NCBI RefSeq assembly: GCF_014332515.1
Contig: NZ_VFSD01000004.1
Coordinates: 186,001 to 250,000, forward strand
Origin: Pontibacter beigongshangensis
GTDB taxonomy: Bacteria > Bacteroidota > Bacteroidia > Cytophagales > Hymenobacteraceae
DNA: 64,000 nt
Direction: 5' to 3'
In this document: one piece after another, positions 1 through 64,000 of the stretch
How the letters are laid out: each line of letters starts with the position of its first letter
How positions within the stretch are numbered: the first letter of the stretch is position 1
The notes under the pieces: generated by a model
Databases searched by the model: none
What the model was told of the DNA's origin: nothing
Seen by the model: the letters and a program-made list of their open reading frames with translations, nothing else
Position numbers and translations under genes: made by a program

Positions 1-1580
1 ACATGACCTTCGCTTACCAGCACCTGCCAACCACTGCGTCAGAAAGAGGACGTGTAACCAAATGGGCAGCCGGTCATTTTCTGGCGAAGCTATACCTGAA
101 CCGTGCCCAGGCTGCCGGCTTCCAGAACAGCTCCGAAGAACATTTGCGGATGCTCTTTAAAGGCAATGTAGCCACCGACCTCGATTCTGTTATCACCGTG
201 GCATCTGAGGTTATATCTGGTACTGGCGGCGCACTTGCCCCTGATTACTGGACATTGTTTAACCCGGCTGTTTCTGAATCAAACCCGCACTCCGAAGTTT
301 TATGGTCGGCGCAGTTCGACGAGAATACAGGGCTCAATGGCCGTTTCGGCGGTAACAGGTCTGTTAACTACCACGTAGGCGACTACACCTTCCAATCGGG
401 GGTAACACGCTCCATGGCATATGGCCGGCCGTTTGGCACGTTTAAACCTACCGACTGGGGCTACGACAATTTCCGCGATAAAGTGAACGACTCGCGCTAT
501 TACAAAACCTTTCAGTACGAGTATGTAAGTAACATGCCAACTTTACAGGCAAGCAGTTCATTTGTCTGGGATGCAAAATCTGCGGCTTGGTGGAATGAAA
601 ATAAACCTGAAGGGGCTCCAACTGTTTCACACCTTGCCCCACCCCCTTTAAACAAAAGAATATTACCGAATAGCAGAGCTATTATTTATCTGGAGAACCA
701 GAAAGAAGAAGCCCTGGACTCAGCGATGGTGATGAGCATGCCGTTTCAGTTTATGGTGCGCTGGGTTAAGTCAGCTAAAACCGGTCGCCACTACTATCGC
801 CTGTTTATAGATGGCACTGACATGGGCCTTGCCACCAACCGCCAGGCACCTTATCTATCGTCTAAAAAATATGTGGACCCTACAAGAGGTGGCAGCGCCA
901 GCGAAGCGAACTTCAACAGTGAGGCAGGTACCCGCGATGCCATTCTCATGCGCCTGGCAGAAACCTACATGATTAGAGCAGAAGCCTACGGACGTAAAGG
1001 GCTGTACAGCATGGCTATTGCCGACATTAACGTGCTGCGCCAGCGTGCGGCCTACAAGGCTGGTGAGAGCCGCCCTGCTGTGCTGGCCGAGTTTGAGCCT
1101 CAGCGAACCACCCTCGATCCGGCAGAACTGGTGGCTCCTTACGCTGCCACTACCAACTCTTTCGAGAAAATAATGGTGACAGAAAACCACTTCACACCAG
1201 GTACTCTTGAAGCTGAAAGAGAAGATTATATCCCGACCGTGAACACGAAAGAGGATATGTTTATTCACTTTATCTACAACGAGAAAGCCCGTGAGTTTTT
1301 GTCAGAAGGCATCGCCTGGGAAGATCAGCACAATGCCGGCATTCTGTATGAGCGCCTGGTGTACCTCAACCAGATGGCATCTGACAGAATGGGTCTGTGG
1401 CCTACCGCATTTAACACCGCCAGCGGCAACGGCCAGGACGGCAACGGCAAAGGCCTGGTGCAGAAGCACTATACCTTCCGTGTGTGGCCAAACGCCTACC
1501 TGGTGCAGCTTACTGACGAGAACGGCAATGCGCTGGATGCTGCAGCAAGAGCCGCCTATCAGAACCCCGGATATAATTAA
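1..1580 (+). CDS. SusD/RagB-family outer-membrane nutrient-binding lipoprotein, 5' end outside window
   Basis: SusD-like proteins are surface lipoproteins that form the lid of a SusC porin and bind oligosaccharides. The frame is open from the left edge, and the first ATG (base 3) is internal: a stretch ending AKLYLNRAQAAGF near residue 35 is the TPR-type helix normally found about 200 residues into a SusD. The signal peptide and lipobox therefore lie upstream. A later ILMRLAETYMIRAEAYGRKG helix-turn-helix and the terminal YQNPGYN are typical of the C-terminal half. About 525 residues are visible, so the full protein would be unusually long. A strong hairpin terminator follows 38 bases after the stop. 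The partner SusC is presumably upstream. The family is confident, the ligand unknown. Confidence 0.93.
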   Translation, partial: MTFAYQHLPTTASERGRVTKWAAGHFLAKLYLNRAQAAGFQNSSEEHLRMLFKGNVATDLDSVITVASEVISGTGGALAPDYWTLFNPAVSESNPHSEVLWSAQFDENTGLNGRFGGNRSVNYHVGDYTFQSGVTRSMAYGRPFGTFKPTDWGYDNFRDKVNDSRYYKTFQYEYVSNMPTLQASSSFVWDAKSAAWWNENKPEGAPTVSHLAPPPLNKRILPNSRAIIYLENQKEEALDSAMVMSMPFQFMVRWVKSAKTGRHYYRLFIDGTDMGLATNRQAPYLSSKKYVDPTRGGSASEANFNSEAGTRDAILMRLAETYMIRAEAYGRKGLYSMAIADINVLRQRAAYKAGESRPAVLAEFEPQRTTLDPAELVAPYAATTNSFEKIMVTENHFTPGTLEAEREDYIPTVNTKEDMFIHFIYNEKAREFLSEGIAWEDQHNAGILYERLVYLNQMASDRMGLWPTAFNTASGNGQDGNGKGLVQKHYTFRVWPNAYLVQLTDENGNALDAAARAAYQNPGYN

Positions 1581-1617
1581 GACGGTTAAGAAATTTGATT
1601 TTTAGCCAATTATTAAA

Positions 1618-1651
1618 AGAGGCTGCTCCTTAGAGCAGCCTCTTTTTTTTT
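1618..1651 (+). terminator. Rho-independent terminator after susD-like gene
   Basis: A perfect 11-bp stem (1618-1628 with 1633-1643) closes a 4-base loop and runs into an uninterrupted T tract (1643-1651). It ends the operon of the truncated SusD gene. Confidence 0.92.
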
Positions 1652-1682
1652 GTTCAAGATGGCTATGCCGGAGCAACGGCCG

Positions 1683-1724
1683 GAGCAGCAGAGGCTCCGG
1701 AAGGGCTTTTTCATTAGAATAATT
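1683..1724 (+). repeat. CTCCGGAG/AT-tail intergenic repeat, copy 1
   Basis: Shows a GAGCAGCAG tract, GGCTCCGGAAGGG, then TTCATTAGAATAATT. This is a typical member of the dispersed family described in the findings; it lies just after the terminator. Confidence 0.85.
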
Positions 1725-1780
1725 GAAGTGCATACCATATTATGGGATTTGGTTTATAAGTCAAAACGGTAAAACCACTA

Positions 1781-1892
1781 TCACTGCCGCGAGCTTGTAG
1801 CTCGCGGATTTAATTGGAACGAGTTTCCACCTCGTGAACAGCACTCTTATCGCGTGTAGGCTTACCGCACAGGCTGGAAGCTCGCGGCAGTG
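1781..1892. repeat. REP-like inverted pair with internal hairpins
   Basis: Fifteen bases at 1782-1796 recur exactly inverted at 1878-1892. The left arm continues into a perfect hairpin (CCGCGAGC, five-base loop, GCTCGCGG; 1787-1807). A further small hairpin (ACGAG...CTCGT) lies inside. This is the two-REPs-facing-each-other layout of a REPIN, in a sequence family different from the CTCCGGAG repeats. Confidence 0.7.
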
Positions 1893-2462
1893 TACTTTTG
1901 GATGATTATAGAGCCCCATGATATGTAGTACACGTCAATTATTTTGAAATATAGCTTCTTCAACCCTCTAATTTCAAATCAACAAACAACCTATTGTCTA
2001 AAACGAATGTATATTCTCATATCAATACTTTTTTGAATTAAAATACTTCGCAAACTATATAATTGCCTCACGTACACAGATCAGATGTAGTGTTCCTGTT
2101 GCTTTATTGGTCAGATATTTTAGCCGACCGGCACCAGGTGGAACATCCCGATCGCTATCGGGGGCATAAGATGTCAGACTTTAATTTCTTGCATAAAGTG
2201 GTTTATGCAAAAATCTTATTGAATTAGGCACTTGTTTAATAAGATTCAAATAGCTATAAATCAAATATTTAACATAAAATCTCAGAGCCAGTGTTAAACC
2301 AATATACACATTGAGGGTGGTCCTCAAAACCAGTAGTTTGGTAATTTTTTAAAGAAGGCACTATTGGCTATTAACTAAGTGCCTAATTCAAAAATCTTAT
2401 TAAGAGGAAAACGCCTTTTATTTTAACCCCGCATGCAGACTTCGTACCGCCACCCCTGCCCC
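1893..2462. other. AT-rich intergenic region with inverted 15-mer
   Basis: No credible gene. Fifteen bases at 2219-2233 (TTGAATTAGGCACTT) recur inverted at 2377-2391, and the word AAAATCTTATT stands beside each arm in direct orientation (2210-2220 and 2391-2401). A short CCCGAT/ATCGGG hairpin lies at 2149-2164. It could be a decayed small mobile element. Confidence 0.45.
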
Positions 2463-2837
2463 ATGAAACAGAAAAAGAACGCCTCAACACCTCCTTTCAG
2501 GCTCTGGACGCTAAGTCTGCTGACACTCTTCCTGCTGGCCTCCTGTACTGTCAGCGACACAGTGGTTTCGCGGCACACCTCTGATCAGCCCGCCCGTGCC
2601 AAACATCTTTCGCATATCGGCCCAACCCACTGGTCGTATTTCTGGGGTATGCTGAAAGTGGAGGATTGGACTGCAGGCTGCCAAAGCGGCAGCGATATGA
2701 CCCGGGTAAGGGTAAGGACCAACCCGCTCTTCATCACCGTCTCGTTCCTGAGCCTCGGCCTGGTGGTACCCCAGCGCCTGGAATGGGACTGCGCACCACC
2801 AGCCAGAGGAACCGGCACAATCGGAACGGATGAATGA
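2463..2837 (+). CDS. Small Bor-like lipoprotein
   Basis: A 124-residue protein with a lipoprotein signal (MKQKKNAS..., hydrophobic run, LLASC lipobox with the acylated Cys near residue 28). The mature part has HWSYFWGM, a conserved-looking Cys (TAGC), NPLFITVSFLSLGLVVPQ and a final WDC. This order (His/Phe-rich start, Cys, hydrophobic glycine-rich segment, terminal Cys) resembles the Bor/Iss lipoprotein family of outer-membrane surface proteins, but this is pattern recall, not an alignment. An in-frame ATG ten codons upstream (2433) exists; I chose 2463 because it gives a normal signal peptide. No Shine-Dalgarno is seen at either. It is a single gene flanked by repeats. Confidence 0.6.
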   Translation: MKQKKNASTPPFRLWTLSLLTLFLLASCTVSDTVVSRHTSDQPARAKHLSHIGPTHWSYFWGMLKVEDWTAGCQSGSDMTRVRVRTNPLFITVSFLSLGLVVPQRLEWDCAPPARGTGTIGTDE

Positions 2838-2944
2838 GTGCGTCTGCTCGATTTGGAGATTCGGAAATTTGAAAATGGAAATACCAGCATAGGATAGAAA
2901 AACGATCAATTTGCCACTCCTAAGTTACATTTCCTCACGTAAAC

Positions 2945-3005
2945 AAAATCCTGCTAATCCTTCAAATCCTTGGAGAAGGGCCTCTATAGAAAGATTCAGA
3001 CAAAA
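2945..3005 (+). repeat. AATCCTG...GATTCAGACAA repeat phrase
   Basis: Contains AAAATCCTGCTAATCCTTC and, about 40 bases later, GATTCAGACAA. A related phrase in reverse orientation lies at 49961-50015, and in both places it is followed on the same strand by a CTCCGGAG/AT-tail element. Confidence 0.55.
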
Positions 3006-3035
3006 AGCCAAAATACAGTACCTGCCTTCCTGAAA

Positions 3036-3083
3036 GAGCAGCAGCAGCAAAGCCTCCGGAGGGGCTATTTCATTAGAATAATT
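3036..3083 (+). repeat. CTCCGGAG/AT-tail intergenic repeat, copy 2
   Basis: GAGCAGCAGCAGCA, then CCTCCGGAGGGGC, then TTCATTAGAATAATT. It ends 50 bases before the start codon of the FAD oxidase gene. Confidence 0.88.
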
Positions 3084-3133
3084 AAAAAGCACAGCCGGTT
3101 AACCCATTGTGCAACACCTATAACAGCCTCTTT

Positions 3134-4795
3134 ATGCCACAGCTACCGCAAGGGATAGAGCCTTTTTATCCGGAAGATCCTTGGGAAAACGCGCATCAGA
3201 ATTTCAAGCACCGTTTCCAGCCTGGCACGTCTTACACGCTGCGGGTTTCTTCCAAGGAGTCGAGGTTAGAAGACTATAACGCCACCACCGCCAACATGCA
3301 GTGGCTGATCCGGAACGCCATCCAAACACGCACGCCGCTGCGGGCGATGGGTAACAACTGGTCTTTCTCGCCGGTAGCCATGTGCAACGGGGGCATGCTC
3401 AATACCAGGCCGCTGAACCTTCGGTTTAACCTGGGCAACTCTTCTCTTTCGGATGCCTATAAGCAAAGCGGCAAAACCAAGGAGGAGCTCATTTTTGTGC
3501 AGTGTGGCATGAGTATTCTGGAGCTGAACGAACTGCTCGAGACACAGTACCGGCGCAGCATTATCGCCTCCGGGGGCAGCAACGGGCAGTCGGTGGCAGG
3601 CGCCACGGCAACAGGCACCCACGGTGGGGCACTTTATACAGGCGCCGTGCACGATGCCATTGTGGGGCTGCACCTGGTAACCGGACCCAACCGGCATGTG
3701 TGGCTGGAACGGGCCTCTGCTCCTGTGGTTTCTGATGAGTTTGTGCGGGCACTGGGAGCCGAAGCCCTCCGTGATGATGATCTTTTTAATGCGGCCGTGA
3801 TGTCTTTTGGCAGCTTCGGCATTATACACGGCGTGCTGCTGCAGGTAGAGCCCCTGTTTCTGCTGCAGGAATACCGCTTCGACCACGTGCCTTATACGCC
3901 TGAGCTTAAACACGCCATAGCGCAGCTGGATATGGAGGCGCTCCGCACCATACTGAACCAACTGGCAGATGCCGGGGGCGAGCCGGGGCAGCAACGGGTA
4001 AGAATGCCCGCCCAGAGCGAAAACAACAAGCTCTACCACCTGGAGATCGCCCTGAACCAGCACAACTTTGAGCCAGACAGCAAAGAGAAAGGTATTTACA
4101 TCCGCACATTTTACAAGATCCCCTGCCCCCCTGCCTACAAGCCTGTGCACAACCGAATCGATAGCGGAAGAACCTTTAGCCCGGACCTGAACGGCATTAT
4201 TTCGCAGCTCCTCGATGCACTGGGCCCAACCCTGAACATGCTCACCATCAAACCGCTGGTAAACGCCCTGTTCCAAAGCACCCTCCGTTCAGCGCAGCCA
4301 CAGCCCATGACCATCGGCGAAACCTTTCGGCACACCCGGTTTAAGGGGCAGATTGCCAGTGCCGCAATGGCAGTGGCGACAACAGATGTGTTCAAAGTTA
4401 TGGAGGTGATCCTGGAGCTGAACAAACGGCAGCCATTTGCCGGAGGCATTGCGCTGCGCTTCGTGAAAGGCACCCCTGCCCTGCTGGGCTTTACCAGATT
4501 CCCGAACTCCTGCGTGCTGGAGATGGACGGCGTGGATGCCACCATAACCCGTAAGTTCTTTTCAGATGTATGGCATCGGCTGGAGGCACTCCAAATACCT
4601 TATACGTTACACTGGGGCAAGCTCAACTTTATACTGAACGAGCAGCGGGTGCGGCAGATGTACGGCAATGAAAACGTAGACATATGGCTGCGAAGCCGGG
4701 CTGCCCTGCTCGATGAGCCCTCCCGCAACGTCTTTACCAACGATTTCATGATCCAGTGCGGCCTCGATAAGACCATTCCTCCCCCATACATGTAA
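3134..4795 (+). CDS. FAD-binding oxidoreductase of the sugar-1,4-lactone oxidase (FAD_binding_4) type
   Basis: A 553-residue protein with the VAO/PCMH-fold FAD domain in its first half: RAMGNNWSFSP (about residues 70-80) and a glycine-rich segment SGGSNGQSVAGATATGTHG (about 145-165), as in L-gulonolactone, D-arabinonolactone and alditol oxidases. The C-terminal half would bind substrate. In the family, such enzymes oxidise a sugar lactone or alcohol and pass electrons to O2 or a carrier. I see no signal peptide, so a cytosolic location is likely. The frame extends to a TTG nine codons earlier, but ATG at 3134 is the first standard start. It is monocistronic and flanked by CTCCGGAG repeats on both sides. 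Exact substrate not determinable. Confidence 0.85.
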   Translation: MPQLPQGIEPFYPEDPWENAHQNFKHRFQPGTSYTLRVSSKESRLEDYNATTANMQWLIRNAIQTRTPLRAMGNNWSFSPVAMCNGGMLNTRPLNLRFNLGNSSLSDAYKQSGKTKEELIFVQCGMSILELNELLETQYRRSIIASGGSNGQSVAGATATGTHGGALYTGAVHDAIVGLHLVTGPNRHVWLERASAPVVSDEFVRALGAEALRDDDLFNAAVMSFGSFGIIHGVLLQVEPLFLLQEYRFDHVPYTPELKHAIAQLDMEALRTILNQLADAGGEPGQQRVRMPAQSENNKLYHLEIALNQHNFEPDSKEKGIYIRTFYKIPCPPAYKPVHNRIDSGRTFSPDLNGIISQLLDALGPTLNMLTIKPLVNALFQSTLRSAQPQPMTIGETFRHTRFKGQIASAAMAVATTDVFKVMEVILELNKRQPFAGGIALRFVKGTPALLGFTRFPNSCVLEMDGVDATITRKFFSDVWHRLEALQIPYTLHWGKLNFILNEQRVRQMYGNENVDIWLRSRAALLDEPSRNVFTNDFMIQCGLDKTIPPPYM

Positions 4796-4840
4796 GCGCT
4801 GTTTCTACTCTGCTGCCAACGATCAGGAAAAGGTACTGTG

Positions 4841-4889
4841 CAGCAGCAGCAGAAAGGTAGTCTGAAGGCTTGTTTCAATTGGAATAATT
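4841..4889 (+). repeat. CTCCGGAG/AT-tail intergenic repeat, degenerate copy 3
   Basis: CAGCAGCAGCAG tract followed by TCTGAAGGCTTG and TTTCAATTGGAATAATT. The palindrome is eroded but the order of parts is kept. It starts 45 bases after the oxidase stop. Confidence 0.65.
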
Positions 4890-5040
4890 GGATTGTTAGC
4901 TGTTATATTTTTTAGGGTTGGGGCAGAAATCTGACAGTCAGACCACGGCAAAGTTCAGGTATTTAAGGATGGGTTGAAAATGACCTCACAGCCTGCACAC
5001 CTGCCCAAAGCACATCGGAAGCTCCTGCAAATGTCTGTGG

Positions 5041-5098
5041 CAGCAGCAGCAGCAGAGGCGTTAATGGCCTCTGGAGGACCATATTCATTTAAATAATT
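5041..5098 (+). repeat. CTCCGGAG/AT-tail intergenic repeat, degenerate copy 4
   Basis: (CAG)5, then GGCCTCTGGAGG and TTCATTTAAATAATT. It is the second copy within 200 bases, in the same orientation as copy 3. Confidence 0.65.
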
Positions 5099-5514
5099 TG
5101 ATCTTCACACGGCCTGCTTAACTCAGTTATAGACATTGACAGAAAATATCGGAATGCGGCATTCGATCTGTTCTCATTTTGAAAAATTTTTGTGTCTTGT
5201 GTCCTGCAGCAGATGACATCCCAAGTTCGGTTTCATTGAAGTTGAGTCGACGTTTATAAATTGCAGGTTATCTCTTGTAGCGTCAGCCCAGCCGGATGAT
5301 ACCTCTCCCCCTGCTGCTTCCTGCCATATACCGAAACCTTAACCACAATTAAGTACACGTGTCAAACGAGAAACATTTCCCTGAGATAAAGAAGCCGGAG
5401 TTCCCGTTTTAAGTGATTAAAATCAACAGGGCATGTGAGGGAAATCATCCCGGATGGCCGCCGGGTAAGGTATCTTTATTTAATTCATAAAATGATCTAT
5501 TAAGCCTTTCAGCC
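5099..5514. other. Intergenic region upstream of universal stress protein gene
   Basis: No gene seen. It holds the word GTCTTGTGTCCTGC (5194-5207), which also occurs at the dinB-dnaE junction, and a small GAATGC/GCATTC palindrome near 5155. TATCTTTA at 5471-5478 differs by one base from the TAnnTTTG promoter element and could drive the next gene. Confidence 0.4.
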
Positions 5515-6360
5515 ATGGTAACTTTCCTCTGCGTCACCGATTTTTCAGCATCGTCTGAAAACGCCATAAAATATGCAAGTGAGCTGGCTCAGTTTTTCCA
5601 GTCACGCATTATTCTTTTCCATTCTGTATCGGCTTCGGCCACGGCACATGCCCTGGAGTACAGCTCTGCACATGACCGCCTTACAGACGAACTGGAAGAA
5701 AGAATGGAGTACGTCAATAAGCTGGAGACCCTGAAAATGCGGCTGGAATGCGACAACACCTCCGGTAACATTAGCTACGAAACTTACCTGAAGCATGGCG
5801 CGGAACAAGACACCCTGCCAGCCCTGATCGAGGAGGAGCGGGTAGATGTCGTGATAACCGGCCGGGAGGATGCCAGCAGCCTGCCGGAGGTAGCAGCAGG
5901 GGCCGTCACTGCCGGCATTATGGCCAGCACCTGCTGTCCGGTGCTCGTTATTCCGCAGGCCGCAGCCTTTAAGCCAGTCTGGAAAATAGTTTTCGCCTCC
6001 GACCTGAAGAACGCGCCTTTTACCGGTATGGAATTCCTGCTTAAAATAGCGACGCTGTTTAAAGCCGAGATCATGCTGCTGCATATGCTTACATCCGAAA
6101 CAGAAGCCCATAAAGAGCTTTTGCTGGAAGAGCTGACCAGATATTATCAGAGTTTCCCTTACAGCAACATTTCGCTTCACATCGAAAACAACTCTGTGGA
6201 GGCTGGCATAAGCGAGTTTTCACGCCATCATAAAGCAGACATGCTGGTAGTAGGGTATCACCCCCGGGAAAGATGGAAACGCCTGCTGCCAAAAGATCAA
6301 GCAGCAGAGCCCTTTTACCATAACGGCCTGCCCCTGCTCATCATGCACTGCACCCTGTAG
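5515..6360 (+). CDS. Tandem-domain universal stress protein
   Basis: Two UspA-like domains (about residues 1-150 and 150-281). Each starts with a beta strand and a D(F)S/SD motif (FLCVTDFSASSENAIKYA; KIVFASDLKN). The canonical ATP-binding G-2X-G-9X-G(S/T) loop is not recognisable in either half (VVITGREDASSLPEVAAG; MLVVGYHPRERWKRLLP), so it may be a non-ATP-binding member. It lies in a region with three more full-length USP genes, suggesting a role in stress or low-oxygen adaptation. A strong hairpin follows 10 bases after the stop, so it is probably transcribed alone. Confidence 0.85.
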   Translation: MVTFLCVTDFSASSENAIKYASELAQFFQSRIILFHSVSASATAHALEYSSAHDRLTDELEERMEYVNKLETLKMRLECDNTSGNISYETYLKHGAEQDTLPALIEEERVDVVITGREDASSLPEVAAGAVTAGIMASTCCPVLVIPQAAAFKPVWKIVFASDLKNAPFTGMEFLLKIATLFKAEIMLLHMLTSETEAHKELLLEELTRYYQSFPYSNISLHIENNSVEAGISEFSRHHKADMLVVGYHPRERWKRLLPKDQAAEPFYHNGLPLLIMHCTL

Positions 6361-6370
6361 GCTCCCCACC

Positions 6371-6425
6371 AAAGAGCTTTCCGGGCTCCTGGCTGTATCC
6401 AGGCAAGGAGCCCGGAAAACTCTTT
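6371..6425 (+). terminator. Long-stem hairpin terminator
   Basis: A 20-bp stem with one mismatch (6371-6390 with 6406-6425) around a 15-base loop, beginning 10 bases after the USP stop. The stem itself ends in CTCTTT; a second perfect 7-bp hairpin (CCTGCCG/CGGCAGG) follows at 6433-6453. Confidence 0.7.
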
Positions 6426-6759
6426 CATTCAACCTGCCGCTTCTAACGGCAGGTGTGCCTTTGCCGTATTTGCCTTCACCAGAGGCCCCTGCTTTGGCAC
6501 CCCAGAAAGAGACGCTGTGCCGCCAGAGAGGTAACATGCCCTGACTCCCTAATATGCTTGCCATTGGTTCGGGAAGCATTCGGGCAGCGCTGTTTCCGGC
6601 TGTGAACCCCGGTTTGCGCATAGCCGGCCTCGTTTTTGCGCATTTCCTGGCCGGTAGCTGGCTCGGGTATATTTTTAGCAGCAGTCATGTGCGCGAAGGG
6701 ATAGAAGTTCGTATACCTAAAGATCAAGTGTGTACGCTCCCGCCCCAGTAATTAAAGCT

Positions 6760-7020
6760 ATGACGATGACTCCGACAACACTGTTCACCCTCAGGGAAGG
6801 AAGCTGCAACTCCTTTGTACAACATTTCAGACTCACTGCCAGCGTTGATACGGACACTGAAGATGCCAATTTGTATAAAAGCCTCCTGACGCTCCGCAAA
6901 AAAGAAGCTATGGCGGAAAAACAGAAAAGCTATTTCCATCGCCTGAAAATAGAGACTGCCTGCCACTGCCACACTGCCTGCACCAGCGCCATGCATTTCA
7001 TTAACTGTAACCTATCATGA
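6760..7020 (+). CDS. Hypothetical small protein, translationally overlapping the next USP gene
   Basis: An 86-residue frame starting ATG at 6760 (a GTG ten codons upstream is also in frame). Its stop overlaps the start of the following USP as ATGA (7017-7020), an arrangement usual for coupled genes. The protein is unremarkable: a basic Lys-rich middle (LRKKEAMAEKQKS) and a His/Cys-rich stretch (CHCHTAC) near the C-terminus, no signal peptide, no recognised family. The ATGA overlap is the main argument for it being real; the 400 bases upstream otherwise hold no gene. Confidence 0.35.
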   Translation: MTMTPTTLFTLREGSCNSFVQHFRLTASVDTDTEDANLYKSLLTLRKKEAMAEKQKSYFHRLKIETACHCHTACTSAMHFINCNLS

Positions 7021-7895
7021 AAAAGATACTCGTCCCCATCGATTTTTCTGCCAATGCCAGCAACGCTTTACAATATGCCGCCAGCCTGGCAACGCAAACC
7101 GGCAGCAGCCTCACGTTGGTGCACGTAATGCCCGTGCAGGTAGCTGGTGTTACAGAGGCGCCCCTTGTTGTTACCCCCGACGCCGAAGCAGAGGCGCTTT
7201 ACACTGCCAGGCTCCATGAGGTAGCCAGACAGCTGGAAGAAGAGCACCGCCATACCTTCAAAGTAAACGCAGTATGCACCACCGGCTTATTTCTGGACAA
7301 ACTCATCCGCCTCATTCGAACCGAGAAAATTGACCTGGTCGTGATGGGCACCGCCGGAGCCAGCACCTTTCTCGACAAGCTTCTGGGCACCAATACCCTG
7401 AGCCTCATCAGAAACGCCCCATGCCCTGTGCTGGCTATCCCGGCCCAGGTGCAGTATACAGGGGTGCGAAGGGTTGCCTATGCCTCCGACCTTAGTGCCA
7501 ACGACATGGTGTTCCTGAAACAGCTCCACGCTTTTGCCCTGCCATTTAAACCGGAAATAAGCATAGTGCACGTTAAAGCCAAACCTCACCTTAAGTCAAA
7601 AACAGACCAGCGTGCCTTACAGACCCTGGCAAACCATTTTCCTGAATGGCCCTATACCCAGGTAGAAGTGAAAGAAGGTGATATTTCGGCGGGCATACTG
7701 ACCTTTGCACAGGAGCACAACATCGATATACTGGCCCTGGCCCTGCACGAGAGAAGCCTGCTGGAGGAGCTTTTCCATACGAGTGTCTCCAGAAAACTAG
7801 CCCTCAAATGCCCTGTTCCGCTGCTTACCTTACCAGAGCAGGACAGAAAGAAAGAGAGCTCCGGAGAACCACAGGCCGAAATACTGGCCTTCTAA
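7017..7895 (+). CDS. Tandem-domain universal stress protein, canonical ATP-binding motif
   Basis: A 292-residue protein with two UspA domains. The first begins MKKILVPIDFSANASNALQYA and carries the full G-2X-G-9X-G(S/T) nucleotide loop (GTAGASTFLDKLLGTNT, about residues 117-133), so ATP binding is expected. The second (from about residue 150, VAYASDLSANDM) lacks a clear loop. A lipoprotein L,D-transpeptidase gene follows after 15 bases, so the two are likely co-transcribed, linking stress signalling with cell-wall remodelling. Confidence 0.92.
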   Translation: MKKILVPIDFSANASNALQYAASLATQTGSSLTLVHVMPVQVAGVTEAPLVVTPDAEAEALYTARLHEVARQLEEEHRHTFKVNAVCTTGLFLDKLIRLIRTEKIDLVVMGTAGASTFLDKLLGTNTLSLIRNAPCPVLAIPAQVQYTGVRRVAYASDLSANDMVFLKQLHAFALPFKPEISIVHVKAKPHLKSKTDQRALQTLANHFPEWPYTQVEVKEGDISAGILTFAQEHNIDILALALHERSLLEELFHTSVSRKLALKCPVPLLTLPEQDRKKESSGEPQAEILAF

Positions 7896-7910
7896 TACAC
7901 TACCAAAGCC

Positions 7911-9089
7911 ATGAAAGCCTGTTTAGGATATGTGATCGGTCTGCTGTTTGTTGCCATTACAGCCTGTGCAGGCATGCCACCAGCCTATCCGGGAGGTGCA
8001 GATAATCAGTATGCCAGATTGCAGGAGCAACTGCAGTTATACAAGCAAATGGACGCGCTGGACCAGTGGCATAAATTGCCTGATGGCACCTGCCTGCAGG
8101 TATGCGACTCAGGAGCCCTGGTGCCGGCCCTGCGCCACAACCTGCTCCTAACCCGCGACCTGAATAAACCTGCTGATTCAACAAGTCTGCTATTTGATGA
8201 AGAACTGAAAGAGGCTGTGCGGAAATTTCAGCAACGCCATGGCTTACTGGTGGATGGTATTGTTGGTCAGCAAACCCTTGAGGCCCTGGCAGTACCCCCC
8301 GCTGCACGGGTGCAGCAAATAGAACTGAACATGGAGAGGTGGCGGCTATTTTATGAGGCCTCCGCCGGCCCCACCGTGTTTGTGAATATCCCGGAATACG
8401 CCTTGTACTTAATAGATGAGAACTGGCAGACCGTGTGGCAAACCCGTGTGGTGGTAGGGCTGGCAGGCCGGAGTTACCAGACGGTTCAAATGGAGGATAC
8501 CATCACCTACCTGGTTTTTAACCCCACCTGGACGGTTCCGCAGAGCATCATCAGGCGGGAAATAATACCCATCCTGGCAAAAGACACTGGTTATCTGGCC
8601 CGGAACCACATGAAAGCGTATCGCATCAGCGGCTCCAGGAGAACAGGCATTTCGGCTGGCTCCCTCGACTGGGCAACGGCAGATCCGGACCAGGACAATT
8701 TCATAGTGGTGCAGGAGGCCGGGCCCTGGAACGCGCTTGGCAAGGTAAAGTTCATGTTTCCTAACCGGTTTTCGATCTACCTGCACGACACGCCAGCCAA
8801 AGCACTCTTTAACCAGCTGAACAGGGCCTACAGCCATGGCTGTGTAAGAGTGCAGAACCCTGAAAAACTGGCAGCTTACTTGTTAAGCACAGATTGGGAA
8901 AATCTCCCGGACATCAGCCCCTATCTTAACAGCAACACACCCGAAAGAGTGGTTTCTCTGCCACAGCCCGTCCCGATCAGGATTGGCTACATGACGAGTT
9001 GGGTGGATGACGCTGGATTACTGCAGTTCCGGAAAGACGTATATCATCGTGACACGGCCCTGCCACTTCCTGTACCGGATATTTTTTAG
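7911..9089 (+). CDS. Lipoprotein L,D-transpeptidase (YkuD family) with peptidoglycan-binding domain
   Basis: Forms 3-3 (or lipoprotein) cross-links in peptidoglycan using a catalytic cysteine. A 392-residue protein: signal peptide with lipobox ITAC (Cys19), a peptidoglycan-binding helical domain (about 95-127, LKEAVRKFQQRHGLLVDGIVG) and a YkuD domain (about 150-315) ending in SHGCVRV, where His309 and Cys311 are the catalytic pair. The arrangement matches YcbB-type enzymes but without the large insertion. It lies 15 bases after a USP gene. A hairpin with a T run (9149-9180) ends the unit before a convergent gene. Confidence 0.92.
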   Translation: MKACLGYVIGLLFVAITACAGMPPAYPGGADNQYARLQEQLQLYKQMDALDQWHKLPDGTCLQVCDSGALVPALRHNLLLTRDLNKPADSTSLLFDEELKEAVRKFQQRHGLLVDGIVGQQTLEALAVPPAARVQQIELNMERWRLFYEASAGPTVFVNIPEYALYLIDENWQTVWQTRVVVGLAGRSYQTVQMEDTITYLVFNPTWTVPQSIIRREIIPILAKDTGYLARNHMKAYRISGSRRTGISAGSLDWATADPDQDNFIVVQEAGPWNALGKVKFMFPNRFSIYLHDTPAKALFNQLNRAYSHGCVRVQNPEKLAAYLLSTDWENLPDISPYLNSNTPERVVSLPQPVPIRIGYMTSWVDDAGLLQFRKDVYHRDTALPLPVPDIF

Positions 9090-9148
9090 CGATCTACAAG
9101 CGTGCCAAGAAGGTTAGAGGACAGCGGCGGCGGCTCACTCCTCTTGCT

Positions 9149-9180
9149 ATGGGCAGGTTTGGAGCGCCCATCTTTTTTTA
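9149..9180 (+). terminator. Terminator between convergent genes
   Basis: ATGGGC (9149-9154) pairs with GCCCAT (9166-9171), followed by seven T residues. It lies after the L,D-transpeptidase gene and ends just before the stop of the leftward USP gene. Confidence 0.65.
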
Positions 9181-9181
9181 C

Positions 9182-10192
9182 TCAGCGTTTCTGGTTATCC
9201 GTATCCTCCAGTTCCTGCTCAGCATGGTCATGCCAGCGGGTATTTGAGGAGGGCAGCGTGAGCAGTGGCACAGCACTGTTGGCTGCCATCTGCGCCGTTA
9301 CGCTCTTTCTCAACAGCCTCTCCAGGAAGGTGTGCTTCTGAGGGCTAAGAATCAGCAAGCTGGGCTGGCGTTCCTGCAAAAATTCCTGTATGCCCGCTAC
9401 CACCTCCGTGCGTTGCCGCAGCACCACTTTATAGTCCAGGTCATGCAGCTGCTCGTCGAGTACCTGCAGCGTGCGCTCCACATTTTTGTACTCGGCCTGC
9501 ACATCTGGCTGCCGGTGCAGGTGCAGCATTTCCAGCCGTGGCCGGAACGTTTTCATGAAGTTGCGGAGCAGGCGCAGCAGCAGCAAATCTGGTTGCCTGC
9601 TCAGGTCTGAGGCAAACACCGCCGACCGCAGCCCCCTGAAGGTGGCCTTCAGCGGCACTCCCAGCACCGGCACCCGGCTGTTGCGCATCACCGATACGGT
9701 GGTGCTGCCAACCAGCGCTTTGCCCAGGGTGCCGCCCCCCTGCATACCCATCACCACCAGGTCGGCCTCTGAGCTTTCTTCCATAAGCATGATCTGCTCA
9801 TACACCGTTCCCAGCTTTGCCACGCAGGCAACCGGGGTCGCGTAACGCTCCCGTGAGGCCTGTGCCGCCACAATAGTATGAAACACCTGCTCGGTATAGC
9901 CCGGCACCTGGTTCTCAGCAGCCCCCCTGGCGGCACACCTGAAATCAAAAACGAAGTCCTGTGGCAAACTTGCTTTACAGTCCTGCACATACTGCTCCAA
10001 TTCAAGCGACTTCTCTTTCTCCAAGCTCTCTATAAAAGAAGGCACTTCATAGATGGCAGGTGGCGATGCTGCAGGATAAAAAGCATGAAAAACAATTACC
10101 CTGAATTTCGCTTTCTGCGCTAATTCCAGCGCAAAGAGCAGGGCGTTCTTAGAATCAGGGGAATAGTCTATTGGTATGAGAACAGTTTTCAT
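9182..10192 (-). CDS. Tandem-domain universal stress protein
   Basis: A 336-residue protein from ATG at 10192 (MKTVLIPIDYSPDSKNALLFA). The frame extends 29 codons further, but those codons show no domain. The first domain has a complete nucleotide loop (GMQGGGTLGKALVGST) preceded by DLVVM, and the second starts at SAVFASDLSRQPD. It is a close paralogue of the USP at 15404-16411, with an exact 74-base identity near the 3' end. An extra segment between the first strand and the loop (FDFRCAARGAAEN) makes it longer than standard tandem USPs. Confidence 0.9.
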   Translation of the reverse strand: MKTVLIPIDYSPDSKNALLFALELAQKAKFRVIVFHAFYPAASPPAIYEVPSFIESLEKEKSLELEQYVQDCKASLPQDFVFDFRCAARGAAENQVPGYTEQVFHTIVAAQASRERYATPVACVAKLGTVYEQIMLMEESSEADLVVMGMQGGGTLGKALVGSTTVSVMRNSRVPVLGVPLKATFRGLRSAVFASDLSRQPDLLLLRLLRNFMKTFRPRLEMLHLHRQPDVQAEYKNVERTLQVLDEQLHDLDYKVVLRQRTEVVAGIQEFLQERQPSLLILSPQKHTFLERLLRKSVTAQMAANSAVPLLTLPSSNTRWHDHAEQELEDTDNQKR

Positions 10193-10560
10193 GACAGCGG
10201 GATTTAAAATGAAAAGAGAAGACCGACCGTAATTTTGCAAACCGGCCTGCAGTTTAAAGGTAGCGTACCTGCTGCGCAAAAGCGATGAGAAGCGTCAGGA
10301 CAGAACAAGACCTTTGTCAGCTTTTCGGGCTCAGGCTGTTGCTCCTGCTTCATGCCTATTCCAGCGCAGGCCTGGGCTGGCACCAACTGTCGTGCAAATT
10401 CGTTGCTCTTGTCGTGTAGGGAAAAGCAGCCTGAAGCCGCACCAGCGCCATCAAGAGGAAACTAAATCATTTATTTTTCCTTTCAAGGTAAGGTCCGGGA
10501 GGGCAAAAAAGGGAGAGTGGAAATAAACAGTGTCAACTGCTGCTGACCGCACAACTTAGG

Positions 10561-10604
10561 ATTATTCTAATGAAAACAGGCCTCCGGAGCTTTCTGCCGC
10601 CGCC
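10561..10604 (-). repeat. CTCCGGAG/AT-tail intergenic repeat, copy 5
   Basis: Reverse-strand copy: ATTATTCTAATGAAAA, GGCCTCCGGAGC, then a degenerate GCCGCCGCC tract. It abuts the 3' end of the response regulator gene. Confidence 0.82.
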
Positions 10605-10611
10605 AGTGGCC

Positions 10612-11085
10612 CTACTCCTGGAGGAGCAGTTTGCAGGAGTTCGTGTCGGGCAGCAGCACTGTTCTGAACCAGTAGGCACAAAGGCTTTTCATGATCTTTA
10701 CCAGCCCTGTGTAAGAGGTAGGTTTCACAATAAAGGAGTTGGCACCGAGGGCATAAATAGCGCGTACTTCCTGTTCTGCCACACACGTGGTGAGCACTAC
10801 AACCGGAATGCCACGCAGGTGCTCAGCTGCTTTTATTTCTGTTAGCGCTTCTTTACCGTCTTTGCGGGGCATGTTCAGGTCCAGCAGAATAAGCTGGGGA
10901 GATGGGTACTTCTCCTGGTCAGAGAACTTGCCGGTGTGTTGCAGGTAATGCAGCAACTCTTCGCCATCGTTCACAAACCGGATATGGCCGGGTCCGTTCG
11001 CTTCTTCAAAGGCCTCCTTTACCAGCATTCTGTCTTCTGCATCATCATCTGCTACAAGGATAAAAGGAATTCTGATTTCGCTCAT
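10612..11085 (-). CDS. Single-domain response regulator (Rcp1/CheY-like)
   Basis: A 157-residue stand-alone receiver domain. Acidic pocket D13-D15 (VADDDAEDR), phospho-acceptor D69 (LILLDLNMP), T99/T100 (VVVLTT) and K121 (IVKPT) are all present. The loop before the phospho-site is extended (TGKFSDQEKYPSPQ), as in phytochrome-associated Rcp1 regulators. The tail after the domain (KIMKSLCAYWFRTVLLP) ends without an output domain. No histidine kinase is adjacent, so its partner is elsewhere. Its downstream edge almost touches a CTCCGGAG repeat. Confidence 0.93.
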   Translation of the reverse strand: MSEIRIPFILVADDDAEDRMLVKEAFEEANGPGHIRFVNDGEELLHYLQHTGKFSDQEKYPSPQLILLDLNMPRKDGKEALTEIKAAEHLRGIPVVVLTTCVAEQEVRAIYALGANSFIVKPTSYTGLVKIMKSLCAYWFRTVLLPDTNSCKLLLQE

Positions 11086-11527
11086 GGTAACTCTGCAAAA
11101 TTGGCAGGCAGTTTAAACTATGTACTTTTAAGGGAGCACCTTAGCCTCGGCACGGCTCCCGGACAAACAGTTTCTGAGTGCTTGCAGCAAAACCAATACA
11201 GTGCCTGCCATTCTTCGTTCAGGCTCATTGCAAGCTTCAATAGTTCAGAAAGTGGGCAGGTGGCGCAGTTATTTATCTTTTGAAGCCACCTTGTCCTTCA
11301 GTTTCAGGTTTACCCCCGGACCCAGGATAAAACCCTGAAAACAAAGATACAATGACTGCCTTTTGGCAGCAATCTGATACCGAAGTTAGTGCATTCTGAC
11401 GACAAATGCTACGTCTGTCTGCGTTTTTATAAAACTTGCATTATTGTAACTCCGGCTCTCCAGGCCTTATTTATGTGCGTTGCTGGCCGCTAGCACTAAA
11501 ACCAGCCTGCTCCTGCCGATGCCCTGT
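11086..11527. other. Intergenic region between divergent response regulator and debranching enzyme genes
   Basis: No convincing gene or RNA. CAATTTTG reads leftward at about 11094-11101, just upstream of the response regulator, and is one base off the TAnnTTTG element, but no upstream TTTG is well placed. Confidence 0.3.
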
Positions 11528-11579
11528 AGCAGCAGGAGCAGCAGAGTGCCTGACAGGGGGCTTTTTTATTAGAATAATT
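11528..11579 (+). repeat. CTCCGGAG/AT-tail intergenic repeat, diverged copy 6
   Basis: AGCAGCAGGAGCAGCAG tract, a decayed palindrome (GTGCCTGACAGGGGGC), then TTTTATTAGAATAATT. Order and spacing are as in the family. Confidence 0.72.
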
Positions 11580-11907
11580 TAGTTTAATGCGCTAATGATT
11601 TAATGTGGACATTTTTCAGTTTGGAAATTTGATGATGAGAAGATTTGATACTGAACGACCTGAGCAGGCTATCTCACAAATCCCATTCTCTGGCTTGAGG
11701 CACCGGGCGAAGGGCTCTCTATTCACAGGTTTCCGGAGGCGCAGGAAGCCCTGTTGTCTTATCCTCACTTAAGCATATAAAGATTTGGCTGACAGGCACC
11801 TGCATTTGCCTTTCCGAAGCACCAGCATCACGGTTTTTTTCTTATCTTGTTTCAGTACATCAGGCACTTCTCCAGGCCAAATAACCTTTCACACCAACCT
11901 TACGCAC

Positions 11908-13956
11908 ATGGGAGCATGGCATTCTAAAGAAGGTTCACCTTACCCGATGGGAGTTTCGTTTGTTCCCGACGAAGATGCCTACAATTTCACCCTGTACTCC
12001 AAAAATGCCTCGCACGTAGAGCTGCTGCTCTTTCTGGATGAGTCCTACGAAAAGCCTGTTGTCACCGTCAGCTTCGATCCGTTTGTGCACAAGTCGCAGC
12101 GGGTGTGGCATTGCCGCCTTAAGCGCCCGGAACTTGGCGGGGCCAGGTACTATGCTTTCCGGGTGCACCACAATGACGACGCCCTAACCGGCATTTGCCG
12201 GTCGGATCACGAAAAGCTACTGCTCGACCCTTTTGCCAGGGGCGTGTTCTTTCCGCCCGATTTTAGCAGAACGGCCGGATGCCGCCCTGGGTCCAACCTG
12301 GGAAAAGCGCCCCTGGGGTACATTTTCTCTGAACAGGCAGACTTCGACTGGCAAGGCGACCAGCCCTGCCCCCATGAATATGACCTTATCATTTACGAAA
12401 TGCATGTCCGCGGCTTTACCCGGCATCCCAACGCTGGCATCAGCAAAGATAAACAGGGCACTTTTGCCGGCATCACAGAAAAAATACCTTACCTGCAAGA
12501 GTTGGGGATTACGGCTGTAGAGCTCATGCCGGTGCATCAGTTCGATCCGCATGCCGGCGATTACTGGGGCTACATGCCGCTTAACTTCTTCTCTCCCCAT
12601 ACTGGCTACACCACCAGTAAAACTCCCCCAAAGGCTATTTCTGAGTTTAAGGAGATGGTGCGCGAGTTGCATAAGGCAGGCATAGAGGTTATTCTGGACG
12701 TAGTGTTTAACCACACCACCGAAGAAGGCTTAACAGGACCTACCTACCACCTGAAAGGGATAGACCCCTCCACCTACTACCTGGTACAGAACGACCCTGC
12801 CGACCCCTACCTCAACTACAGCGGCACCGGCAACACCCTGCGCACCGATCATCCGGCCGTGCAGCACATGATCATGGAAAGCCTTCGTTACTGGGTAAAG
12901 GAAATGCATGTAGACGGTTTCCGGTTCGATCTGGCTTCTGTCTTTACCCGCCGGTCTGACGGAACGGTAGGAGAAGCACCTATTTTCTCCGACATTGCCA
13001 CAGACCAGGATCTGGCCCATGTCAGGCTGATAGCCGAACCCTGGGATGCGCAGGGGCTGTACCAGTTAGGGCGCAGCTTTCCTGGCAGCACCTGGCAACA
13101 GTGGAACGCGGGCTACCGCGATGATGTGCGCCGGTTTGTGCGTGGCGACGGCGGCATGGTGGGTGCCCTGATGCAGGCCCTCTATGGAAGCGACAATCAC
13201 TTTCCTGATGACCTGCTCCACGCCTTTCACCCTTATCAGAGCATTAACTACATTACCTCCCACGATGGCTTTACGCTGTATGACCTGGTAGCCTACAACC
13301 AGAAAAACAATGCCGCCAACGGGCACCATAACCTGGATGGCATGGCAGAGAACTTTAGCTGGAACTGTGGTTGGGAAGGCGATGAACATGTGCCGGAGGA
13401 GGTGCTGAAACTGCGCGCACAACAGGCCAAAAACCTGTTTCTGCTGCTGATGCTGTCTAACGGAACCCCTATGTTTGTGGCGGGCGATGAATTTCTGCAG
13501 ACACAGGGCGGCAACAATAACCCCTATAACCAGGACAACCAGACCACCTGGCTCGACTGGAGCCGCCTGGAAAGTAGGGGCGAGCACTTTGCCTTTGTCA
13601 AAAAAGCCATCGCCTTTCGTAAACAGCACCCGAGCCTGGGCCGGAGCCGCTTCTGGCGCGACGACATAAAATGGCATGGTGCTGGCGGAGCCGTGGATTT
13701 TGCCCCATCAGCACGCCAGCTGGCCTACTTCCTTTCCGGAAAATCGCAGGAGGACGATGACTTGTATGTGATGATAAACGCGCACTGGGAGGGCCGGAAC
13801 TTTGAGTTGATGGAGCCGGGCCCCTGGATCAGGATAGCAGACACAAGCCTGCCGCCGCCCCAGGATTTCCAGGAGGAGTCGCAGGAACAGGTATCCCTCC
13901 CCTATTATGCCGTAGCGCCCCGCGCAGTGGTGGTGTTTATCAGAAAGCCTGGCTGA
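11908..13956 (+). CDS. glgX: Glycogen debranching enzyme (GH13_11, GlgX/TreX type)
   Basis: Hydrolyses alpha-1,6 branches in glycogen. A 682-residue protein with an N-terminal CBM48-like domain (PMGVSFVPDEDAYNFTLYSK) and a GH13 barrel. The catalytic triad is visible: nucleophile D341 (DGFRFD), acid/base E377 (LIAEPWD) and transition-state stabiliser D453 (SHDGF). Other hallmarks are VFNHT (region II) and YLNYSGTGNT. The frame runs 41 codons further upstream, but ATG at 11908 gives the usual GlgX start. No glycogen synthase or phosphorylase is adjacent; its neighbours are USP genes, fitting carbon-store mobilisation under stress. Confidence 0.93.
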   Translation: MGAWHSKEGSPYPMGVSFVPDEDAYNFTLYSKNASHVELLLFLDESYEKPVVTVSFDPFVHKSQRVWHCRLKRPELGGARYYAFRVHHNDDALTGICRSDHEKLLLDPFARGVFFPPDFSRTAGCRPGSNLGKAPLGYIFSEQADFDWQGDQPCPHEYDLIIYEMHVRGFTRHPNAGISKDKQGTFAGITEKIPYLQELGITAVELMPVHQFDPHAGDYWGYMPLNFFSPHTGYTTSKTPPKAISEFKEMVRELHKAGIEVILDVVFNHTTEEGLTGPTYHLKGIDPSTYYLVQNDPADPYLNYSGTGNTLRTDHPAVQHMIMESLRYWVKEMHVDGFRFDLASVFTRRSDGTVGEAPIFSDIATDQDLAHVRLIAEPWDAQGLYQLGRSFPGSTWQQWNAGYRDDVRRFVRGDGGMVGALMQALYGSDNHFPDDLLHAFHPYQSINYITSHDGFTLYDLVAYNQKNNAANGHHNLDGMAENFSWNCGWEGDEHVPEEVLKLRAQQAKNLFLLLMLSNGTPMFVAGDEFLQTQGGNNNPYNQDNQTTWLDWSRLESRGEHFAFVKKAIAFRKQHPSLGRSRFWRDDIKWHGAGGAVDFAPSARQLAYFLSGKSQEDDDLYVMINAHWEGRNFELMEPGPWIRIADTSLPPPQDFQEESQEQVSLPYYAVAPRAVVVFIRKPG

Positions 13957-14064
13957 AGCCTCACCCACTTATAAACCAGAAATCAGAACCTAAAAAAGAT
14001 TCCGGCGCGAGCATCCTCGCTCTTTATTCTACTATTGCTTCATTTGCTGGCCTTCACCCCCGGA

Positions 14065-14101
14065 TCTGGCTCCTGGCAGACTCTTCCTAGCAGGAGCCAG
14101 A
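14065..14101 (+). terminator. Hairpin between convergent genes
   Basis: A perfect 11-bp stem (TCTGGCTCCTG 14065-14075 with its complement at 14091-14101). It lies 108 bases after the glgX stop and has no T run, so a role in 3' end formation is plausible rather than certain. Confidence 0.5.
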
Positions 14102-14205
14102 CCACTTGCTGACTTACCCAAAGCACCCGGTTTTCTGACAGCACTACGTAGTTGCACGATAGCTGTGCCGGTAGCAGAATGCTGCGGAAGCCGATGCAAG
14201 TGCAG

Positions 14206-14697
14206 TCAGGCATGTATTCCCTTCAGCAGTGATTCGCAGAACTTGTCTATGGCCTGAAAGTCGATTTTAGAAACGCTTCTATCTGATTTTGCTGCTACCC
14301 GCGCTACCACCCAGTCCTCATGGTCCATTCTCTCCATCAGGAATTCGCCCCCGAGGCAGGCATGCGTCTTGCTGTGCGCCAGCAGTTTTACCGGGAAGGC
14401 GTCCCGGAGCTGGACTTCCTGCCGCTCTCTGAGCAGGCAGCAAATATAGAGCCCGACCTCTTTCTGCAGCAGCAGTTCCAGGTTGCGCTCACAAAAGGCC
14501 CTTACCTCCTCCTGAATCTGGCCCAAGTGTATACTTCCCCCTATAATAACCATGTCATAAGGTTCGGGTGAGAGTGCAGGAAAACGGGCCAGGTTCATCA
14601 CATCAACAGGATGCTCCCTTTCCAGTTTTTCGGCAATCAGGTTGGCAACTTTACCAGTTGTTCCATGCCTCGACATGTATATCACGGCTATTTTCAT
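14206..14697 (-). CDS. Flavodoxin-domain protein (Flavodoxin_5/HemG-like)
   Basis: A 163-residue protein starting MKIAVIYMSRHGTTGKVANLIAEKL, the FMN phosphate-binding loop of flavodoxins, with a second flavin-contact segment YDMVIIGGSIHLGQIQ (about residues 47-62). The length and the GGSIHLG motif suit the HemG-type protoporphyrinogen oxidase/flavodoxin group. No haem-synthesis genes are nearby, and in this USP-rich island a stress-related electron-transfer role is equally plausible. Transcribed alone. Confidence 0.82.
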   Translation of the reverse strand: MKIAVIYMSRHGTTGKVANLIAEKLEREHPVDVMNLARFPALSPEPYDMVIIGGSIHLGQIQEEVRAFCERNLELLLQKEVGLYICCLLRERQEVQLRDAFPVKLLAHSKTHACLGGEFLMERMDHEDWVVARVAAKSDRSVSKIDFQAIDKFCESLLKGIHA

Positions 14698-15228
14698 CTC
14701 TTAATAGTTTAGGCAGGCTTACTGTAATTCCACAGTCATCAGAAAATTCCGTTTCCGGCACACGAAAACAGACCCGAGTAAGTCCCGGCTAAACGTTATG
14801 TAGCCGCACAAAGGAGTCAGGATAAAATAAAATTCATTTTAAATTAAATGCAAGGGTCCACAGTAAATTAAACTCTACTTTTATTAATTTGTTTTATGCC
14901 ATTATAAATTATGCTAATCAAATGGCCCCTCCGGAGCCTTTTGCCGCTGCTGCTGTGTAGCGGCGTTACCGTTTAAAGCGGCCACAGGCGGTTTTTTACC
15001 TCATGGTGCGGAGCCTCACTTATCTATAAACTACGTCTTAACCTTTCGGAATCCGAAATTGCATCACCTTGAGTAAAACGACACACGTACCACGAATCAA
15101 GACATTTTATTTGTTGTATAAAAGGTGGCGCAAATTCCGATAATCCGATAAGTTGTGTCGCTGTCTATATATTTCCTGAGATTAGATCTTCCGGCATTTC
15201 CCAATCGAAGACCGGTTATCCCTGAGTT
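14698..15228. other. Intergenic region between flavodoxin and USP remnant
   Basis: AT-rich around 14820-14910 and contains one CTCCGGAG element (14907-14955). No RNA gene or open frame of note is seen; the remainder up to 15228 shows nothing. Confidence 0.35.
14907..14955 (-). repeat. CTCCGGAG/AT-tail intergenic repeat, copy 7
   Basis: Reverse-strand copy: AATTATGCTAATCAAA, GGCCCCTCCGGAGCC, then GCCGCTGCTGCTG. Confidence 0.85.
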
Positions 15229-15396
15229 TTAAAGTTGACTTTGCAGTGGCATCAGGCGAGGTCGTGGCTGAAGTTTTCGGCTGGGGCAGGGCGCCTGCCG
15301 CAGCAGTTGCTCGGTGTTAGAGCCAAACAACTTGTCCAGAAACGAAGGGCCCTGCTGCGTGCCCATCCCCACCAGGCCTACCCCCTTCTCCCCGAT
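15229..15396 (-). pseudogene. Remnant of a universal stress protein gene (C-terminal piece of one domain)
   Basis: On the reverse strand, bases 15393 down to about 15300 encode GEKGVGLVGMGTQQGP then SFLDKLFGSNTEQLLRQAPCP, a clear UspA nucleotide-loop region that closely resembles the USP at 7017 (SFLDKLLGTNT, NAPCP). No start codon or N-terminal half exists. The fragment begins 8 bases after the stop of the leftward USP gene, as if a neighbouring USP gene had lost its front by deletion. Confidence 0.75.
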
Positions 15397-15403
15397 CTGC
15401 CGG

Positions 15404-16411
15404 CTATGGCTCCTCCTGATCAAACTCCATATCCAGTTTCTTCTCCTCCCAGCGGGAGCGTGAAGATGGCAGCGTGAGCAGTGGCACAGCACTGTTGGCT
15501 GCCATCTGCGCCGTTACGCTCTTTCTCAACAGCCTCTCCAGAAAGCTGTGCTTCTGAGGGCTCAGGATCAGGATGCTAGACTGGTGCTCCTGCACGTATT
15601 CCTGGATACCGCCCACCACTTCCGGACGCTGCCGCAGCGCCAGCCTGTAGTCAATGTCGTGCAGCTGCTCGTCGAGCACCTCCAGCGCGCGCTCCACATT
15701 TTTATACTCCGCCTGCACATCAGTTTGCTGGTGCAAGTGCAGCACCTCCAGCCGGGGCTTGAATATTTTGATAAAGTCGCGCAGCAGGCGCAGGAGCAGC
15801 AGGTCTGGATGCTTGCTTAGGTCTGAGGCAAATACCACCGACCGCAGGCCCCTGAAGGTGGCCCGCATCGGTACCCCCAGCACCGGCACCCGGCTGTTGC
15901 GCATCACCGAAAGCGTGGTACTGCCCACCAGCGCCTGGCCAAAGCCGCCTCCTCCCTGCATACCCATCACTACCAGGTCCACCTCGTATGCCTCGGCCAT
16001 CTCCAGGATCTGCTCATAAACAGTCCCCAGCTTTGCCACGCAGGTAACATGCGTAGTGTAGCGCTCGCGGGGAGCCTGCACGACCGCCATAGTATGAAAC
16101 ACCTGCTCCCTGTTGCCTGGCACTTGACTTTGGGCACTATCGCCTCCTGCGTGGCACTTAAAATCAAAAATTAAGTCCTGTGGCAGATCCGACTTGCTGT
16201 CATTTACATACTTTTCGAGTTTGTTGCTTTTCTCTTTCTCCAGATTATGGATAAAACCCGGCACTTCATAGGCCGCAGGAGGCAAGGCCGCCGGATAAAA
16301 AGCATGGAATACGATCACCTTTACTCTCGCTTTATGCGCCAGTTCCAGCGCATAAAGCAATGCGTTTTTGGCGTCAGGGGAGTAATCTATGGGTACGAGA
16401 ATGGTTTTCAT
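15404..16411 (-). CDS. Tandem-domain universal stress protein
   Basis: A 335-residue protein starting MKTILVPIDYSPDAKNALLYA. The first domain has a full ATP loop (GMQGGGGFGQALVGST), and the second starts at SVVFASDLSKHPD. It aligns end to end by eye with the USP at 9182-10192, including the unusual insert before the loop (FDFKCHAGGDSAQ). Its stop is followed within 10 bases by a USP remnant. Likely cytosolic and stress-induced. Confidence 0.92.
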   Translation of the reverse strand: MKTILVPIDYSPDAKNALLYALELAHKARVKVIVFHAFYPAALPPAAYEVPGFIHNLEKEKSNKLEKYVNDSKSDLPQDLIFDFKCHAGGDSAQSQVPGNREQVFHTMAVVQAPRERYTTHVTCVAKLGTVYEQILEMAEAYEVDLVVMGMQGGGGFGQALVGSTTLSVMRNSRVPVLGVPMRATFRGLRSVVFASDLSKHPDLLLLRLLRDFIKIFKPRLEVLHLHQQTDVQAEYKNVERALEVLDEQLHDIDYRLALRQRPEVVGGIQEYVQEHQSSILILSPQKHSFLERLLRKSVTAQMAANSAVPLLTLPSSRSRWEEKKLDMEFDQEEP

Positions 16412-16647
16412 GGCTGCATGGCATTAGGTAAAAAGAAATAGTCCAGTTATGTAGATTGGCTTGCTGACGTTCAGGTTAAAGATAAATCAGACAAAGCTTC
16501 GGGGCGATGATGCAGGTCAGGTAAAAAACTAACACTTGTCAGTTTTTTTAAATCCTGTTACCCGCTTACTTCGTTGTACTTATACAAACGTAGAGACACA
16601 AAAAAGGAATTTTCAGAAAGCCACTTTCTTCAGTTTCCGCTAAGCAA
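16412..16647. other. Spacer between USP start and repeat block
   Basis: No gene. TATCTTTA (reverse strand, about 16478-16485) is one base from the TAnnTTTG element and could belong to the USP promoter. Confidence 0.3.
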
Positions 16648-16693
16648 GAGCAGCAGCAAAAAGCTCCGGAGGGGCATTTTCATTAGAATAATT
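16648..16693 (+). repeat. CTCCGGAG/AT-tail intergenic repeat, copy 8
   Basis: Near-consensus: GAGCAGCAGCAAAA, GCTCCGGAGGGGC, TTTTCATTAGAATAATT. It is followed without a gap by the GTGCTAATG repeat phrase. Confidence 0.9.
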
Positions 16694-16846
16694 TAGATAA
16701 TGTGCTAATGGATTCATGTGCTGATGTGCTAATTTTTTGATGGCTGGTTGTTAGTTGCTGATTGTTAAATGATTGATTTATTAATGGTTGATTTGAAAGT
16801 GTAGGGATCAGAAGAAGTTTCAATGAATGAATGAATGAATGAATAA
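16694..16846 (+). repeat. GTGCTAATG repeat phrase and (AATG)5 tract
   Basis: Bases 16694-16798 match, in reverse orientation, 33538-33641 over about 100 bases with few differences. In both, the phrase is attached to the AATT end of a CTCCGGAG element. It is followed by five exact AATG units (16822-16841). It lies just after the dnaE-like stop. Confidence 0.75.
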
Positions 16847-16870
16847 GTGAGTGAGAAATTAGCTCTTAAC

Positions 16871-19816
16871 TCAGTACCGTGGATCCTTCCGGAACGGCAG
16901 CTTTGCCATCTTCTCTGCCTCCATGCTCGGAAAGCCAAACTCCTCTACCACCTTGCCATAGAGCAGGTACACGCCGTTGCCTCTGAAAGGCCAGCCCTTG
17001 AGCGAAGCCGGAAAATGAACGGTGTCGAAAAAGTCGCCGGCCGCATCCAGGAAAGTTCCGAACTGCATCACTTCCCCTTTTACCGTACGCACGTATTTAG
17101 TGGCCACCAGCACGCCCATCATGCGCACCTGCTGCCCCACGTGCTGCAGCAGCTCTTTGGCGGCCACATCGCCCCGGGAAGCTGTCTGCAACAGGTCGAA
17201 GTACGAGCAGCTGACAGGAAAGCCGAGCAGTTCCATTTCGTCGTAGGCATCTTCTTCCAGCGTATCGTGCAGGGCAGGCAAGACAGGCGTTTTGGCCGAG
17301 GGCAGAAAGAGCGGCGGGCTGCTGCTGCCGTTGCCAGCTCTGTGCCCCAGCAAGAAGTGCGACTCCCAGAGCAGCGCTTTTTTGGTTTTACCTGTAAAGC
17401 GCAGCGCCTGTACCCGCACCAAAATCAGGAGCTGCTCCAGCGAGATGTGCGTGCGCCGGATAAATTCTTCCAAATCTGTGTAGAGCCCGTTCTCCTCCCG
17501 TTCCGCCACCACTTTATAAGCCACCTTCTGCTCCAGGTGCTGGAGGTGCACCAGGCCCAGGTATACCTCGCAACCTATTACAGTGGTGTGGTAGAGGCTA
17601 TGGTTCACGCAGGGAAGATGGATAGTGCCGCCCGCTTTGCCTGCCTGCTGCACATACACCCACGTTTTGTAGAAGCCGCCGAAGTTGTTGATTACGGCCA
17701 CCATGAACTCCAGCGGGTAGTAGGTTTTCAGGAACAGGCTCTGGTAACTCTCCACAGCAAAAGAAGCGGAGTGCGCCTTGGAGAAGGAGTAGCCGGCAAA
17801 AGACTCCACCTGCCGCCACACCTCCTGTATAATAGCTTCAGGATAGCCTTTGACGCGGCAGCTGGCAAAGAACTTGTCGACCAGCTTCTGAAACTCGCCT
17901 TTGGAACGGAACTTGCCGCTCATGCCCCGGCGCAGCACATCGGCATCGGCCAGGTCGAGGCCCGCGAAGTGATGGCACACCTTCAGCACGTCCTCCTGGT
18001 ACACCATCACGCCATACGTCTCCTTCAGCTGCTCCCCCATTACCGGGTGCAGGTGCTCGATCTTGCCCGGGTCGTGGAAACGCTGAATGTAGGCGCGCAT
18101 CATCCCTGACTTCGCCACGCCGGGCCGTATAATGGAACTCGCCGCCACCAGCGACAGGTAATTGTCGCAGCGCAGCTTCTTGAGCAACCCCCGCATGGCC
18201 GGACTTTCGATATAAAAACAGCCAATGGTATCGCCGGACTTCAGTTGTTCCCGCACCTTTTCGTCCTGCTTGAAACGCGCCACCTCATGCGCATCTATTT
18301 TTATGCCCTGGTTGCGCTGCACCAGTTGCACACACTCCTTTATATGGCCAATGCCCCGCTGACTTAGTATGTCCAGTTTCTCAAAGCCGATATCCTCTGC
18401 AATGTACATGTCCCACTGGCTGGTGGGCAAGCCTTTGGGTGGCAGGTCGAGGGCGGTGAAATTGGTAATCGGCTCTTCCGAAATCAACACACCACCGGCA
18501 TGGATGGAGCGCACGTTCGGGAAGTCGGTGAGCAGCTGCCCGTAGCGGAAAATCTCTTTGGTAAGGCAGTTGGCGTTGCTTGGTGCCTGCGGCTGTGCCA
18601 CCAGCGCATCGAGCTCCGCCTTTGGCAACCCGTATACCTTCCCCAGCTCCCGCAGGATAGAGTTCTGCTGAAAAGTGCTCATAGCTCCGAGCAAGGCCGT
18701 ATGCTCCCGCCCGTAGCGCTTAAAAATATAATCCAGCACTTCATCGCGCTCATCCCAGCTGTAGTCTATGTCGAAGTCCGGGGGGCTGGTACGTTTGGGG
18801 TTCAGGAAACGCTCGAAGTACAGGTCTAGCTCGATGGGGTCCACATCCGTAATGTGTAGGCAGTAGGCGACCACGCTGTTGGCCCCGCTGCCCCGCCCTA
18901 CATGGTAAAAGCCCCGGCTCATGGAGTAGCGGATCACATCCCAGGTGATGAGGAAGTAGGAAGAGAAGCCCAACTTGTCGATAATGGCCAGCTCGTGCGC
19001 CACCCGCTGTTTGGCCACTTTGTGCTGGGCGCCGTAGCGTTTGCGCAGGCCGTCCCAGGCCAGCTTCTCGAGCAGCAGGCGGTCGTCGTAGTCGGTGCCG
19101 GTAAAGCTGCGCCTGTTCTTGCGGCTACTGAAATCGAAGGTGAAGTTTGCCTGCTCTACGAACCGCTCTGTGTTGCGGAGTAATTCCGGGAAACGCTGGT
19201 ACGCAGCCATGAACTCGCTGGCGTCGCAGAAGCAGGCATCTTCGGCCAGGCCGTGTGCTGGTTGCAGCTGGCTGAGCAGGATGTTGTTGTCGATGGCGCG
19301 CAGGTGCCGGTGCAGGGCGTAGCCGGTTTCGTCCTTGCAGGTAAACAGCCCCCACATCAGCAGCTTCTCCGGTTTTTTCCGGAGGTCCGAAAAGAGCAGC
19401 CTGTTCAGGTCGCCGGGCGCAACGGCCATGTACTCGTTCTCGCGCAATGGCTGCTGACGAACCTCTTCTGAAAAGGGGTAAATGATGCAGGCGTGCTCAA
19501 ACACGGGAGGCACATCGGGCAAAGGCTGGTGCCGGAGCAGGTAGTGGCTCAGAAAGCTGTTGAGCTCCCGGAAGCCCTGCTGGTTCCGGGCGATGCCGGT
19601 GTAAAGCCAGCGGTTCTCTTTCCGGAACTCGATGCCTACCAGCGGTTGCACCTGCCGCTTCAGGCAGGCCTGCATGAAAGGAAAAGTACCGGATGTACTG
19701 TTAATATCTGTCAGGGCCAGGGACTGGTAGCCTCTTGCTTTGGCTTCGGCAGCCAGCTCTTCCACCGACAGGGTGCCGTAGCGCAGGCTATAGTACGAAT
19801 GGGCGAAGGCTAGCAT
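16871..19816 (-). CDS. Short DnaE-type DNA polymerase III alpha subunit (DnaE2/ImuC-like)
   Basis: A C-family polymerase of 981 residues against about 1160 for replicative DnaE. Order: N-terminal PHP domain, polymerase core with PDFDIDYSWDERDEV (two catalytic Asp) and FEKLDILSQRGIGHI (third-Asp region), helix-hairpin-helix (about 780-830), and an OB fold at the end (VRMMGVLVATKYVRTVKGEVMQFGTF). The PHP metal ligands look eroded: AHSYYSLRYG in place of a HxHS-type start, and TDINS where TDH is usual. Immediately upstream in the same direction is a DinB polymerase, the pairing typical of SOS mutagenesis cassettes. This is therefore likely an error-prone translesion enzyme rather than the replicative polymerase. 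Confidence 0.88.
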   Translation of the reverse strand: MLAFAHSYYSLRYGTLSVEELAAEAKARGYQSLALTDINSTSGTFPFMQACLKRQVQPLVGIEFRKENRWLYTGIARNQQGFRELNSFLSHYLLRHQPLPDVPPVFEHACIIYPFSEEVRQQPLRENEYMAVAPGDLNRLLFSDLRKKPEKLLMWGLFTCKDETGYALHRHLRAIDNNILLSQLQPAHGLAEDACFCDASEFMAAYQRFPELLRNTERFVEQANFTFDFSSRKNRRSFTGTDYDDRLLLEKLAWDGLRKRYGAQHKVAKQRVAHELAIIDKLGFSSYFLITWDVIRYSMSRGFYHVGRGSGANSVVAYCLHITDVDPIELDLYFERFLNPKRTSPPDFDIDYSWDERDEVLDYIFKRYGREHTALLGAMSTFQQNSILRELGKVYGLPKAELDALVAQPQAPSNANCLTKEIFRYGQLLTDFPNVRSIHAGGVLISEEPITNFTALDLPPKGLPTSQWDMYIAEDIGFEKLDILSQRGIGHIKECVQLVQRNQGIKIDAHEVARFKQDEKVREQLKSGDTIGCFYIESPAMRGLLKKLRCDNYLSLVAASSIIRPGVAKSGMMRAYIQRFHDPGKIEHLHPVMGEQLKETYGVMVYQEDVLKVCHHFAGLDLADADVLRRGMSGKFRSKGEFQKLVDKFFASCRVKGYPEAIIQEVWRQVESFAGYSFSKAHSASFAVESYQSLFLKTYYPLEFMVAVINNFGGFYKTWVYVQQAGKAGGTIHLPCVNHSLYHTTVIGCEVYLGLVHLQHLEQKVAYKVVAEREENGLYTDLEEFIRRTHISLEQLLILVRVQALRFTGKTKKALLWESHFLLGHRAGNGSSSPPLFLPSAKTPVLPALHDTLEEDAYDEMELLGFPVSCSYFDLLQTASRGDVAAKELLQHVGQQVRMMGVLVATKYVRTVKGEVMQFGTFLDAAGDFFDTVHFPASLKGWPFRGNGVYLLYGKVVEEFGFPSMEAEKMAKLPFRKDPRY

Positions 19817-19997
19817 TTTCTTTTAGATACAGGACGCAGGACACAGGATTTTTTTTGTGGCGATTGCTATATATGTGTGCGTGTTTCATCTGGTCCTGAT
19901 ATTTGTTGTGGCTCCAACTGCTGCTACCTCTTCACCAGACACTCGCAGGAGCTGCGCACGCTGCGAGGTCTTCTTGCTGAACATGAATTTTCTTTCT
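19817..19997. repeat. dinB-dnaE junction with CAGGACACAAG-type repeats
   Basis: Direct, variably spelled units of a 7-8 base phrase occur in one orientation at 19825-19849 (GATACAGGACGCAGGACAC) and inverted at 20006-20040 (GTCTTGTGTCCTGCG and continuation). They form an interrupted inverted repeat spanning the whole spacer and the last codons of dinB. Confidence 0.65.
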
Positions 19998-21191
19998 TCA
20001 AAAAAGTCTTGTGTCCTGCGTCTTGTGTCTTGTGTCTGAAACAACTCCCACCGCCCGTTTCACGGCTGTTTCGCCGTAGCGGTGGCGTATTTTGTCCATG
20101 GCCTGATAAAGGGTGGCCATCTGGGCGGTGTCTTCAAACAAATCTATCTGCTGAAAGCCCTGCACCAGGTTGCTCAGGCGCACACCGAGCAGCCGGATGA
20201 GCATGCGCCGGTTGTAGAGCTTCCGGAACAGTTCTTTGGCCTTGCCGATCAGGATATGGTCAGAGGCGTTGTACGGGATCGAGAGTTGCTGCGTGTGCGT
20301 ATCGAAGTTGGCGTAGCGGATCTTGACGGTGATGCAACCAGTGAGTTTACCCTGCTTGCGCAGCTCAAAAGCCAGCCCCTCGGTCATGGACACCAGCAGG
20401 CTGTTGAGCATATTGAGATCGGTGGTATCAGTGGCGAAGGTCTGCTCCGTGCTGATGCTCTTCTGCTCGGTATAAGGTATAACCGGCGTGCGGTCTATGC
20501 CATTGGCTTTCTCCCAGATATGGATGCCTTCCTTGCCCAGCACCTTCTGCATCAGCTCCACGGGTATCATGGTAAGTACTTCTATGGTCGGGATGCCCAT
20601 GTTGCGTAGCAGCTGGTAGTTCTTCTGCCCCACCCCCGGAATTTTACGGATGGAGAGCGGGGCCAGAAACGGCTTCACTTTCTCCTGGGCTACCTGCAGC
20701 TTTCCGTTGGGCTTGGCCTGGCCGGTGGCTATTTTAGAAACCGTTTTGTTTACGGACAAGCCAAAAGAAATAGGCAGGCCCGTTTCTTTTATAATGGTGT
20801 CGCGCAGTTCGCTGGTCCACTTCCAGGTGCCGAAGAACTTGTCCATGCCGCTTACGTCGAGGTAATGCTCGTCTATGGATGCCTTCTCGTAGAGCGGGGC
20901 TTTGTCGGCGATGACCTGGGTAACGAGGTTGGAGTAATTGCTGTAGGCCTCCATGTCGCCGCGCAGTACCATGGCCTCGCTGCAGAGTTGCCGTGCCATT
21001 TTCATGGGCATGCCGGCATGCACACCAAAATAGCGGGTTTCGTAACTGCAGCTGGCTACCACCCCCCTGTCGGAGAGGCCACCGATAATGATGGGCTTGT
21101 TGTTGAGCTGTGTGTCGCGCAGGCGCTCCACCGACACAAAAAATGTATCAAGGTCTAAGTGAGCGATGGTACGGCTGTCTGTTCCTATCAT
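19998..21191 (-). CDS. dinB: Y-family DNA polymerase IV (DinB)
   Basis: A 397-residue translesion polymerase. Catalytic acids are D13 (HLDLDTFF) and the D107/E108 pair (SIDEHYLDV); F17/F18 sit at the steric-gate position. The fingers and palm are followed by HhH motifs (IRKIPGVGQKNYQLLRNMGI) and the little-finger domain (about 240-350). The last 13 residues (SDTRHKTQDTRLF) are encoded by a simple repeat shared with the neighbouring spacer and are probably not ancestral. A GGGAGG stretch precedes the ATG at very short spacing. It lies upstream of the DnaE2-like gene and is likely co-expressed with it. Confidence 0.94.
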   Translation of the reverse strand: MIGTDSRTIAHLDLDTFFVSVERLRDTQLNNKPIIIGGLSDRGVVASCSYETRYFGVHAGMPMKMARQLCSEAMVLRGDMEAYSNYSNLVTQVIADKAPLYEKASIDEHYLDVSGMDKFFGTWKWTSELRDTIIKETGLPISFGLSVNKTVSKIATGQAKPNGKLQVAQEKVKPFLAPLSIRKIPGVGQKNYQLLRNMGIPTIEVLTMIPVELMQKVLGKEGIHIWEKANGIDRTPVIPYTEQKSISTEQTFATDTTDLNMLNSLLVSMTEGLAFELRKQGKLTGCITVKIRYANFDTHTQQLSIPYNASDHILIGKAKELFRKLYNRRMLIRLLGVRLSNLVQGFQQIDLFEDTAQMATLYQAMDKIRHRYGETAVKRAVGVVSDTRHKTQDTRLF

Positions 21192-21713
21192 ATCCTCCCG
21201 AAAAAGCTAAGTTCCCTAGCATTATAAATACTAATATTTTTAGCAATTACGAAAGTTAAATATATTAAAGCTACATATATCAGAATTATTTATACACATT
21301 TTACTAACATAATTAGCCACAAGACCACAAAATATCTTTTTATGCTAACTTAATTAGACTTAATAGCACCAGGTGAAAAAGCAGAAGAACTTGCGAAGTG
21401 CTGCCAAGTAGAATTCCGGAGAGCGAAGACACACTTTATCTAAAAGGGTAGCTTTCGGTATGGTCAGGATAAATTGTAATGTATAGTAGTGAACCTCAGG
21501 AGAGATCATCTCAACACGCTTGTGCGGCAGGGAGCGGCGTTTAGCTGCTGTGTGTTTTTTCTTTGTGCTGCCGAAGGGACCTGGTAAGCAGTGAGCCTGA
21601 GCAGGTGCTATGGGAGTGAAAATCTAAGTTAGATGGTAGCGGCCCCCGCTACTTGTTGCATGACCCGTGTCTTTGTTCTTCTTGTAGCGGAAAACAGGAT
21701 GCCCCTGCATTAA
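21192..21713. other. AT-rich upstream region of dinB
   Basis: Very AT-rich from 21200 to 21360. TAACTTTC (reverse strand, 21251-21258) is one base from TAnnTTTG and is a candidate dinB promoter element, but a matching upstream TTTG is not obvious. I see no convincing palindromic LexA-type operator. No gene. Confidence 0.35.
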
Positions 21714-21757
21714 AAAAGGGATTCCCCTCCTTGAACAGGAAGGGAATCCCTAAAAAA
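21714..21757 (-). terminator. Terminator after the uronyl hydrolase gene
   Basis: A 15-bp stem with one mismatch (21717-21731 with 21737-21751) and a 5-base loop. On the reverse strand it is followed by TTTTTT, and on the forward strand by AAAAAATAAAA, so it could work in both directions. Confidence 0.85.
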
Positions 21758-21811
21758 TAAAAACGCTGAAAACAGAGGGCCGCGTTCGCCAGCCCTATAG
21801 CCTATTAGACT

Positions 21812-23173
21812 CTACTTCTCTTCGCGCTTATAGTCTTCATACTCCAGCGATGCCATAATGAACGTGCCAATGGCTTTTCCTTCATTTTCAACAATGGTAA
21901 CATCTTTGCCGCTCAGGTAATAATTGATCGTTCCTGTACGGGAGGGGTCTTTGGCTGGGCCCAAACCGGCCGAAGCACAGGTTTGGATGATATGGGTTTT
22001 GCCTCCGTCTTCACGGATAAAAGTTTTGAGCAGGCCCTGGTAAGCCTTTTCTGCCACCGGCAGGTAAGTCGCTTTATCAAGGTGGCCAAGCCTGATTCCT
22101 TTCAGGTAAGCATATGTAAATATGGAGGAGCAGGAAGCCTCCAGATAATTAGGATCTGTTCCCACATTATACACATTACCGTCTACTGTGTCGCCTTTGC
22201 CATCGGCCGTAGTCGTGGCGTCATATTGCAGCAGCTGGTACCATACGCCCGACTTCTGGTCCTGCCAGCGTTTCAGGCCTGCCGCCACCTGGTTAAATAT
22301 CTCCAATACATTGTTATAGTCCTTGTGGTCTTCAGGCATGTATTCCAGCACATCTGCCAGGGCGGCAAAATACCATCCCATGCCACGTCCCCAGAACTCT
22401 TTGCTGCAGCCTGTAAAAGGCTCTTCTTCATTTGCCCAGAAAGAATTCGGATCGGCCGGGTCTGCCGACCAGGCATGGTAGTTCAACTGCAATTCCGGAT
22501 TATAGGTTTTCTGGTGGATAGTCTTAAACTGCAGGGCAATATCGTCCCAGCTCTCGGCATGCTCCTCTGTGTCTTGCTCTCCAAAAGCGGCCTGCCATTG
22601 CGCATAAATGGGCGAACCCATGTATAAGCCGTCGAGCCACATCTGGTTGGGGTAGATGGCTTTATGAAAGAAGCCGCCGGCTCCGGGCAATCCTTCAGCT
22701 ATGCGGGCGTGATCGAACTTCAGGGTGTTCCGGACCACCGTGGCGGCTGTTTTATAGCGTTCGGCCTCCTGGGTGTTGCCTTTTCTCATTTCCTCCTCAT
22801 AAAGGGCGAAAAAGATTCTCCCGGCAGGTAAGTCATCGATGTTGCTTGGCCGGAGCGCAGTTTCTCCCTTAGAGTTCAGGATCATGGTGCCATCTTCATT
22901 AAGGTTTCTGTCTGCAAAGGCTTTCACGGCATCATAATACTCGGTTTTCTCCGGATACATCATCCAGGCTTTGAGTACGGAGCTTGCAACAAGTCCTGAA
23001 ACATAGTCCCAGCCGGTATCAGCTAGTCTGGCCTGATGATGTCTGTTCGTATAAAAATCAACCAATCCATGCGATTCCACCATTTTCTGCGACCATATGG
23101 GAGAATCTTCTTGTATTTTGGGGCTGCATGCAAGCGTAAACAGCGAAATCGCAAGTAAAAGGCATTTTTTCAT
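21812..23173 (-). CDS. Unsaturated uronyl hydrolase lipoprotein (GH105/GH88 type)
   Basis: Removes the 4,5-unsaturated uronic acid that polysaccharide lyases leave at the non-reducing end. A 453-residue protein with a lipoprotein signal (LFTLAC lipobox) and an (alpha/alpha)6-barrel. Landmarks of the YteR-like family are MWLDGLYMGSPIYAQ (conserved Asp, about residues 180-195), WGRGMGWYFAALADVLEYMP and the late YLEASCSSIFTYAYLKGIRLG. It is anchored facing the periplasm or surface. It stands apart from the main PUL by a repeat block and the RAYT gene but is transcribed in the same direction. The substrate (rhamnogalacturonan, other uronate polymer) is inferred only. Confidence 0.9.
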   Translation of the reverse strand: MKKCLLLAISLFTLACSPKIQEDSPIWSQKMVESHGLVDFYTNRHHQARLADTGWDYVSGLVASSVLKAWMMYPEKTEYYDAVKAFADRNLNEDGTMILNSKGETALRPSNIDDLPAGRIFFALYEEEMRKGNTQEAERYKTAATVVRNTLKFDHARIAEGLPGAGGFFHKAIYPNQMWLDGLYMGSPIYAQWQAAFGEQDTEEHAESWDDIALQFKTIHQKTYNPELQLNYHAWSADPADPNSFWANEEEPFTGCSKEFWGRGMGWYFAALADVLEYMPEDHKDYNNVLEIFNQVAAGLKRWQDQKSGVWYQLLQYDATTTADGKGDTVDGNVYNVGTDPNYLEASCSSIFTYAYLKGIRLGHLDKATYLPVAEKAYQGLLKTFIREDGGKTHIIQTCASAGLGPAKDPSRTGTINYYLSGKDVTIVENEGKAIGTFIMASLEYEDYKREEK

Positions 23174-23498
23174 GATACATGTTGTCGTTTACAGGTTGTT
23201 GGATAAGGGTATAAAAAGGTTGTTAACTGAAAAGGCTTTATGCCTGTATTTTGCATGCTGAAGCGGCACGCTGCGCACCCTATAAATGGCTGCCACTGCA
23301 AATATAGGCTAATTATACAAGACCATTACTGTGTGCGAACATACCTTTTCTGCCCGGCAACAGCCACAAGGCCACCGGAACCTGCCCCGAATTGCTCCGC
23401 CAAAGCCGTGATGCCGGCAGGATCGGGTCTGTGGCGCAGTTCGGGCCACGCCAAGGCAGCCGGCTAGACAACTAGGCCTTTCAGTGGTTATGCACCCG
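23174..23498. other. Upstream region of uronyl hydrolase gene
   Basis: No credible gene; a 75-codon frame here has no family resemblance. No repeat identified before 23499. Confidence 0.3.
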
Positions 23499-23682
23499 AA
23501 TTATTCTAATCAAAATGGCCCTCCGGAGCTAATCTTGTAGAAAAAACAATGAAGCCGCTAAGGTACATCGCAAAGGCACTTTTCTGTACTTTAAGCAACG
23601 AGTAAAAACCTGCTGCATATCATCTAAAGGCACTTTTTATTTTTTCATTACAAGATTAGCTCCGGAGGCTTTAGCTGCTGCA
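23499..23682. repeat. Composite inverted-repeat element, core type II
   Basis: The left arm is a reverse CTCCGGAG/AT-tail element (23499-23539), the right arm a forward one (23649-23682). A 19-base perfect inverted repeat (23521-23539 with 23649-23667) extends past the palindrome through AGCTAATCTTGTA. The core of about 110 bases holds two AAAGGCACTTTT words and differs from the core of the elements at 33.6 and 60.8 kb. Confidence 0.8.
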
Positions 23683-23775
23683 AACATCCGTTATGAAACC
23701 AGTACAACTCAGGCCACAGCAGCCATAAGAGCAGGCAGTTACCTCATGCCCACCAGAAGAGGTGAGCGAAGGTTC

Positions 23776-23822
23776 AGTAGCAGTAGAAACACCTCCGGAG
23801 CGCCATTTCGATTAGAATAATT
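23776..23822 (+). repeat. CTCCGGAG/AT-tail intergenic repeat
   Basis: AGTAGCAGTAG tract, ACCTCCGGAGCGCC, then TTTCGATTAGAATAATT. It lies 240 bases upstream of the RAYT gene. Confidence 0.8.
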
Positions 23823-24066
23823 CCCAGATCCTCCCACTCCCCCACAAAGCCCTTCGCACGCGCAGGCCGCGACCTGCCCGAACGTCTCAGAAATTCATTC
23901 TCAAACAAAATCCTCCGAAAAGCCCGCCCTCCAATATACCAACTGCTTAACACCTGCTGCTCCCAACAACTCACATTCATCTAAAAAAACAATTTCAGAC
24001 CTGTAACACAACCTACATTTCACTATCTTACCCCTACGTTTAAACACCAAGAGATGCAGCTAACGC

Positions 24067-24618
24067 ATGAGCACAAAGTATAAAATCCGGGATAATCAGA
24101 AGTTATATTTCCTGACTTTTGCGGTAGTGGCCTGGGTGGATGTTTTTTCCCGAAAAGAGCATAAAGACATTTTCCTGGACAGCCTCCGGTACTGTCAGCA
24201 GCACAAAGGCCTGGAATTATTTGCCTTTTGCCTCATGACGAACCATGTTCATCTGATTGCGGGCGTTAAAGAAGGAGGAAATTTGTCTGCTGTACTGCGC
24301 GACTTAAAGAAGTTCACGTCTTATGCCATCACCAAAGCCATAGAGGAGCACCCGCAGGAAAGCCGCCGAGACTGGATGCTGTGGATTTTCAGGAAGCATG
24401 GCGAGCGCAACAGCAACAACACCAGGTACCAGTTCTGGCAGCAGGACAACCACCCGATTGAACTAAGCAGCAACGCACTGCTAGACCAAAAGTTAGAGTA
24501 CCTGCATCAAAACCCCGTGCAGGCGGGCATTTGCTATACCGCTGAAGAATATGTTTACAGTAGTGCCGGACAGTACGCCAACCTGGAAACGCTGCTGCCG
24601 GTAACGCTATTGACATAA
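24067..24618 (+). CDS. REP-associated tyrosine transposase (RAYT, Y1/HUH family)
   Basis: Single-strand HUH endonuclease related to the IS200/IS605 transposase, domesticated to move or maintain REP sequences. A 183-residue intact protein: beta-strand start (LYFLTFAVVAWVDVF), HUH histidines H60 and H62 (MTNHVHLI), and catalytic Tyr145 in the family signature EYLHQNPVQAGI, followed by YVYSSAGQY. No terminal inverted repeats of an insertion sequence surround it; instead a REP pair begins 10 bases after its stop. It lies inside the spacer between the uronyl hydrolase and peptidase genes. Confidence 0.93.
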   Translation: MSTKYKIRDNQKLYFLTFAVVAWVDVFSRKEHKDIFLDSLRYCQQHKGLELFAFCLMTNHVHLIAGVKEGGNLSAVLRDLKKFTSYAITKAIEEHPQESRRDWMLWIFRKHGERNSNNTRYQFWQQDNHPIELSSNALLDQKLEYLHQNPVQAGICYTAEEYVYSSAGQYANLETLLPVTLLT

Positions 24619-24627
24619 GTCTGCGCT

Positions 24628-24756
24628 GGCGCAAGTGTGGAGCGAAGCGTCACTTGTGCTGACACATGAGGCAAGTCTTCAGACTTGCGTGAGCAGCCAT
24701 TCAATACACGAAGGCCTGAAGATGACACAATTGTCGTTGCGCTTCACACTTGCGCC
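24628..24756. repeat. REP pair (REPIN-like) attached to RAYT gene
   Basis: GGCGCAAGTGTGGAGCG (24628-24644) and its inverted copy with one mismatch (24740-24756) enclose a perfect 8-bp hairpin (GCAAGTCT/AGACTTGC, 24671-24688). Its position straight after the transposase suggests this is the cognate REP. Confidence 0.85.
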
Positions 24757-24980
24757 GGTAACCAGGTAAACACCACTATTCCCCAAACAATCCCCTACTT
24801 CACCGCCCCACTACTAGTGAGAAGCTAAGCGGCCTCACCCCCATCATCAAAAGCCACGACATCAGCATCGTCAGGTTGACTGCCTGACGATAGACCTTGC
24901 CTACGACACGCCTCCTCCTGTTATGGAATGAAGGGAGGTGTAAAAAATTAGAGGTAGCTTTTCAATACCTTTTTGAATGT
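24757..24980. other. Intergenic region after REP pair
   Basis: No gene. One perfect 9-bp hairpin with a 7-base loop (ATCGTCAGG/CCTGACGAT, 24867-24891), of unknown function. Confidence 0.4.
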
Positions 24981-25013
24981 AAAAAAGCCTCTCCGGAAAT
25001 GGAGAGGCTTTTT
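24981..25013 (-). terminator. Terminator of zinc peptidase gene
   Basis: AAAAAGCCTCTCC (24982-24994) pairs perfectly with 25001-25013 around a 6-base loop, with A and T runs built into the stem, so it can act in both directions. Confidence 0.9.
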
Positions 25014-25052
25014 GTTATATGGCTTCTAGCCTCCAACTGGTAAGCAGCTGCC

Positions 25053-25955
25053 TTATAACTCGGCGGCGTTAAAGGTGTCGCCCTGCGACACATCGCCGGA
25101 ATCGAAGCCTTTTTTAAACCAGCGGACTCTCTGGGCGGAGGTGCCGTGGGTGAAGGAGTCTGGCACCACTCTTCCTGTGGACTGCTTTTGCAGACGGTCA
25201 TCACCAATGGCGCTTGCTGCATTCAGGGCCTCTTCCAAGTCGCCGGGCTCCATAAATCCGGTGGAGCGCTGGGTATGATGCGCCCACACGCCGGCATAAA
25301 AATCAGCCTGCAGCTCTACTCTTACCATGAGCTGATTAAAATCTGTTTGGGATAGCTGGCCCCGCAGGGCATTTACCCGATCCATGGTGCCGGTGAGTTT
25401 CTGCACATGATGCCCTACCTCATGGCCAACCACATAGGCCTGCGCAAAATCTCCTTCGGCACCCAGCTTGCGTTCCATTTCGCCAAAAAAGCTAAGGTCG
25501 ATGTACAGTTTTTCATCGCCGGGGCAGTAAAATGGTCCTGTGGCGGAAGACGCAAGGCCACAGGCCGAGTTTACCTGCCCCGAAAACAGCACCAGGGTAG
25601 GTTCCCGGTAGCCTGGAAGCATCTTGTTCCAGACATCTTCGGTATCTGCCAGCACCACGGCCGTCTGGTGAGCCAGCTCCTGCTCTTCCGGGCTCGGCTG
25701 GTACTCGGCCGACTGTGCATACTGCGCTTCTCCGCCCACAAACTGCTGCAGCAGCGTTAAGGGGTTGGTTCCTGTAAGGAACAGCAGTGCCGCGACCACC
25801 GTTACAATAATCAGCCCCACCTTCGAGAAGAGAAGCCGGAACAAAGGAATCAGGAGCATGGGACTGATGCCTCTGCCACCTCCTCCGAAACCGCCTGCTG
25901 ATTGTCCCCTACGGTCTTCTATATTGCTGCTTTTTCTTCTGCCTTGCCATTTCAT
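25053..25955 (-). CDS. YpfJ-family neutral zinc metallopeptidase, membrane-anchored
   Basis: A 300-residue protein: Gly-rich, basic N-terminus (RRGQSAGGFGGGGRG), one transmembrane segment (about 33-61), then the peptidase domain. Zinc ligands are H178 and H182 in GHEVGHH with catalytic E179, and probably E214 (RVELQADFYAGVWAH). The conserved CPGDEKLYIDLSFF precedes them, and SFTHGTSAQRVRWFKKGF follows at the C-terminus, as in the family. The physiological substrate is unknown. It is flanked by a RAYT gene and the PUL with no functional link to either. Monocistronic with its own terminator. Confidence 0.93.
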   Translation of the reverse strand: MKWQGRRKSSNIEDRRGQSAGGFGGGGRGISPMLLIPLFRLLFSKVGLIIVTVVAALLFLTGTNPLTLLQQFVGGEAQYAQSAEYQPSPEEQELAHQTAVVLADTEDVWNKMLPGYREPTLVLFSGQVNSACGLASSATGPFYCPGDEKLYIDLSFFGEMERKLGAEGDFAQAYVVGHEVGHHVQKLTGTMDRVNALRGQLSQTDFNQLMVRVELQADFYAGVWAHHTQRSTGFMEPGDLEEALNAASAIGDDRLQKQSTGRVVPDSFTHGTSAQRVRWFKKGFDSGDVSQGDTFNAAEL

Positions 25956-26103
25956 GAGTATATTTTTTTCATGGAGTGAATGATCGTATGGTTTATTTGT
26001 TCCCTGCCTTGTCAGCCAGAAGGTTTATTCCCATATCCAAACAGTATAACGGAAAGCAGCTTTACTTAGATGCAGGCAAAAATTTTATCTGGTTGCCTGT
26101 ACA

Positions 26104-28791
26104 TTACCTGATTCTCCTCACCTGAACACCATTCAGCATTGCCTCCCCTTTCAGCGCCTTGAAGTCAATGATGATGCCTTCGTCCTGCTTCACGCTGATA
26201 TTGATTTTAGATGAGACCGCCCGTTCCGGGTAAAGGTACCCGGTGTTGCTCAGGCCAGTAAGTACAGGCTGTTTGTTCACACGCACATCAAATACCCGTT
26301 CTTCAAAGCCTTCTGATTCTTCGTGGGCGCTATCCAGGTTATAGGCCAGTGCCGCTTTTGGCCTGCCTGAGTGCAGTTCAGCAAAGTGCAGGGTCAGTTC
26401 ATAATCGCCGGCGGACACATCCAGCCGGAACTGCTCCAGGCCAATCCGCTGGGTGGCGTAAACGGGGTCCAGGTCTGTGCCGAGTATGTTCCGGTCGGAG
26501 CCGTAGCTGTGCCGGCTGGTGTTTCCCATGCTGTATACCTTTCCGCCAACATAGCCCCAACTACCGGGTGTGTAGGCCTGCTCTGGCAGCCACACCTGCC
26601 ATGCCTTCTCATCAAAGAACATGCGCCTGTCTCCCAGGCTTATATTGAGTTCCTGAAAAGGCAAGGCCTCGCTCTTTAGGTTTTGGGAAAGCAATTTAAA
26701 TTGAATGTCTGCCTGATCGATCATTGCCAGATCTCCGGCCGTTGCCTGCAGTTGGTTAAGACCCGGCCCGAACGGAACCTCGAAGCGGGCCACGCCAAGC
26801 TCCGTAGCAGTAGTCCCAATCTCTTTCCCATTCAGCTTCAGGCTTACCGATTTCTGGTTGCTGAACACCACGACCGGCTGCGTGCAGGTCAGGTCTGTTT
26901 CTGAGGCGGCAAAACCAGTGCGCAACTGCCATTCCTTCGAGCCAATCTGGACGAAGGGCTCCTCCAGCAGGTTAGCCTGGTAAAACCGGTAGCCGTCCTT
27001 CGGTTTGCGGTCGCCGGTCATGATTCCTTTGGAGTTGATATGCGGCGTGGACTCCATCCGGTGCTCGGAACTAAACTCAGCCAAGTTCCAGATTAAGCCG
27101 GCAGCTACAAAAGGCCGCTCCCGTATGGCTTTTAAGTACGCCTGATGAAAGGCGTTGGTATACTCTACCGTCTTGTCGAACCGAACCGGGTCAAAGCTGT
27201 GCAGGCGGTTGTCGGCGTCGGCGCCATATTCCGTTACCAGCAGAGGCTTGTCGGGCAGCTCGCGGTGGTGCCTGTCCAGGTAGGCGCCAAAATCGCTGAA
27301 GGTGTCGGTATACCAGCCCAGGTACAGGTTCCAGCCTACCAGCATGGGTATCCTCGTCAGGCCCACTTTGTTATACAGGTCAAAATTGCCGTTGTTCGAA
27401 ATCAAGGTATAGCGGTAGGGGTCTTCCTGGCGGGTCAGGTCTTCGAGCTGCTGTGCCAGTTGGGCGACTTTTCTAAAGTATAGCTCCTGCCGCTCAGAGC
27501 CTTTCTCGTGCTGTGGCCGCAGCAGCACTTCGTTCATATAAGACCAGACGATCAGGCTGGGGTGATTAAAGTTCTGCCGCACCATTTCCCGCTGTACGCG
27601 CATGGAGTTCCCGGCAAAAGCTTCGGTTTCGGTGATGTGGTTGCCCATGGGCGTTTCTATCATGGCCAAAATACCCAGCCGGTCGCAGGCCTGCAGGATG
27701 GCGGGGTCCTGGGGGTAATGCGCAATCCGCAGAAAGTTGCCGCCCATGGCTTTCAGGAGTTCTACATCGCGCACATGCATGGCATCAGGCAGGGCATTGC
27801 CCATCTGCTTAAAATCCTGGTGGCGACTGGCCCCGATCAATTTCAGTGGCTTGCCGTTCAGGAAAAATCCTGTGGCAGCGTCAAACGAAAACCATCGGAA
27901 ACCCAGCGGATTGCTCACCTCATCGAGCACGACCTGGCTCCCTGTTTCGGAGATAGTAGACACCACGCGGTACAGGTAGGGGTCTTGTACCGACCAGAGG
28001 CGGGCACCTTTGATATTCTTTAGCTCCTGCTCAAAATCGACTCTTTGTCCGGCATCGGCTCTGTAGTTCTTGTTCAGTTCTTTGAACACCCTGCCTTCAA
28101 CATCCAGCAACTGGTGGCGAATTGTCAGGTTCTTCCGCTGCCTGCTTTCATTCACGAATGTTCCTTTTATGCGAAGCCCGGCCGTGCTGGCGGTCACGTT
28201 TGGGGTCGTGATAAAAATACCAGTGGTGGCGTGGTTGTCGGCGGCAAAATGCACCTTATCCATCACGTGCAGGTATACATCACGGTAAATGCCGCCAAAA
28301 AAAGTGTAGTCGCCCGTTAGCGGCGGGATGTCCGGGTGATGGCTGTTGTCGACCTTTACCAGGACCTGGTTGGGTGCGTTTCCGGAGGTGTTATAGGTTA
28401 AATACGAGCTGATCGGAAAGGAGAAGAAGGTATAGCTGCCGATGTGGCTGCCTACAGATTTTCCGTTGATGAACACTTCCGCTACCTGGGCTGCGCCTTC
28501 AAAAAAAAGGTATACTTCCCTGTCTTTCCAGTCAGCCGGAATGTAGAGTGTCTTCTTATACCAGCCGGTGCCCCGGTAATAGCCCGGTTCATCGTCCAGC
28601 ACATCCTGGGCGTTCCAGGTATGCGGCAAATATACCGGCTGCCAGCTGTTAACCGATCTTGTGGCCTCAGCAGTATCGCCCTTCCAGAAAAGCCAGTTGC
28701 TGTTGATGGTGCTTTTTATTCGACCCTGCGCGTGCAGGGTGGGGCTGATGAAAAAACAGCAAAGAAGAAGGTAAAGTATGGGGTATCTCAT
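26104..28791 (-). CDS. Secreted GH2 beta-galactosidase-type enzyme with C-terminal malectin domain
   Basis: An 895-residue protein with signal peptide (MRYPILYLLLCCFFISPTLHAQ). It has GH2 N-terminal jelly roll (YLPHTWNAQD...GYYRGTGWYKK), Ig-like domain and TIM barrel with acid/base Glu near 420 (SYMNEVLL) and nucleophile Glu near 520 (LVTEYGAD). From about residue 720 a malectin-like carbohydrate-binding domain follows (SWGYVGGKVYSMG, YELTLHFAELH, ERVFDVRVN). It is a paralogue of the GH2 at 33942-36701 with the same domain order. In the PUL it would remove beta-linked galactosyl or related residues in the periplasm. Confidence 0.92.
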   Translation of the reverse strand: MRYPILYLLLCCFFISPTLHAQGRIKSTINSNWLFWKGDTAEATRSVNSWQPVYLPHTWNAQDVLDDEPGYYRGTGWYKKTLYIPADWKDREVYLFFEGAAQVAEVFINGKSVGSHIGSYTFFSFPISSYLTYNTSGNAPNQVLVKVDNSHHPDIPPLTGDYTFFGGIYRDVYLHVMDKVHFAADNHATTGIFITTPNVTASTAGLRIKGTFVNESRQRKNLTIRHQLLDVEGRVFKELNKNYRADAGQRVDFEQELKNIKGARLWSVQDPYLYRVVSTISETGSQVVLDEVSNPLGFRWFSFDAATGFFLNGKPLKLIGASRHQDFKQMGNALPDAMHVRDVELLKAMGGNFLRIAHYPQDPAILQACDRLGILAMIETPMGNHITETEAFAGNSMRVQREMVRQNFNHPSLIVWSYMNEVLLRPQHEKGSERQELYFRKVAQLAQQLEDLTRQEDPYRYTLISNNGNFDLYNKVGLTRIPMLVGWNLYLGWYTDTFSDFGAYLDRHHRELPDKPLLVTEYGADADNRLHSFDPVRFDKTVEYTNAFHQAYLKAIRERPFVAAGLIWNLAEFSSEHRMESTPHINSKGIMTGDRKPKDGYRFYQANLLEEPFVQIGSKEWQLRTGFAASETDLTCTQPVVVFSNQKSVSLKLNGKEIGTTATELGVARFEVPFGPGLNQLQATAGDLAMIDQADIQFKLLSQNLKSEALPFQELNISLGDRRMFFDEKAWQVWLPEQAYTPGSWGYVGGKVYSMGNTSRHSYGSDRNILGTDLDPVYATQRIGLEQFRLDVSAGDYELTLHFAELHSGRPKAALAYNLDSAHEESEGFEERVFDVRVNKQPVLTGLSNTGYLYPERAVSSKINISVKQDEGIIIDFKALKGEAMLNGVQVRRIR

Positions 28792-28858
28792 GGTCTCAGA
28801 AAGTAGGATGAAGGAATCAGATGGATAAGCATTCAGAAGTTTGCTGGCGCGCCTCTAC

Positions 28859-28910
28859 AAAAGATAAACTTCTGGCTCGCAGACCGGCAGGAAATGCGAA
28901 CCAGAAGTTT
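28859..28910 (-). terminator. Hairpin after beta-helix gene
   Basis: A 16-bp stem with one G-U-type mismatch (28866-28881 with 28895-28910), followed on the reverse strand by TTTATCTTTT. It lies 17 bases after the stop of the beta-helix protein gene and just before the next GH2 gene, so may attenuate within the PUL. Confidence 0.7.
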
Positions 28911-28926
28911 ACGGGGTATCCCAACC

Positions 28927-31743
28927 TTACCTTTTCAGGATTCTCCTTACCCATACCGCTGTGCCATCCGTCACGTGCAGGTAATAGTCGCCATCCGGGT
29001 TCTGCTGTAAATCAAAATCCAGCTCAAACATCTTGTGGCTCCTGGCCAAAACAGAGGAGGCTACCGGGTTTCCGCTGCTGTCGTATAGCACGAAAGTATA
29101 GTCTTTGTCTTTCCTATTCTCCAGCTTCACTTTCAGCTGCCCCCTGGTTGGATTCGGGTACATGATTAATAGCACGCCATCCCGCTTTGCGTCTTCCTCA
29201 AACACAAGCAGGGTTTGCTGCACCGGAGTCGCCGCTTCATGGTTGGCATTTCCTTCCTGCCTGGCTGCAATTACCACTTCGCCCTCAGCGGAGAAGGTAA
29301 GTACATTGCCCTCCACACTGCCCGGCCCGGAAATTACGCTATAAGACACTGGCAGACCGGCAGAGGAAACGGCGCTCAGCAGCACGGTTTCTGCTGTATT
29401 TTTGGGCAGCATGGCATCAAACGTCAGCTCCTGGGCAGCTTTGCCCACCTCGAAGGTATAGCTGGCCGTTGCCGGGAAGTATTTCTCATCGCCTGCCTGA
29501 CTGGCCTGCAGCGTAACGGAGCCTGCACCTGTTATGCGCAGGTATGCTTCCCCGTCGATGGTCTCCACAGTGGCTGGCCCGGATAGTACAGAGAGTGTAA
29601 CCGGCAAATCAGAACTGGCGCTGGCTACCAGTTGGAAAGGGTCGTCCCCATAGGTAACTTCCGTGATTTCGCCAAAGCTGATTTGCTGGGTCTTTCTCTG
29701 AAACAGTTCCCACTCGGCAAACTGTGTATTGTTGTTATTCCCGTTCAGGGTGATGTTCAGGCGGTAGTAGATAAACGGTTGCAAGTTTTCCGGCATGTGG
29801 AAAGTTCGGGTTTGCTTCCGTGCCGGGAAATCTTCATCGGCTCGCACATCCAGGGTAGTCCAGGTTCTGCCGTCGTCAGAGCCTTGCAGGTTCCAGTCTT
29901 TTGGGTCGCGCTCATCTGCGTCTCTGCCTGAGGTAATGGTGTAACTGGTCACGATGGCTGGCACTACCGACTTGTACTGCACCCACAGCGCTTTTTTGCC
30001 GTTCTGGTAATACTTGGTGTTGGTATCGTTGTCGATGATGTTCTGGAAGTTTTCGTCCGGCCGGTTGCTCTCGTACTGGGAAGTCAGGATACCACCGTTA
30101 TCCGTCAGGTCGAACGCTTCCGGGTCCCCTGCTGTGAGGGGCTCCTGGTACACCGGCTCTTCTGCCAGGATTTGCTCTGTTTTTGCCCGAAGCGCTGCCC
30201 ACAGATTGCCCTGCAGCTGTTCCGGAATCACGATGTTGCTCACCGCCTGTTCTCCCAGTCGCTCCCGTAGTTGCTGCAGGTACAGGCTGCGCAGCGGCAC
30301 ATGGGCGCCCCAGCTCTCCCAGTAACCATTGTGCGATGGGTCCTCTCCCACGCCTTGTGTTACGCCTACAGCACCCACGGCCCAGTTGCGTGCCGTAGGC
30401 GGGCTCTCTACCAGGAAATCACTCTTGTAAGACTGGCAGTTCCAGAACATAGCCTGTGCACCCGCCCAGCCATGGCCGGTACCGGAGGCGCCACGGTTCC
30501 GTACCCGTATCTGACCGCCGTACACGTTGTCGAAGAGCAAGCCGGTGGCCCAGCGGTGGTGCGGCCCGATGTCTGACTGGGTGTTATCCGAAAAGCAGTC
30601 CAGGAACACGTTGGGGCCGGGGACCCGGGAGCCGGTCACGTAGTCGTGGCGGCCGCCCCAGGTCATGCAGCGCTGGAACAGGTTGTTGGAGCTGTTGCTT
30701 TCAATATCGAAGGAGTATTTTCTGCTCCCGGTGGTCTGGGATTTCGGGTCGATCATGGCGCAGTCTTCTATGGTGTTGTAGCGCGACAAATTAGACAAGC
30801 GGACAGCCGAATAGCCGAAGTACTTCACCACCACTTTTTTAACCCAGGAGTTTTCGGCACGGTTAAACTGTATGGCGTTCCAGCCATGCGACTCATCGGC
30901 GTTGTTTCGGAAAACCGACTCCAGCCGCAAGTTCTCTACACCTGTCTCCGAAATACGGCCAACGACATCAGACTTATAAACTTCGCCGCCGCCGTACACG
31001 GTTTCTATGGGGTCAACGATAGGAGCATCCAGCGTAAGGACATTCCCGTTTACAGCTACTATTTTCCGTTCAAACTGCGTTTTGTAGTCAGCTGCGGCCC
31101 AGCCATGCCGGGCCATGTCCAGGGCGTTAATCCAGGCCTCGTTCGGTGTTTTCTGTACCACCACCTCATCGCCTGCCCTGAAGGCATGGCTGGCGACGGA
31201 GAAGGTTCTGGTACCTGTCGGCACATATGCCGTCGTGATCCGGGCCTTGCTCCCTGCTACTTCCCCGAAGCCGCTGCCTGTCCCCCGCACCTCTATCAGG
31301 TTATGCTGCGAACGTTGCGTGGCGATAAGCACTGTTCCATCCAGGCTGTTACCTTCTCCCCGCAGCACCACGCCGCTCTCTCTGATAAACAAGGAGCCGC
31401 CTACGTGGTAGATCCCCGTCTTCAGCAACACGGCCCCGCGAAACCCATTGGCATCGGCTGGCAGCGCGGCAACCCGGTCGATGGCCCGCTGGATAGCGGC
31501 TTTAACATCACCTGTGTCTGGCAGCACAGTTTCTTTTACCGGCACCTCCGGCAGCCTCACGCCCCCGCCGCGGTAACCTGCACTAGAAAAATCGGGCACC
31601 TGGTTCACCGCATTTTCCTGCCCCTGGTTGGCATACAGCGTATATGTCAGTTTTCCGTCCTGCAGCGAAACCAGCGGTGCCTGCCCTGCCACATGCAGCA
31701 CAGCAACGAAAAAAAACAACAGGAGTGTACTTGATCTTTTCAT
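28927..31743 (-). CDS. T9SS-exported right-handed beta-helix protein with discoidin-like and Ig-like domains
   Basis: A 938-residue protein from ATG 31743 (MKRSSTLLLFFFVAVLHVAGQ signal peptide; an ATG seven codons earlier is also in frame). Domain order: pectate-lyase-superfamily beta-helix (about 55-480, with GIYHVGGSLFIRESGVVLRG and repeated N-rich turns such as NSSNNLFQRCMTWGG), discoidin-like domain (about 540-690, ending YYRLNITLNGNNNNTQFAEW), two MBG/Ig-like repeats (about 695-855), and a T9SS type A sorting domain (YPNPTRGQLKVKLE...) to the end. It is probably surface-attached or secreted. In this PUL it is the best candidate for the backbone-cleaving lyase or hydrolase, but no known catalytic signature is identified. 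Confidence 0.85.
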   Translation of the reverse strand: MKRSSTLLLFFFVAVLHVAGQAPLVSLQDGKLTYTLYANQGQENAVNQVPDFSSAGYRGGGVRLPEVPVKETVLPDTGDVKAAIQRAIDRVAALPADANGFRGAVLLKTGIYHVGGSLFIRESGVVLRGEGNSLDGTVLIATQRSQHNLIEVRGTGSGFGEVAGSKARITTAYVPTGTRTFSVASHAFRAGDEVVVQKTPNEAWINALDMARHGWAAADYKTQFERKIVAVNGNVLTLDAPIVDPIETVYGGGEVYKSDVVGRISETGVENLRLESVFRNNADESHGWNAIQFNRAENSWVKKVVVKYFGYSAVRLSNLSRYNTIEDCAMIDPKSQTTGSRKYSFDIESNSSNNLFQRCMTWGGRHDYVTGSRVPGPNVFLDCFSDNTQSDIGPHHRWATGLLFDNVYGGQIRVRNRGASGTGHGWAGAQAMFWNCQSYKSDFLVESPPTARNWAVGAVGVTQGVGEDPSHNGYWESWGAHVPLRSLYLQQLRERLGEQAVSNIVIPEQLQGNLWAALRAKTEQILAEEPVYQEPLTAGDPEAFDLTDNGGILTSQYESNRPDENFQNIIDNDTNTKYYQNGKKALWVQYKSVVPAIVTSYTITSGRDADERDPKDWNLQGSDDGRTWTTLDVRADEDFPARKQTRTFHMPENLQPFIYYRLNITLNGNNNNTQFAEWELFQRKTQQISFGEITEVTYGDDPFQLVASASSDLPVTLSVLSGPATVETIDGEAYLRITGAGSVTLQASQAGDEKYFPATASYTFEVGKAAQELTFDAMLPKNTAETVLLSAVSSAGLPVSYSVISGPGSVEGNVLTFSAEGEVVIAARQEGNANHEAATPVQQTLLVFEEDAKRDGVLLIMYPNPTRGQLKVKLENRKDKDYTFVLYDSSGNPVASSVLARSHKMFELDFDLQQNPDGDYYLHVTDGTAVWVRRILKR

Positions 31744-31800
31744 ATAAAATTGATTTAGTGACAAATGAAATTATAAGCGATGACCTGATGAGCAGCTAGG

Positions 31801-31849
31801 GCAGCGCAGCAGCGGAAACCTCCGGAGGGACGTTTTCATTAGAATAATT
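31801..31849 (+). repeat. CTCCGGAG/AT-tail intergenic repeat
   Basis: GCAGCGCAGCAGC, AACCTCCGGAGGGAC, then TTTTCATTAGAATAATT. It lies between two leftward PUL genes, in the opposite orientation to them. Confidence 0.88.
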
Positions 31850-32074
31850 GGAGTGTATACATGACTATCCTGCTACCTATTGGTTCCCCCTGCCTTAGCT
31901 GCTGCTCTTTCCGGTGTTCTTACCCTGTTTTGTTGCATAATAGAGAAGCTGAGCGCTCACGGCTGATGCCGGGCCATAACTTACCTTGCAAAGCTTAGAA
32001 TGGCCTGCAGTGTTCTCTTTAAGAAGCGGACAGCGGAGATGGCTGATTGCTTTTGGCCATCTGCTGCAAAAATG

Positions 32075-33307
32075 CTATTTGCCCGCCCTCTGAAACTTTA
32101 TTTCCAGGGGCGATGCCAGGCGCTTGGCAAAATCCGCCAGGTAGAGGTCCCACTCTTCCACCGATTCGAACTGGCCGCTTTTGTCCCAGCCAAAGCCGGC
32201 GTAGTATACCAGCAAGTTGTCTTTGGGGGATGCAACCACCAACAGGTGGCTCTGGTCTCTGGCCTCTGCCCGATGGTCTTTAAAAGACTGCACCCGCTGT
32301 GGGGCCACCACCAGGCCGGTACCCAGCCAGGAACCGTCGATCGGCTCCCAGTAGCGGAACCAGCCCTGCTCCCGGCTGGCCTTCACCTCTCCTTTCTTGT
32401 CGTGCAGGGTAATGCCGATGGTAATGTTGGGCAGGGGGGGTGCGGTGCTAAGCACTTCTTCTATGCGGGTCATGTTGCTGCCCAGGTCCAGGCTGATGCG
32501 CTTCGTCTCCTGTACCTGCTGCTCCCCGGCCTGCCAGGGGGCGTAGGTCAGTTCGAATACCGTGCGTATGGGTCCTTCCGCTATGGTTTTATACCCTGTA
32601 AAGTTCCTGGAAACATACAGCGAATCACCTGCCAGCACCCCGACTCCCCCGATGCCGCGGCTGACGCCCACGTGGTAAGGATCGTAGCCCTCGCCACGGT
32701 CTACATGATAGAAGTTGCTGTTCTCTTTATAACCTTCGTACCATTTGTTGATGATGGGATACTCCACCCGTTTGAGCCAAGCATCGATCCCGCTCGTCAG
32801 GGTGCCGCCTTTTATGCCCTGCTCCACCATCTGCTGCGCCACGGGCCCATAGGTGCGGAAAGCCACGCGGTCGTTCTCCCAGGTATAGTCGTCGGTGCGC
32901 TCGGGCACGAAGCGGGAAAAGGTGCTGCGCCCGCTCTTGGGTTGCTGCGCCGCGCCATTGCTCGTACCTTTTACTTTAAAGCTCTTCTCCTGACGAGCCT
33001 TTAGGCTTGCCTGGAAGAGGAGCTCGTCTACTGTGCCATCCGCATTCGCATCCAGCGGCTGCGTCACCAGCAGGCTGTCGGTGGCTGCATCGTACAGGAG
33101 CAGATTCTCCACGCCAAAGCGCTGCACCAATGCCGCTACGCTTGCTACCGGTATGCTCACCGGCTCGGCCGGGCGGTCGATGGGCAGCTTGTTCATCACT
33201 TTAAACTCCATGCTTTTGCCCGGCAGCTGGCAACCAGACAGCAGTAAGGCGCTTAGCCATATGCTTCCTGCAAAAGCCTTTACTATACACTGTTTTTTAT
33301 GGGTCAT
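32075..33307 (-). CDS. DUF4861-family lipoprotein of pectin-type PULs
   Basis: A 410-residue protein with lipobox LLSGC (Cys near residue 26). The mature sequence begins with a family-typical part (FKVMNKLPIDRPAEPVSIP...DANADGTVDELLFQ) and contains Gly/Tyr-rich repeats (GVSRGIGGVGVLAGDSLYVSRNF, YEGYKENSNFYHVDRGEGYD). DUF4861 proteins recur in uronate-polymer PULs next to GH105 and lyase genes; their activity is not known to me. Position between a beta-helix protein and GH2 enzymes fits. Family assignment is by recall of the motif pattern. Confidence 0.78.
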   Translation of the reverse strand: MTHKKQCIVKAFAGSIWLSALLLSGCQLPGKSMEFKVMNKLPIDRPAEPVSIPVASVAALVQRFGVENLLLYDAATDSLLVTQPLDANADGTVDELLFQASLKARQEKSFKVKGTSNGAAQQPKSGRSTFSRFVPERTDDYTWENDRVAFRTYGPVAQQMVEQGIKGGTLTSGIDAWLKRVEYPIINKWYEGYKENSNFYHVDRGEGYDPYHVGVSRGIGGVGVLAGDSLYVSRNFTGYKTIAEGPIRTVFELTYAPWQAGEQQVQETKRISLDLGSNMTRIEEVLSTAPPLPNITIGITLHDKKGEVKASREQGWFRYWEPIDGSWLGTGLVVAPQRVQSFKDHRAEARDQSHLLVVASPKDNLLVYYAGFGWDKSGQFESVEEWDLYLADFAKRLASPLEIKFQRAGK

Positions 33308-33394
33308 TCTAGTGCTTTTTTATTTCAGGATGATGGAGAATCTGATCAAGTACTGCCGGCTCAGATACCGTAGTGGCAAGGAGCCCGGTCCATG

Positions 33395-33437
33395 AATTAT
33401 TCTAATGAAAATGCCCCTCCGGAGCTTGCTGCTGCTT
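33395..33437 (-). repeat. CTCCGGAG/AT-tail intergenic repeat
   Basis: Reverse copy, near consensus: AATTATTCTAATGAAAA, GCCCCTCCGGAGC, TTGCTGCTGCTT. It lies 88 bases upstream of the DUF4861 gene. Confidence 0.9.
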
Positions 33438-33537
33438 AAAAGGACAGAAGACGCAGGACAGAAGGCTCTCCTTTACATATTAAGACCTGTGCGTGAGGAC
33501 TTATGCTCGGCCTGCACTGATAATTTATCTCCTCATC

Positions 33538-33642
33538 CTCAAATCAACCCCTTGATAAATCAATCATTTAACAACCAGCAACTAACAACCAGCCATCAAA
33601 ACATCAGCACATCAGCACATGAATCCATTAGCACCTTAACCA
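33538..33642. repeat. GTGCTAATG repeat phrase, inverted copy
   Basis: Matches 16694-16798 in reverse over about 100 bases (shared words AACAACCAGCCATCAAAA and CAGCACATGAATCCATTAGC). It abuts the AATT end of the composite element to its right, just as the other copy abuts a CTCCGGAG element. Confidence 0.75.
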
Positions 33643-33911
33643 AATTATGCTAATGAAAATGTCCCTCCGGAGCTCATCTTGCAGGGATAAACAAGGCCTC
33701 TGTTTCCTTAATTTTGCGCTGGTGCGCGCTTGCCGCTCGTACTTTCCTATCAAGCATTTCCAGAAGGGGTCAAAGCAGCTTGTTAGTAGATCCATTCTTT
33801 TATGCTGTAACCTTAAGGAACAGTTGGTACGAGCGGCAAGCGCGCACCAGCGACCTGCTTTTTCCTACAAGATGAGCTCCGGAGGGGCTGCTCCTACTGC
33901 TGCTGCTCCTG
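33643..33911. repeat. Composite nested inverted-repeat element, core type I, copy A
   Basis: The outer arms are CTCCGGAG elements facing each other, with a 19-base perfect inverted repeat (33663-33681 with 33868-33886). Inside, a 26-base perfect inverted repeat (33717-33742 with 33827-33852) has the GTGCG...CGCTCGTAC look of a REP. The central core of about 85 bases is unique sequence. The whole core matches the element at 60778-61039 in inverted orientation, at most positions. Confidence 0.9.
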
Positions 33912-33941
33912 TTTTCGGCAACAGGATGCACTTGATTGCAC

Positions 33942-36701
33942 TTAGAGTTTGCGGACCTGGAAACCGTTGAGCACGGGTCTTCCTGTCTTGGCCGTGAAGA
34001 CAATTTCCAGCCCTTTGTTGCCACTTACTGTTACAGGCATTTTTTTCGCAACCGCACGGGCCACGCCGTACTCCTGCGCCAGGTCGAGGTCTTCCAGCAC
34101 CAGCACACCGTTCACATGCACATCAAAGATTCTTTCCTCTGCTTTTTCTTCCTGTTCATCGCCAGTACCCAGGTTGTAGGGCAGTACTTCCTTCGCCTGG
34201 CCGCCTGTCAGTTCGGCAAAGTGCAGCGTTATTTCATACTGTCCGTCCGGCACGTCGGCCCGGTACTTTTCGATGCCAACCTGCTGGGTCTGGTAGATGG
34301 GGTCGTTGTCGGTGCCGAAAATGCTTTTGTCGGTTCCGTAGCTCTGGCGGTTGCTCTTAAACGTGTAGCTTTCGCCTCCTACATGGCCCCAGCTACCGCT
34401 GCGGTAAGGTTGGTCAGGCAGCCACACCTGCTGGCTCAGCTCATCGATAAACAGGCGTTTGGCACCCAGCAACACATTCAGTTCTTCGAAAGGCACCTCT
34501 TTACCGGTAAGCTGGTCCGGCACCAGTCGGAAGTTCACCTCCATAAAGTCCTTGTATTCTTTCCCATCGGCCAGGGCAACCGCTTCGATGCGGTTGAGGC
34601 CGTTTTTAAATGGCACCTGCCACTCACACACGCCTTCCACGGCCTGCTGCACGCCCAACTTCACGCCGTTTACCTGTAGCTCTGCCTGTGGCAGGTTGGT
34701 GTACACCTTAAAAGGCTGCGTGCTCACCGCGTTATTAGACTGGGCAGTCGCCAGCGGTTTTGTGCTGGCCGTACCTTCTATTCTATCGGCTATGCCACCG
34801 CGCAGTGTCCAGTTCCTGGAAGCCATCCTCAGGAATGGGTTCTTGAGCAAGTGCGCCTGGTAGTAGTGGTAAGGCGCCTTCGGAATTCTGTCGAGCGTGG
34901 TGACGCCTTTGTTGTTGATGTGCGGCATGGTCTCGCCGCGAGATTCGGAGTTGAAGTCTGCCAGGTTCCAGATCATGCCTGCCGCCACGAAGGGCCGCTT
35001 CATCATCTCGCGCAGGTATACCTCATGGTAACGGCTGGCGTACTCCTCGCTCTTGTCGAAACGCTCCGGTGTGAAGCTGTGGATTCTGGGGTCGGCATCG
35101 GCGCCATACTCGGTTACCAGCACGGGCTTATCGGGCATGTCGCGGTGGTGCTGGTCCAGAAACTCGCCAAAATTTTCGAGCGTGCGGCTGTACCAGCCCA
35201 GGTACAAGTTCCAGCCCACCAGCATGGGTATCTTTGTGAGGCCCACCTTGTTGTAGAGGTCGTAAGCGCCATGGTTCGGGATCATGGTATAGCGGTGCGG
35301 GTCTTCCTGGCGGGTCAGGTCTTCGAGTTCCTGCGCCAGTTTGGCGATGTTGCTGAAGTATACCTGCTGGCGCTCCGGCTCGTCCTTATACTTAGGCCGG
35401 AGCAGGATCTCGTTCATGTAAGCCCAGATAATGACGCTTGGGTGGTTAAAGTTCTGCCGGATCATCTCCAGGTGCGTGCGCTTGCTATTGTCTGCAAAGG
35501 CCACAGATTCGGTAATGGCGTTGATGATGGGCACTTCTACGGCAGCCAGTATGCCAAGCCGGTCGCAGGCTTCCAGAATAACGGGGTCCTGTGGGTAGTG
35601 GGCCACGCGCAGAAAGTTGCCCCCCATGGCCTTCAGCAGCTTCACATCCTCCACCTGCCGTGCATCGGGCACGGCATTGCCCAGGCCTTTAAAGTCCTGG
35701 TGGCGGCTGGCGCCTATCAGTTTGTAATGCTTGCCGTTCAGGAAAAAGCCCGCTTTAGGGTCAAATCTGAACCAGCGGAACCCCAGCGGGCTGGCTACCT
35801 GGTCCAGCTCCTGCCCGGTGGCAGCGTCGTAAATGATGGTGGCCAACGTATACAGGTAGGGGTCTTCCGGCGACCACAGGTGCGGCTGCTTTACCGATTT
35901 GAATTCCTGGTGAACCGTGGTGCGCGCACCGGCGCCCAGCTGCAGGGTGGCAGCTTTCTCAGCAACCGTTTTGCCCTGCTCGTCCTTTAGGGTAGTTACA
36001 AATCTTATTTTTCGTTTCTTGCCTGAGCTGTTCACCAGCTTACCCGCTATCTTTACCGTGGCTTTCTCTTCCGACACCTCTGGCGTGGTGATGTAAATGC
36101 CACTGGACGCGTAGTCCGTCAAATCGATGTGAACCGGGTCGGTCACCACCAGGAAAACATCGCGGTATATGCCCCCAAAGAAGGTGAAGTCGGCGGTGAG
36201 GGTCGGAATATCCTCGTTGAAGCGGTTGTTCACTTTTACTGCAATCTCGTTTTGCTCGCCCTTGCCAAACTTCAGGAATTTTTTTATGGGCACGGTAAAG
36301 CGGGTATAGCCGCCGATGTGCTCACCAGCCTTTTGCCCGTTCACGTATACCTCCACTTCCTGGTTGGCCCCCTCAAAGTACAGAAACACGTCCTTATCTT
36401 TGTAAAAAGGGCTGATGCTGAGGATTTTCCGGTACCACCCCACGCCGCGGTAGTAGCCGGGTTTATCGTCCATCACATCTTCAGCATTCCAGGTATGCGG
36501 CAGCGATACGGTTTCCCAGTGCACATCACTAGCTTTACCCGGGAAGCTGGGAATCTCGCCTTTGTGGAACTGCCAGGCCTCGTTCACGCTGATTTTCAGG
36601 CGCCCGTTTCCTGCAGCCAGCACCGGCCCCGATAGCAGGACCAGGCATAGAAAGGACAGGAAACCAAGCAACGTTTTAGGATTAATCGAATTCATCTTCA
36701 T
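33942..36701 (-). CDS. Secreted GH2 beta-galactosidase-type enzyme with C-terminal malectin domain
   Basis: A 919-residue protein; signal peptide (LLGFLSFLCLVLLSGPVLAA) after MKMNS, with Met3 as an alternative start. GH2 layout: SLPHTWNAEDVMDDKPGYYRG jelly roll, Ig domain, TIM barrel with acid/base Glu near 430 (AYMNEILL) and nucleophile Glu near 530 (LVTEYGAD), followed by a malectin-like domain (SWGHVGGESYTF, YEITLHFAELTGG, ERIFDVHVN). It is the counterpart of the GH2 at 26104-28791; both keep all catalytic residues. It belongs to the SusCD-GH2 block and likely acts in the periplasm on imported oligosaccharides. Confidence 0.92.
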   Translation of the reverse strand: MKMNSINPKTLLGFLSFLCLVLLSGPVLAAGNGRLKISVNEAWQFHKGEIPSFPGKASDVHWETVSLPHTWNAEDVMDDKPGYYRGVGWYRKILSISPFYKDKDVFLYFEGANQEVEVYVNGQKAGEHIGGYTRFTVPIKKFLKFGKGEQNEIAVKVNNRFNEDIPTLTADFTFFGGIYRDVFLVVTDPVHIDLTDYASSGIYITTPEVSEEKATVKIAGKLVNSSGKKRKIRFVTTLKDEQGKTVAEKAATLQLGAGARTTVHQEFKSVKQPHLWSPEDPYLYTLATIIYDAATGQELDQVASPLGFRWFRFDPKAGFFLNGKHYKLIGASRHQDFKGLGNAVPDARQVEDVKLLKAMGGNFLRVAHYPQDPVILEACDRLGILAAVEVPIINAITESVAFADNSKRTHLEMIRQNFNHPSVIIWAYMNEILLRPKYKDEPERQQVYFSNIAKLAQELEDLTRQEDPHRYTMIPNHGAYDLYNKVGLTKIPMLVGWNLYLGWYSRTLENFGEFLDQHHRDMPDKPVLVTEYGADADPRIHSFTPERFDKSEEYASRYHEVYLREMMKRPFVAAGMIWNLADFNSESRGETMPHINNKGVTTLDRIPKAPYHYYQAHLLKNPFLRMASRNWTLRGGIADRIEGTASTKPLATAQSNNAVSTQPFKVYTNLPQAELQVNGVKLGVQQAVEGVCEWQVPFKNGLNRIEAVALADGKEYKDFMEVNFRLVPDQLTGKEVPFEELNVLLGAKRLFIDELSQQVWLPDQPYRSGSWGHVGGESYTFKSNRQSYGTDKSIFGTDNDPIYQTQQVGIEKYRADVPDGQYEITLHFAELTGGQAKEVLPYNLGTGDEQEEKAEERIFDVHVNGVLVLEDLDLAQEYGVARAVAKKMPVTVSGNKGLEIVFTAKTGRPVLNGFQVRKL

Positions 36702-36987
36702 CTTGCATTTGGTATTGTAAAAAGCCTCCCCTGAGACTTTAAAGTATGAAGGCAGCTACAGGAAAGTGTAGCCTGCGGCTGCCTGATGATGTTACTTAAA
36801 AAGTTTGCCCCTCTCTGTCAGCTGCTCTTTAGTGTGCAAATCCCCAGGCATTCATGGCCGACCCAGTTCAGGGGGCACGCCTGCCGGTCTGGGTGCTGCG
36901 TTCCAGGCATACCTGTGCCGGTCTGACTGCCGCCGAAGCATCTCCTAGTTCGTTCTAAAGGCTCGGCGTGTCCGGCAGAAAAACACA

Positions 36988-39516
36988 CTATTTCGCCGCC
37001 CCTACACTTCCGCCAGTTGAGGTCTTTTGGTTTGATTTCAGGTTGAGCAGCACGGTTGGTATGCCATCAGATCGCACGCTCACCACATTTTCGCCCTTAT
37101 TTGTTTTAAGGCGGATGATGGCGCGGCCGTTGTACAACTGCAGTTTGCTGGCACCAGTGGATGTCCCCTGGTTGTCGATCAGTTCCCCATCACCGGTAAG
37201 GCCGAAGCGCACGTTCTGGGCAGCATCCAGGCAAAGCACGCCCCTGCTGTCCAGCATTTTAACCTGCACAGTGGTGGTGTCGTTCTTCTCTTCCAGTTTC
37301 TCCAGCACCATACGGGCAGGCGCGCCCCACTTTTCGGTCTGGTACTCAAATTCCAGGGCGTCCGTCACGGTGGTTCTCCCTTTCCTCGCGACTACTTTAA
37401 CCGAGTGCTTTCCTTTTGTCATCGGCACCATCCAGCGCAAGCCGGCCGCCGGAAAATCCTGGCTGTTGCGTTTTTTCACGCCCAGGCTTTTGCCATCCAC
37501 AAACAGCTCGGCCACATCGCAGTTGGAGTACACCTTCATCATCTTTTCCTCTCCTTCTTCGCCCCAGCGCACCGGCCAGGTATGGCCGTAGATGCGTGCC
37601 ATCGGCTTCTCTGTCCAGTAAGACTGGAACACGTAGTACGATTCCTTTCTGGTAAAATCGCGCTCGATAATGCCTTTTTGATTCATGTAGGGCACCGGGT
37701 TCTCCGGGCGTACCGGTGTCGAGAAATCCTTGAAGGGCCAGTAGGCTGTTCCGGTCAGCCAGGGCATGGTCTCCTGCTCTTTCAGGTGCCAGTCTATCAG
37801 GTTCACAATATAGCTTTCGCTCCAGTCCCCGTCTTTCGACACGCGGGTTGCACCTCCCACCAGCGAGGCATCGCCGGCTCTTTCATCGGCCCCTTTGCCT
37901 GTGGGTATCGCCTCCAGCACATGGTCAGGATTTTCAGAATGGCGGCGCGCATGGCTGTCGCCTCCCCACTCTACGTGCAGGAAGCGGTCTACCCGCCTGA
38001 ACTCTTTCTCAGACTCCTGCTTATATTCGGTATAAGTACCCCGGTACCAGCCTGCCCAGATAGAAGGAGAATACACATCCACAATGTCCTTGCAGAAGTC
38101 GCAGCGACGAATGGCGGTCTGGCGCGAAGGGTCCAGCCTGTGCGACATGTCGTTGAGCTCACTCATGAACGCGCGAATCTTCTGCTGGTCAAATTCGTCG
38201 AAGTCTCCCGGCCAGTCGTTTTCGTTGCCCAACCCCCAGATGATCACGGACGGATGGTTGTAGTGCTGCTCAATCATGTTGGTGAGCATGTTGCGGGCCT
38301 GCTCTTTGTAGATGTCGCCACCCAGTCCGCCACGACACCACGGAATTTCTTCCCAGACAAGTATGCCCAGGCTATCGCACAGCTCCAGTATGATGCGTGA
38401 CTGCTGGTAATGGCCCAGGCGGATAAAGTTGACGCCGACGTCTTTCATCATCAGCATTTCGTGGCGCATCTGCTCCTCGGTCATGGCATTGGCTACGCCG
38501 GCATGGTCTTCGTGCCGGTGCGTGCCGCGCAGCAACAAGCGCTCGCCGTTCAGATAAAATGGACCTTTCTCGGCGAACTCAAAGTGCCGGAATCCGATTT
38601 TCTCGGTGGTAGTGTGCGTACCCGAAGGAGTGGTTATACTTGTCTCAACCGTATACAGGGCAGGATTTGCGGGAGACCATAGCTTTGGTTTCTTTAACTT
38701 TGTGTTCCAAATGGTGACATCACCCTCCATCGCTTTGGCGCTGGTCTTCACCTGGTCCACCACTTTGCCTTTCGGGTCTTTCAACCGAATTGTGACCTGG
38801 GCGCTTTCTGCCTTATCAGGATTATGAAATCTGGTCCTGACGGAAAGCTGCCCCTCTTTACCGGTTTTGTCTACTGTAGCGTGCGCGAATACTTTATCAA
38901 GGGAGACAGACGGCACATACACCAGGTTCAGGTAGCGGTAAATGCCGCCGTACAGGTTAAAGTCCGATAAGTCAGAGGGGATTATCTCCAGGTCACGGGA
39001 GTTGTCGCAGCGGATCGAGATGGGAACTTTGCCGTTGAACTGCTCTTTAAAAGCAGCCGTCTGCCTGAAGGCTTCCACAGCCTCTGTTATATCCACCGTA
39101 AACTCATCATAGCCGCCCACATGCGAGCCGACTTTAGTGGTATACACGTACACATCTGTTTTTTGTCCGGCTCCTTCGAAGTGCAGCAGTGTGCGGCCGT
39201 TTTCATAGTGGTTGTTTAGGGCCAGTTGGGTGCGGTACCAGCCCGGCCCCTGGTAATAGTTTACATCGGGGGCTACAGCATCGGTGGCGTTGAAACTGTG
39301 CGGCAGGGTAACCGGCACCCAGACAGGAACAGTTTCGGGAGAACCGGGCTTTGCTGGCCTTACGGCCTCCCAGATGCCCCCCAGGTCGCTTCTCAGAAAT
39401 TCCCAGCCGCTGTTCAGCCTCATTTTGTTTTCTGACGGGGCTGTTTGTGCCTGCCCTGTTACTGCCACCAGCACAAAGCTACAGGAAAGTATATAGGATA
39501 ATATTCTTAGAATCAT
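36988..39516 (-). CDS. Secreted GH2 glycoside hydrolase (beta-galactosidase/glucuronidase-type)
   Basis: An 842-residue protein with signal peptide (ILSCSFVLVAVTGQAQ). Jelly roll (TLPHSFNATDAV...YYQGPGWYRTQL), Ig domain, TIM barrel with acid/base Glu near 430 (WGLGNENDW) and nucleophile Glu near 515 (HVEWGGDSH), then C-terminal Ig-like domains (VKMLDSRGVLCLDAAQNVRF); no malectin domain. It is only distantly like the two other GH2 proteins here and so probably cuts a different linkage. The GNEND and VEWGG variants do not by themselves settle galactosidase versus glucuronidase. It follows the SusD gene by 146 bases in the same direction. Confidence 0.9.
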   Translation of the reverse strand: MILRILSYILSCSFVLVAVTGQAQTAPSENKMRLNSGWEFLRSDLGGIWEAVRPAKPGSPETVPVWVPVTLPHSFNATDAVAPDVNYYQGPGWYRTQLALNNHYENGRTLLHFEGAGQKTDVYVYTTKVGSHVGGYDEFTVDITEAVEAFRQTAAFKEQFNGKVPISIRCDNSRDLEIIPSDLSDFNLYGGIYRYLNLVYVPSVSLDKVFAHATVDKTGKEGQLSVRTRFHNPDKAESAQVTIRLKDPKGKVVDQVKTSAKAMEGDVTIWNTKLKKPKLWSPANPALYTVETSITTPSGTHTTTEKIGFRHFEFAEKGPFYLNGERLLLRGTHRHEDHAGVANAMTEEQMRHEMLMMKDVGVNFIRLGHYQQSRIILELCDSLGILVWEEIPWCRGGLGGDIYKEQARNMLTNMIEQHYNHPSVIIWGLGNENDWPGDFDEFDQQKIRAFMSELNDMSHRLDPSRQTAIRRCDFCKDIVDVYSPSIWAGWYRGTYTEYKQESEKEFRRVDRFLHVEWGGDSHARRHSENPDHVLEAIPTGKGADERAGDASLVGGATRVSKDGDWSESYIVNLIDWHLKEQETMPWLTGTAYWPFKDFSTPVRPENPVPYMNQKGIIERDFTRKESYYVFQSYWTEKPMARIYGHTWPVRWGEEGEEKMMKVYSNCDVAELFVDGKSLGVKKRNSQDFPAAGLRWMVPMTKGKHSVKVVARKGRTTVTDALEFEYQTEKWGAPARMVLEKLEEKNDTTTVQVKMLDSRGVLCLDAAQNVRFGLTGDGELIDNQGTSTGASKLQLYNGRAIIRLKTNKGENVVSVRSDGIPTVLLNLKSNQKTSTGGSVGAAK

Positions 39517-39662
39517 TTCGAAAAAAGTAAAAGGGAAACATGGCGGTGGTGCTTATGCGCCGCACAAAGTATGGTTCAAGGGTTGTTCAGGCAAGAGCTG
39601 CCCCCTGCCCTGCTGTCAGGCAGGTGCAGAAGAGCAGCTAATGACCACTTGACGCTCTCAGA

Positions 39663-41150
39663 TTAATTGTAGCCCGGGTTCTGAGGCAACAGGTTCGTGT
39701 TTCGGGAAATCTCCGCCTGCGGAATAGGTAGCAGCTTATGGTATTCCTGGGCATTAGGCTGTGGTTCAAAGGAATCCGGTCCCGCAAAAGCCGACGGCAC
39801 CATGCCCCAGCGCTTCAGGTCATACCAGCGCTTCCATTCAAAAGCAAGCTCCACCCGGCGCTCCTCCCGCACTGCAGCACGGAACTCCTCTTGCGAGAGG
39901 CCGGCAATGTTTACCGTGTAGCCAGCCCGGCGGCGCACCTCATTAAGGTAGTCGTAGGCCTCTGCCGTAGGCCCTCCGTTGGCTTCGTTCAGCGCCTCTG
40001 CCGCCATCAGCAGCACTTCGGCGTAGCGGAACAACACGAGGTTGTGGTCTGACCTGGCTCCTGTAGACTGGGCATTGCCAGGTTTGAGTGCCCACTTGCC
40101 CGTGTGCACGTAAGCATCCTGAAACTCGGTCCAGGGCTTGAAGCCATTACCATGAGCAGCCTCTGTTATAAAGGTTGCTGCCTTGCGCAGGTCTTCGTCT
40201 CTGATGCTCTTATAAACCCCTGGTGAGGCGACCACCACACTCCAGCCCTGCATGTTTGCCCCACGCACACCGGTTATGGCGCTTATGTAATCCACGTTGA
40301 AGTTACTGGTGCCTACCTGCCCCAGGAAATCCACCGTCCATACATGCTCTGCCATGTCGCCGTTGGTGGCATCCCACAGGTCATTGAAATCAGCCATCAG
40401 CCGGTAGCCAAATTTTCCTTTGTTGTTGATGACCATCTGCGAATATTCAGCGGCTTTCTCCCAGTTTCCCAGTGTAAGGTGGGTAGAGGCCAGCAGCGTT
40501 AAGGCAGATCCTTTGGTTGCCCGGGACCGGATGTTGCCAGCATACCCATCCGGCAGAGCGTCATAGGTGCTGGTCAGATCCGAGATGATCAGCTGGTAAA
40601 TTTCAGCTGCCGGGCTTTTGGATATGGTCTTCACCGCTTCGATCTCCTGTGGAGTGTCGATAAAGTAGTCGATCATTGGCACGTCTCCGAAGAGTTGCAC
40701 CAGGTGCGAGTAGGCCAGTGCCCGGATGGCTCTTGCCTCAGCATCCAGGGCATTGCGGCTGGCCACCGGCATGTCCACACGCTTTATACCCTCGATGGCC
40801 GCATTTGCCGCCCCAATAATGGCGTAGGAGCTGTTCCAGATATGCTCTATGTTGTCGTTTCCTGCGTCAAAGATAAACCTGTCGAGTTGCCGTCGGCTGG
40901 CAGCCGTTCCCTGGTCCCCGATCGTGCCCATATCGCTTAAAAGCTGCAGGCTCATCGTCAGCCGGCGGCCATAATACTCTTCCCTGGCCATCAGGCCATA
41001 CCCGGAAAGCACTGCGGCCTCGGCATCGCCGTACGTTTTAAAGAAGCTCTCCGGTGCCAGCAGCCCTACCGGGTCCTCATCCAGGTCGGTACAGGCGCTA
41101 AAAATGCCCAGCAGCCCCATGGCCAGTATCGTATGTATCTTGGTTTTCAT
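39663..41150 (-). CDS. SusD-family nutrient-binding lipoprotein
   Basis: A 495-residue protein: lipoprotein signal (GLLGIFSACTDLDEDP; Cys near residue 20), SusD N-terminal TPR helices (AIRALAYSHLVQLFGDVPMI) and C-terminal RagB/SusD part (LLMAAEALNEANGG, RVELAFEWKRWYDLKRWG), ending LLPQNPGYN. It binds the target oligosaccharide at the cell surface with the adjacent SusC, 32 bases upstream in the same transcript. Confidence 0.95.
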   Translation of the reverse strand: MKTKIHTILAMGLLGIFSACTDLDEDPVGLLAPESFFKTYGDAEAAVLSGYGLMAREEYYGRRLTMSLQLLSDMGTIGDQGTAASRRQLDRFIFDAGNDNIEHIWNSSYAIIGAANAAIEGIKRVDMPVASRNALDAEARAIRALAYSHLVQLFGDVPMIDYFIDTPQEIEAVKTISKSPAAEIYQLIISDLTSTYDALPDGYAGNIRSRATKGSALTLLASTHLTLGNWEKAAEYSQMVINNKGKFGYRLMADFNDLWDATNGDMAEHVWTVDFLGQVGTSNFNVDYISAITGVRGANMQGWSVVVASPGVYKSIRDEDLRKAATFITEAAHGNGFKPWTEFQDAYVHTGKWALKPGNAQSTGARSDHNLVLFRYAEVLLMAAEALNEANGGPTAEAYDYLNEVRRRAGYTVNIAGLSQEEFRAAVREERRVELAFEWKRWYDLKRWGMVPSAFAGPDSFEPQPNAQEYHKLLPIPQAEISRNTNLLPQNPGYN

Positions 41151-41182
41151 AATAATCTCCGTTTACTGTTGAGAAGGATAGC

Positions 41183-44100
41183 TTAAAATGTGATGTTCAA
41201 TCCAGCCGTGTAAGATTTCACGTTCGGATAGCTGCCATAGTCCAGGCCTATGTTGCGGTTTGAGTCGATGTAGCTCACCTCGGGGTCATAGCCGGTGTAT
41301 TCCGTAAAGGTGAGGATGTTTTGGGCACTAATATAAAGGCGCAGGTTGCTGACAAAGAACTTTTCTGTGACGGCCGCCGGCAGGTTGTAGCCCAGCACCA
41401 CGTTTTTGAGACGTAAATAACTTCCGTCCTCTACCCATCGGCTCGACACGGCATTGGAGTTGTTGATGCTTGCCCTGGGAATGTTGGTGTCGGTGTTGGT
41501 CGGTGTCCACCTGTTTAGTGCCGCCGTGGAGGCATTACCCTTGCCAGACATCCACTCCATCTCCATGCGCGTCAGGTTCAGCATATCGTTCCCCACGCTT
41601 CCCTGAAAAAACAGCGACAGGTCGAAATTCTTATACCTGAAATCGTTGTTAAACCCGAAGATAAAGTCAGGATGCGGGTTGCCGATGATGGTGCGGTCGG
41701 CAGTCGTCACCATACCGTCAGGCATACCGGTCAGGTTATTGTTGTCATCCACACCTGTAATGTCACGGTACTTAGCGTCTCCGGGCGCCTTTCCTTTCTC
41801 AGCGCTGATGTCATCTCCCTGCTGGTATACTCCGTCGAAGAAATAGCCGTAGAACATGCCCACCGGCTGACCTTCTGTGAGGATATGCGACTGCCTGTTG
41901 AGCAGGTGGCTGGGAACACCGGATTCTATGATCTGCCCGGCAGGCAGGCTAAGTATCTTATTGCGGTTAAAGGTGATGTTAAAGTCCGTATTCCACTGAA
42001 AAGCTCCGTCGAAGTTAACGGTGTTCACACCAAACTCCCATCCTTTGTTCTCCAGGCTGCCTATGTTCTGCAGGGTACTGGTGTAGCCTGAGTAAGGAGG
42101 AAGTGGCAGGCGGTACAGCAGGTCCACGGTTTTCTTGTAGTAGTAATCTGCCGTCAGGTTTACTCTGTTGCCAAATAGCCCCAGGTCTACACCAAAGTTC
42201 GTCTGCTGGGTACTTTCCCAGCTAAGGTCAGGGTTCTGAACTTCTGTGGGGCGCACGGCATTAACAGGCACACCTCCGATGATGGTAAAAGTTGGGGAGA
42301 AACGGGCCAGCGACTGGTAAGAGCCGATCTCGGTGTTACCGGTAATGCCATAGCTGCCGCGCAGCTTCAGGTTGCTTGTCCAGGCGAGGGCTGTTTCCAT
42401 AAAAGGTTCTTCCTTCACATTCCAGGCAAGGGCGGCCGATGGGAAGAAAGCCCACTTGTTATTTGCTCCGAAGCGGGAGGAACCGTCGTACCGTCCGGTA
42501 AAGGTGAGCAGGTAGCGCTCCTTGAGGTTATAGTTCGCGCGGCCGTAGAACGACGACAGCTGCCACTCGGTCATGCCAGAGGTGGGGTTCTGGTAATTCG
42601 AGCCTCCGTCCAGGTTCCAGAAAGAGAAGCTGTCTGAAATGAAACCCCGGTTCTCAGCATCCCAATCCTCCCCTCTGTAAGACTGATACGAGTAGCCGGC
42701 CACAAGTCCTATCGTATGGATGCTGTGGAGGGTTTTGTTAAAGGAAAAATAGTTCTCGTTGATGATGTTGGTATTTTTATCTGCCGCGATGGAACCTGTT
42801 CCACCCGTGTTGGCGCCTTCGTTCAGCGTGGTCGGGATAAAGCTGCCCGTGCGCCCGTTGTTGGTCTGTACGCCCAGGGTGGTGCGGAAGGTAAGCCCAT
42901 CCAGGAGATTGACATCTACAAACAGGTTGCTCTGCAGCATGTCCACCACCCGCTCGTTCTGGCGCTGGGTGGCCACGGCGTATGGGTTGTCTATCGGGTC
43001 ACCCACATCGGCCCGGGTAAAGGCTCCCTTGTCGTCATAGATGCCCAGGATAGGGTTAAAGCGCAGCGCCGAGCCGATAACGCCCGCGCTGTTGGCTCCG
43101 CCGGAAGTTTCCTGGGTCCTCACCCCATTCCTGATGGATCGGGTGGCCAGCAGTTTCACGCCTGCCCTTATTCTTTCCGACACACCGAAATCCAGGTTAG
43201 CAAGGCCCGAGTAGCGTTTATAGTCTGAGTTTATCACGATACCATCCTGGCCGAAATAATTAACGGACGTATAAAAATTCAGCTTGTCGGAGCCGCCGGA
43301 GGCAGATACCTGGTAGTTCTGCAGGTTGCCGGTCCTGAATATCTCGTCCTGCCAGTCTGTTCCCCGGCCGTAGGAAGTCGGATTAGGGTAGCGGTCCTCC
43401 TTGTATACTTCATTCATCATCTCAGCAAACTGCGATGCGTCTAACACATCCAGTTTTTTTCCTACCTCCTGCGTAGAATATGATGTCTGCAGCTCTACCT
43501 TGGTCTTGCCAGACTTTCCTCGTTTGGTCGTGATCAGCACGACACCGTTCGCACCGCGCGAACCATAGATGGCCGTGGCCGATGCATCTTTCAGAATCTC
43601 TATCGAGGCGATGTCGCCGGGAGGTGGCGCAGTGGCGCCGGCAAAGCCGTCCACCACATAAAGCGGGTCACTGCTGGCGTTAATGGAAGTTCCGCCCCGA
43701 ACACGGATGCGCGGATTTGCGCCGGGGGCGCCGTTACTGCTTGTGATGGAAACGCCTGCGGAACGGCCTTGCAGCGCTTCAGTGGCACTAAGGACCGGGT
43801 ACTGGTTTATTTCATCGGCAGAAACAGACGACACGGAGCCTGTCAGGTCGCTTTTCTTCTGCGTACCGTACCCGACTACCACCACCTCGTCCAGCGCTTT
43901 TGAGTCCGGTTCCAAGGAAACACTTACTACAGAGCGGTTTTGGAGCGGCACTTTCTGTGTCACATACCCTACAAAAGAGAAAACCAGGGTATTGTCTGAA
44001 GCAGCCGCCTGTAGCCGGAACGAGCCATCGGCACCTGTTGCAGTACCCGTGGTGGTATTTTCCACCATTACCGTAACGCCGGGCAGCGGCTCTCCGCTTG

Positions 44101-44365
44101 CAGCATCCTTTACCGTACCTGCCACCTGTATTCCCTGAAAAGTATAGGTATCGGTCAGCAGGTTTATTTTGCCTGTCATTGCGCCGTTTATCGCTACACT
44201 TACCTTCCCATTCGGCCCACCCGTTTCCGCAGCCTGAGCAAACGGTATGGCAGACAAGTTTAAGGCGCATCCCAGCAATATGAAGAGGGCCGGCCTTGCG
44301 TGGCTAAAGCGGGCAGAGCAATTTCCCCCACCATCCCGGCATAACCTGCGTGTTTTCTTTTCCAT
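41183..44365 (-). CDS. SusC-family TonB-dependent outer-membrane oligosaccharide transporter
   Basis: A 1060-residue protein: basic N-terminus with signal segment (FILLGCALNLSAIPFAQA), carboxypeptidase-regulatory-like domain (VAGTVKDAASGEPLPGVTV, about 80-155), TonB-box/plug boundary DEVVVVGYGTQKKSDLTGS, plug with IEILKDASATAIYGSRGANG, and the 22-strand barrel to the C-terminal aromatic NITF. It imports polymer fragments with energy from TonB-ExbBD. First gene of the SusCD-GH2 operon. A homopolymeric run of nine G lies about 185 bases upstream of its start. Confidence 0.95.
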   Translation of the reverse strand: MEKKTRRLCRDGGGNCSARFSHARPALFILLGCALNLSAIPFAQAAETGGPNGKVSVAINGAMTGKINLLTDTYTFQGIQVAGTVKDAASGEPLPGVTVMVENTTTGTATGADGSFRLQAAASDNTLVFSFVGYVTQKVPLQNRSVVSVSLEPDSKALDEVVVVGYGTQKKSDLTGSVSSVSADEINQYPVLSATEALQGRSAGVSITSSNGAPGANPRIRVRGGTSINASSDPLYVVDGFAGATAPPPGDIASIEILKDASATAIYGSRGANGVVLITTKRGKSGKTKVELQTSYSTQEVGKKLDVLDASQFAEMMNEVYKEDRYPNPTSYGRGTDWQDEIFRTGNLQNYQVSASGGSDKLNFYTSVNYFGQDGIVINSDYKRYSGLANLDFGVSERIRAGVKLLATRSIRNGVRTQETSGGANSAGVIGSALRFNPILGIYDDKGAFTRADVGDPIDNPYAVATQRQNERVVDMLQSNLFVDVNLLDGLTFRTTLGVQTNNGRTGSFIPTTLNEGANTGGTGSIAADKNTNIINENYFSFNKTLHSIHTIGLVAGYSYQSYRGEDWDAENRGFISDSFSFWNLDGGSNYQNPTSGMTEWQLSSFYGRANYNLKERYLLTFTGRYDGSSRFGANNKWAFFPSAALAWNVKEEPFMETALAWTSNLKLRGSYGITGNTEIGSYQSLARFSPTFTIIGGVPVNAVRPTEVQNPDLSWESTQQTNFGVDLGLFGNRVNLTADYYYKKTVDLLYRLPLPPYSGYTSTLQNIGSLENKGWEFGVNTVNFDGAFQWNTDFNITFNRNKILSLPAGQIIESGVPSHLLNRQSHILTEGQPVGMFYGYFFDGVYQQGDDISAEKGKAPGDAKYRDITGVDDNNNLTGMPDGMVTTADRTIIGNPHPDFIFGFNNDFRYKNFDLSLFFQGSVGNDMLNLTRMEMEWMSGKGNASTAALNRWTPTNTDTNIPRASINNSNAVSSRWVEDGSYLRLKNVVLGYNLPAAVTEKFFVSNLRLYISAQNILTFTEYTGYDPEVSYIDSNRNIGLDYGSYPNVKSYTAGLNITF

Positions 44366-44946
44366 ATTCAGTAATGTTTTCGTTTATAATTATAGGACCC
44401 GTATTTTCTAAAAAGACACTGTAATGACTAACCTCTGTAAAACCACTCCCAAGCCTATGCTACCTGGCAGAGCCTCTGCGGGCTTTCAGCTATCCGGCCC
44501 TCAAGCAGAGCAAGCGGGAAGGCTACTGGCCTCGGCAAAGAAATCAACTGGGGGGGGGCAATACAATGAGTGTCAGCAATCCAACCACACACCCACTGCC
44601 CTTGCCCACATATTTTATCAGCTGATTGACGAAGGAAATTTAGGTGGTTTTCGCTGCCGGAAAGTCCGGAATTGGGTATACAGAAGTTCTTAAAGAGAAA
44701 AATGCGCGTAAAAGGAACATTAGCGCACCGGTTTTTCAGGACCAGGCATTCATTTTCTGGCGTAGGCAATGGGAGTTTAGGTAGATGTAAGGCTGAAAGC
44801 CCTTCTTTAAGTATTCCGGATCTTATGGGCAACGGCACTCGCAACCAAAGGATGTATATGCCCCGCCCCTATTTCCTGAAGGACTATAATTCCTATTTCA
44901 ATACGTTAAGAAGCCATCAGAATTCAGTTAGAGTTCTGACTTTATG
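44366..44946. other. Control region between susC and uxuB
   Basis: Holds the promoters of two divergent units. G9 tract at 44550-44558. No recognised operator, RNA or regulator gene; a 129-codon leftward frame has no protein-like character. Confidence 0.4.
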
Positions 44947-44998
44947 AATTATTCTAATAAATAAGGCCCTTCAGAGCTGGCAAGTCCTTGAGAGCTGG
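44947..44998 (-). repeat. CTCCGGAG/AT-tail intergenic repeat, diverged copy
   Basis: Reverse: AATTATTCTAATAAAT, GGCCCTTCAGAGC, with a short CTGCTGCC following at 44999. Palindrome altered to CTTCAGAG. Confidence 0.7.
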
Positions 44999-45183
44999 CT
45001 GCTGCCAGGCGGTCGGCTTACATTGAATGCGACATGCTTTTTCCTATATCTTTCTGAATTTCAGCCTGCTGTACGCACAAATACCTTTTCTGTACTATTC
45101 GCTCCTTTTTAGTTCTGCCGATTTATGGCTTTTTTAGGGTAAAGCCTCTATATTGCTGAAAACATCCTTTAGAACTGAACAAG

Positions 45184-46035
45184 ATGCAAAAACCAACGCA
45201 AGATTTAGCCGGAAAGGTAGCCGTGATAACCGGCGGCGGCGGCGTCCTGTGCTCCACTATGGCACATACTCTAGCTGCGCATGGCGCTAAAATAGCAGTC
45301 CTGGATTTAAAAGAAGAAGCAGCCGAGGCTGTAGCTGAAGCCATTCGCCTGCAAGGCGGGCAGGCCATAGGGGTAGGTGCCAATGTGCTGCAGAAAGAAA
45401 GCCTGCAGGCCGCACACGAGCGTGTCATCCAGGCCTTAGGCCCCTGCGACATATTGATAAACGGCGCCGGCGGCAACCACCCGAAAGGCACTACCTCCAA
45501 GAACTTTCTTTTTCCGGAAGACCTTGTACAACAGCAGGAAGGAATAAACACGTTCTTCGACATGGACCCGGAAGGAATAAAGTTCGTATTCGACCTTAAC
45601 TTTATTGGCACGCTGCTTCCCACGCAGGTATTCGCAAAGGAAATGGTGGGTAGAGAAGGGGCTACCATTATCAATATCTCGTCTATGAATGCTTTCAGAC
45701 CACTGACCAAGATACCGGCCTATAGCGGAGCGAAGGCAGCTATTTCCAACTTTACCCAGTGGCTGGCCGTGCACTTCTCCAAAGCGGGCATCCGTGTAAA
45801 TGCCATGGCCCCGGGCTTCTTCCTGACTGAGCAGAACAGAACATTACTCACCACCGCAAATGGGGAACTGACCGACCGTGGCAACACCATCATCTCGCAT
45901 ACTCCCATGGGCCGCTTTGGCACGCCAGACGACCTGACCGGAACTTTGTTGTGGCTTTGTGGTGATGGCTCCCGGTTTGTGACTGGGGTTGTAGTGCCTA
46001 TCGACGGTGGATTCAGTGCTTTCAGTGGAGTATAA
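45184..46035 (+). CDS. uxuB: SDR-type D-mannonate oxidoreductase (fructuronate reductase)
   Basis: Converts D-fructuronate to D-mannonate with NAD(P)H. A 283-residue SDR: cofactor loop [14 protein letters not shown] (about residues 15-28), NGAGG motif ([11 protein letters not shown]), catalytic Ser in NISSMN, and Y180-x-x-x-K184 (AYSGAKAA). The long insert after NGAGG and the directly following mannonate dehydratase gene (14 bases) distinguish this from general SDRs and match the SDR form of UxuB. Cytosolic. Divergent from the PUL, supplying the uronate branch of its catabolism. Confidence 0.88.
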
Positions 46036-46049
46036 AAAACGCAAGAAAT

Positions 46050-47282
46050 ATGAGTTTAGAACAAACCTGGAGATGGTATGGTCCCCAAGACCCCGTGTCC
46101 CTGGCAGACATCCGGCAGGCCGGCGCCACCGGCATTGTGACTGCCCTGCACCACATACCGAACGGTGAAGTATGGACGGTGGATGAGATTATGATCCGCA
46201 AGTCTATGGTTGAACTGGCTGGCCTCACATGGTCGGTGGTGGAGAGCGTGCCAGTGCATGAGGATATCAAAAAGCGAACAGGCAGCTACGAGCGGTACAT
46301 TGACAACTATAAGCAGACTCTGCGAAACCTGGGCGCCTGTGGCATCGATATTGTCTGCTACAACTTTATGCCGGTGCTGGACTGGACCCGTACCGATCTT
46401 GACTACGTGATGCCGGACGGTTCCACCGCACTTCGCTTCGATGCGGCAGCTTTTGCCGCATTTGAGCTCTACTTGCTCAAAAGGCCCGGAGCCACGCAAG
46501 ACTACAGCGAGGCGCAGCAGCAAAAGGCAGCGCAGTACCTCGAAATGCAGTCTGAAGAACAGAAAGCCACACTTGTCAAAAATATTATAGCAGGTCTCCC
46601 CGGCTCTGAAGAAGGGTATACCCTGGAGGCATTCCAGGAGGTGTTATCCACTTATGATAACATCGGACCGAAGGAGCTGAAAGAAAACCTGTTCCACTTC
46701 CTGGGCCAGGTAATTCCTGCCGCCGAAGAAGCCGGTGTTGTGATGGCCATTCACCCCGACGACCCACCTTATCCGATCCTCGGTTTGCCGCGCGTAGTAA
46801 GCACGGAACAGGACATCCTCGATTTATACCAGGCGGTTGACTCGCCTAGCAACGGCCTGACCTTCTGCACTGGCTCCTTTGGCGTTCGCCCGGACAATGA
46901 TCTGGCGGGCATGGTGCAGCGCCTAGGCAACCGTATTCATTTTATCCACTTAAGAAGCACCCGCCGCGACGAAGAAGGCAACTTTTATGAAGCCGATCAC
47001 CTGGACGGCGACGTGGACATGTTTGCTGTAATGCAGGCGCTGCTGCAGGAACAAAGCGCCCGCAAAGCAGCCGGAAGAAATGACCTTCGTATGCCCTTCC
47101 GCCCGGACCACGGCCACAAGATGCTCGATGACCTGCATAAAAAGACTAACCCTGGTTACTCGGCCATAGGCAGACTCAGAGGATTGGCAGAACTCCGCGG
47201 GCTGCAGCTCGGCATAGAGCGCTTCCTGGAGAAGGAGTCTACCCCTGCATCTACTTATGCTTCAGAGATTCCTACAGCATAA
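46050..47282 (+). CDS. uxuA: Mannonate dehydratase
   Basis: Dehydrates D-mannonate to 2-keto-3-deoxygluconate. A 410-residue TIM-barrel protein beginning with the family-specific [32 protein letters not shown]. Further UxuA signatures are [15 protein letters not shown] (about residues 105-120), [17 protein letters not shown] and the C-terminal [14 protein letters not shown] with the metal-binding His/Asp residues. It is translated 14 bases after uxuB, so one operon. A perfect 14-bp hairpin containing the CTCCGGAG word follows the stop. Confidence 0.95.
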
Positions 47283-47294
47283 CATTTGCCCTCC

Positions 47295-47335
47295 AATTCT
47301 CCGGAGGCGACTGCCCAAGTTGCCTCCGGAGAATT
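47295..47335 (+). terminator. Hairpin after uxuA, with CTCCGGAG stem
   Basis: AATTCTCCGGAGGC (47295-47308) pairs perfectly with 47322-47335 around 13 bases. It begins 12 bases after the uxuA stop and has no T run. The stem includes the palindrome and AATT word of the dispersed repeat family, so it may be a repeat derivative used as a 3' structure. Confidence 0.6.
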
Positions 47336-47456
47336 ACCCTCCTCAGCTCCGAGTAGGCATCCGACTGCTTTACATCCAATACTCGGCTGTATCTGCCCAT
47401 GGAAATGCTTGCAGGTTAAGGCAATAGGTTTGGCATGATTTTTAAAAGACTGGCAG

Positions 47457-47496
47457 AAACAAAAAAGCCTGCAATCACTTGGCTTGCAGGCTTTTA
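47457..47496. terminator. Bidirectional terminator between uxuA and tRNA-Ser
   Basis: A 12-bp perfect stem (47463-47474 with 47484-47495) flanked by six A on the left and T on the right. Placed to end the leftward tRNA transcript and any rightward readthrough from uxuA. Confidence 0.85.
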
Positions 47497-47519
47497 GTTG
47501 TTTTTGATATGATAATCAG

Positions 47520-47607
47520 CAGAGAGTGAGGGATTCGAACCCTCGATACCCTTTTGAGGTATACACACTTTCCAGGCGTGCTCCTTCAACCACTCGGACA
47601 ACTCTCT
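47520..47607 (-). tRNA. tRNA-Ser (anticodon GGA)
   Basis: An 88-base class II tRNA on the reverse strand. Seven-pair acceptor stem (47601-47607 with 47521-47527) and discriminator G at 47520. The anticodon GGA reads from 47573 to 47571. The T arm has GGTTCGAATCC, and there is a long variable arm (GTATACC...GGGTATC). CCA is not encoded. Confidence 0.97.
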
Positions 47608-47621
47608 GTTTTTTGGTGGTG

Positions 47622-47654
47622 CAAAGATAAGACCTTTATATGCAGCTTTGCAAA
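47622..47654 (-). promoter_or_regulatory. Bacteroidota-type promoter of tRNA-Ser
   Basis: Reverse strand TATCTTTG (47622-47629) matches the TAnnTTTG -7 element exactly, and TTTG (47651-47654) lies 21 bases upstream. It would start transcription about 15 bases before the tRNA 5' end. Confidence 0.8.
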
Positions 47655-47678
47655 TTTAAAAGCACTATACTTTTCAAA

Positions 47679-48746
47679 TTACAGAGTTATTTCTCCCCTG
47701 ATATTGGCTCCCAGCCAGTAGGTGGTTTCTTCACGGGTCAGGTTAAAGCCCAGCACATACATCATTTTGGTGATGGCGGCTTCCGTAGTTATGTCCATGC
47801 CGCCTATCACGCCCATGTCGAGCAGGTATTTGCTAGTTTCGTAGCGGCCCTGCTGTACCCGGCCCTCATCGCACTGCGACACGTTCAGGATATAGATGCC
47901 CCGGTTAATGGCTTCGCGCAGTAGTTGCAACAGCCAGGCAGAAGTGGGGGCATTGCCGGCACCGTACGTTTCCAGCACTACGCCGCGCAGTTCGGGTGTT
48001 TGCAGGATACTGCTCACCACGTTGGCCGTTATGCCCGGAAAAAGCTTCAGGATGGCTACCCGGTCATCCATGTGAAAGTGTGCCTTAAAAGGCTCCTGGG
48101 CGTGCGCACGAATAGCTCCCCAATAATAGTCTATGTCTACGCCGGCTTTGGCGAGCAGCGGATGGTTCTCTGATTTGAAGGCGTTGAAATGCCGGCTCTC
48201 CACTTTTTTGGCCCGGTTGCCGCGCAGCAGCAGGTTATGAAAATAAATGCACACCTCCGGCACCAGCCCCTTGCCGTCTATTTTGGTGGCAGCTATCTGC
48301 AAGGCAGTGATCAGGTTCTCGCGGGCATCGGTTCTGACACGGCCAATGGGCACCTGCGCCCCGGTAAAAATAACCGGCTTCTGCAGGTTCTCCAGCAGGT
48401 AACTTAAGGCAGAGGCGCTGTAGGCCATAGTATCGGTACCATGCAGGATTACAAAACCATCGTAACTATCGTAGTTGTCGGAGATCAGGCGTGCCAGCAT
48501 GGCCCATTCGTCAATGTTCATGTTCGACGAATCGATGGGTGGATCCAGGCTGAAAACCGTGAGCAGGTATTTGAACTGCTGCAGTTCCGGCACCTTCTCC
48601 AGGATCATACTGAAATTGAAAGGCACCAGGTGCTTCGCTTTCTCATCGAACACCATCCCGATGGTTCCACCAGTGTAAATAATCAGTATGGAAGCTTCCG
48701 GATCGAGCGGAGCCGCTGTGTCTATATCTACTTTTACAATATTCAT
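47679..48746 (-). CDS. Type I L-asparaginase
   Basis: Hydrolyses asparagine to aspartate and ammonia. A 355-residue protein with the first catalytic Thr in IYTGGTIGM (about residues 27-33) and the second in VILHGTDTMAYSA (about 103-115). No signal peptide, so the cytosolic type I enzyme. Its ATG shares a base with the TAA stop of tatD, so the two are translationally coupled. Confidence 0.93.
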   Translation of the reverse strand: MNIVKVDIDTAAPLDPEASILIIYTGGTIGMVFDEKAKHLVPFNFSMILEKVPELQQFKYLLTVFSLDPPIDSSNMNIDEWAMLARLISDNYDSYDGFVILHGTDTMAYSASALSYLLENLQKPVIFTGAQVPIGRVRTDARENLITALQIAATKIDGKGLVPEVCIYFHNLLLRGNRAKKVESRHFNAFKSENHPLLAKAGVDIDYYWGAIRAHAQEPFKAHFHMDDRVAILKLFPGITANVVSSILQTPELRGVVLETYGAGNAPTSAWLLQLLREAINRGIYILNVSQCDEGRVQQGRYETSKYLLDMGVIGGMDITTEAAITKMMYVLGFNLTREETTYWLGANIRGEITL

Positions 48747-49516
48747 TAGGTTAATTTAAAAAGGCCGGTGGCATTTTTTGCAGTGGCCATTGCCACTTCC
48801 TCTACTGATTTCTGCATGAGCTCCGCCACCCGATTGGCAATAAGTGGCAGGTAAGCCGGCTGGTTGCGCTTACCCCGATGGGGTGCCGGGGCCAGATAAG
48901 GGCAATCGGTCTCGAGCATAATATCCTGCAGGCTGAGGTGCGGCAGCAGCTTGTCCAAGCCCCCGTTCTTAAAAGTGGCCACGCCGCCTATCCCCATCAG
49001 AAACCCGAGTTCTTTCACTTTGTTGGCCTGTTCCAGGGTGCCGGTAAAGCAATGGAAAACACCGGTCAGGGTGCCGTCCTGGGCCTGGGCCACAATTTCA
49101 TACGCTTCGTCGAAAGAGTCGCGTGTATGGAGCACCACTGGCAGCTGGTGCTTTTTAGCCAGCGCTACCTGCACCCGCAGGGCCTCCTGCTGCTGCGGCA
49201 GAAAAGTCTTGTCCCAGTACAGATCGATGCCGCACTCCCCTACTGCCGCGAACTGCCGCTTGCCCAGCCACTCTTCCACCAGGTAAAGCTCTTTCTCAAA
49301 ATCTTTCTGAACCGAGGTCGGGTGCAGCCCCATCATGGGCAGGCAAAGCCGGGGGTGCTGCGCCTCCGTTTCAAGCATCGCCTCTATGGAGGTGTGGTCG
49401 ATGTTAGGCATGTAAATTTTGTCCACTCCTTCGGCCTCTGCTTTTGCCAGTGCCTCGGCCTGGTCTGGCCGGAAAGCCTCTGCGTAAATATGTGCGTGCG
49501 AATCAATAAAAGACAT
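48746..49516 (-). CDS. TatD-family metal-dependent DNase
   Basis: A 256-residue TIM-barrel hydrolase: FIDSHAHIY (two metal His), AVGECGIDLYWD (Glu ligand), VVLHTRDSFDEAYE, GVFHCFTG and METDCPYLAPAPHRGKRNQP near the end, all standard TatD motifs. Likely a 3'-5' exonuclease or D-aminoacyl-tRNA-type quality-control enzyme. It heads a two-gene operon with asparaginase. Confidence 0.95.
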   Translation of the reverse strand: MSFIDSHAHIYAEAFRPDQAEALAKAEAEGVDKIYMPNIDHTSIEAMLETEAQHPRLCLPMMGLHPTSVQKDFEKELYLVEEWLGKRQFAAVGECGIDLYWDKTFLPQQQEALRVQVALAKKHQLPVVLHTRDSFDEAYEIVAQAQDGTLTGVFHCFTGTLEQANKVKELGFLMGIGGVATFKNGGLDKLLPHLSLQDIMLETDCPYLAPAPHRGKRNQPAYLPLIANRVAELMQKSVEEVAMATAKNATGLFKLT

Positions 49517-49886
49517 AGGCAGATTTTAGTATCGGGTGCAGGTATGAGCAATTTGCCCTCCTTTAATAATTAACAAGGCTGAAGTTTAGCATCAGCTACA
49601 CAATGGTGCGGGCAGTACCTTCGCTCCTGCCTCCATTACGCACTTGCTGCCCTCCCTTACAGGCACAACCGCAACAAGCAAGTTCCAAATATACATTTTC
49701 AGGATGTACTATCATAAGAAAAACCTGATTCTGTTAGTATGCCGATAGCTGAGGGCTGGCTTAGCCCGGCACTACAGGGAAATTTACCTGAAGGTTGCCT
49801 GGCGGAGGAGGCTTCCTGTAATATACTACCTTCAAACTGGCTGACCCGGAGACGCACCTGCCAAGGTAACTTCCATAATCCCAGGC
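49517..49886. other. Intergenic region upstream of tatD
   Basis: No gene; nothing recognisable before the repeat at 49887. Confidence 0.3.
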
Positions 49887-49948
49887 AATTATTCTAATGA
49901 ATTTGCCCCTCCGGAGGGTAAATGGCTTGTTGCTGCTCCTGCTGCTAG
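49887..49948 (-). repeat. CTCCGGAG/AT-tail intergenic repeat
   Basis: Reverse: AATTATTCTAATGAATT, GCCCCTCCGGAGGG, then TTGCTGCTCCTGCTGC. Confidence 0.88.
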
Positions 49949-49960
49949 CGGTAATGCTTG

Positions 49961-50188
49961 TCTGAATCTGGGTTTTCCTGATGATAGGGTTAACAGGATG
50001 ATTATTTTCTGAATCTTTCTAGGGGGCCTTACCACAAGAATTTAAAATTTTTAGAAGGTGCCGAATATTTCAACCCTTTGGTATCTGAACTTAATTGGTC
50101 CCCTTCCCTTTTTCTTTTGAGGACCATTTCCAGATCTTCAAATCAACCATTTAACGATTAAACAATCAGCACATCTGCACATCAAAAA
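49961..50188. repeat. Repeat phrases between tatD and glycosyltransferase genes
   Basis: TTGTCTGAATC...GGTTAACAGGATGAT (49961-50012) is the reverse counterpart of the phrase at 2945-3005. TCAAATCAACCATTTAAC followed by CAGCACATCTGCACATC (50138-50184) is a short form of the GTGCTAATG phrase. The stop codon of the leftward glycosyltransferase lies inside its end. Confidence 0.6.
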
Positions 50189-51276
50189 CGCCTTCCCTTC
50201 CAGCTGACGCCTGAGGGAATAAGGAAGTATAAAATGAGGAGAACGGAAGTAAAAATAAGGTACAGTTCGAAGAGCAGGTAAAGGGGCCATGGTGGCAAAG
50301 GCAGCTGCACACGCTTCAGGCAGAGCCGGAGGTAAATGCTTTGCAGCAGCAGCTTCAGCCCGAAGATGCCCATCATTACACCAATCGAAGTGTACAGGAA
50401 AAATGGCAGCCAGACAGGGTAGTAGGCTGCATGCAACACCAGGATCACCACCATGTAGAAGGGCAGGTGCATGGAGCCCCGCATCCAGCGCCGGCGCTGC
50501 CTCAGCAGGTCAGGCAGTGTGGGCGCTGGCTCAGAAAAGGCCAGTACCTTGCGGTCGTACAGGTTCCGGAAGCCAAAGCCTTGCTGCAGCACTTTGTTGA
50601 ATATCGCCACATCTTCTGTCACAGAGAATTTAATCTGCTCATAGCCGCCTGTCGCCTCGTAGGCTTTGCGCGTCAGGAGCATGTTATTGCCCATCGTGGA
50701 CACCGGCAGTCCCAGGTCCGTTACCACCTGCATCAGCCCCAGGGCATAGATCCAGTCCATAGCCTGGAGCCGGGCAAACAGGCCAGTCCCGGCAATGGTG
50801 GTGATGCCGGTTACCACACCCAAACCGGGCTGCAGGCTGGCCAGCATACTTGTGATCCAGGTTGGCGGCACGACAATGTCGGCATCGGTGAAGAAAAAAT
50901 AATCAGTGGTAGCCTCGCGGGCCAGGTGTGCCAGCACATTGGCTTTCCCCCTGGCCAGCCCCAGGTTTTCGGAGACAGGAATGCATCGGTACTGCGGCTT
51001 GTTTTTGATAAAAGCGTCCACCACGGTCCGGGTATCGTCGGTAGAGGCATCATCGCCTATAATCACCTCCAGCTGTTCTTTTGGGTATTGTAGCTGCTCT
51101 ATGGCCTGCAGGCAGCGGGTTATGGTGTGGGCTTCGTTGCGGGCTGCGATCAGGATGCTGACCCTTGGAAAAGAAGCAGGCTGCCCCGGATACGACTTGC
51201 GGTAAAAGGCAAACAGAACGAGCAGTGTAGCAAAGAGCAGAAAGAAAACGATAAAGTAAGCAACAGAAAAAATCAT
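50182..51276 (-). CDS. Membrane-bound family 2 glycosyltransferase (processive type)
   Basis: A 364-residue protein: N-terminal transmembrane helix, GT-A domain (VSILIAARNEAHTITRCL, IIGDDASTDDT, FFFTDADIVVP with the metal-binding DxD, and the RQRRRWMRGS acceptor motif near residue 265), then three C-terminal membrane helices. This resembles synthases such as IcaA and other cell-surface polysaccharide polymerases. Its ATG overlaps the deacetylase stop by four bases (ATGA), so the two probably make and modify the same glycan or glycolipid. Confidence 0.88.
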   Translation of the reverse strand: MIFSVAYFIVFFLLFATLLVLFAFYRKSYPGQPASFPRVSILIAARNEAHTITRCLQAIEQLQYPKEQLEVIIGDDASTDDTRTVVDAFIKNKPQYRCIPVSENLGLARGKANVLAHLAREATTDYFFFTDADIVVPPTWITSMLASLQPGLGVVTGITTIAGTGLFARLQAMDWIYALGLMQVVTDLGLPVSTMGNNMLLTRKAYEATGGYEQIKFSVTEDVAIFNKVLQQGFGFRNLYDRKVLAFSEPAPTLPDLLRQRRRWMRGSMHLPFYMVVILVLHAAYYPVWLPFFLYTSIGVMMGIFGLKLLLQSIYLRLCLKRVQLPLPPWPLYLLFELYLIFTSVLLILYFLIPSGVSWKGRRF

Positions 51277-51908
51277 AGTGAACTGAAGGTATATCCGCCC
51301 GAGGCAAAATGTTCCAGAAACCGTGGCAGCACATACTGCAGGTTACGCTGCGCTTTCAGGCTGTCGTGAAATACGATGATGCTGCCGCTTTGGGTATAGC
51401 GGATGGCTTTTTTCAGGCAATCTTCCGGGCGGAGGGTTTTGTCATAGTCGTTGGTGAGCATGTCCCACATAACCAGTTCGTAGCCTCGCTCCCGCAGCTG
51501 CCTTGCCTGCGCGCCGGTAATGCGCCCGTGCGGCGGACGGAACAGCTGCCGGCCTGCTGCCCCTTGCACCTTCTCCAGTACTTCCTGGCACTGCTGCACG
51601 TTATTCAGGTATTGCTCCAGGGGAGTCTGCCAGCCTTTCAGGTGGTGGAAGGTATGGTTGGCCAGCACATGTCCCTGACGCAGTACCTCCTGCGCTACCT
51701 CTTGGTGCCTTCTCACATTATCGCCGACGCAAAAAAAGGTGGCTTTTGCCTGGATCTGCGCCAGTTGCGCCAGCACAAAAGGGGTAACCACGGGTATCGG
51801 ACCGTCATCGAAGGTCAGGTATAGCCGCTTTCCTTCCGAAGATTTATGCCAGGTGTACCCCGGCAGCAGCTTTTTAATAATAGCAGGCGTTTTATAAAAT
51901 CGGATCAA
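51273..51908 (-). CDS. Polysaccharide deacetylase (NodB domain)
   Basis: A 211-residue protein with all five NodB motifs: YLTFDDGP (motif 1), NHTFHH (motif 2, metal His), FRPPHGR (motif 3), VMWDMLTNDY (motif 4) and IIVFHDS (motif 5). It N-deacetylates a sugar polymer or glycolipid. No ATG is available at the front of the frame before the domain; TTG at 51908 is the likely start. Without a signal peptide its location is unclear. Coupled by ATGA to the following glycosyltransferase. Confidence 0.88.
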   Translation of the reverse strand: MIRFYKTPAIIKKLLPGYTWHKSSEGKRLYLTFDDGPIPVVTPFVLAQLAQIQAKATFFCVGDNVRRHQEVAQEVLRQGHVLANHTFHHLKGWQTPLEQYLNNVQQCQEVLEKVQGAAGRQLFRPPHGRITGAQARQLRERGYELVMWDMLTNDYDKTLRPEDCLKKAIRYTQSGSIIVFHDSLKAQRNLQYVLPRFLEHFASGGYTFSSL

Positions 51909-51966
51909 CTTGTTTTCCTTAGGGTTGAGGCCAGGGTTTACAGGATAGGATGCAAGTTAGAGGACA

Positions 51967-52029
51967 AATTATTTGAATGAAAAAGCTCCTCCGGAAGTAT
52001 TCTGAACTGCTGCTGCACCTGCTGCTGCT
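51967..52029 (-). repeat. CTCCGGAG/AT-tail intergenic repeat
   Basis: Reverse, TTTG-tail variant: AATTATTTGAATGAAAA, GCTCCTCCGGAAG, CTGCTGCTGCACCTGCTGC. Confidence 0.82.
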
Positions 52030-52073
52030 AAAAATGCTGCCCTCAAAAATTACTGTAGCTGAGGCAAGCTTTG

Positions 52074-53297
52074 CTACTTAAACCGGCAGGAGAGCAGGGT
52101 GATGTCGTCGTCGAACTTGGCTTCTTCGTTGTAGAGGTGGATCTCTTTAAGCAGTTGCAGGTGCAGGGTTCTGGAGCTGAGGAAGCGGTGCTTCTGCATG
52201 TACTTAATGGTGCCTTCAATGCCATATTCCTCCTCCGAGGCATCAAATATCTCGGTCAGGCCATCGGTGTAGCAGAACAGCACCGACCGCCTGGGCACTT
52301 CGATGGTGGTAACCGACATAAACGGCAGCACGTCGAACACGCCCAGCATGGTGCAGCCTTCGTTCAGGAGCCGGTGCGAATTGTCTTCGAACAGCAGGAT
52401 CGGGGAGTTATGGCCCGCATTCACATAACTCAGCTGGCGGGTTTTGCGGTTGTAGATGGCCAGAAAGGCCGTGATGAACTTCTCGGCGATCGCATTGCGG
52501 TAAATCAGGTTGTTCAGCTCTGCTACCACCGTGTTCAGGTCCGAGACCTGCCGCAGAATGGTGCGCAGGCCCGCCTGGAAGTTAGACATCAGCAAGGAGG
52601 CCGGCACCCCCTTACCCGACACATCGGCCACGCAAAAAAGAAACTGGTCCTGGTCTATGTCGATAAAATCGTAGTAGTCTCCGCCGATAGAAGAGTGCGG
52701 AATATAACTGGCATGGATGGCCACATCCTTATCGTTGGGCAGCGCCTTGGGAAAGAGCATGGACTGCACCTCGCGGGCAATCTCTATCTCGCGCCGAATC
52801 GACTCCTGGGCCAGCCGCTGCCGGTTCATCTTGTGGTTCTCGATGGCAACGAGCATGATATTACTCACGGTCTGCAGAAAGTTGAGTGCCTCCAGGTTGT
52901 TGTAGTATGGCTGAATCTTTCCGATCATGACAAAGGCCAGTACCCGGCCATTGTGCAAAATCGGGATCACGATCTCGAAACCACGCCAGCGCCGCTCTAC
53001 CTGCAGCTTCGAGATAAAGGTGATCTCCTTGAGGTTGATAATCTCCTCCGGCATTTCGCATTTCGTGAAATCCATTTCGGTACCATAGCAAATCTTGCAC
53101 TCCCACGACTCGTCTTCCACAAACAGCACCAGCCGGTTTATCTGCAGCTGCGCCAGCAGCGTAAAGTGGTAAATCTTGTAGAGCGCACTCTCCGGCAGGT
53201 TTTCGTTGATGGCCTGCGTAATCTCCAGCAAAGCAGAAAGCTCCAGCTTCTTTAGTTGCAGCTCCTGCTGTGTGTTTGGTACAATGATCTCAGACAT
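52074..53297 (-). CDS. GAF-like domain SpoIIE/PP2C-type serine phosphatase
   Basis: A 407-residue protein. N-terminal GAF-like sensory part (about 20-170), coiled linker (EIEIAREVQSMLFPKALP, typical of RsbU/RsbP-like proteins), then the PPM phosphatase with GGDYYD, VADVSGKGVPA, VNAGHNSPIL, FCYTDGLTE and FDDDITLL, giving a full set of metal-binding Asp. Such phosphatases usually switch anti-sigma-factor antagonists. No STAS or anti-sigma gene lies nearby. It overlaps the upstream permease gene by 8 bases and so is coupled to the envelope cluster. Confidence 0.93.
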   Translation of the reverse strand: MSEIIVPNTQQELQLKKLELSALLEITQAINENLPESALYKIYHFTLLAQLQINRLVLFVEDESWECKICYGTEMDFTKCEMPEEIINLKEITFISKLQVERRWRGFEIVIPILHNGRVLAFVMIGKIQPYYNNLEALNFLQTVSNIMLVAIENHKMNRQRLAQESIRREIEIAREVQSMLFPKALPNDKDVAIHASYIPHSSIGGDYYDFIDIDQDQFLFCVADVSGKGVPASLLMSNFQAGLRTILRQVSDLNTVVAELNNLIYRNAIAEKFITAFLAIYNRKTRQLSYVNAGHNSPILLFEDNSHRLLNEGCTMLGVFDVLPFMSVTTIEVPRRSVLFCYTDGLTEIFDASEEEYGIEGTIKYMQKHRFLSSRTLHLQLLKEIHLYNEEAKFDDDITLLSCRFK

Positions 53298-54471
53298 TGG
53301 CTAGCGGAATTTTAGGATCGTAGGCATCGCGCAGGCCGTTCCCCAGCAGGTTAAAGGCTAGCACGAGCAAACTGATACAAATACTCGGTAAAAGTACTAA
53401 ATAGAGTCCAGCTCTGGCACCTATCAGCTGAAAACCTTCGTTCACCATCATGCCCCACGAGGGCGCAGGCGGTTGCACGCCAAGCCCCAGGAAACTCAAC
53501 CCGGCTTCTACCAGAATGGCCGAGGCAAAATTGGCAGTGGCTATAACAATAAGCGGCCCGATAATGTTCGGCAACAGGTGGTTAAAAATTATTTTGAACT
53601 GCGAAACCCCCAGCACCTGGGCCGCCTCGATATAAGTTTTTTCCTTCAGGCTCAGGATCTGCCCCCGCACTACGCGTGCCACCTCTACCCACATGGTAAG
53701 GCCCACCGCCACAAAAGCCACCCACACGCCTTTGCTGTCCAGGGCCAGGCTGATGGCGATTACCAGCATGATACTTGGCACCGACCACACCACCGTCATC
53801 AGGAAGATCATCACCTTATCTACCCACCCGCCAAAATAGCCGCCCGTAGCCCCCACCGTAATGCCAATCACCAGCGATATCAGCACCGCCACAAACCCGA
53901 TCCCCAGCGAAATGCGGGTTCCCAGGATCAGCCTGCTCAGCACATCGCGCCCGGCCTTATCGGTGCCGAGCCAGAAGGTTCGCTCCTCCAGGTGCTCCTG
54001 CCGGATGGCTGCTGCCATGGCTTCCGGGCTGTTGTATTGTGCTGGTTCTGCCAGTACTTCGGCCATGGCAAATACGCGCAATTGGTCGGCCAGGGCATTG
54101 TTGCTGCGCAAGGGCTGCACATACAGGCTGTCGCCTCTAAAGGAGACACTCTCCACCGGTAGCTCAGAGTAGGCAGCCGGCCGGCCGTAGAGAACAAAAG
54201 CTATCGGATTCACGTCAGGCACCATGGCCTCAGGGCGGGCCAGCTTCAGGATGGCAGTTGAAAAGCCGGGTGCCTTTTTCTGGACCTGCACCAGGCCATT
54301 GTTGGCATTGGGGGTGCTGTCGGGCATAAAGGCATAGCCTCCCAGCGCCACCAGCACGGCCAGCACAATAATGGCCAGGCCGGCCATGGCAGGCTTGTTG
54401 CGCAGCAGGCGTTGCCTGATGTAATAAGAGGGTGGCCTTGAAACCGAAGTCGATGAAACGGTGCCTGCCAT
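53290..54471 (-). CDS. Dpp/Opp-type ABC transporter permease (DppC-like), orphan
   Basis: A 393-residue protein: OppC N-terminal helix (RNKPAMAGLAIIVLAVLVALGGYA), a periplasmic insert longer than usual (about 60-150), then five further helices with the cytoplasmic EAA loop EAAQVLGVSQFKIIFNHLLPNIIGPL that contacts an ATPase. Its usual partners DppB, DppD/F and a binding protein are not in the window, so they must be elsewhere or the gene has a different partner. It abuts the small acidic protein gene (TAA directly followed by ATG) and overlaps the phosphatase gene. Confidence 0.92.
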   Translation of the reverse strand: MAGTVSSTSVSRPPSYYIRQRLLRNKPAMAGLAIIVLAVLVALGGYAFMPDSTPNANNGLVQVQKKAPGFSTAILKLARPEAMVPDVNPIAFVLYGRPAAYSELPVESVSFRGDSLYVQPLRSNNALADQLRVFAMAEVLAEPAQYNSPEAMAAAIRQEHLEERTFWLGTDKAGRDVLSRLILGTRISLGIGFVAVLISLVIGITVGATGGYFGGWVDKVMIFLMTVVWSVPSIMLVIAISLALDSKGVWVAFVAVGLTMWVEVARVVRGQILSLKEKTYIEAAQVLGVSQFKIIFNHLLPNIIGPLIVIATANFASAILVEAGLSFLGLGVQPPAPSWGMMVNEGFQLIGARAGLYLVLLPSICISLLVLAFNLLGNGLRDAYDPKIPLANV

Positions 54472-54729
54472 TTAGATGGAGTTGTGCACGATCAGGCCAG
54501 CTTTGGTAGCCAGAAAGAAATATTCCCGGCAATGGTTGCTGAAAGTCTTCTCGTTGAACTCCTGCTCTGTGTCCGGATCGGGGTAGAAGATCTTGACATA
54601 GCCCTGCTCGATCAGCTTTTTCAGGCCGGCACAAAGCTCTTCATCAGTCAGCGAAAGCGTGCTTTTGAGGTCGGTGTAGGCGGTTACGAAATATAACTCG
54701 TCCAGTAAATCAAATTCGTTTTCACTCAT
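54472..54729 (-). CDS. Small conserved-looking acidic protein, possibly winged-helix
   Basis: An 85-residue protein. The helix-rich start (FDLLDELYFVTAYTDLKSTLSLTDEELCAGLKKLIEQGYVKIFY) followed by a strand-like end (YFFLATKAGLIVHN) looks like a small winged-helix fold, as in MarR-like or PadR-like N-domains. No function assigned. It sits between a glycosyltransferase (ATGA overlap, 54726-54729) and the permease, so translation is tightly linked. Confidence 0.75.
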   Translation of the reverse strand: MSENEFDLLDELYFVTAYTDLKSTLSLTDEELCAGLKKLIEQGYVKIFYPDPDTEQEFNEKTFSNHCREYFFLATKAGLIVHNSI

Positions 54730-55859
54730 GGGTTTCGGATTATGCGTCCTTTCCAGCTGTAGCGGCCAGTCAGTCCGTAAATGGCTGTGTAAATTACATA
54801 AGGTGTGTACACCAGCTGCAGCGGCAACATGTACACCAGAAAGCGTTTCCGGTTCAAAAAACTCAGAATGCGCTTTAAAAATAAGAAATCTATTCCAAAC
54901 TTGATACTATATGCCCCTACTAATGCAGGATAGCTCATAATTCCGGCCCAAGCCAGCGGTACAGCCAGCAGCAGCAGCAGGTTAACCAGAAACACACTCA
55001 GCGCCACCAGCTGCACGTGCCATTCCTGGTATGATTTCCATTTGCTGGCCCACCTAACCCGCTGAGAAATAAAACTTTTCAGGCTTTTGCGCGCGCTGGT
55101 GTGCACCGTGGCCTGCGGGTTTTTTAGGAACAAAACGCTCCCCGGATACTGCCGGTTGATCTTGTGGAGCAGGAACTCATCATCGCCGGAGGCAATGCCT
55201 TCGTTTCCAGAAAAACCGCCTACCTGTTCAAAGGCCTCGCGGGTATAGGCCAGGTTGGCACCATTGCACATGTTTGGTTTGTTCAGTTGAATAGAGGCCG
55301 CTCCTATCCCGATAAGCGAAGCAAACTCCACTAATTGCATCCGCTCAAAAAGGCTGTGGGTTTGATGGAAGGAAACAGGACCGCTGATAAACTTTGGTTG
55401 CTGAGAGGCGAAAGCATACGCGAATGCCCTTAGCCAGCCCGGCTGCACCCGGCAGTCGCCGTCGGTAAACACCAGCAGCTCCCCTCCTGCCAGCTCCACC
55501 CCTTTCTGCACGGCCGCCTTTTTAAGTGTCAGCCCCTCATAATCGGCCAGGCGGATGAGGCGCAGGTGCAGTTTACCAGCTGCTTTGTATGCCTCCACAA
55601 CCTGTTTGGTGCTGTCTTCAGAATGGTCGTCTACCACCAGTACCTCGAGCAGGTTTAGGGGGTACTGCTGCCTTTCCAGGTCCTGGAGCAGTTGCGGCAA
55701 GGCCCTCTCCTCGTTCCGGACTGGTATGATAACCGAAAGCCTGGTGGTGGGCACAAAGCCTGGCGGAATAACCTGCACCGGCAGTAGCTGCCAGGCATAC
55801 CAGCGCCTCAAGATAATGTAGCCGTACACGGCCAGCGACAGGTACAGCAGAAAGGTCAT
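54726..55859 (-). CDS. Membrane-bound family 2 glycosyltransferase
   Basis: A 377-residue protein: N-terminal membrane helix, GT-A domain (LSVIIPVRNEERALPQLL, VLVVDDHSEDST, LLVFTDGDCRVQPGW with the DxD, CNGANLAYTREAFEQVGG acceptor part, SFISQRVRWASKW motif), then three C-terminal helices. ATGA overlaps with both neighbours (55856-55859 and 54726-54729) place it in one translation-coupled cluster with the flippase-like gene upstream. Probably builds a lipid-linked envelope glycan; acceptor unknown. Confidence 0.9.
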   Translation of the reverse strand: MTFLLYLSLAVYGYIILRRWYAWQLLPVQVIPPGFVPTTRLSVIIPVRNEERALPQLLQDLERQQYPLNLLEVLVVDDHSEDSTKQVVEAYKAAGKLHLRLIRLADYEGLTLKKAAVQKGVELAGGELLVFTDGDCRVQPGWLRAFAYAFASQQPKFISGPVSFHQTHSLFERMQLVEFASLIGIGAASIQLNKPNMCNGANLAYTREAFEQVGGFSGNEGIASGDDEFLLHKINRQYPGSVLFLKNPQATVHTSARKSLKSFISQRVRWASKWKSYQEWHVQLVALSVFLVNLLLLLAVPLAWAGIMSYPALVGAYSIKFGIDFLFLKRILSFLNRKRFLVYMLPLQLVYTPYVIYTAIYGLTGRYSWKGRIIRNP

Positions 55860-56845
55860 CGGTTCTTTCCTTTCCGAAAGAATTTCACCCTGAAAACGAA
55901 GATCAGCCCGATGGCACTGGGCACGGCAATATTGAGCAGCCAGAGGCTGAGGCTGGCGCTGAGCACCTGCAGCCGCTCCTGCCCCAGCAACCCGAACAGG
56001 TACATGGCCGACAGCTCCCGCACCCCCAGGTCGGAGATGATAGTAACAGAAGGTGCCATGGATTTAAGAAAGAAGGTGCCAGAAACTCCGCTCAGGTACT
56101 GCACCAATGGCAGGCGCACCTGAAACAGATACAGGAGCAACACAAACTGCGTCAGAAACACCAGGTAGCGCCCCAGCGAGAGCCAGAGCAACCGGGTAAC
56201 TTCGCGGGTGCTATAGCGGTTCATAATGGCCACGTAGCGCACCACCTTGCGCAGGGGCTGCACCGCAGCCACCAGCGCTACCATGGCGCGGGCATTATAG
56301 AGCAACAGCAGCATGGCTCCGTTCAGCGCCAGCAACAGCAGCACCACGCTCATGCACACTTCCGGGTAAAGGTGCCAGTAAAATTGAATGATAAAATAAA
56401 ACAGCCCACCGGTGCCCACCAGCACCGTTGCCACCAGCTGGCTGAAACGGCCGATAAAGATGGCTCCGATGGCATCGAGGCGCTGCCGGCTCTTCAGCAC
56501 CAGCACCCGTCCGGCATAGTCGCCGATGCGGTTTGGGGTGATAAATCCCAGCGTGAGCCCCACCATCACGGCTTTGTAGGCCCTTGTAAACGACATGCGC
56601 TCCACCTTGCTCCCGAGCAGCTGCCACTTGCGGGCCTCGAAACCCCAGTTAACCGGAATCAGGAGAGCAGTGAGCAGCAGCAGGTAACGCACAGGGCTGG
56701 CAAATGCCTCCCGCCAGATGCCTGCCCAGCTCAGAAGCGTATCCGGAGCGGCAAAAATCTGGCGGTATAAAAAGAAAAGCGTGAGCAGCAGCACGATAGC
56801 CTTGCCCAGGTATAAAAGGAACTTCCTGTTTGAAACAATGTTCAA
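55856..56845 (-). CDS. Lysylphosphatidylglycerol synthase-TM / UPF0104 family membrane protein
   Basis: A 329-residue protein with about eight hydrophobic segments (first [20 protein letters not shown]). Family signs are [44 protein letters not shown] and [20 protein letters not shown]. The start is TTG at 56845: no ATG exists before the first helix and an in-frame stop lies just upstream. These proteins often accompany glycosyltransferases as putative lipid or glycan translocators. First gene of the leftward cluster, divergent from ruvC. Confidence 0.88.
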
Positions 56846-56863
56846 GTTATTGTCTTAATTTTG
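56829..56863 (+). promoter_or_regulatory. TTTG-N23-TAnnTTTG promoter of ruvC
   Basis: TTTG at 56829-56832 and TAATTTTG at 56856-56863. The start site predicted about seven bases downstream coincides with the ruvC ATG at 56870, so the transcript may be leaderless. It overlaps the start of the divergent gene. Confidence 0.6.
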
Positions 56864-56869
56864 CACCCT

Positions 56870-57442
56870 ATGATTTCCACCCCCGCACTTCCGCCCCAAA
56901 AACTTATTCTTGGCATCGACCCTGGCACACAGGAAATGGGCTATGGCCTGATCGAGGTAAAGGGCTCTAAGGTGCTGGTGATCCAGTATGGGGTTATTCA
57001 CCTGAAGAGCTACAGCAATCACGCCATCAAGTTAAAGAAAATTTTTGACCGCATGATACAGCTCATCGACGAGTACCTGCCCGACGAGCTGGCCATCGAG
57101 TCGCCTTTTTACGGCACCAACGTGCAGAGCATGCTCAAATTGGGTCGGGCTCAGGGGGTTGCTATTGCCGCTGCGCTATCGCGCGACATACCGTATGTAG
57201 AGTACGCTCCCAAAAAAGTAAAGCAATCGGTAACCGGAAACGGCAATGCCTCTAAAGAGCAGGTGGCCAGCATGCTGGTCCAGATCCTGAAAATAGATGC
57301 GGCTCCGAAGCTCTACGATGCCACCGATGCCCTGGCCGTGGCACTTTGCCACCATTACCAGAAAGGTAATAACGCAAAGTCCGGCACCAAATCCTGGAAA
57401 AGTTTCATGACTGACAATCCGGATAGGGTATTGGGGAAATGA
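56870..57442 (+). CDS. ruvC: Holliday junction endonuclease RuvC
   Basis: Cuts Holliday junctions symmetrically. A 190-residue protein with all four acidic residues: [12 protein letters not shown] (first Asp near 17), [14 protein letters not shown] (Glu), and [13 protein letters not shown] near the end (two Asp). ATG at 56870 is preferred over the in-frame TTG at 56861, which lies within the promoter -7 element. Single gene, no ruvAB nearby. Confidence 0.95.
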
Positions 57443-57677
57443 GTACGGCTTCGCCTAATTAGAAATTCAAAATTAGAAATTAGAAATTTTTGTCGTGCGA
57501 AAAAAGGCCTCACGGCGTGCGCAGCTCCTGCGATCCCCTGAGGTAAGGCAGTGGCTACAGAGCAGTAATGATTCGAATCAACTCCTGTTCTGTAGCCTCT
57601 TTTCCTTTTGCGGTTGCGCTGTAACTGCTAAAACGCCCACAGGAGCCATACACGCAGCAAGGTTTACGCCATGCCAG
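57443..57677. other. Intergenic region after ruvC
   Basis: Contains a run of AATTAGAAATT words (57459-57490). No terminator or gene recognised. Confidence 0.35.
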
Positions 57678-57727
57678 ATTATTTGAATTAAATAGGCCCT
57701 CCGGAGCATATTTATCTGCTGCTGCTG
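57678..57727 (-). repeat. CTCCGGAG/AT-tail intergenic repeat
   Basis: Reverse, TTTG-tail variant: ATTATTTGAATTAAAT, GGCCCTCCGGAGC, then CTGCTGCTGCTG. Confidence 0.85.
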
Positions 57728-57763
57728 ATTCCTGTAACATATTCAACAAAAGACCTCTCCTCT

Positions 57764-60433
57764 TTACCTGGAAGCGAACGCCTCTTCTGAGGTGGCTGTG
57801 GAACGGCTGTACTCCTCCTCATCCATTTCCAGGAGCAGGTTGGCCACCAAAGCCGTCCAGCCTGTCTGGTGAGATGCTCCTAAGCCCTGCCCGGTATCGC
57901 CGTTGAAGAACTCGTAAAAGAGGTGCAGGTCCTGAAAATGCTCATCTTCTGTGAACTCTGCATGGCCGGAATGGTAGCGGTATTTTCCGTTTTCGTCTTT
58001 GTCAAAAATCTTGAGCAGCCGCAGGGTCAGCTCGTTGGCGATTTGCTTCAGGTTGAGCTTGTTGCCCGAACCGGTTGGGAACTCGTACTGCTGTGAAGGC
58101 CCGTAAAACGTGTAGAATTTCCGGAGCGACTGTATGATCAGGTAGTTGAGCGGGAACCAGATAGGGCCGCGCCAGTTGGAGTTGCCTCCGAACATATACG
58201 ATGAACTTTCGCCGGGCTCATACTTTATGACATGCTTGCCATGATGGTCGAACTCATAGGGGTGCTCCAGGTGATGCTTGGAGAGCGACCGGATACCGTA
58301 ATCAGACAGGAATTCCGACTCATCGAGCAGCCTGGTCAGGAGGTGCTCCAGGCGGGGGCCGCGCATGATGGAGAGCATAAAGTCGCCGTTCTCGTTCTTC
58401 TCCTCGAAATGAGTTATCAGCGAGGCCAGGTCAGGGCGGGTGCGCATGATGTTGAGTACCCGTACCTTGAACTCGTAGGAATGGTCGAATATGGTCTTGC
58501 TGATCATCTCAACGGCAAACAGCGGAATAATGCCAACCAGCGAGCGGATCTTCAGCCTGTGCGTGCCGCCATTTTCGAACTGCACCACATCATAGAAGAA
58601 CTGGTCTTCCTCGTCCCAAAGCGAAATTTTCCGGTCGCCGATGTGGTGCATGGCCCAGGCTATGTTCAGGAAATGACGGAAGAATTTGGCTGCCGACTCT
58701 TCGTAGGCAATGTTGTTGCCTGCCAGCTCCAGCGAGATGCGCAGCATGTTGAGCGAGAACATGGCCATCCAGCTGGTGGAGTCGGCCTGCTGCATATTCT
58801 TGATACCGGCCGGCATCTTGCTCCTGTCGAACACCCCGATGTTGTCGAGGCCCAGGAAGCCGCCCTCAAAGAGATCGGTGCCGTTTACGTCTTTGCGGTT
58901 TACCCACCACGTAAAATTCATCAGCAGTTTCTGAAACGCCCGCTCCAGGAAATCCAGATCTGGCACACCTGTTTTCTTCTTGTCTTTCTCATACACTTCC
59001 CAAACAGCCCAGGCGTGCACGGGCGGGTTCACATCGCTGAAGTTCCACTCGTAGGCCGGTATCTGACCGTTGGGGTGCATGTAGTATTCCCGCAGCATGA
59101 GCTGCAGCTGCTCCTTGGCAAACGCCGGGTCGATATGCACAAAAGAGGTGGCATGAAAGGCAAGGTCCCAGGCAGCATACCAGGGGTATTCCCACTTGTC
59201 CGGCATCGAGATAATATGCCTGTTGGTGAGGTGGTGCCAGTCGGCGTTCCGTTTTTTGAGCCGCTCAGGAGCCGGGTCGCCGGGTTCGCCATGCAGCCAC
59301 TTGTACACATCCATGTAGTAGAACTGCTTGGTCCAGAGCAGGCCGCCCAGCGCGTTGCGCAGCAGTTTTTTGTGCTCCGGGTTAAAATTCCGGGGCGTTA
59401 GCTGCTTATAGTAGCTGTCTGTTTCAGCTGCCCGGTGGCTAAAGATGGCATCAAAATCTTCCCACGGCTGATGCAGGACTTTCTTGCTGAGCCTTACTTT
59501 AAAAACCTCGGAGCCCCCCGCAGCCACCTTCCTTTTGTACCAGACGGCGGCCTTGGTTCCGATCTTGTCAGGGTTTACGGTAGGCTGCCCTTTCAGCACG
59601 TAATCGTTAATCCCGTCTTTTACATACGGGAATTCGTTTGTAGCCTGGTAGATGCGCTGATTGTTTGTCTCGTTTTCGCAGAAAAGCTGCTCGCCTGGCT
59701 CGTGGTAAAAGTTCAGTTCCCAGTTTCTGGTAGAATAAGACCGGATGCAGTTATCCGCAATTGAAGACAGCTTTGGCCTTTTGTTTCTGAACCAGGGGTT
59801 ATGCTTCCAATAGTTCCGGAACCAGAAGTGGGGCAACACATGGATCGTGGCCGCCTCGGGCCCTCGGTTGTGCACTGTCACCTTCAACAGGATATCATCC
59901 ACATCAGCCTTGGCATATTCTATGTAGCAGTCGAAATAGCGGTTGTCTTTAAAGGCGGCGGTGTCGAGCAGTTCTACCTCAGGCTCCGTGCGCTCCTGCC
60001 TGTTTCTGTACACCAGCTCCTCGTAAGGAAAGGCGGCTTGCGGGTATTTGTAGAGGTATTTGGCATAGGAGTGGCTGGGCGAGGAATCCAGATGGAAATA
60101 GAGTTCTTTCACGTCTTCGCCATGGTTGCCCTGCTCATTGGTCAGCCCGAACAGCCGCTCTTTCAAGATCGGGTCGTTGCCATTCCAGAAGGCGGGTGCC
60201 AGGCACAGAATCTGCCTGTCGTCGCAAAAGCCGGCAATGCCTTCTTCTCCCCAGCGGTAGGCGATGCTCCGGGCTTTATCGTGGGTAATACAATTCCAGG
60301 CATCTCCAGCAAAGCTGTAGTCTTCCCTTACTGTTCCCCACTGCCGCTCCGTAAGATACGGCCCCCATTTTTTCCAACTCTTCTTACTCTCACCATTCAA
60401 AGCCGAGCTATTCGCTGTTTCACCGTTTACCAT
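57764..60433 (-). CDS. GH63-like (MGH1-type) glucosidase
   Basis: An 889-residue protein without signal peptide. N-terminal domain with LTERQWGTVREDYSFAGDAWNCITHDKARSIAYRWGEEGIAGFCDD, the signature of bacterial glucosidases related to mannosyl-oligosaccharide glucosidase. An (alpha/alpha)6 barrel follows (KWEYPWYAAWDLAFHATSF with acid-type Asp, YEWNFSDVNPPVHAWAVWEVY, and the late SNWRGPIWFPLNYLIIQSL). Likely hydrolyses alpha-glucosides or a glucosyl-glycerate-type compatible solute in the cytosol; specificity not decidable. Monocistronic; no glycogen gene beside it. Confidence 0.9.
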   Translation of the reverse strand: MVNGETANSSALNGESKKSWKKWGPYLTERQWGTVREDYSFAGDAWNCITHDKARSIAYRWGEEGIAGFCDDRQILCLAPAFWNGNDPILKERLFGLTNEQGNHGEDVKELYFHLDSSPSHSYAKYLYKYPQAAFPYEELVYRNRQERTEPEVELLDTAAFKDNRYFDCYIEYAKADVDDILLKVTVHNRGPEAATIHVLPHFWFRNYWKHNPWFRNKRPKLSSIADNCIRSYSTRNWELNFYHEPGEQLFCENETNNQRIYQATNEFPYVKDGINDYVLKGQPTVNPDKIGTKAAVWYKRKVAAGGSEVFKVRLSKKVLHQPWEDFDAIFSHRAAETDSYYKQLTPRNFNPEHKKLLRNALGGLLWTKQFYYMDVYKWLHGEPGDPAPERLKKRNADWHHLTNRHIISMPDKWEYPWYAAWDLAFHATSFVHIDPAFAKEQLQLMLREYYMHPNGQIPAYEWNFSDVNPPVHAWAVWEVYEKDKKKTGVPDLDFLERAFQKLLMNFTWWVNRKDVNGTDLFEGGFLGLDNIGVFDRSKMPAGIKNMQQADSTSWMAMFSLNMLRISLELAGNNIAYEESAAKFFRHFLNIAWAMHHIGDRKISLWDEEDQFFYDVVQFENGGTHRLKIRSLVGIIPLFAVEMISKTIFDHSYEFKVRVLNIMRTRPDLASLITHFEEKNENGDFMLSIMRGPRLEHLLTRLLDESEFLSDYGIRSLSKHHLEHPYEFDHHGKHVIKYEPGESSSYMFGGNSNWRGPIWFPLNYLIIQSLRKFYTFYGPSQQYEFPTGSGNKLNLKQIANELTLRLLKIFDKDENGKYRYHSGHAEFTEDEHFQDLHLFYEFFNGDTGQGLGASHQTGWTALVANLLLEMDEEEYSRSTATSEEAFASR

Positions 60434-60777
60434 TGCACCTGATTAATTATAAATATCCGGTCCTGCTTATACAGCTGGATGTGTAGATGGCAGCAACCGA
60501 ATGTCAAATTTACAATTATCAGGGAATTTTAATGAAATTATTATTTTATTGGCTCGAGTTTGTGGATGTTTTGGTAGCAAGGCAAGGTTTATTTATTAGC
60601 CAGCAAGGAATGGCCTGCGCTTTAACAATTTCCCGGAAAAACAATTTTTGCTTTTCGCCCACAGGTTCTGTTAAGAAGATGGATGCGATCGGGCATCAAT
60701 TAAGCGCGAACACGGATGTTGCGGACATTTGCTGAACCGCCACCCTGGCAAGGGCTGTGAGCGCTGAGACAAACCAG
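60434..60777. other. Upstream region of glucosidase gene
   Basis: No gene beyond short frames without protein character. No TAnnTTTG match. Ends at the composite element. Confidence 0.3.
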
Positions 60778-61039
60778 ATTATTTGAATGAAAACAGGCCT
60801 CCGGAGCTTATCTTGCTGGAAAAAGCAGGTCGCTGGTGCGAGCTTGCCGCTTGGATCAAGTGTTCCTTCAGGCTACAGCTTAAAAGAATTGACCCATAAC
60901 ACGCTGCTTTGCCCCTTTCTGGAAAGGCTTGATAGGAAAGTACGAGCGGCAAGCGCGCATCAGCGCAAAATTCAGGAAATAGAAGCCTTATTTATCCGTA
61001 CAAGTTTAGCTCCGGAGGCATTTGCTGCTGCTGCTGCTG
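60778..61039. repeat. Composite nested inverted-repeat element, core type I, copy B
   Basis: Left arm ATTATTTGAATGAAAA, GGCCTCCGGAGCTTATCTTG (60778-60817); right arm ACAAGTTTAGCTCCGGAGG plus (GCT)n (61000-61039). The inner REP-like pair is 60831-60856 and 60940-60965, with the left inner arm partly decayed. Its core matches the element at 33643-33911 read in reverse. Short frames run through it but are not genes. Confidence 0.9.
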
Positions 61040-61137
61040 ACGCTTGTATTGTGTGTTGCCCCATCCATCTCCGAATCCTCACAGCGCTAAACCCTCAACC
61101 CAACAAACAGCCATTACCGGGCAACCCGGCAGCCCCC

Positions 61138-61180
61138 GGATTATTTGAATGAAAAAGGCCCTCCAGAGGTTTGGCAGCAA
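61138..61180 (-). repeat. CTCCGGAG/AT-tail intergenic repeat
   Basis: Reverse, TTTG-tail variant: GGATTATTTGAATGAAAA, GGCCCTCCAGAGG, TTTGGCAGCAA; the GCA tract is nearly lost. It lies 98 bases after the composite element. Confidence 0.75.
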
Positions 61181-61239
61181 TGGCCCGGAACCAGTTGCCG
61201 CAGGGTGGTTTCTGTGGCTGCCGGTTACAAAAACCGGCC

Positions 61240-64000
61240 TCACACCTTATTTTTATGATCGGCTTTACGGTATACCCAGTAAAATATCTGTGGCAATACC
61301 GTCAGGGAGAGCACCATGCAGATCAGCAGGCCGCCTACGATCATAATGGCCAGGGGCTTTTGTATTTCTGAACCCATTCCGGTAGACAAAGCAGCTGGCA
61401 GCAATCCCATCGAGCCCATCAGGGCGATCATCACAATCGGGCGGACACGGCTATACACCCCAGTTGAGATGGCTTGGCGCAGGTTCATCCTGCGCATGTT
61501 CTCTTTCATGGCCGCAATCAGTATTATACTGTTGATGGTGTTCACCCCGAACAGAATAATAAAGCCGATACCGGCCGAGATGCCAAAGATGGTCTGGGTA
61601 ATCCACAGCGACATAAAACCTCCAATGAACGCATAGGGTATGGTGCTTGCCGCAATCAGGGTATCTTTCATGGAGCCGAAGTTGAAGTACAGCAGGAACA
61701 GGATCAGCAGCAGCACGGCAGGCACAATTACGGCCAACTGCCTGCTGGCTCTCTCCTTGCTCTCAAATTCGCCGGCCCAAACCATTTTGTTGGCTTGCGG
61801 CAGGGTCACGTTGTTTTCTACCTTGGTTTTTGCCTCGGCAATGGTGCTGCCCAGGTCCCGGCCCTCGATGCTAAAGCCTACCGCGATGTACCTGCTGCTG
61901 CCTTCCCTGTAAATAAAAGTGGGGCCCGTCATAAATTCAATGTTCGCAATTTCGCGCAACGGAATTTTTCTGCCATTCATGGCAGGAATCAGGATTTCAC
62001 CGATTTTCTGCTCATTATCGCGGTACTCTTTCTGGAAACGGATACGGACGTCAAACATTCTTTCGTTTTCGTAGAAGGAGGTGGCCGCCCTGCCGCCAAT
62101 GGCCATCTCTACAACCGCCTGCGCTTCCGCCATCGACACGCCATATTTCCCCATCTTCAGCTCATCCAGCGAAATCCGCAGCTCAGGCAGGCCAATATTC
62201 CGGTACACATTTATGTCTGTAATTCCGTCAATATCCCGGATATTGTCTGCCACCAGGTCTGCATAATCTTCCAGTTCAAACAGGTCCTCGCCAAATATTT
62301 TTATAACCAGCGGACTCTTCACCCCGGCCACGTACTCCTCCACGTTATCCTGAATAGGCTGGCTGAATCCGAATACGATCCCCGGATACATGCCCAGTTC
62401 GCGGCGCATTTCATCTACCAGGTTATCTTTACTGATGCTGCGTTTCCACTCTTTTTCAGGATAGAGCTGAATGTGAAATTCTATATTGAAGAATCCGGTA
62501 GGGTCTGTTCCGTCGTTTGGCCGGCCGGTCTGCGTCAGCACAAACTTCACCTCTTCATACTCCCTTATCCTGTTTTTCATTTCCTTCGAAAGCCGAACCG
62601 ACTCTTCCAGGTTCACGCTGTTGGGGAGTGTTGCCCGCACATACAAGGCGCCTTCGTTCAGTTTCGGGATAAACTCCGTTCCGTAAAACATAAAGCTGGC
62701 AGTGCACAAGGCCAGCAGCGCTGCAAAGCCAATTATAGTCAGTCTGCTACTCCGGTTGCTCCATAAAAAGAGTTTGAACAGGTTGTTCCGGAAAAAACGG
62801 GAGATGAAATTTTCCCGCTCTACAATATCCCTCTTTAGCAGCACCTTGATCAGGGCGGGCACATAGGTAATGCTCAGAATTAGCGACCCGAGCAAGGCAT
62901 ACCCAAGCGTGAAGGCCAGGGGTGAGAACATTTTGCCTTCCACTTTCTGGAAAGAAAAGATCGGCAACAAGGCGATGATCAGGATTATCTGGGCAAAAAC
63001 AATGTAGGTGGCCACGCTTCCGGCGCTTTTCTTTATCAGGCCCATTTTACCCATCCGGTTGAACCTGGCCATGCCGAGGTGATGCGCTTTTTTCTCCATG
63101 GCCACAAAAACCGTTTCCACAATTACCACGGTGCCCTCCAGCAATAAGCCGAAATCTATGGCTCCCATCGAGATCAGGTTGGCCGGCAAGCCCTGAATGC
63201 GCAGCATAACCAGTGCGAACAGGAATGAAAGCGGAATAACGGAAGCCACAATGACAGTTGTGCGCCAATTGAACAGGAAGATGAACACAATAATGGAAAC
63301 CAGCAGGATCCCTTCTATCAGGTTTTTACTTACGGTGCTTACGGTTGCATTCACCAGCTCCGTGCGGTCAATAAACGGCTCGATTTTTACATCTTTGGGT
63401 AAGATCCGTTCGTTCAGGTCCGTAATTTTTTCCTTCAGCCTGGCAATGACGTCTCCCGGATTTTCTCCTCGCAGCATCAGCACAACGCCCTGCACCAGAT
63501 CGTCCTCATCCTGCAAACCAACCTGCCCTAACCTTGGCTTGGCAGTCACCTTTACCTCGGCTACATGCTTTACCAGAATAGGGGTCGATCCTCTTACTTC
63601 AATCAGGATATTTTCAATGTCTGCGGTGCTCTCCAGCAGCCCCACGCCACGTACCACATAGGCCTGCGGCCCGCGTTCTATCACATCGCCGCCTACGTTA
63701 ATATTGGTTTTAGAAACTGCTTCAAACACTTCTAAAGGCGACAAGTCGTAATTAGCCAGTTCTGTCGGGTTAATTTTAATTTCGTAGATCTTTTCTTCGC
63801 CCCCAAAACTCACCACATTGGCTACCCCCGGCACCGAAACCAGCTCGCGCTCAATTACCCAGTCCTGTATGGCGGTCAGTTCTTTTATGGGCCGGCTGCT
63901 TTTAATCACATAGCGAAAGATTTCGCCAGTGGCTCCAAACGGCGGCTCAATCTCCGTATCAGCACCCTGTGGCAAATCGATTCCCTGCAGCCTGTTGGCC
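61240..64000 (-). CDS. CusA/CzcA-type heavy-metal RND efflux pump, 5' end outside window
   Basis: Inner-membrane RND transporter that exports metal ions with a CusB/CusC-like adaptor and outer-membrane channel. About 920 of roughly 1030-1060 residues are visible; the frame is open to the right edge. Landmarks: periplasmic DLPQGADTEIEPPFGATGEIFRYVI, a TM4 region GAIDFGLLLEGTVVIVETVF (HME-RND proteins usually have Asp where this has the Glu of LLEG), and the second half repeating the RND fold, ending with TM segments and KADHKNKV. Expected partners lie beyond the window. Metal specificity not determinable. Confidence 0.92.
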   Translation of the reverse strand, partial: ANRLQGIDLPQGADTEIEPPFGATGEIFRYVIKSSRPIKELTAIQDWVIERELVSVPGVANVVSFGGEEKIYEIKINPTELANYDLSPLEVFEAVSKTNINVGGDVIERGPQAYVVRGVGLLESTADIENILIEVRGSTPILVKHVAEVKVTAKPRLGQVGLQDEDDLVQGVVLMLRGENPGDVIARLKEKITDLNERILPKDVKIEPFIDRTELVNATVSTVSKNLIEGILLVSIIVFIFLFNWRTTVIVASVIPLSFLFALVMLRIQGLPANLISMGAIDFGLLLEGTVVIVETVFVAMEKKAHHLGMARFNRMGKMGLIKKSAGSVATYIVFAQIILIIALLPIFSFQKVEGKMFSPLAFTLGYALLGSLILSITYVPALIKVLLKRDIVERENFISRFFRNNLFKLFLWSNRSSRLTIIGFAALLALCTASFMFYGTEFIPKLNEGALYVRATLPNSVNLEESVRLSKEMKNRIREYEEVKFVLTQTGRPNDGTDPTGFFNIEFHIQLYPEKEWKRSISKDNLVDEMRRELGMYPGIVFGFSQPIQDNVEEYVAGVKSPLVIKIFGEDLFELEDYADLVADNIRDIDGITDINVYRNIGLPELRISLDELKMGKYGVSMAEAQAVVEMAIGGRAATSFYENERMFDVRIRFQKEYRDNEQKIGEILIPAMNGRKIPLREIANIEFMTGPTFIYREGSSRYIAVGFSIEGRDLGSTIAEAKTKVENNVTLPQANKMVWAGEFESKERASRQLAVIVPAVLLLILFLLYFNFGSMKDTLIAASTIPYAFIGGFMSLWITQTIFGISAGIGFIILFGVNTINSIILIAAMKENMRRMNLRQAISTGVYSRVRPIVMIALMGSMGLLPAALSTGMGSEIQKPLAIMIVGGLLICMVLSLTVLPQIFYWVYRKADHKNKV

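Follow-up and report, generated by a model that had tools for sequence, protein, structure and literature searches.

A nested palindrome of Pontibacter beigongshangensis read as a gene-less insert at the axis of a dispersed host repeat

The feature at 33643-33911 of the 64-kb stretch of Pontibacter beigongshangensis DNA analyzed here (the window) consists of three nested layers, namely a host repeat, an insert, and an inner REP-like pair. On the forward strand, it starts with the left (AT) half of the host repeat (33643-33664, AATTATGCTAATGAAAATGTCC, recognized with the repeat consensus of 198 copies), followed by a first 8-bp copy of a putative target duplication, CTCCGGAG (33665-33672, read as such on the basis of a register scan in other genomes), and a gene-less, presumably mobile insert of 204 bp (33673-33876, plus strand). 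The insert carries terminal inverted repeats, with the A end (CTCATCTTGCAGGGATAA) at 33673-33690 on the plus strand and the B end at 33859-33876 on the minus strand. Between them lie a REP-like inner arm with the tag CGCTGG and a hairpin (33717-33742, plus strand), a single-copy spacer that can be aligned in the insert profile (33743-33826, plus strand), and the inverted copy of the arm (33827-33852, minus strand). The second 8-bp copy of the duplication (33877-33884) and the right, CTG-rich half of the host repeat (33885-33911, plus strand) complete the structure. The span given in the first-pass annotation has both its limits inside the host repeat and does not coincide with the mobile part.

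The inner arms are identical in 26 of 26 positions and 84 nt apart. The outer arms share 19 bases (CCCTCCGGAGCTCATCTTG) without mismatch at 33663-33681 and 33868-33886, within a 31-nt pair of 87% identity. Both perfect pairs had been described in the first-pass annotation of the window and were confirmed. The single strand of the composite was predicted to fold into one long hairpin (-73.9 kcal/mol, z -10.9), as that annotation had proposed to check, and none of 200 shuffled sequences folded equally well. Since the window moreover contains 12 occurrences of GCTCCGGAGG, compared with an expectation of 0.08, the nested palindrome is not a product of chance. The only frame in the open reading frame listing that covers the insert is an uninterrupted one of 107 codons with its start inside the host repeat. 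We take it as a chance frame, so that the earlier statement that the element codes for no protein is retained. An Rfam search gave no match over the insert, and the one match in the window at the gathering score was a tRNA (47520-47607).

The host repeat, AATTATTCTAATGAAAATGGCCCTCCGGAGGCTTTTTTGCTGCTG, contains the outer CTCCGGAG arms of the composite. Inspection of all CTCCGGAG occurrences with their flanks indicated that most of them are unpaired and form the centres of one repeat with the consensus AATTATTCTAATGAAAATGG-CC-CTCCGGAG-GCTTTTTTGCTGCTGCTG (198 copies). The composite is an interrupted version of this repeat, in the order AT half, CTCCGGAG, insert, CTCCGGAG, and CTG half. The host repeat is about 45 bp long, with examples in the window at 10582, 14929, 16664, 31820, 33417, 49909, and 57699. 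Undivided copies are paralogous empty sites, and one of them lies 0.25 kb upstream of the composite (33395-33440, plus strand, end approximate). The left half together with the palindrome was found, with at most two mismatches, at 815 places in the own genome (414 + 401, a count that includes copies split by inserts), and the backward pattern at none. Among 50 genomes of the genus, the repeat was present in two, the own genome and that of Pontibacter qinzhouensis (G029, 62 + 46). In 385 kb sampled from the latter (L189-L208), 123 relatives of the host repeat were identified, mostly with the centre TTCCGAAG or TTCCAAAG; their right end is conserved as CAAGGGT and has no CTG repeats.

A role of the host repeat as a plain intrinsic terminator was considered and rejected, because its enrichment between convergent genes is mild and its RNA fold is not notable. 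The z scores were -0.5, 0.35, and -0.34 for three sequences, and -1.25 for the G029 form. The gene context was determined with a crude gene caller for 226 copies, of which 12 fell inside called genes and one was left unclassified; 71 of the 213 intergenic copies lie between convergent genes, compared with an expectation of 18.7%.

The window contains two further inserts. One of them (60807-61009, minus strand) is flanked by duplications at 60799-60806 and 61010-61017 and by an AT half at 60777-60798. The segment 60799-61017 (C34:246798-247023, minus) matches the insert of 33643-33911 on the other strand with 87% identity, in line with the first-pass annotation, which had recognized the same element in opposite orientation at 60.8 kb. 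The other (23529-23659) has the same ends as 33673-33876 and a different core; its duplications are at 23521-23528 and 23660-23667, and its AT half is at 23499-23520. The search for further members that had been suggested was productive. In the whole genome (5.75 Mb), 23 places, the query included, align over at least 187 bp, and 39 inserts were catalogued with their flanks. The common ends, CTNATCTTGTAGGGAAAA, matched 63 times with at most two mismatches, compared with one match for the backward pattern. A profile search of the genome also identified insert copies outside the host repeat. Short inserts of 92-115 bp differ in what they retain of the REP arms, as independent deletions would leave them.

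In the own genome, a target duplication cannot be separated from a terminal repeat because the centre of the host repeat is itself palindromic. For 29 inserts, 9 pairs of 8-bp boxes were exact direct repeats and 9 exact inverted repeats; among the 21 pairs that are not perfectly palindromic, there was one of each. The inverted one of these is that of L041. In a short insert (C1:321163-321235), CTCCGAGG is directly repeated.

Inserts of other genomes were more informative in this respect. Direct repeats of 8 bp were exact in 11 of 50 inserts and had at most one mismatch in 18 of 50, with the reservation that many of these inserts come from one genome (G033) with a common target and represent different places rather than independent kinds of target. 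The register scan of the same 50 inserts found no exact repeats of 5, 6, 7, 10, or 11 bp, and two of 9 bp (L262, L263); with at most one mismatch, there were two each of 7 and 9 bp. When the right-hand boxes were re-dealt 2000 times, the mean number of matches was 2.1 and the largest 6. Of the 49 pairs that are not perfectly palindromic, 10 matched directly and 3 in inverted orientation. The pairs CCTTGGAC/CCTTGGAC and CTCCAAGG/CTCCAAGG are direct repeats that would have 8 and 6 mismatches, respectively, if read as inverted. In 32 of the 50 inserts, no 8-bp direct repeat was present, whether exact or near-exact, and at some of these sites decay or rearrangement is evident, as in L271 and L083. 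In L083 and L306 (both G035) and in L271 (G033), the 8-bp boxes are inverted and not direct, and the flanks of L271 form one long inverted repeat.

The ends are more widely distributed than the host repeat. With at most two mismatches, CTNATCTTGTAGGGAAAA was present in 30 of 50 genomes of the genus, where low counts do not exceed the backward control. A clear excess over the backward pattern was found in the own genome (G000, 63 to 1) and in G033 (75 to 0), G047 (15 to 1), G041 (13 to 1), G016 (11 to 0), G035 (10 to 0), and G034 (7 to 1). In G033, the host repeat had no match, and the inserts lie in the middle of CCCCCTTTGAAGGGGG-like palindromes. Of the 204 genomes in the family, 23 contained CTNATCTTGTAGGGAAAA with at most one mismatch. 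In a genome of another genus (G193, L399-L409), the count was 71 to 0, and the cores are inverted repeats of the GGAGTTCTACTCC type. A search of a wide genome collection with the 18-base end pattern gave 14 places in many phyla, of which only one, in Pontibacter qinzhouensis (L021), looks related. The exact pattern was also found in three viral contigs, matches that we read as chance occurrences in coding sequence.

A length of 204 bp without a convincing frame, CTNATCTTGTAGGGAAAA at both ends, and a duplication peak at 8 bp together identify 33673-33876, as far as comparison of sequences can do so, as a miniature inverted-repeat element (MITE) that lies at the axis of a palindrome and has duplicated 8 bp of its target. 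This miniature transposon keeps its rule of insertion, the axis of a palindrome, and swaps the host repeat between species.

The inner part of the insert has the layout of a REPIN, with two inverted REPs of tag and hairpin around a spacer. The commoner REP variant of the family folds as tag plus hairpin, and the window's own REP arm folds no better than its shuffles (z 0.34). The genome contains six Y1_Tnp matches. One of them is a RAYT-like Y1 gene at C23:262 kb, with an inverted pair of CGCTGGCGCGAGCTTGCAGCTCGTGC in front of it and a single copy behind it; the inner arm of the window shares 22 of 26 bases with this sequence. Positions 43-178 of the insert profile match the REP pair and spacer upstream of the gene (C23:261716-261861, E 6.6e-10). 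Another of the six matches, a RAYT-like Y1 transposase gene, lies in the window itself (24067-24618, plus strand) and is at most a candidate for acting on the composite. Downstream of it is a different REP (GCGCTGGCGCAAGTGTGGAGCG...), and upstream are an insert and host repeats.

We compared 13 cores from several genomes by blastn at E 0.01 with the RAYT flanks of the genome that contains the window. Matches were found for 8, and not for the other 5. The window's own core is one of these 5, with no match at this threshold to the five flanks examined (of the six Y1_Tnp places). Among 260 shuffled cores, there were 4 matches, as implied by the counting of the script, which printed 3. In the own genome, shell and REP pair were copied together; in other genomes, a constant shell encloses a different core.

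These observations bear on the possibility that a RAYT, a Y1 HUH enzyme, moves the insert via its inner REP pair, with the terminal and direct repeats as a mere side effect of the sites that it uses. The tag and hairpin layout of the inner arms, their resemblance to the repeats beside a RAYT gene, the number of Y1_Tnp matches, and the 8 of 13 cargoes with similarity to RAYT flanks would all agree with this explanation. We nevertheless consider it improbable, because the ends are constant while the REP pairs vary between inserts, because some inserts have no REP pair (that at 23521 in the window and L275 in G013), and because 8-bp direct repeats are present, whereas transposition of the IS200/IS605 type is not known to make a target duplication.

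In a composite that moved as one unit, the orientation of the insert relative to the halves of the host repeat would be constant. It could be assigned for 30 of the 39 catalogued inserts; six were unassignable, two had neither flank, and one had AT halves on both sides. The A end adjoins the AT half in 9 cases and the B end in 21, two of which are doubtful by eye (L054, with two B-like ends, and L058, where the other flank also resembles an AT half). With both orientations of the insert present in the host repeat, the composite does not behave as a single unit, and the mobile unit is 33673-33876 with its 8-bp target duplication.

The first-pass annotation had concluded that the whole composite of about 265 bp, including the outer CTCCGGAG arms, moved as one unit, and at first sight the two copies in the window, which share core and arms, agree with this. 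Four CCTCTTGAGG boxes that travel with the B end could be cited in its favor as well. Movement of the whole composite is, however, contradicted by the two orientations, by the hundreds of undivided copies of the host repeat, and by the occurrence of the same ends in other palindromes with non-palindromic direct repeats elsewhere, and we regard it as very improbable. Composite palindromes read from sequence alone can mimic one unit even though they arise by insertion into a repeat.

Two observations on the flanks deserve mention. The odd CCTCTTGAGG box is common to the B ends of L040, L043, L045, and L054, on either side of the host repeat. As a centre, it is nearly absent from solo repeats (1 of 303, and that one is itself an insert), and the boxes at these four ends are not explained by simple target duplication. 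In L102 (C1:462350), L221 (C17:80625), and, judged by eye, L058 (C6:41989), two facing AT halves are separated by a 10-bp remnant or an insert, an arrangement that recombination between two repeats might produce.

The earlier proposal that the element is mobile gained support from a related genome, G015, in which the genes flanking the composite are conserved with 79% and 82% identity. The aligned blocks are separated by 47 bp in G015, compared with about 655 bp in the own genome, where the composite is accompanied by a separate solo repeat and by simple sequence. This absence dates the addition after the split of the two lineages. G015 likewise lacks the solo repeat that lies in the next intergenic stretch carrying one (31775-32032). 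The suggested check for an empty site was therefore successful in that G015 lacks the addition, but the empty site is not a precise one, since G015 has no host repeat there either. An old, immobile regulatory or RNA element under selection, such as a bidirectional terminator, could account for the strong hairpin and for the excess of host repeats between convergent genes (71/213 vs 18.7%), but is extremely improbable given the lack of an Rfam match over the insert, its absence from the orthologous site of G015, the variation of core and target among inserts, and the restriction of the host repeat to 2 of 50 genomes.

A gene-less MITE needs a helper in trans, as the first-pass annotation had already argued, and this argument was upheld. 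Draft assemblies break at repeats that are longer than the word size. In G047, nine contig ends lie 94-144 bp inside ends that carry the inverted repeat of the insert. These are of two kinds, the first in four contigs (C65, C75, C45, C62) and the second in five (C27, C71, C72, C55, C29). In the first kind, the reading frame extends to the final base, with the translation ...GFQKTKKQPLPGAKLLGEALVKLQNMVEGWRLFETQQNNTNFSLQD-stop, and the TAG stop codon is formed by the outermost bases of the inverted repeat. The peptide at this end is also given as ...PLPGAKLLGEALVKLQNMVEGWRLFETQQNNTNFSLQD-stop. In G010, an element of 614 bp combines relatives of both G047 ends with an N-terminal frame, MWAATGFSVALSEIHGRN... 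Its core was at one point regarded as a captured gene fragment; this idea was dropped, and the element was then taken for an internal deletion of the helper.

Transposases of the IS4 family have a catalytic DDE triad and a Y-(2)R-(3)E-(6)K motif. A 52-residue C-terminal peptide from G040 matched the NCBIfam model IS4_3 at positions 340-391 of 405 with an E value of 1.3e-4, a score far below the 160-bit cut-off for the whole protein. The G047 peptide matched the same model at positions 375-405 (E 0.06), and tblastn aligned a peptide to the C-terminus of a Haliscomenobacter transposase annotated as IS4 (13 of 34 aligned residues, E 0.8). The single NCBIfam match of the G010 C-terminal peptide was to a methionine synthase (E 0.056), not to IS4. 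Pfam gave nothing for the candidate helper peptides, and the PDB nothing for two of them. The N-terminal peptide matched nothing, with no relative in plasmids; a C-terminal peptide had none in phages, and two peptide searches found no relative in viral contigs. In plasmids, the 52-residue peptide matched only NAD(P) transhydrogenase-like places, with E values of 0.2 or worse. Pairs of ends that are spaced by 0.6-4 kb and flanked by a target duplication were absent from 1.98 Mb of sequence (backward control 1). No complete copy of a transposase-encoding element was found among the genomes examined, and no autonomous one in the 1.98 Mb. Taken together, the peptides suggest that a longer element with the ends of the insert, which encodes transposase ends resembling the IS4 family, is likely the helper.

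Very probably, then, the composite is a MITE at the palindrome axis of a host repeat, served in trans by a helper that is probably IS4-like, and carrying a REP pair as passenger. The insert, about 204 bp long and bounded by terminal inverted repeats of 18 bp (CTNATCTTGTAGGGAAAA), would be a non-autonomous DNA transposon. A trans-acting transposase would excise or copy it and place it where short palindromes have their axis of symmetry, with a duplication of 8 bp of the target, as comparison rather than experiment shows. The targets in the own genome are mostly the CTCCGGAG centres of the very abundant host repeat, which is why two facing CTCCGGAG elements frame the insert. For the transposase, an IS4 (Tn5-like) enzyme is probable, and it may be encoded by the longer element with the same ends of which pieces were found in other Pontibacter genomes. 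The REP pair, a REPIN of the type found beside RAYT genes, would ride along as a passenger. The locus shows that short bacterial repeats are nested three deep here and that the layers can be separated by comparison.

A more far-reaching scenario, which we put forward as speculative and rather doubtful, has two engines. An IS4-type shell would home to the axis of any abundant palindromic repeat, its core would be a landing or docking place for the REPINs of RAYTs, and two unrelated transposases would exchange and spread shell and core, each carrying the other to new genomes. How a transposase finds palindromes, and whether REP pairs and MITEs help each other to spread, are questions that the nested locus makes directly testable in a harmless environmental genus.

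Among the matches listed in a search of the open-licence literature, outside which most subscription journals fall, there was no description of the insert or the host repeat. Three pieces of the G033 target palindrome were also compared with the literature, and none of the matches listed concerned bacterial repeats. With respect to the parts of the sources available, the nearest case in print to the insert is ISRm22 of Sinorhizobium meliloti, an IS4 family element with nine copies in REPs, an insertion point at the axis of palindromy, and direct repeats of 6 bp (PMC1525189). The same source, in the part available, states that Tn5-like enzymes of the IS4 family prefer palindromic targets (PMC1525189). 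According to this account, ISRm22 and the insert have in common an IS4-like transposase (for the insert, a probable one), the axis of a palindromic dispersed repeat as the target, and direct repeats. Unlike ISRm22, which is described there as an autonomous IS with 6-bp repeats, the insert is gene-less, has 8-bp repeats, uses several unrelated target palindromes, and carries a REP pair as passenger. IS1397, ISKpn1, IS621, and other REP-targeting ISs likewise use the palindromes of repeats as targets, but in the excerpts available IS1397, ISKpn1, and IS621 belong to other IS families and, unlike the insert, are autonomous.

Like MITEs, the insert is short and gene-less, with terminal inverted repeats, a target duplication, and a probable helper with the same ends; unlike them, it has a replaceable core, usually made of other repeats, and a palindrome axis as its target. 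The inner part resembles REPINs with their RAYTs, which are said to move them (PMC3116915, as far as the available portion goes), in that two inverted REPs similar to those beside a RAYT of the own genome surround a spacer. It differs from the REPINs described in that portion in being enclosed by a shell with inverted ends and direct repeats of its own.
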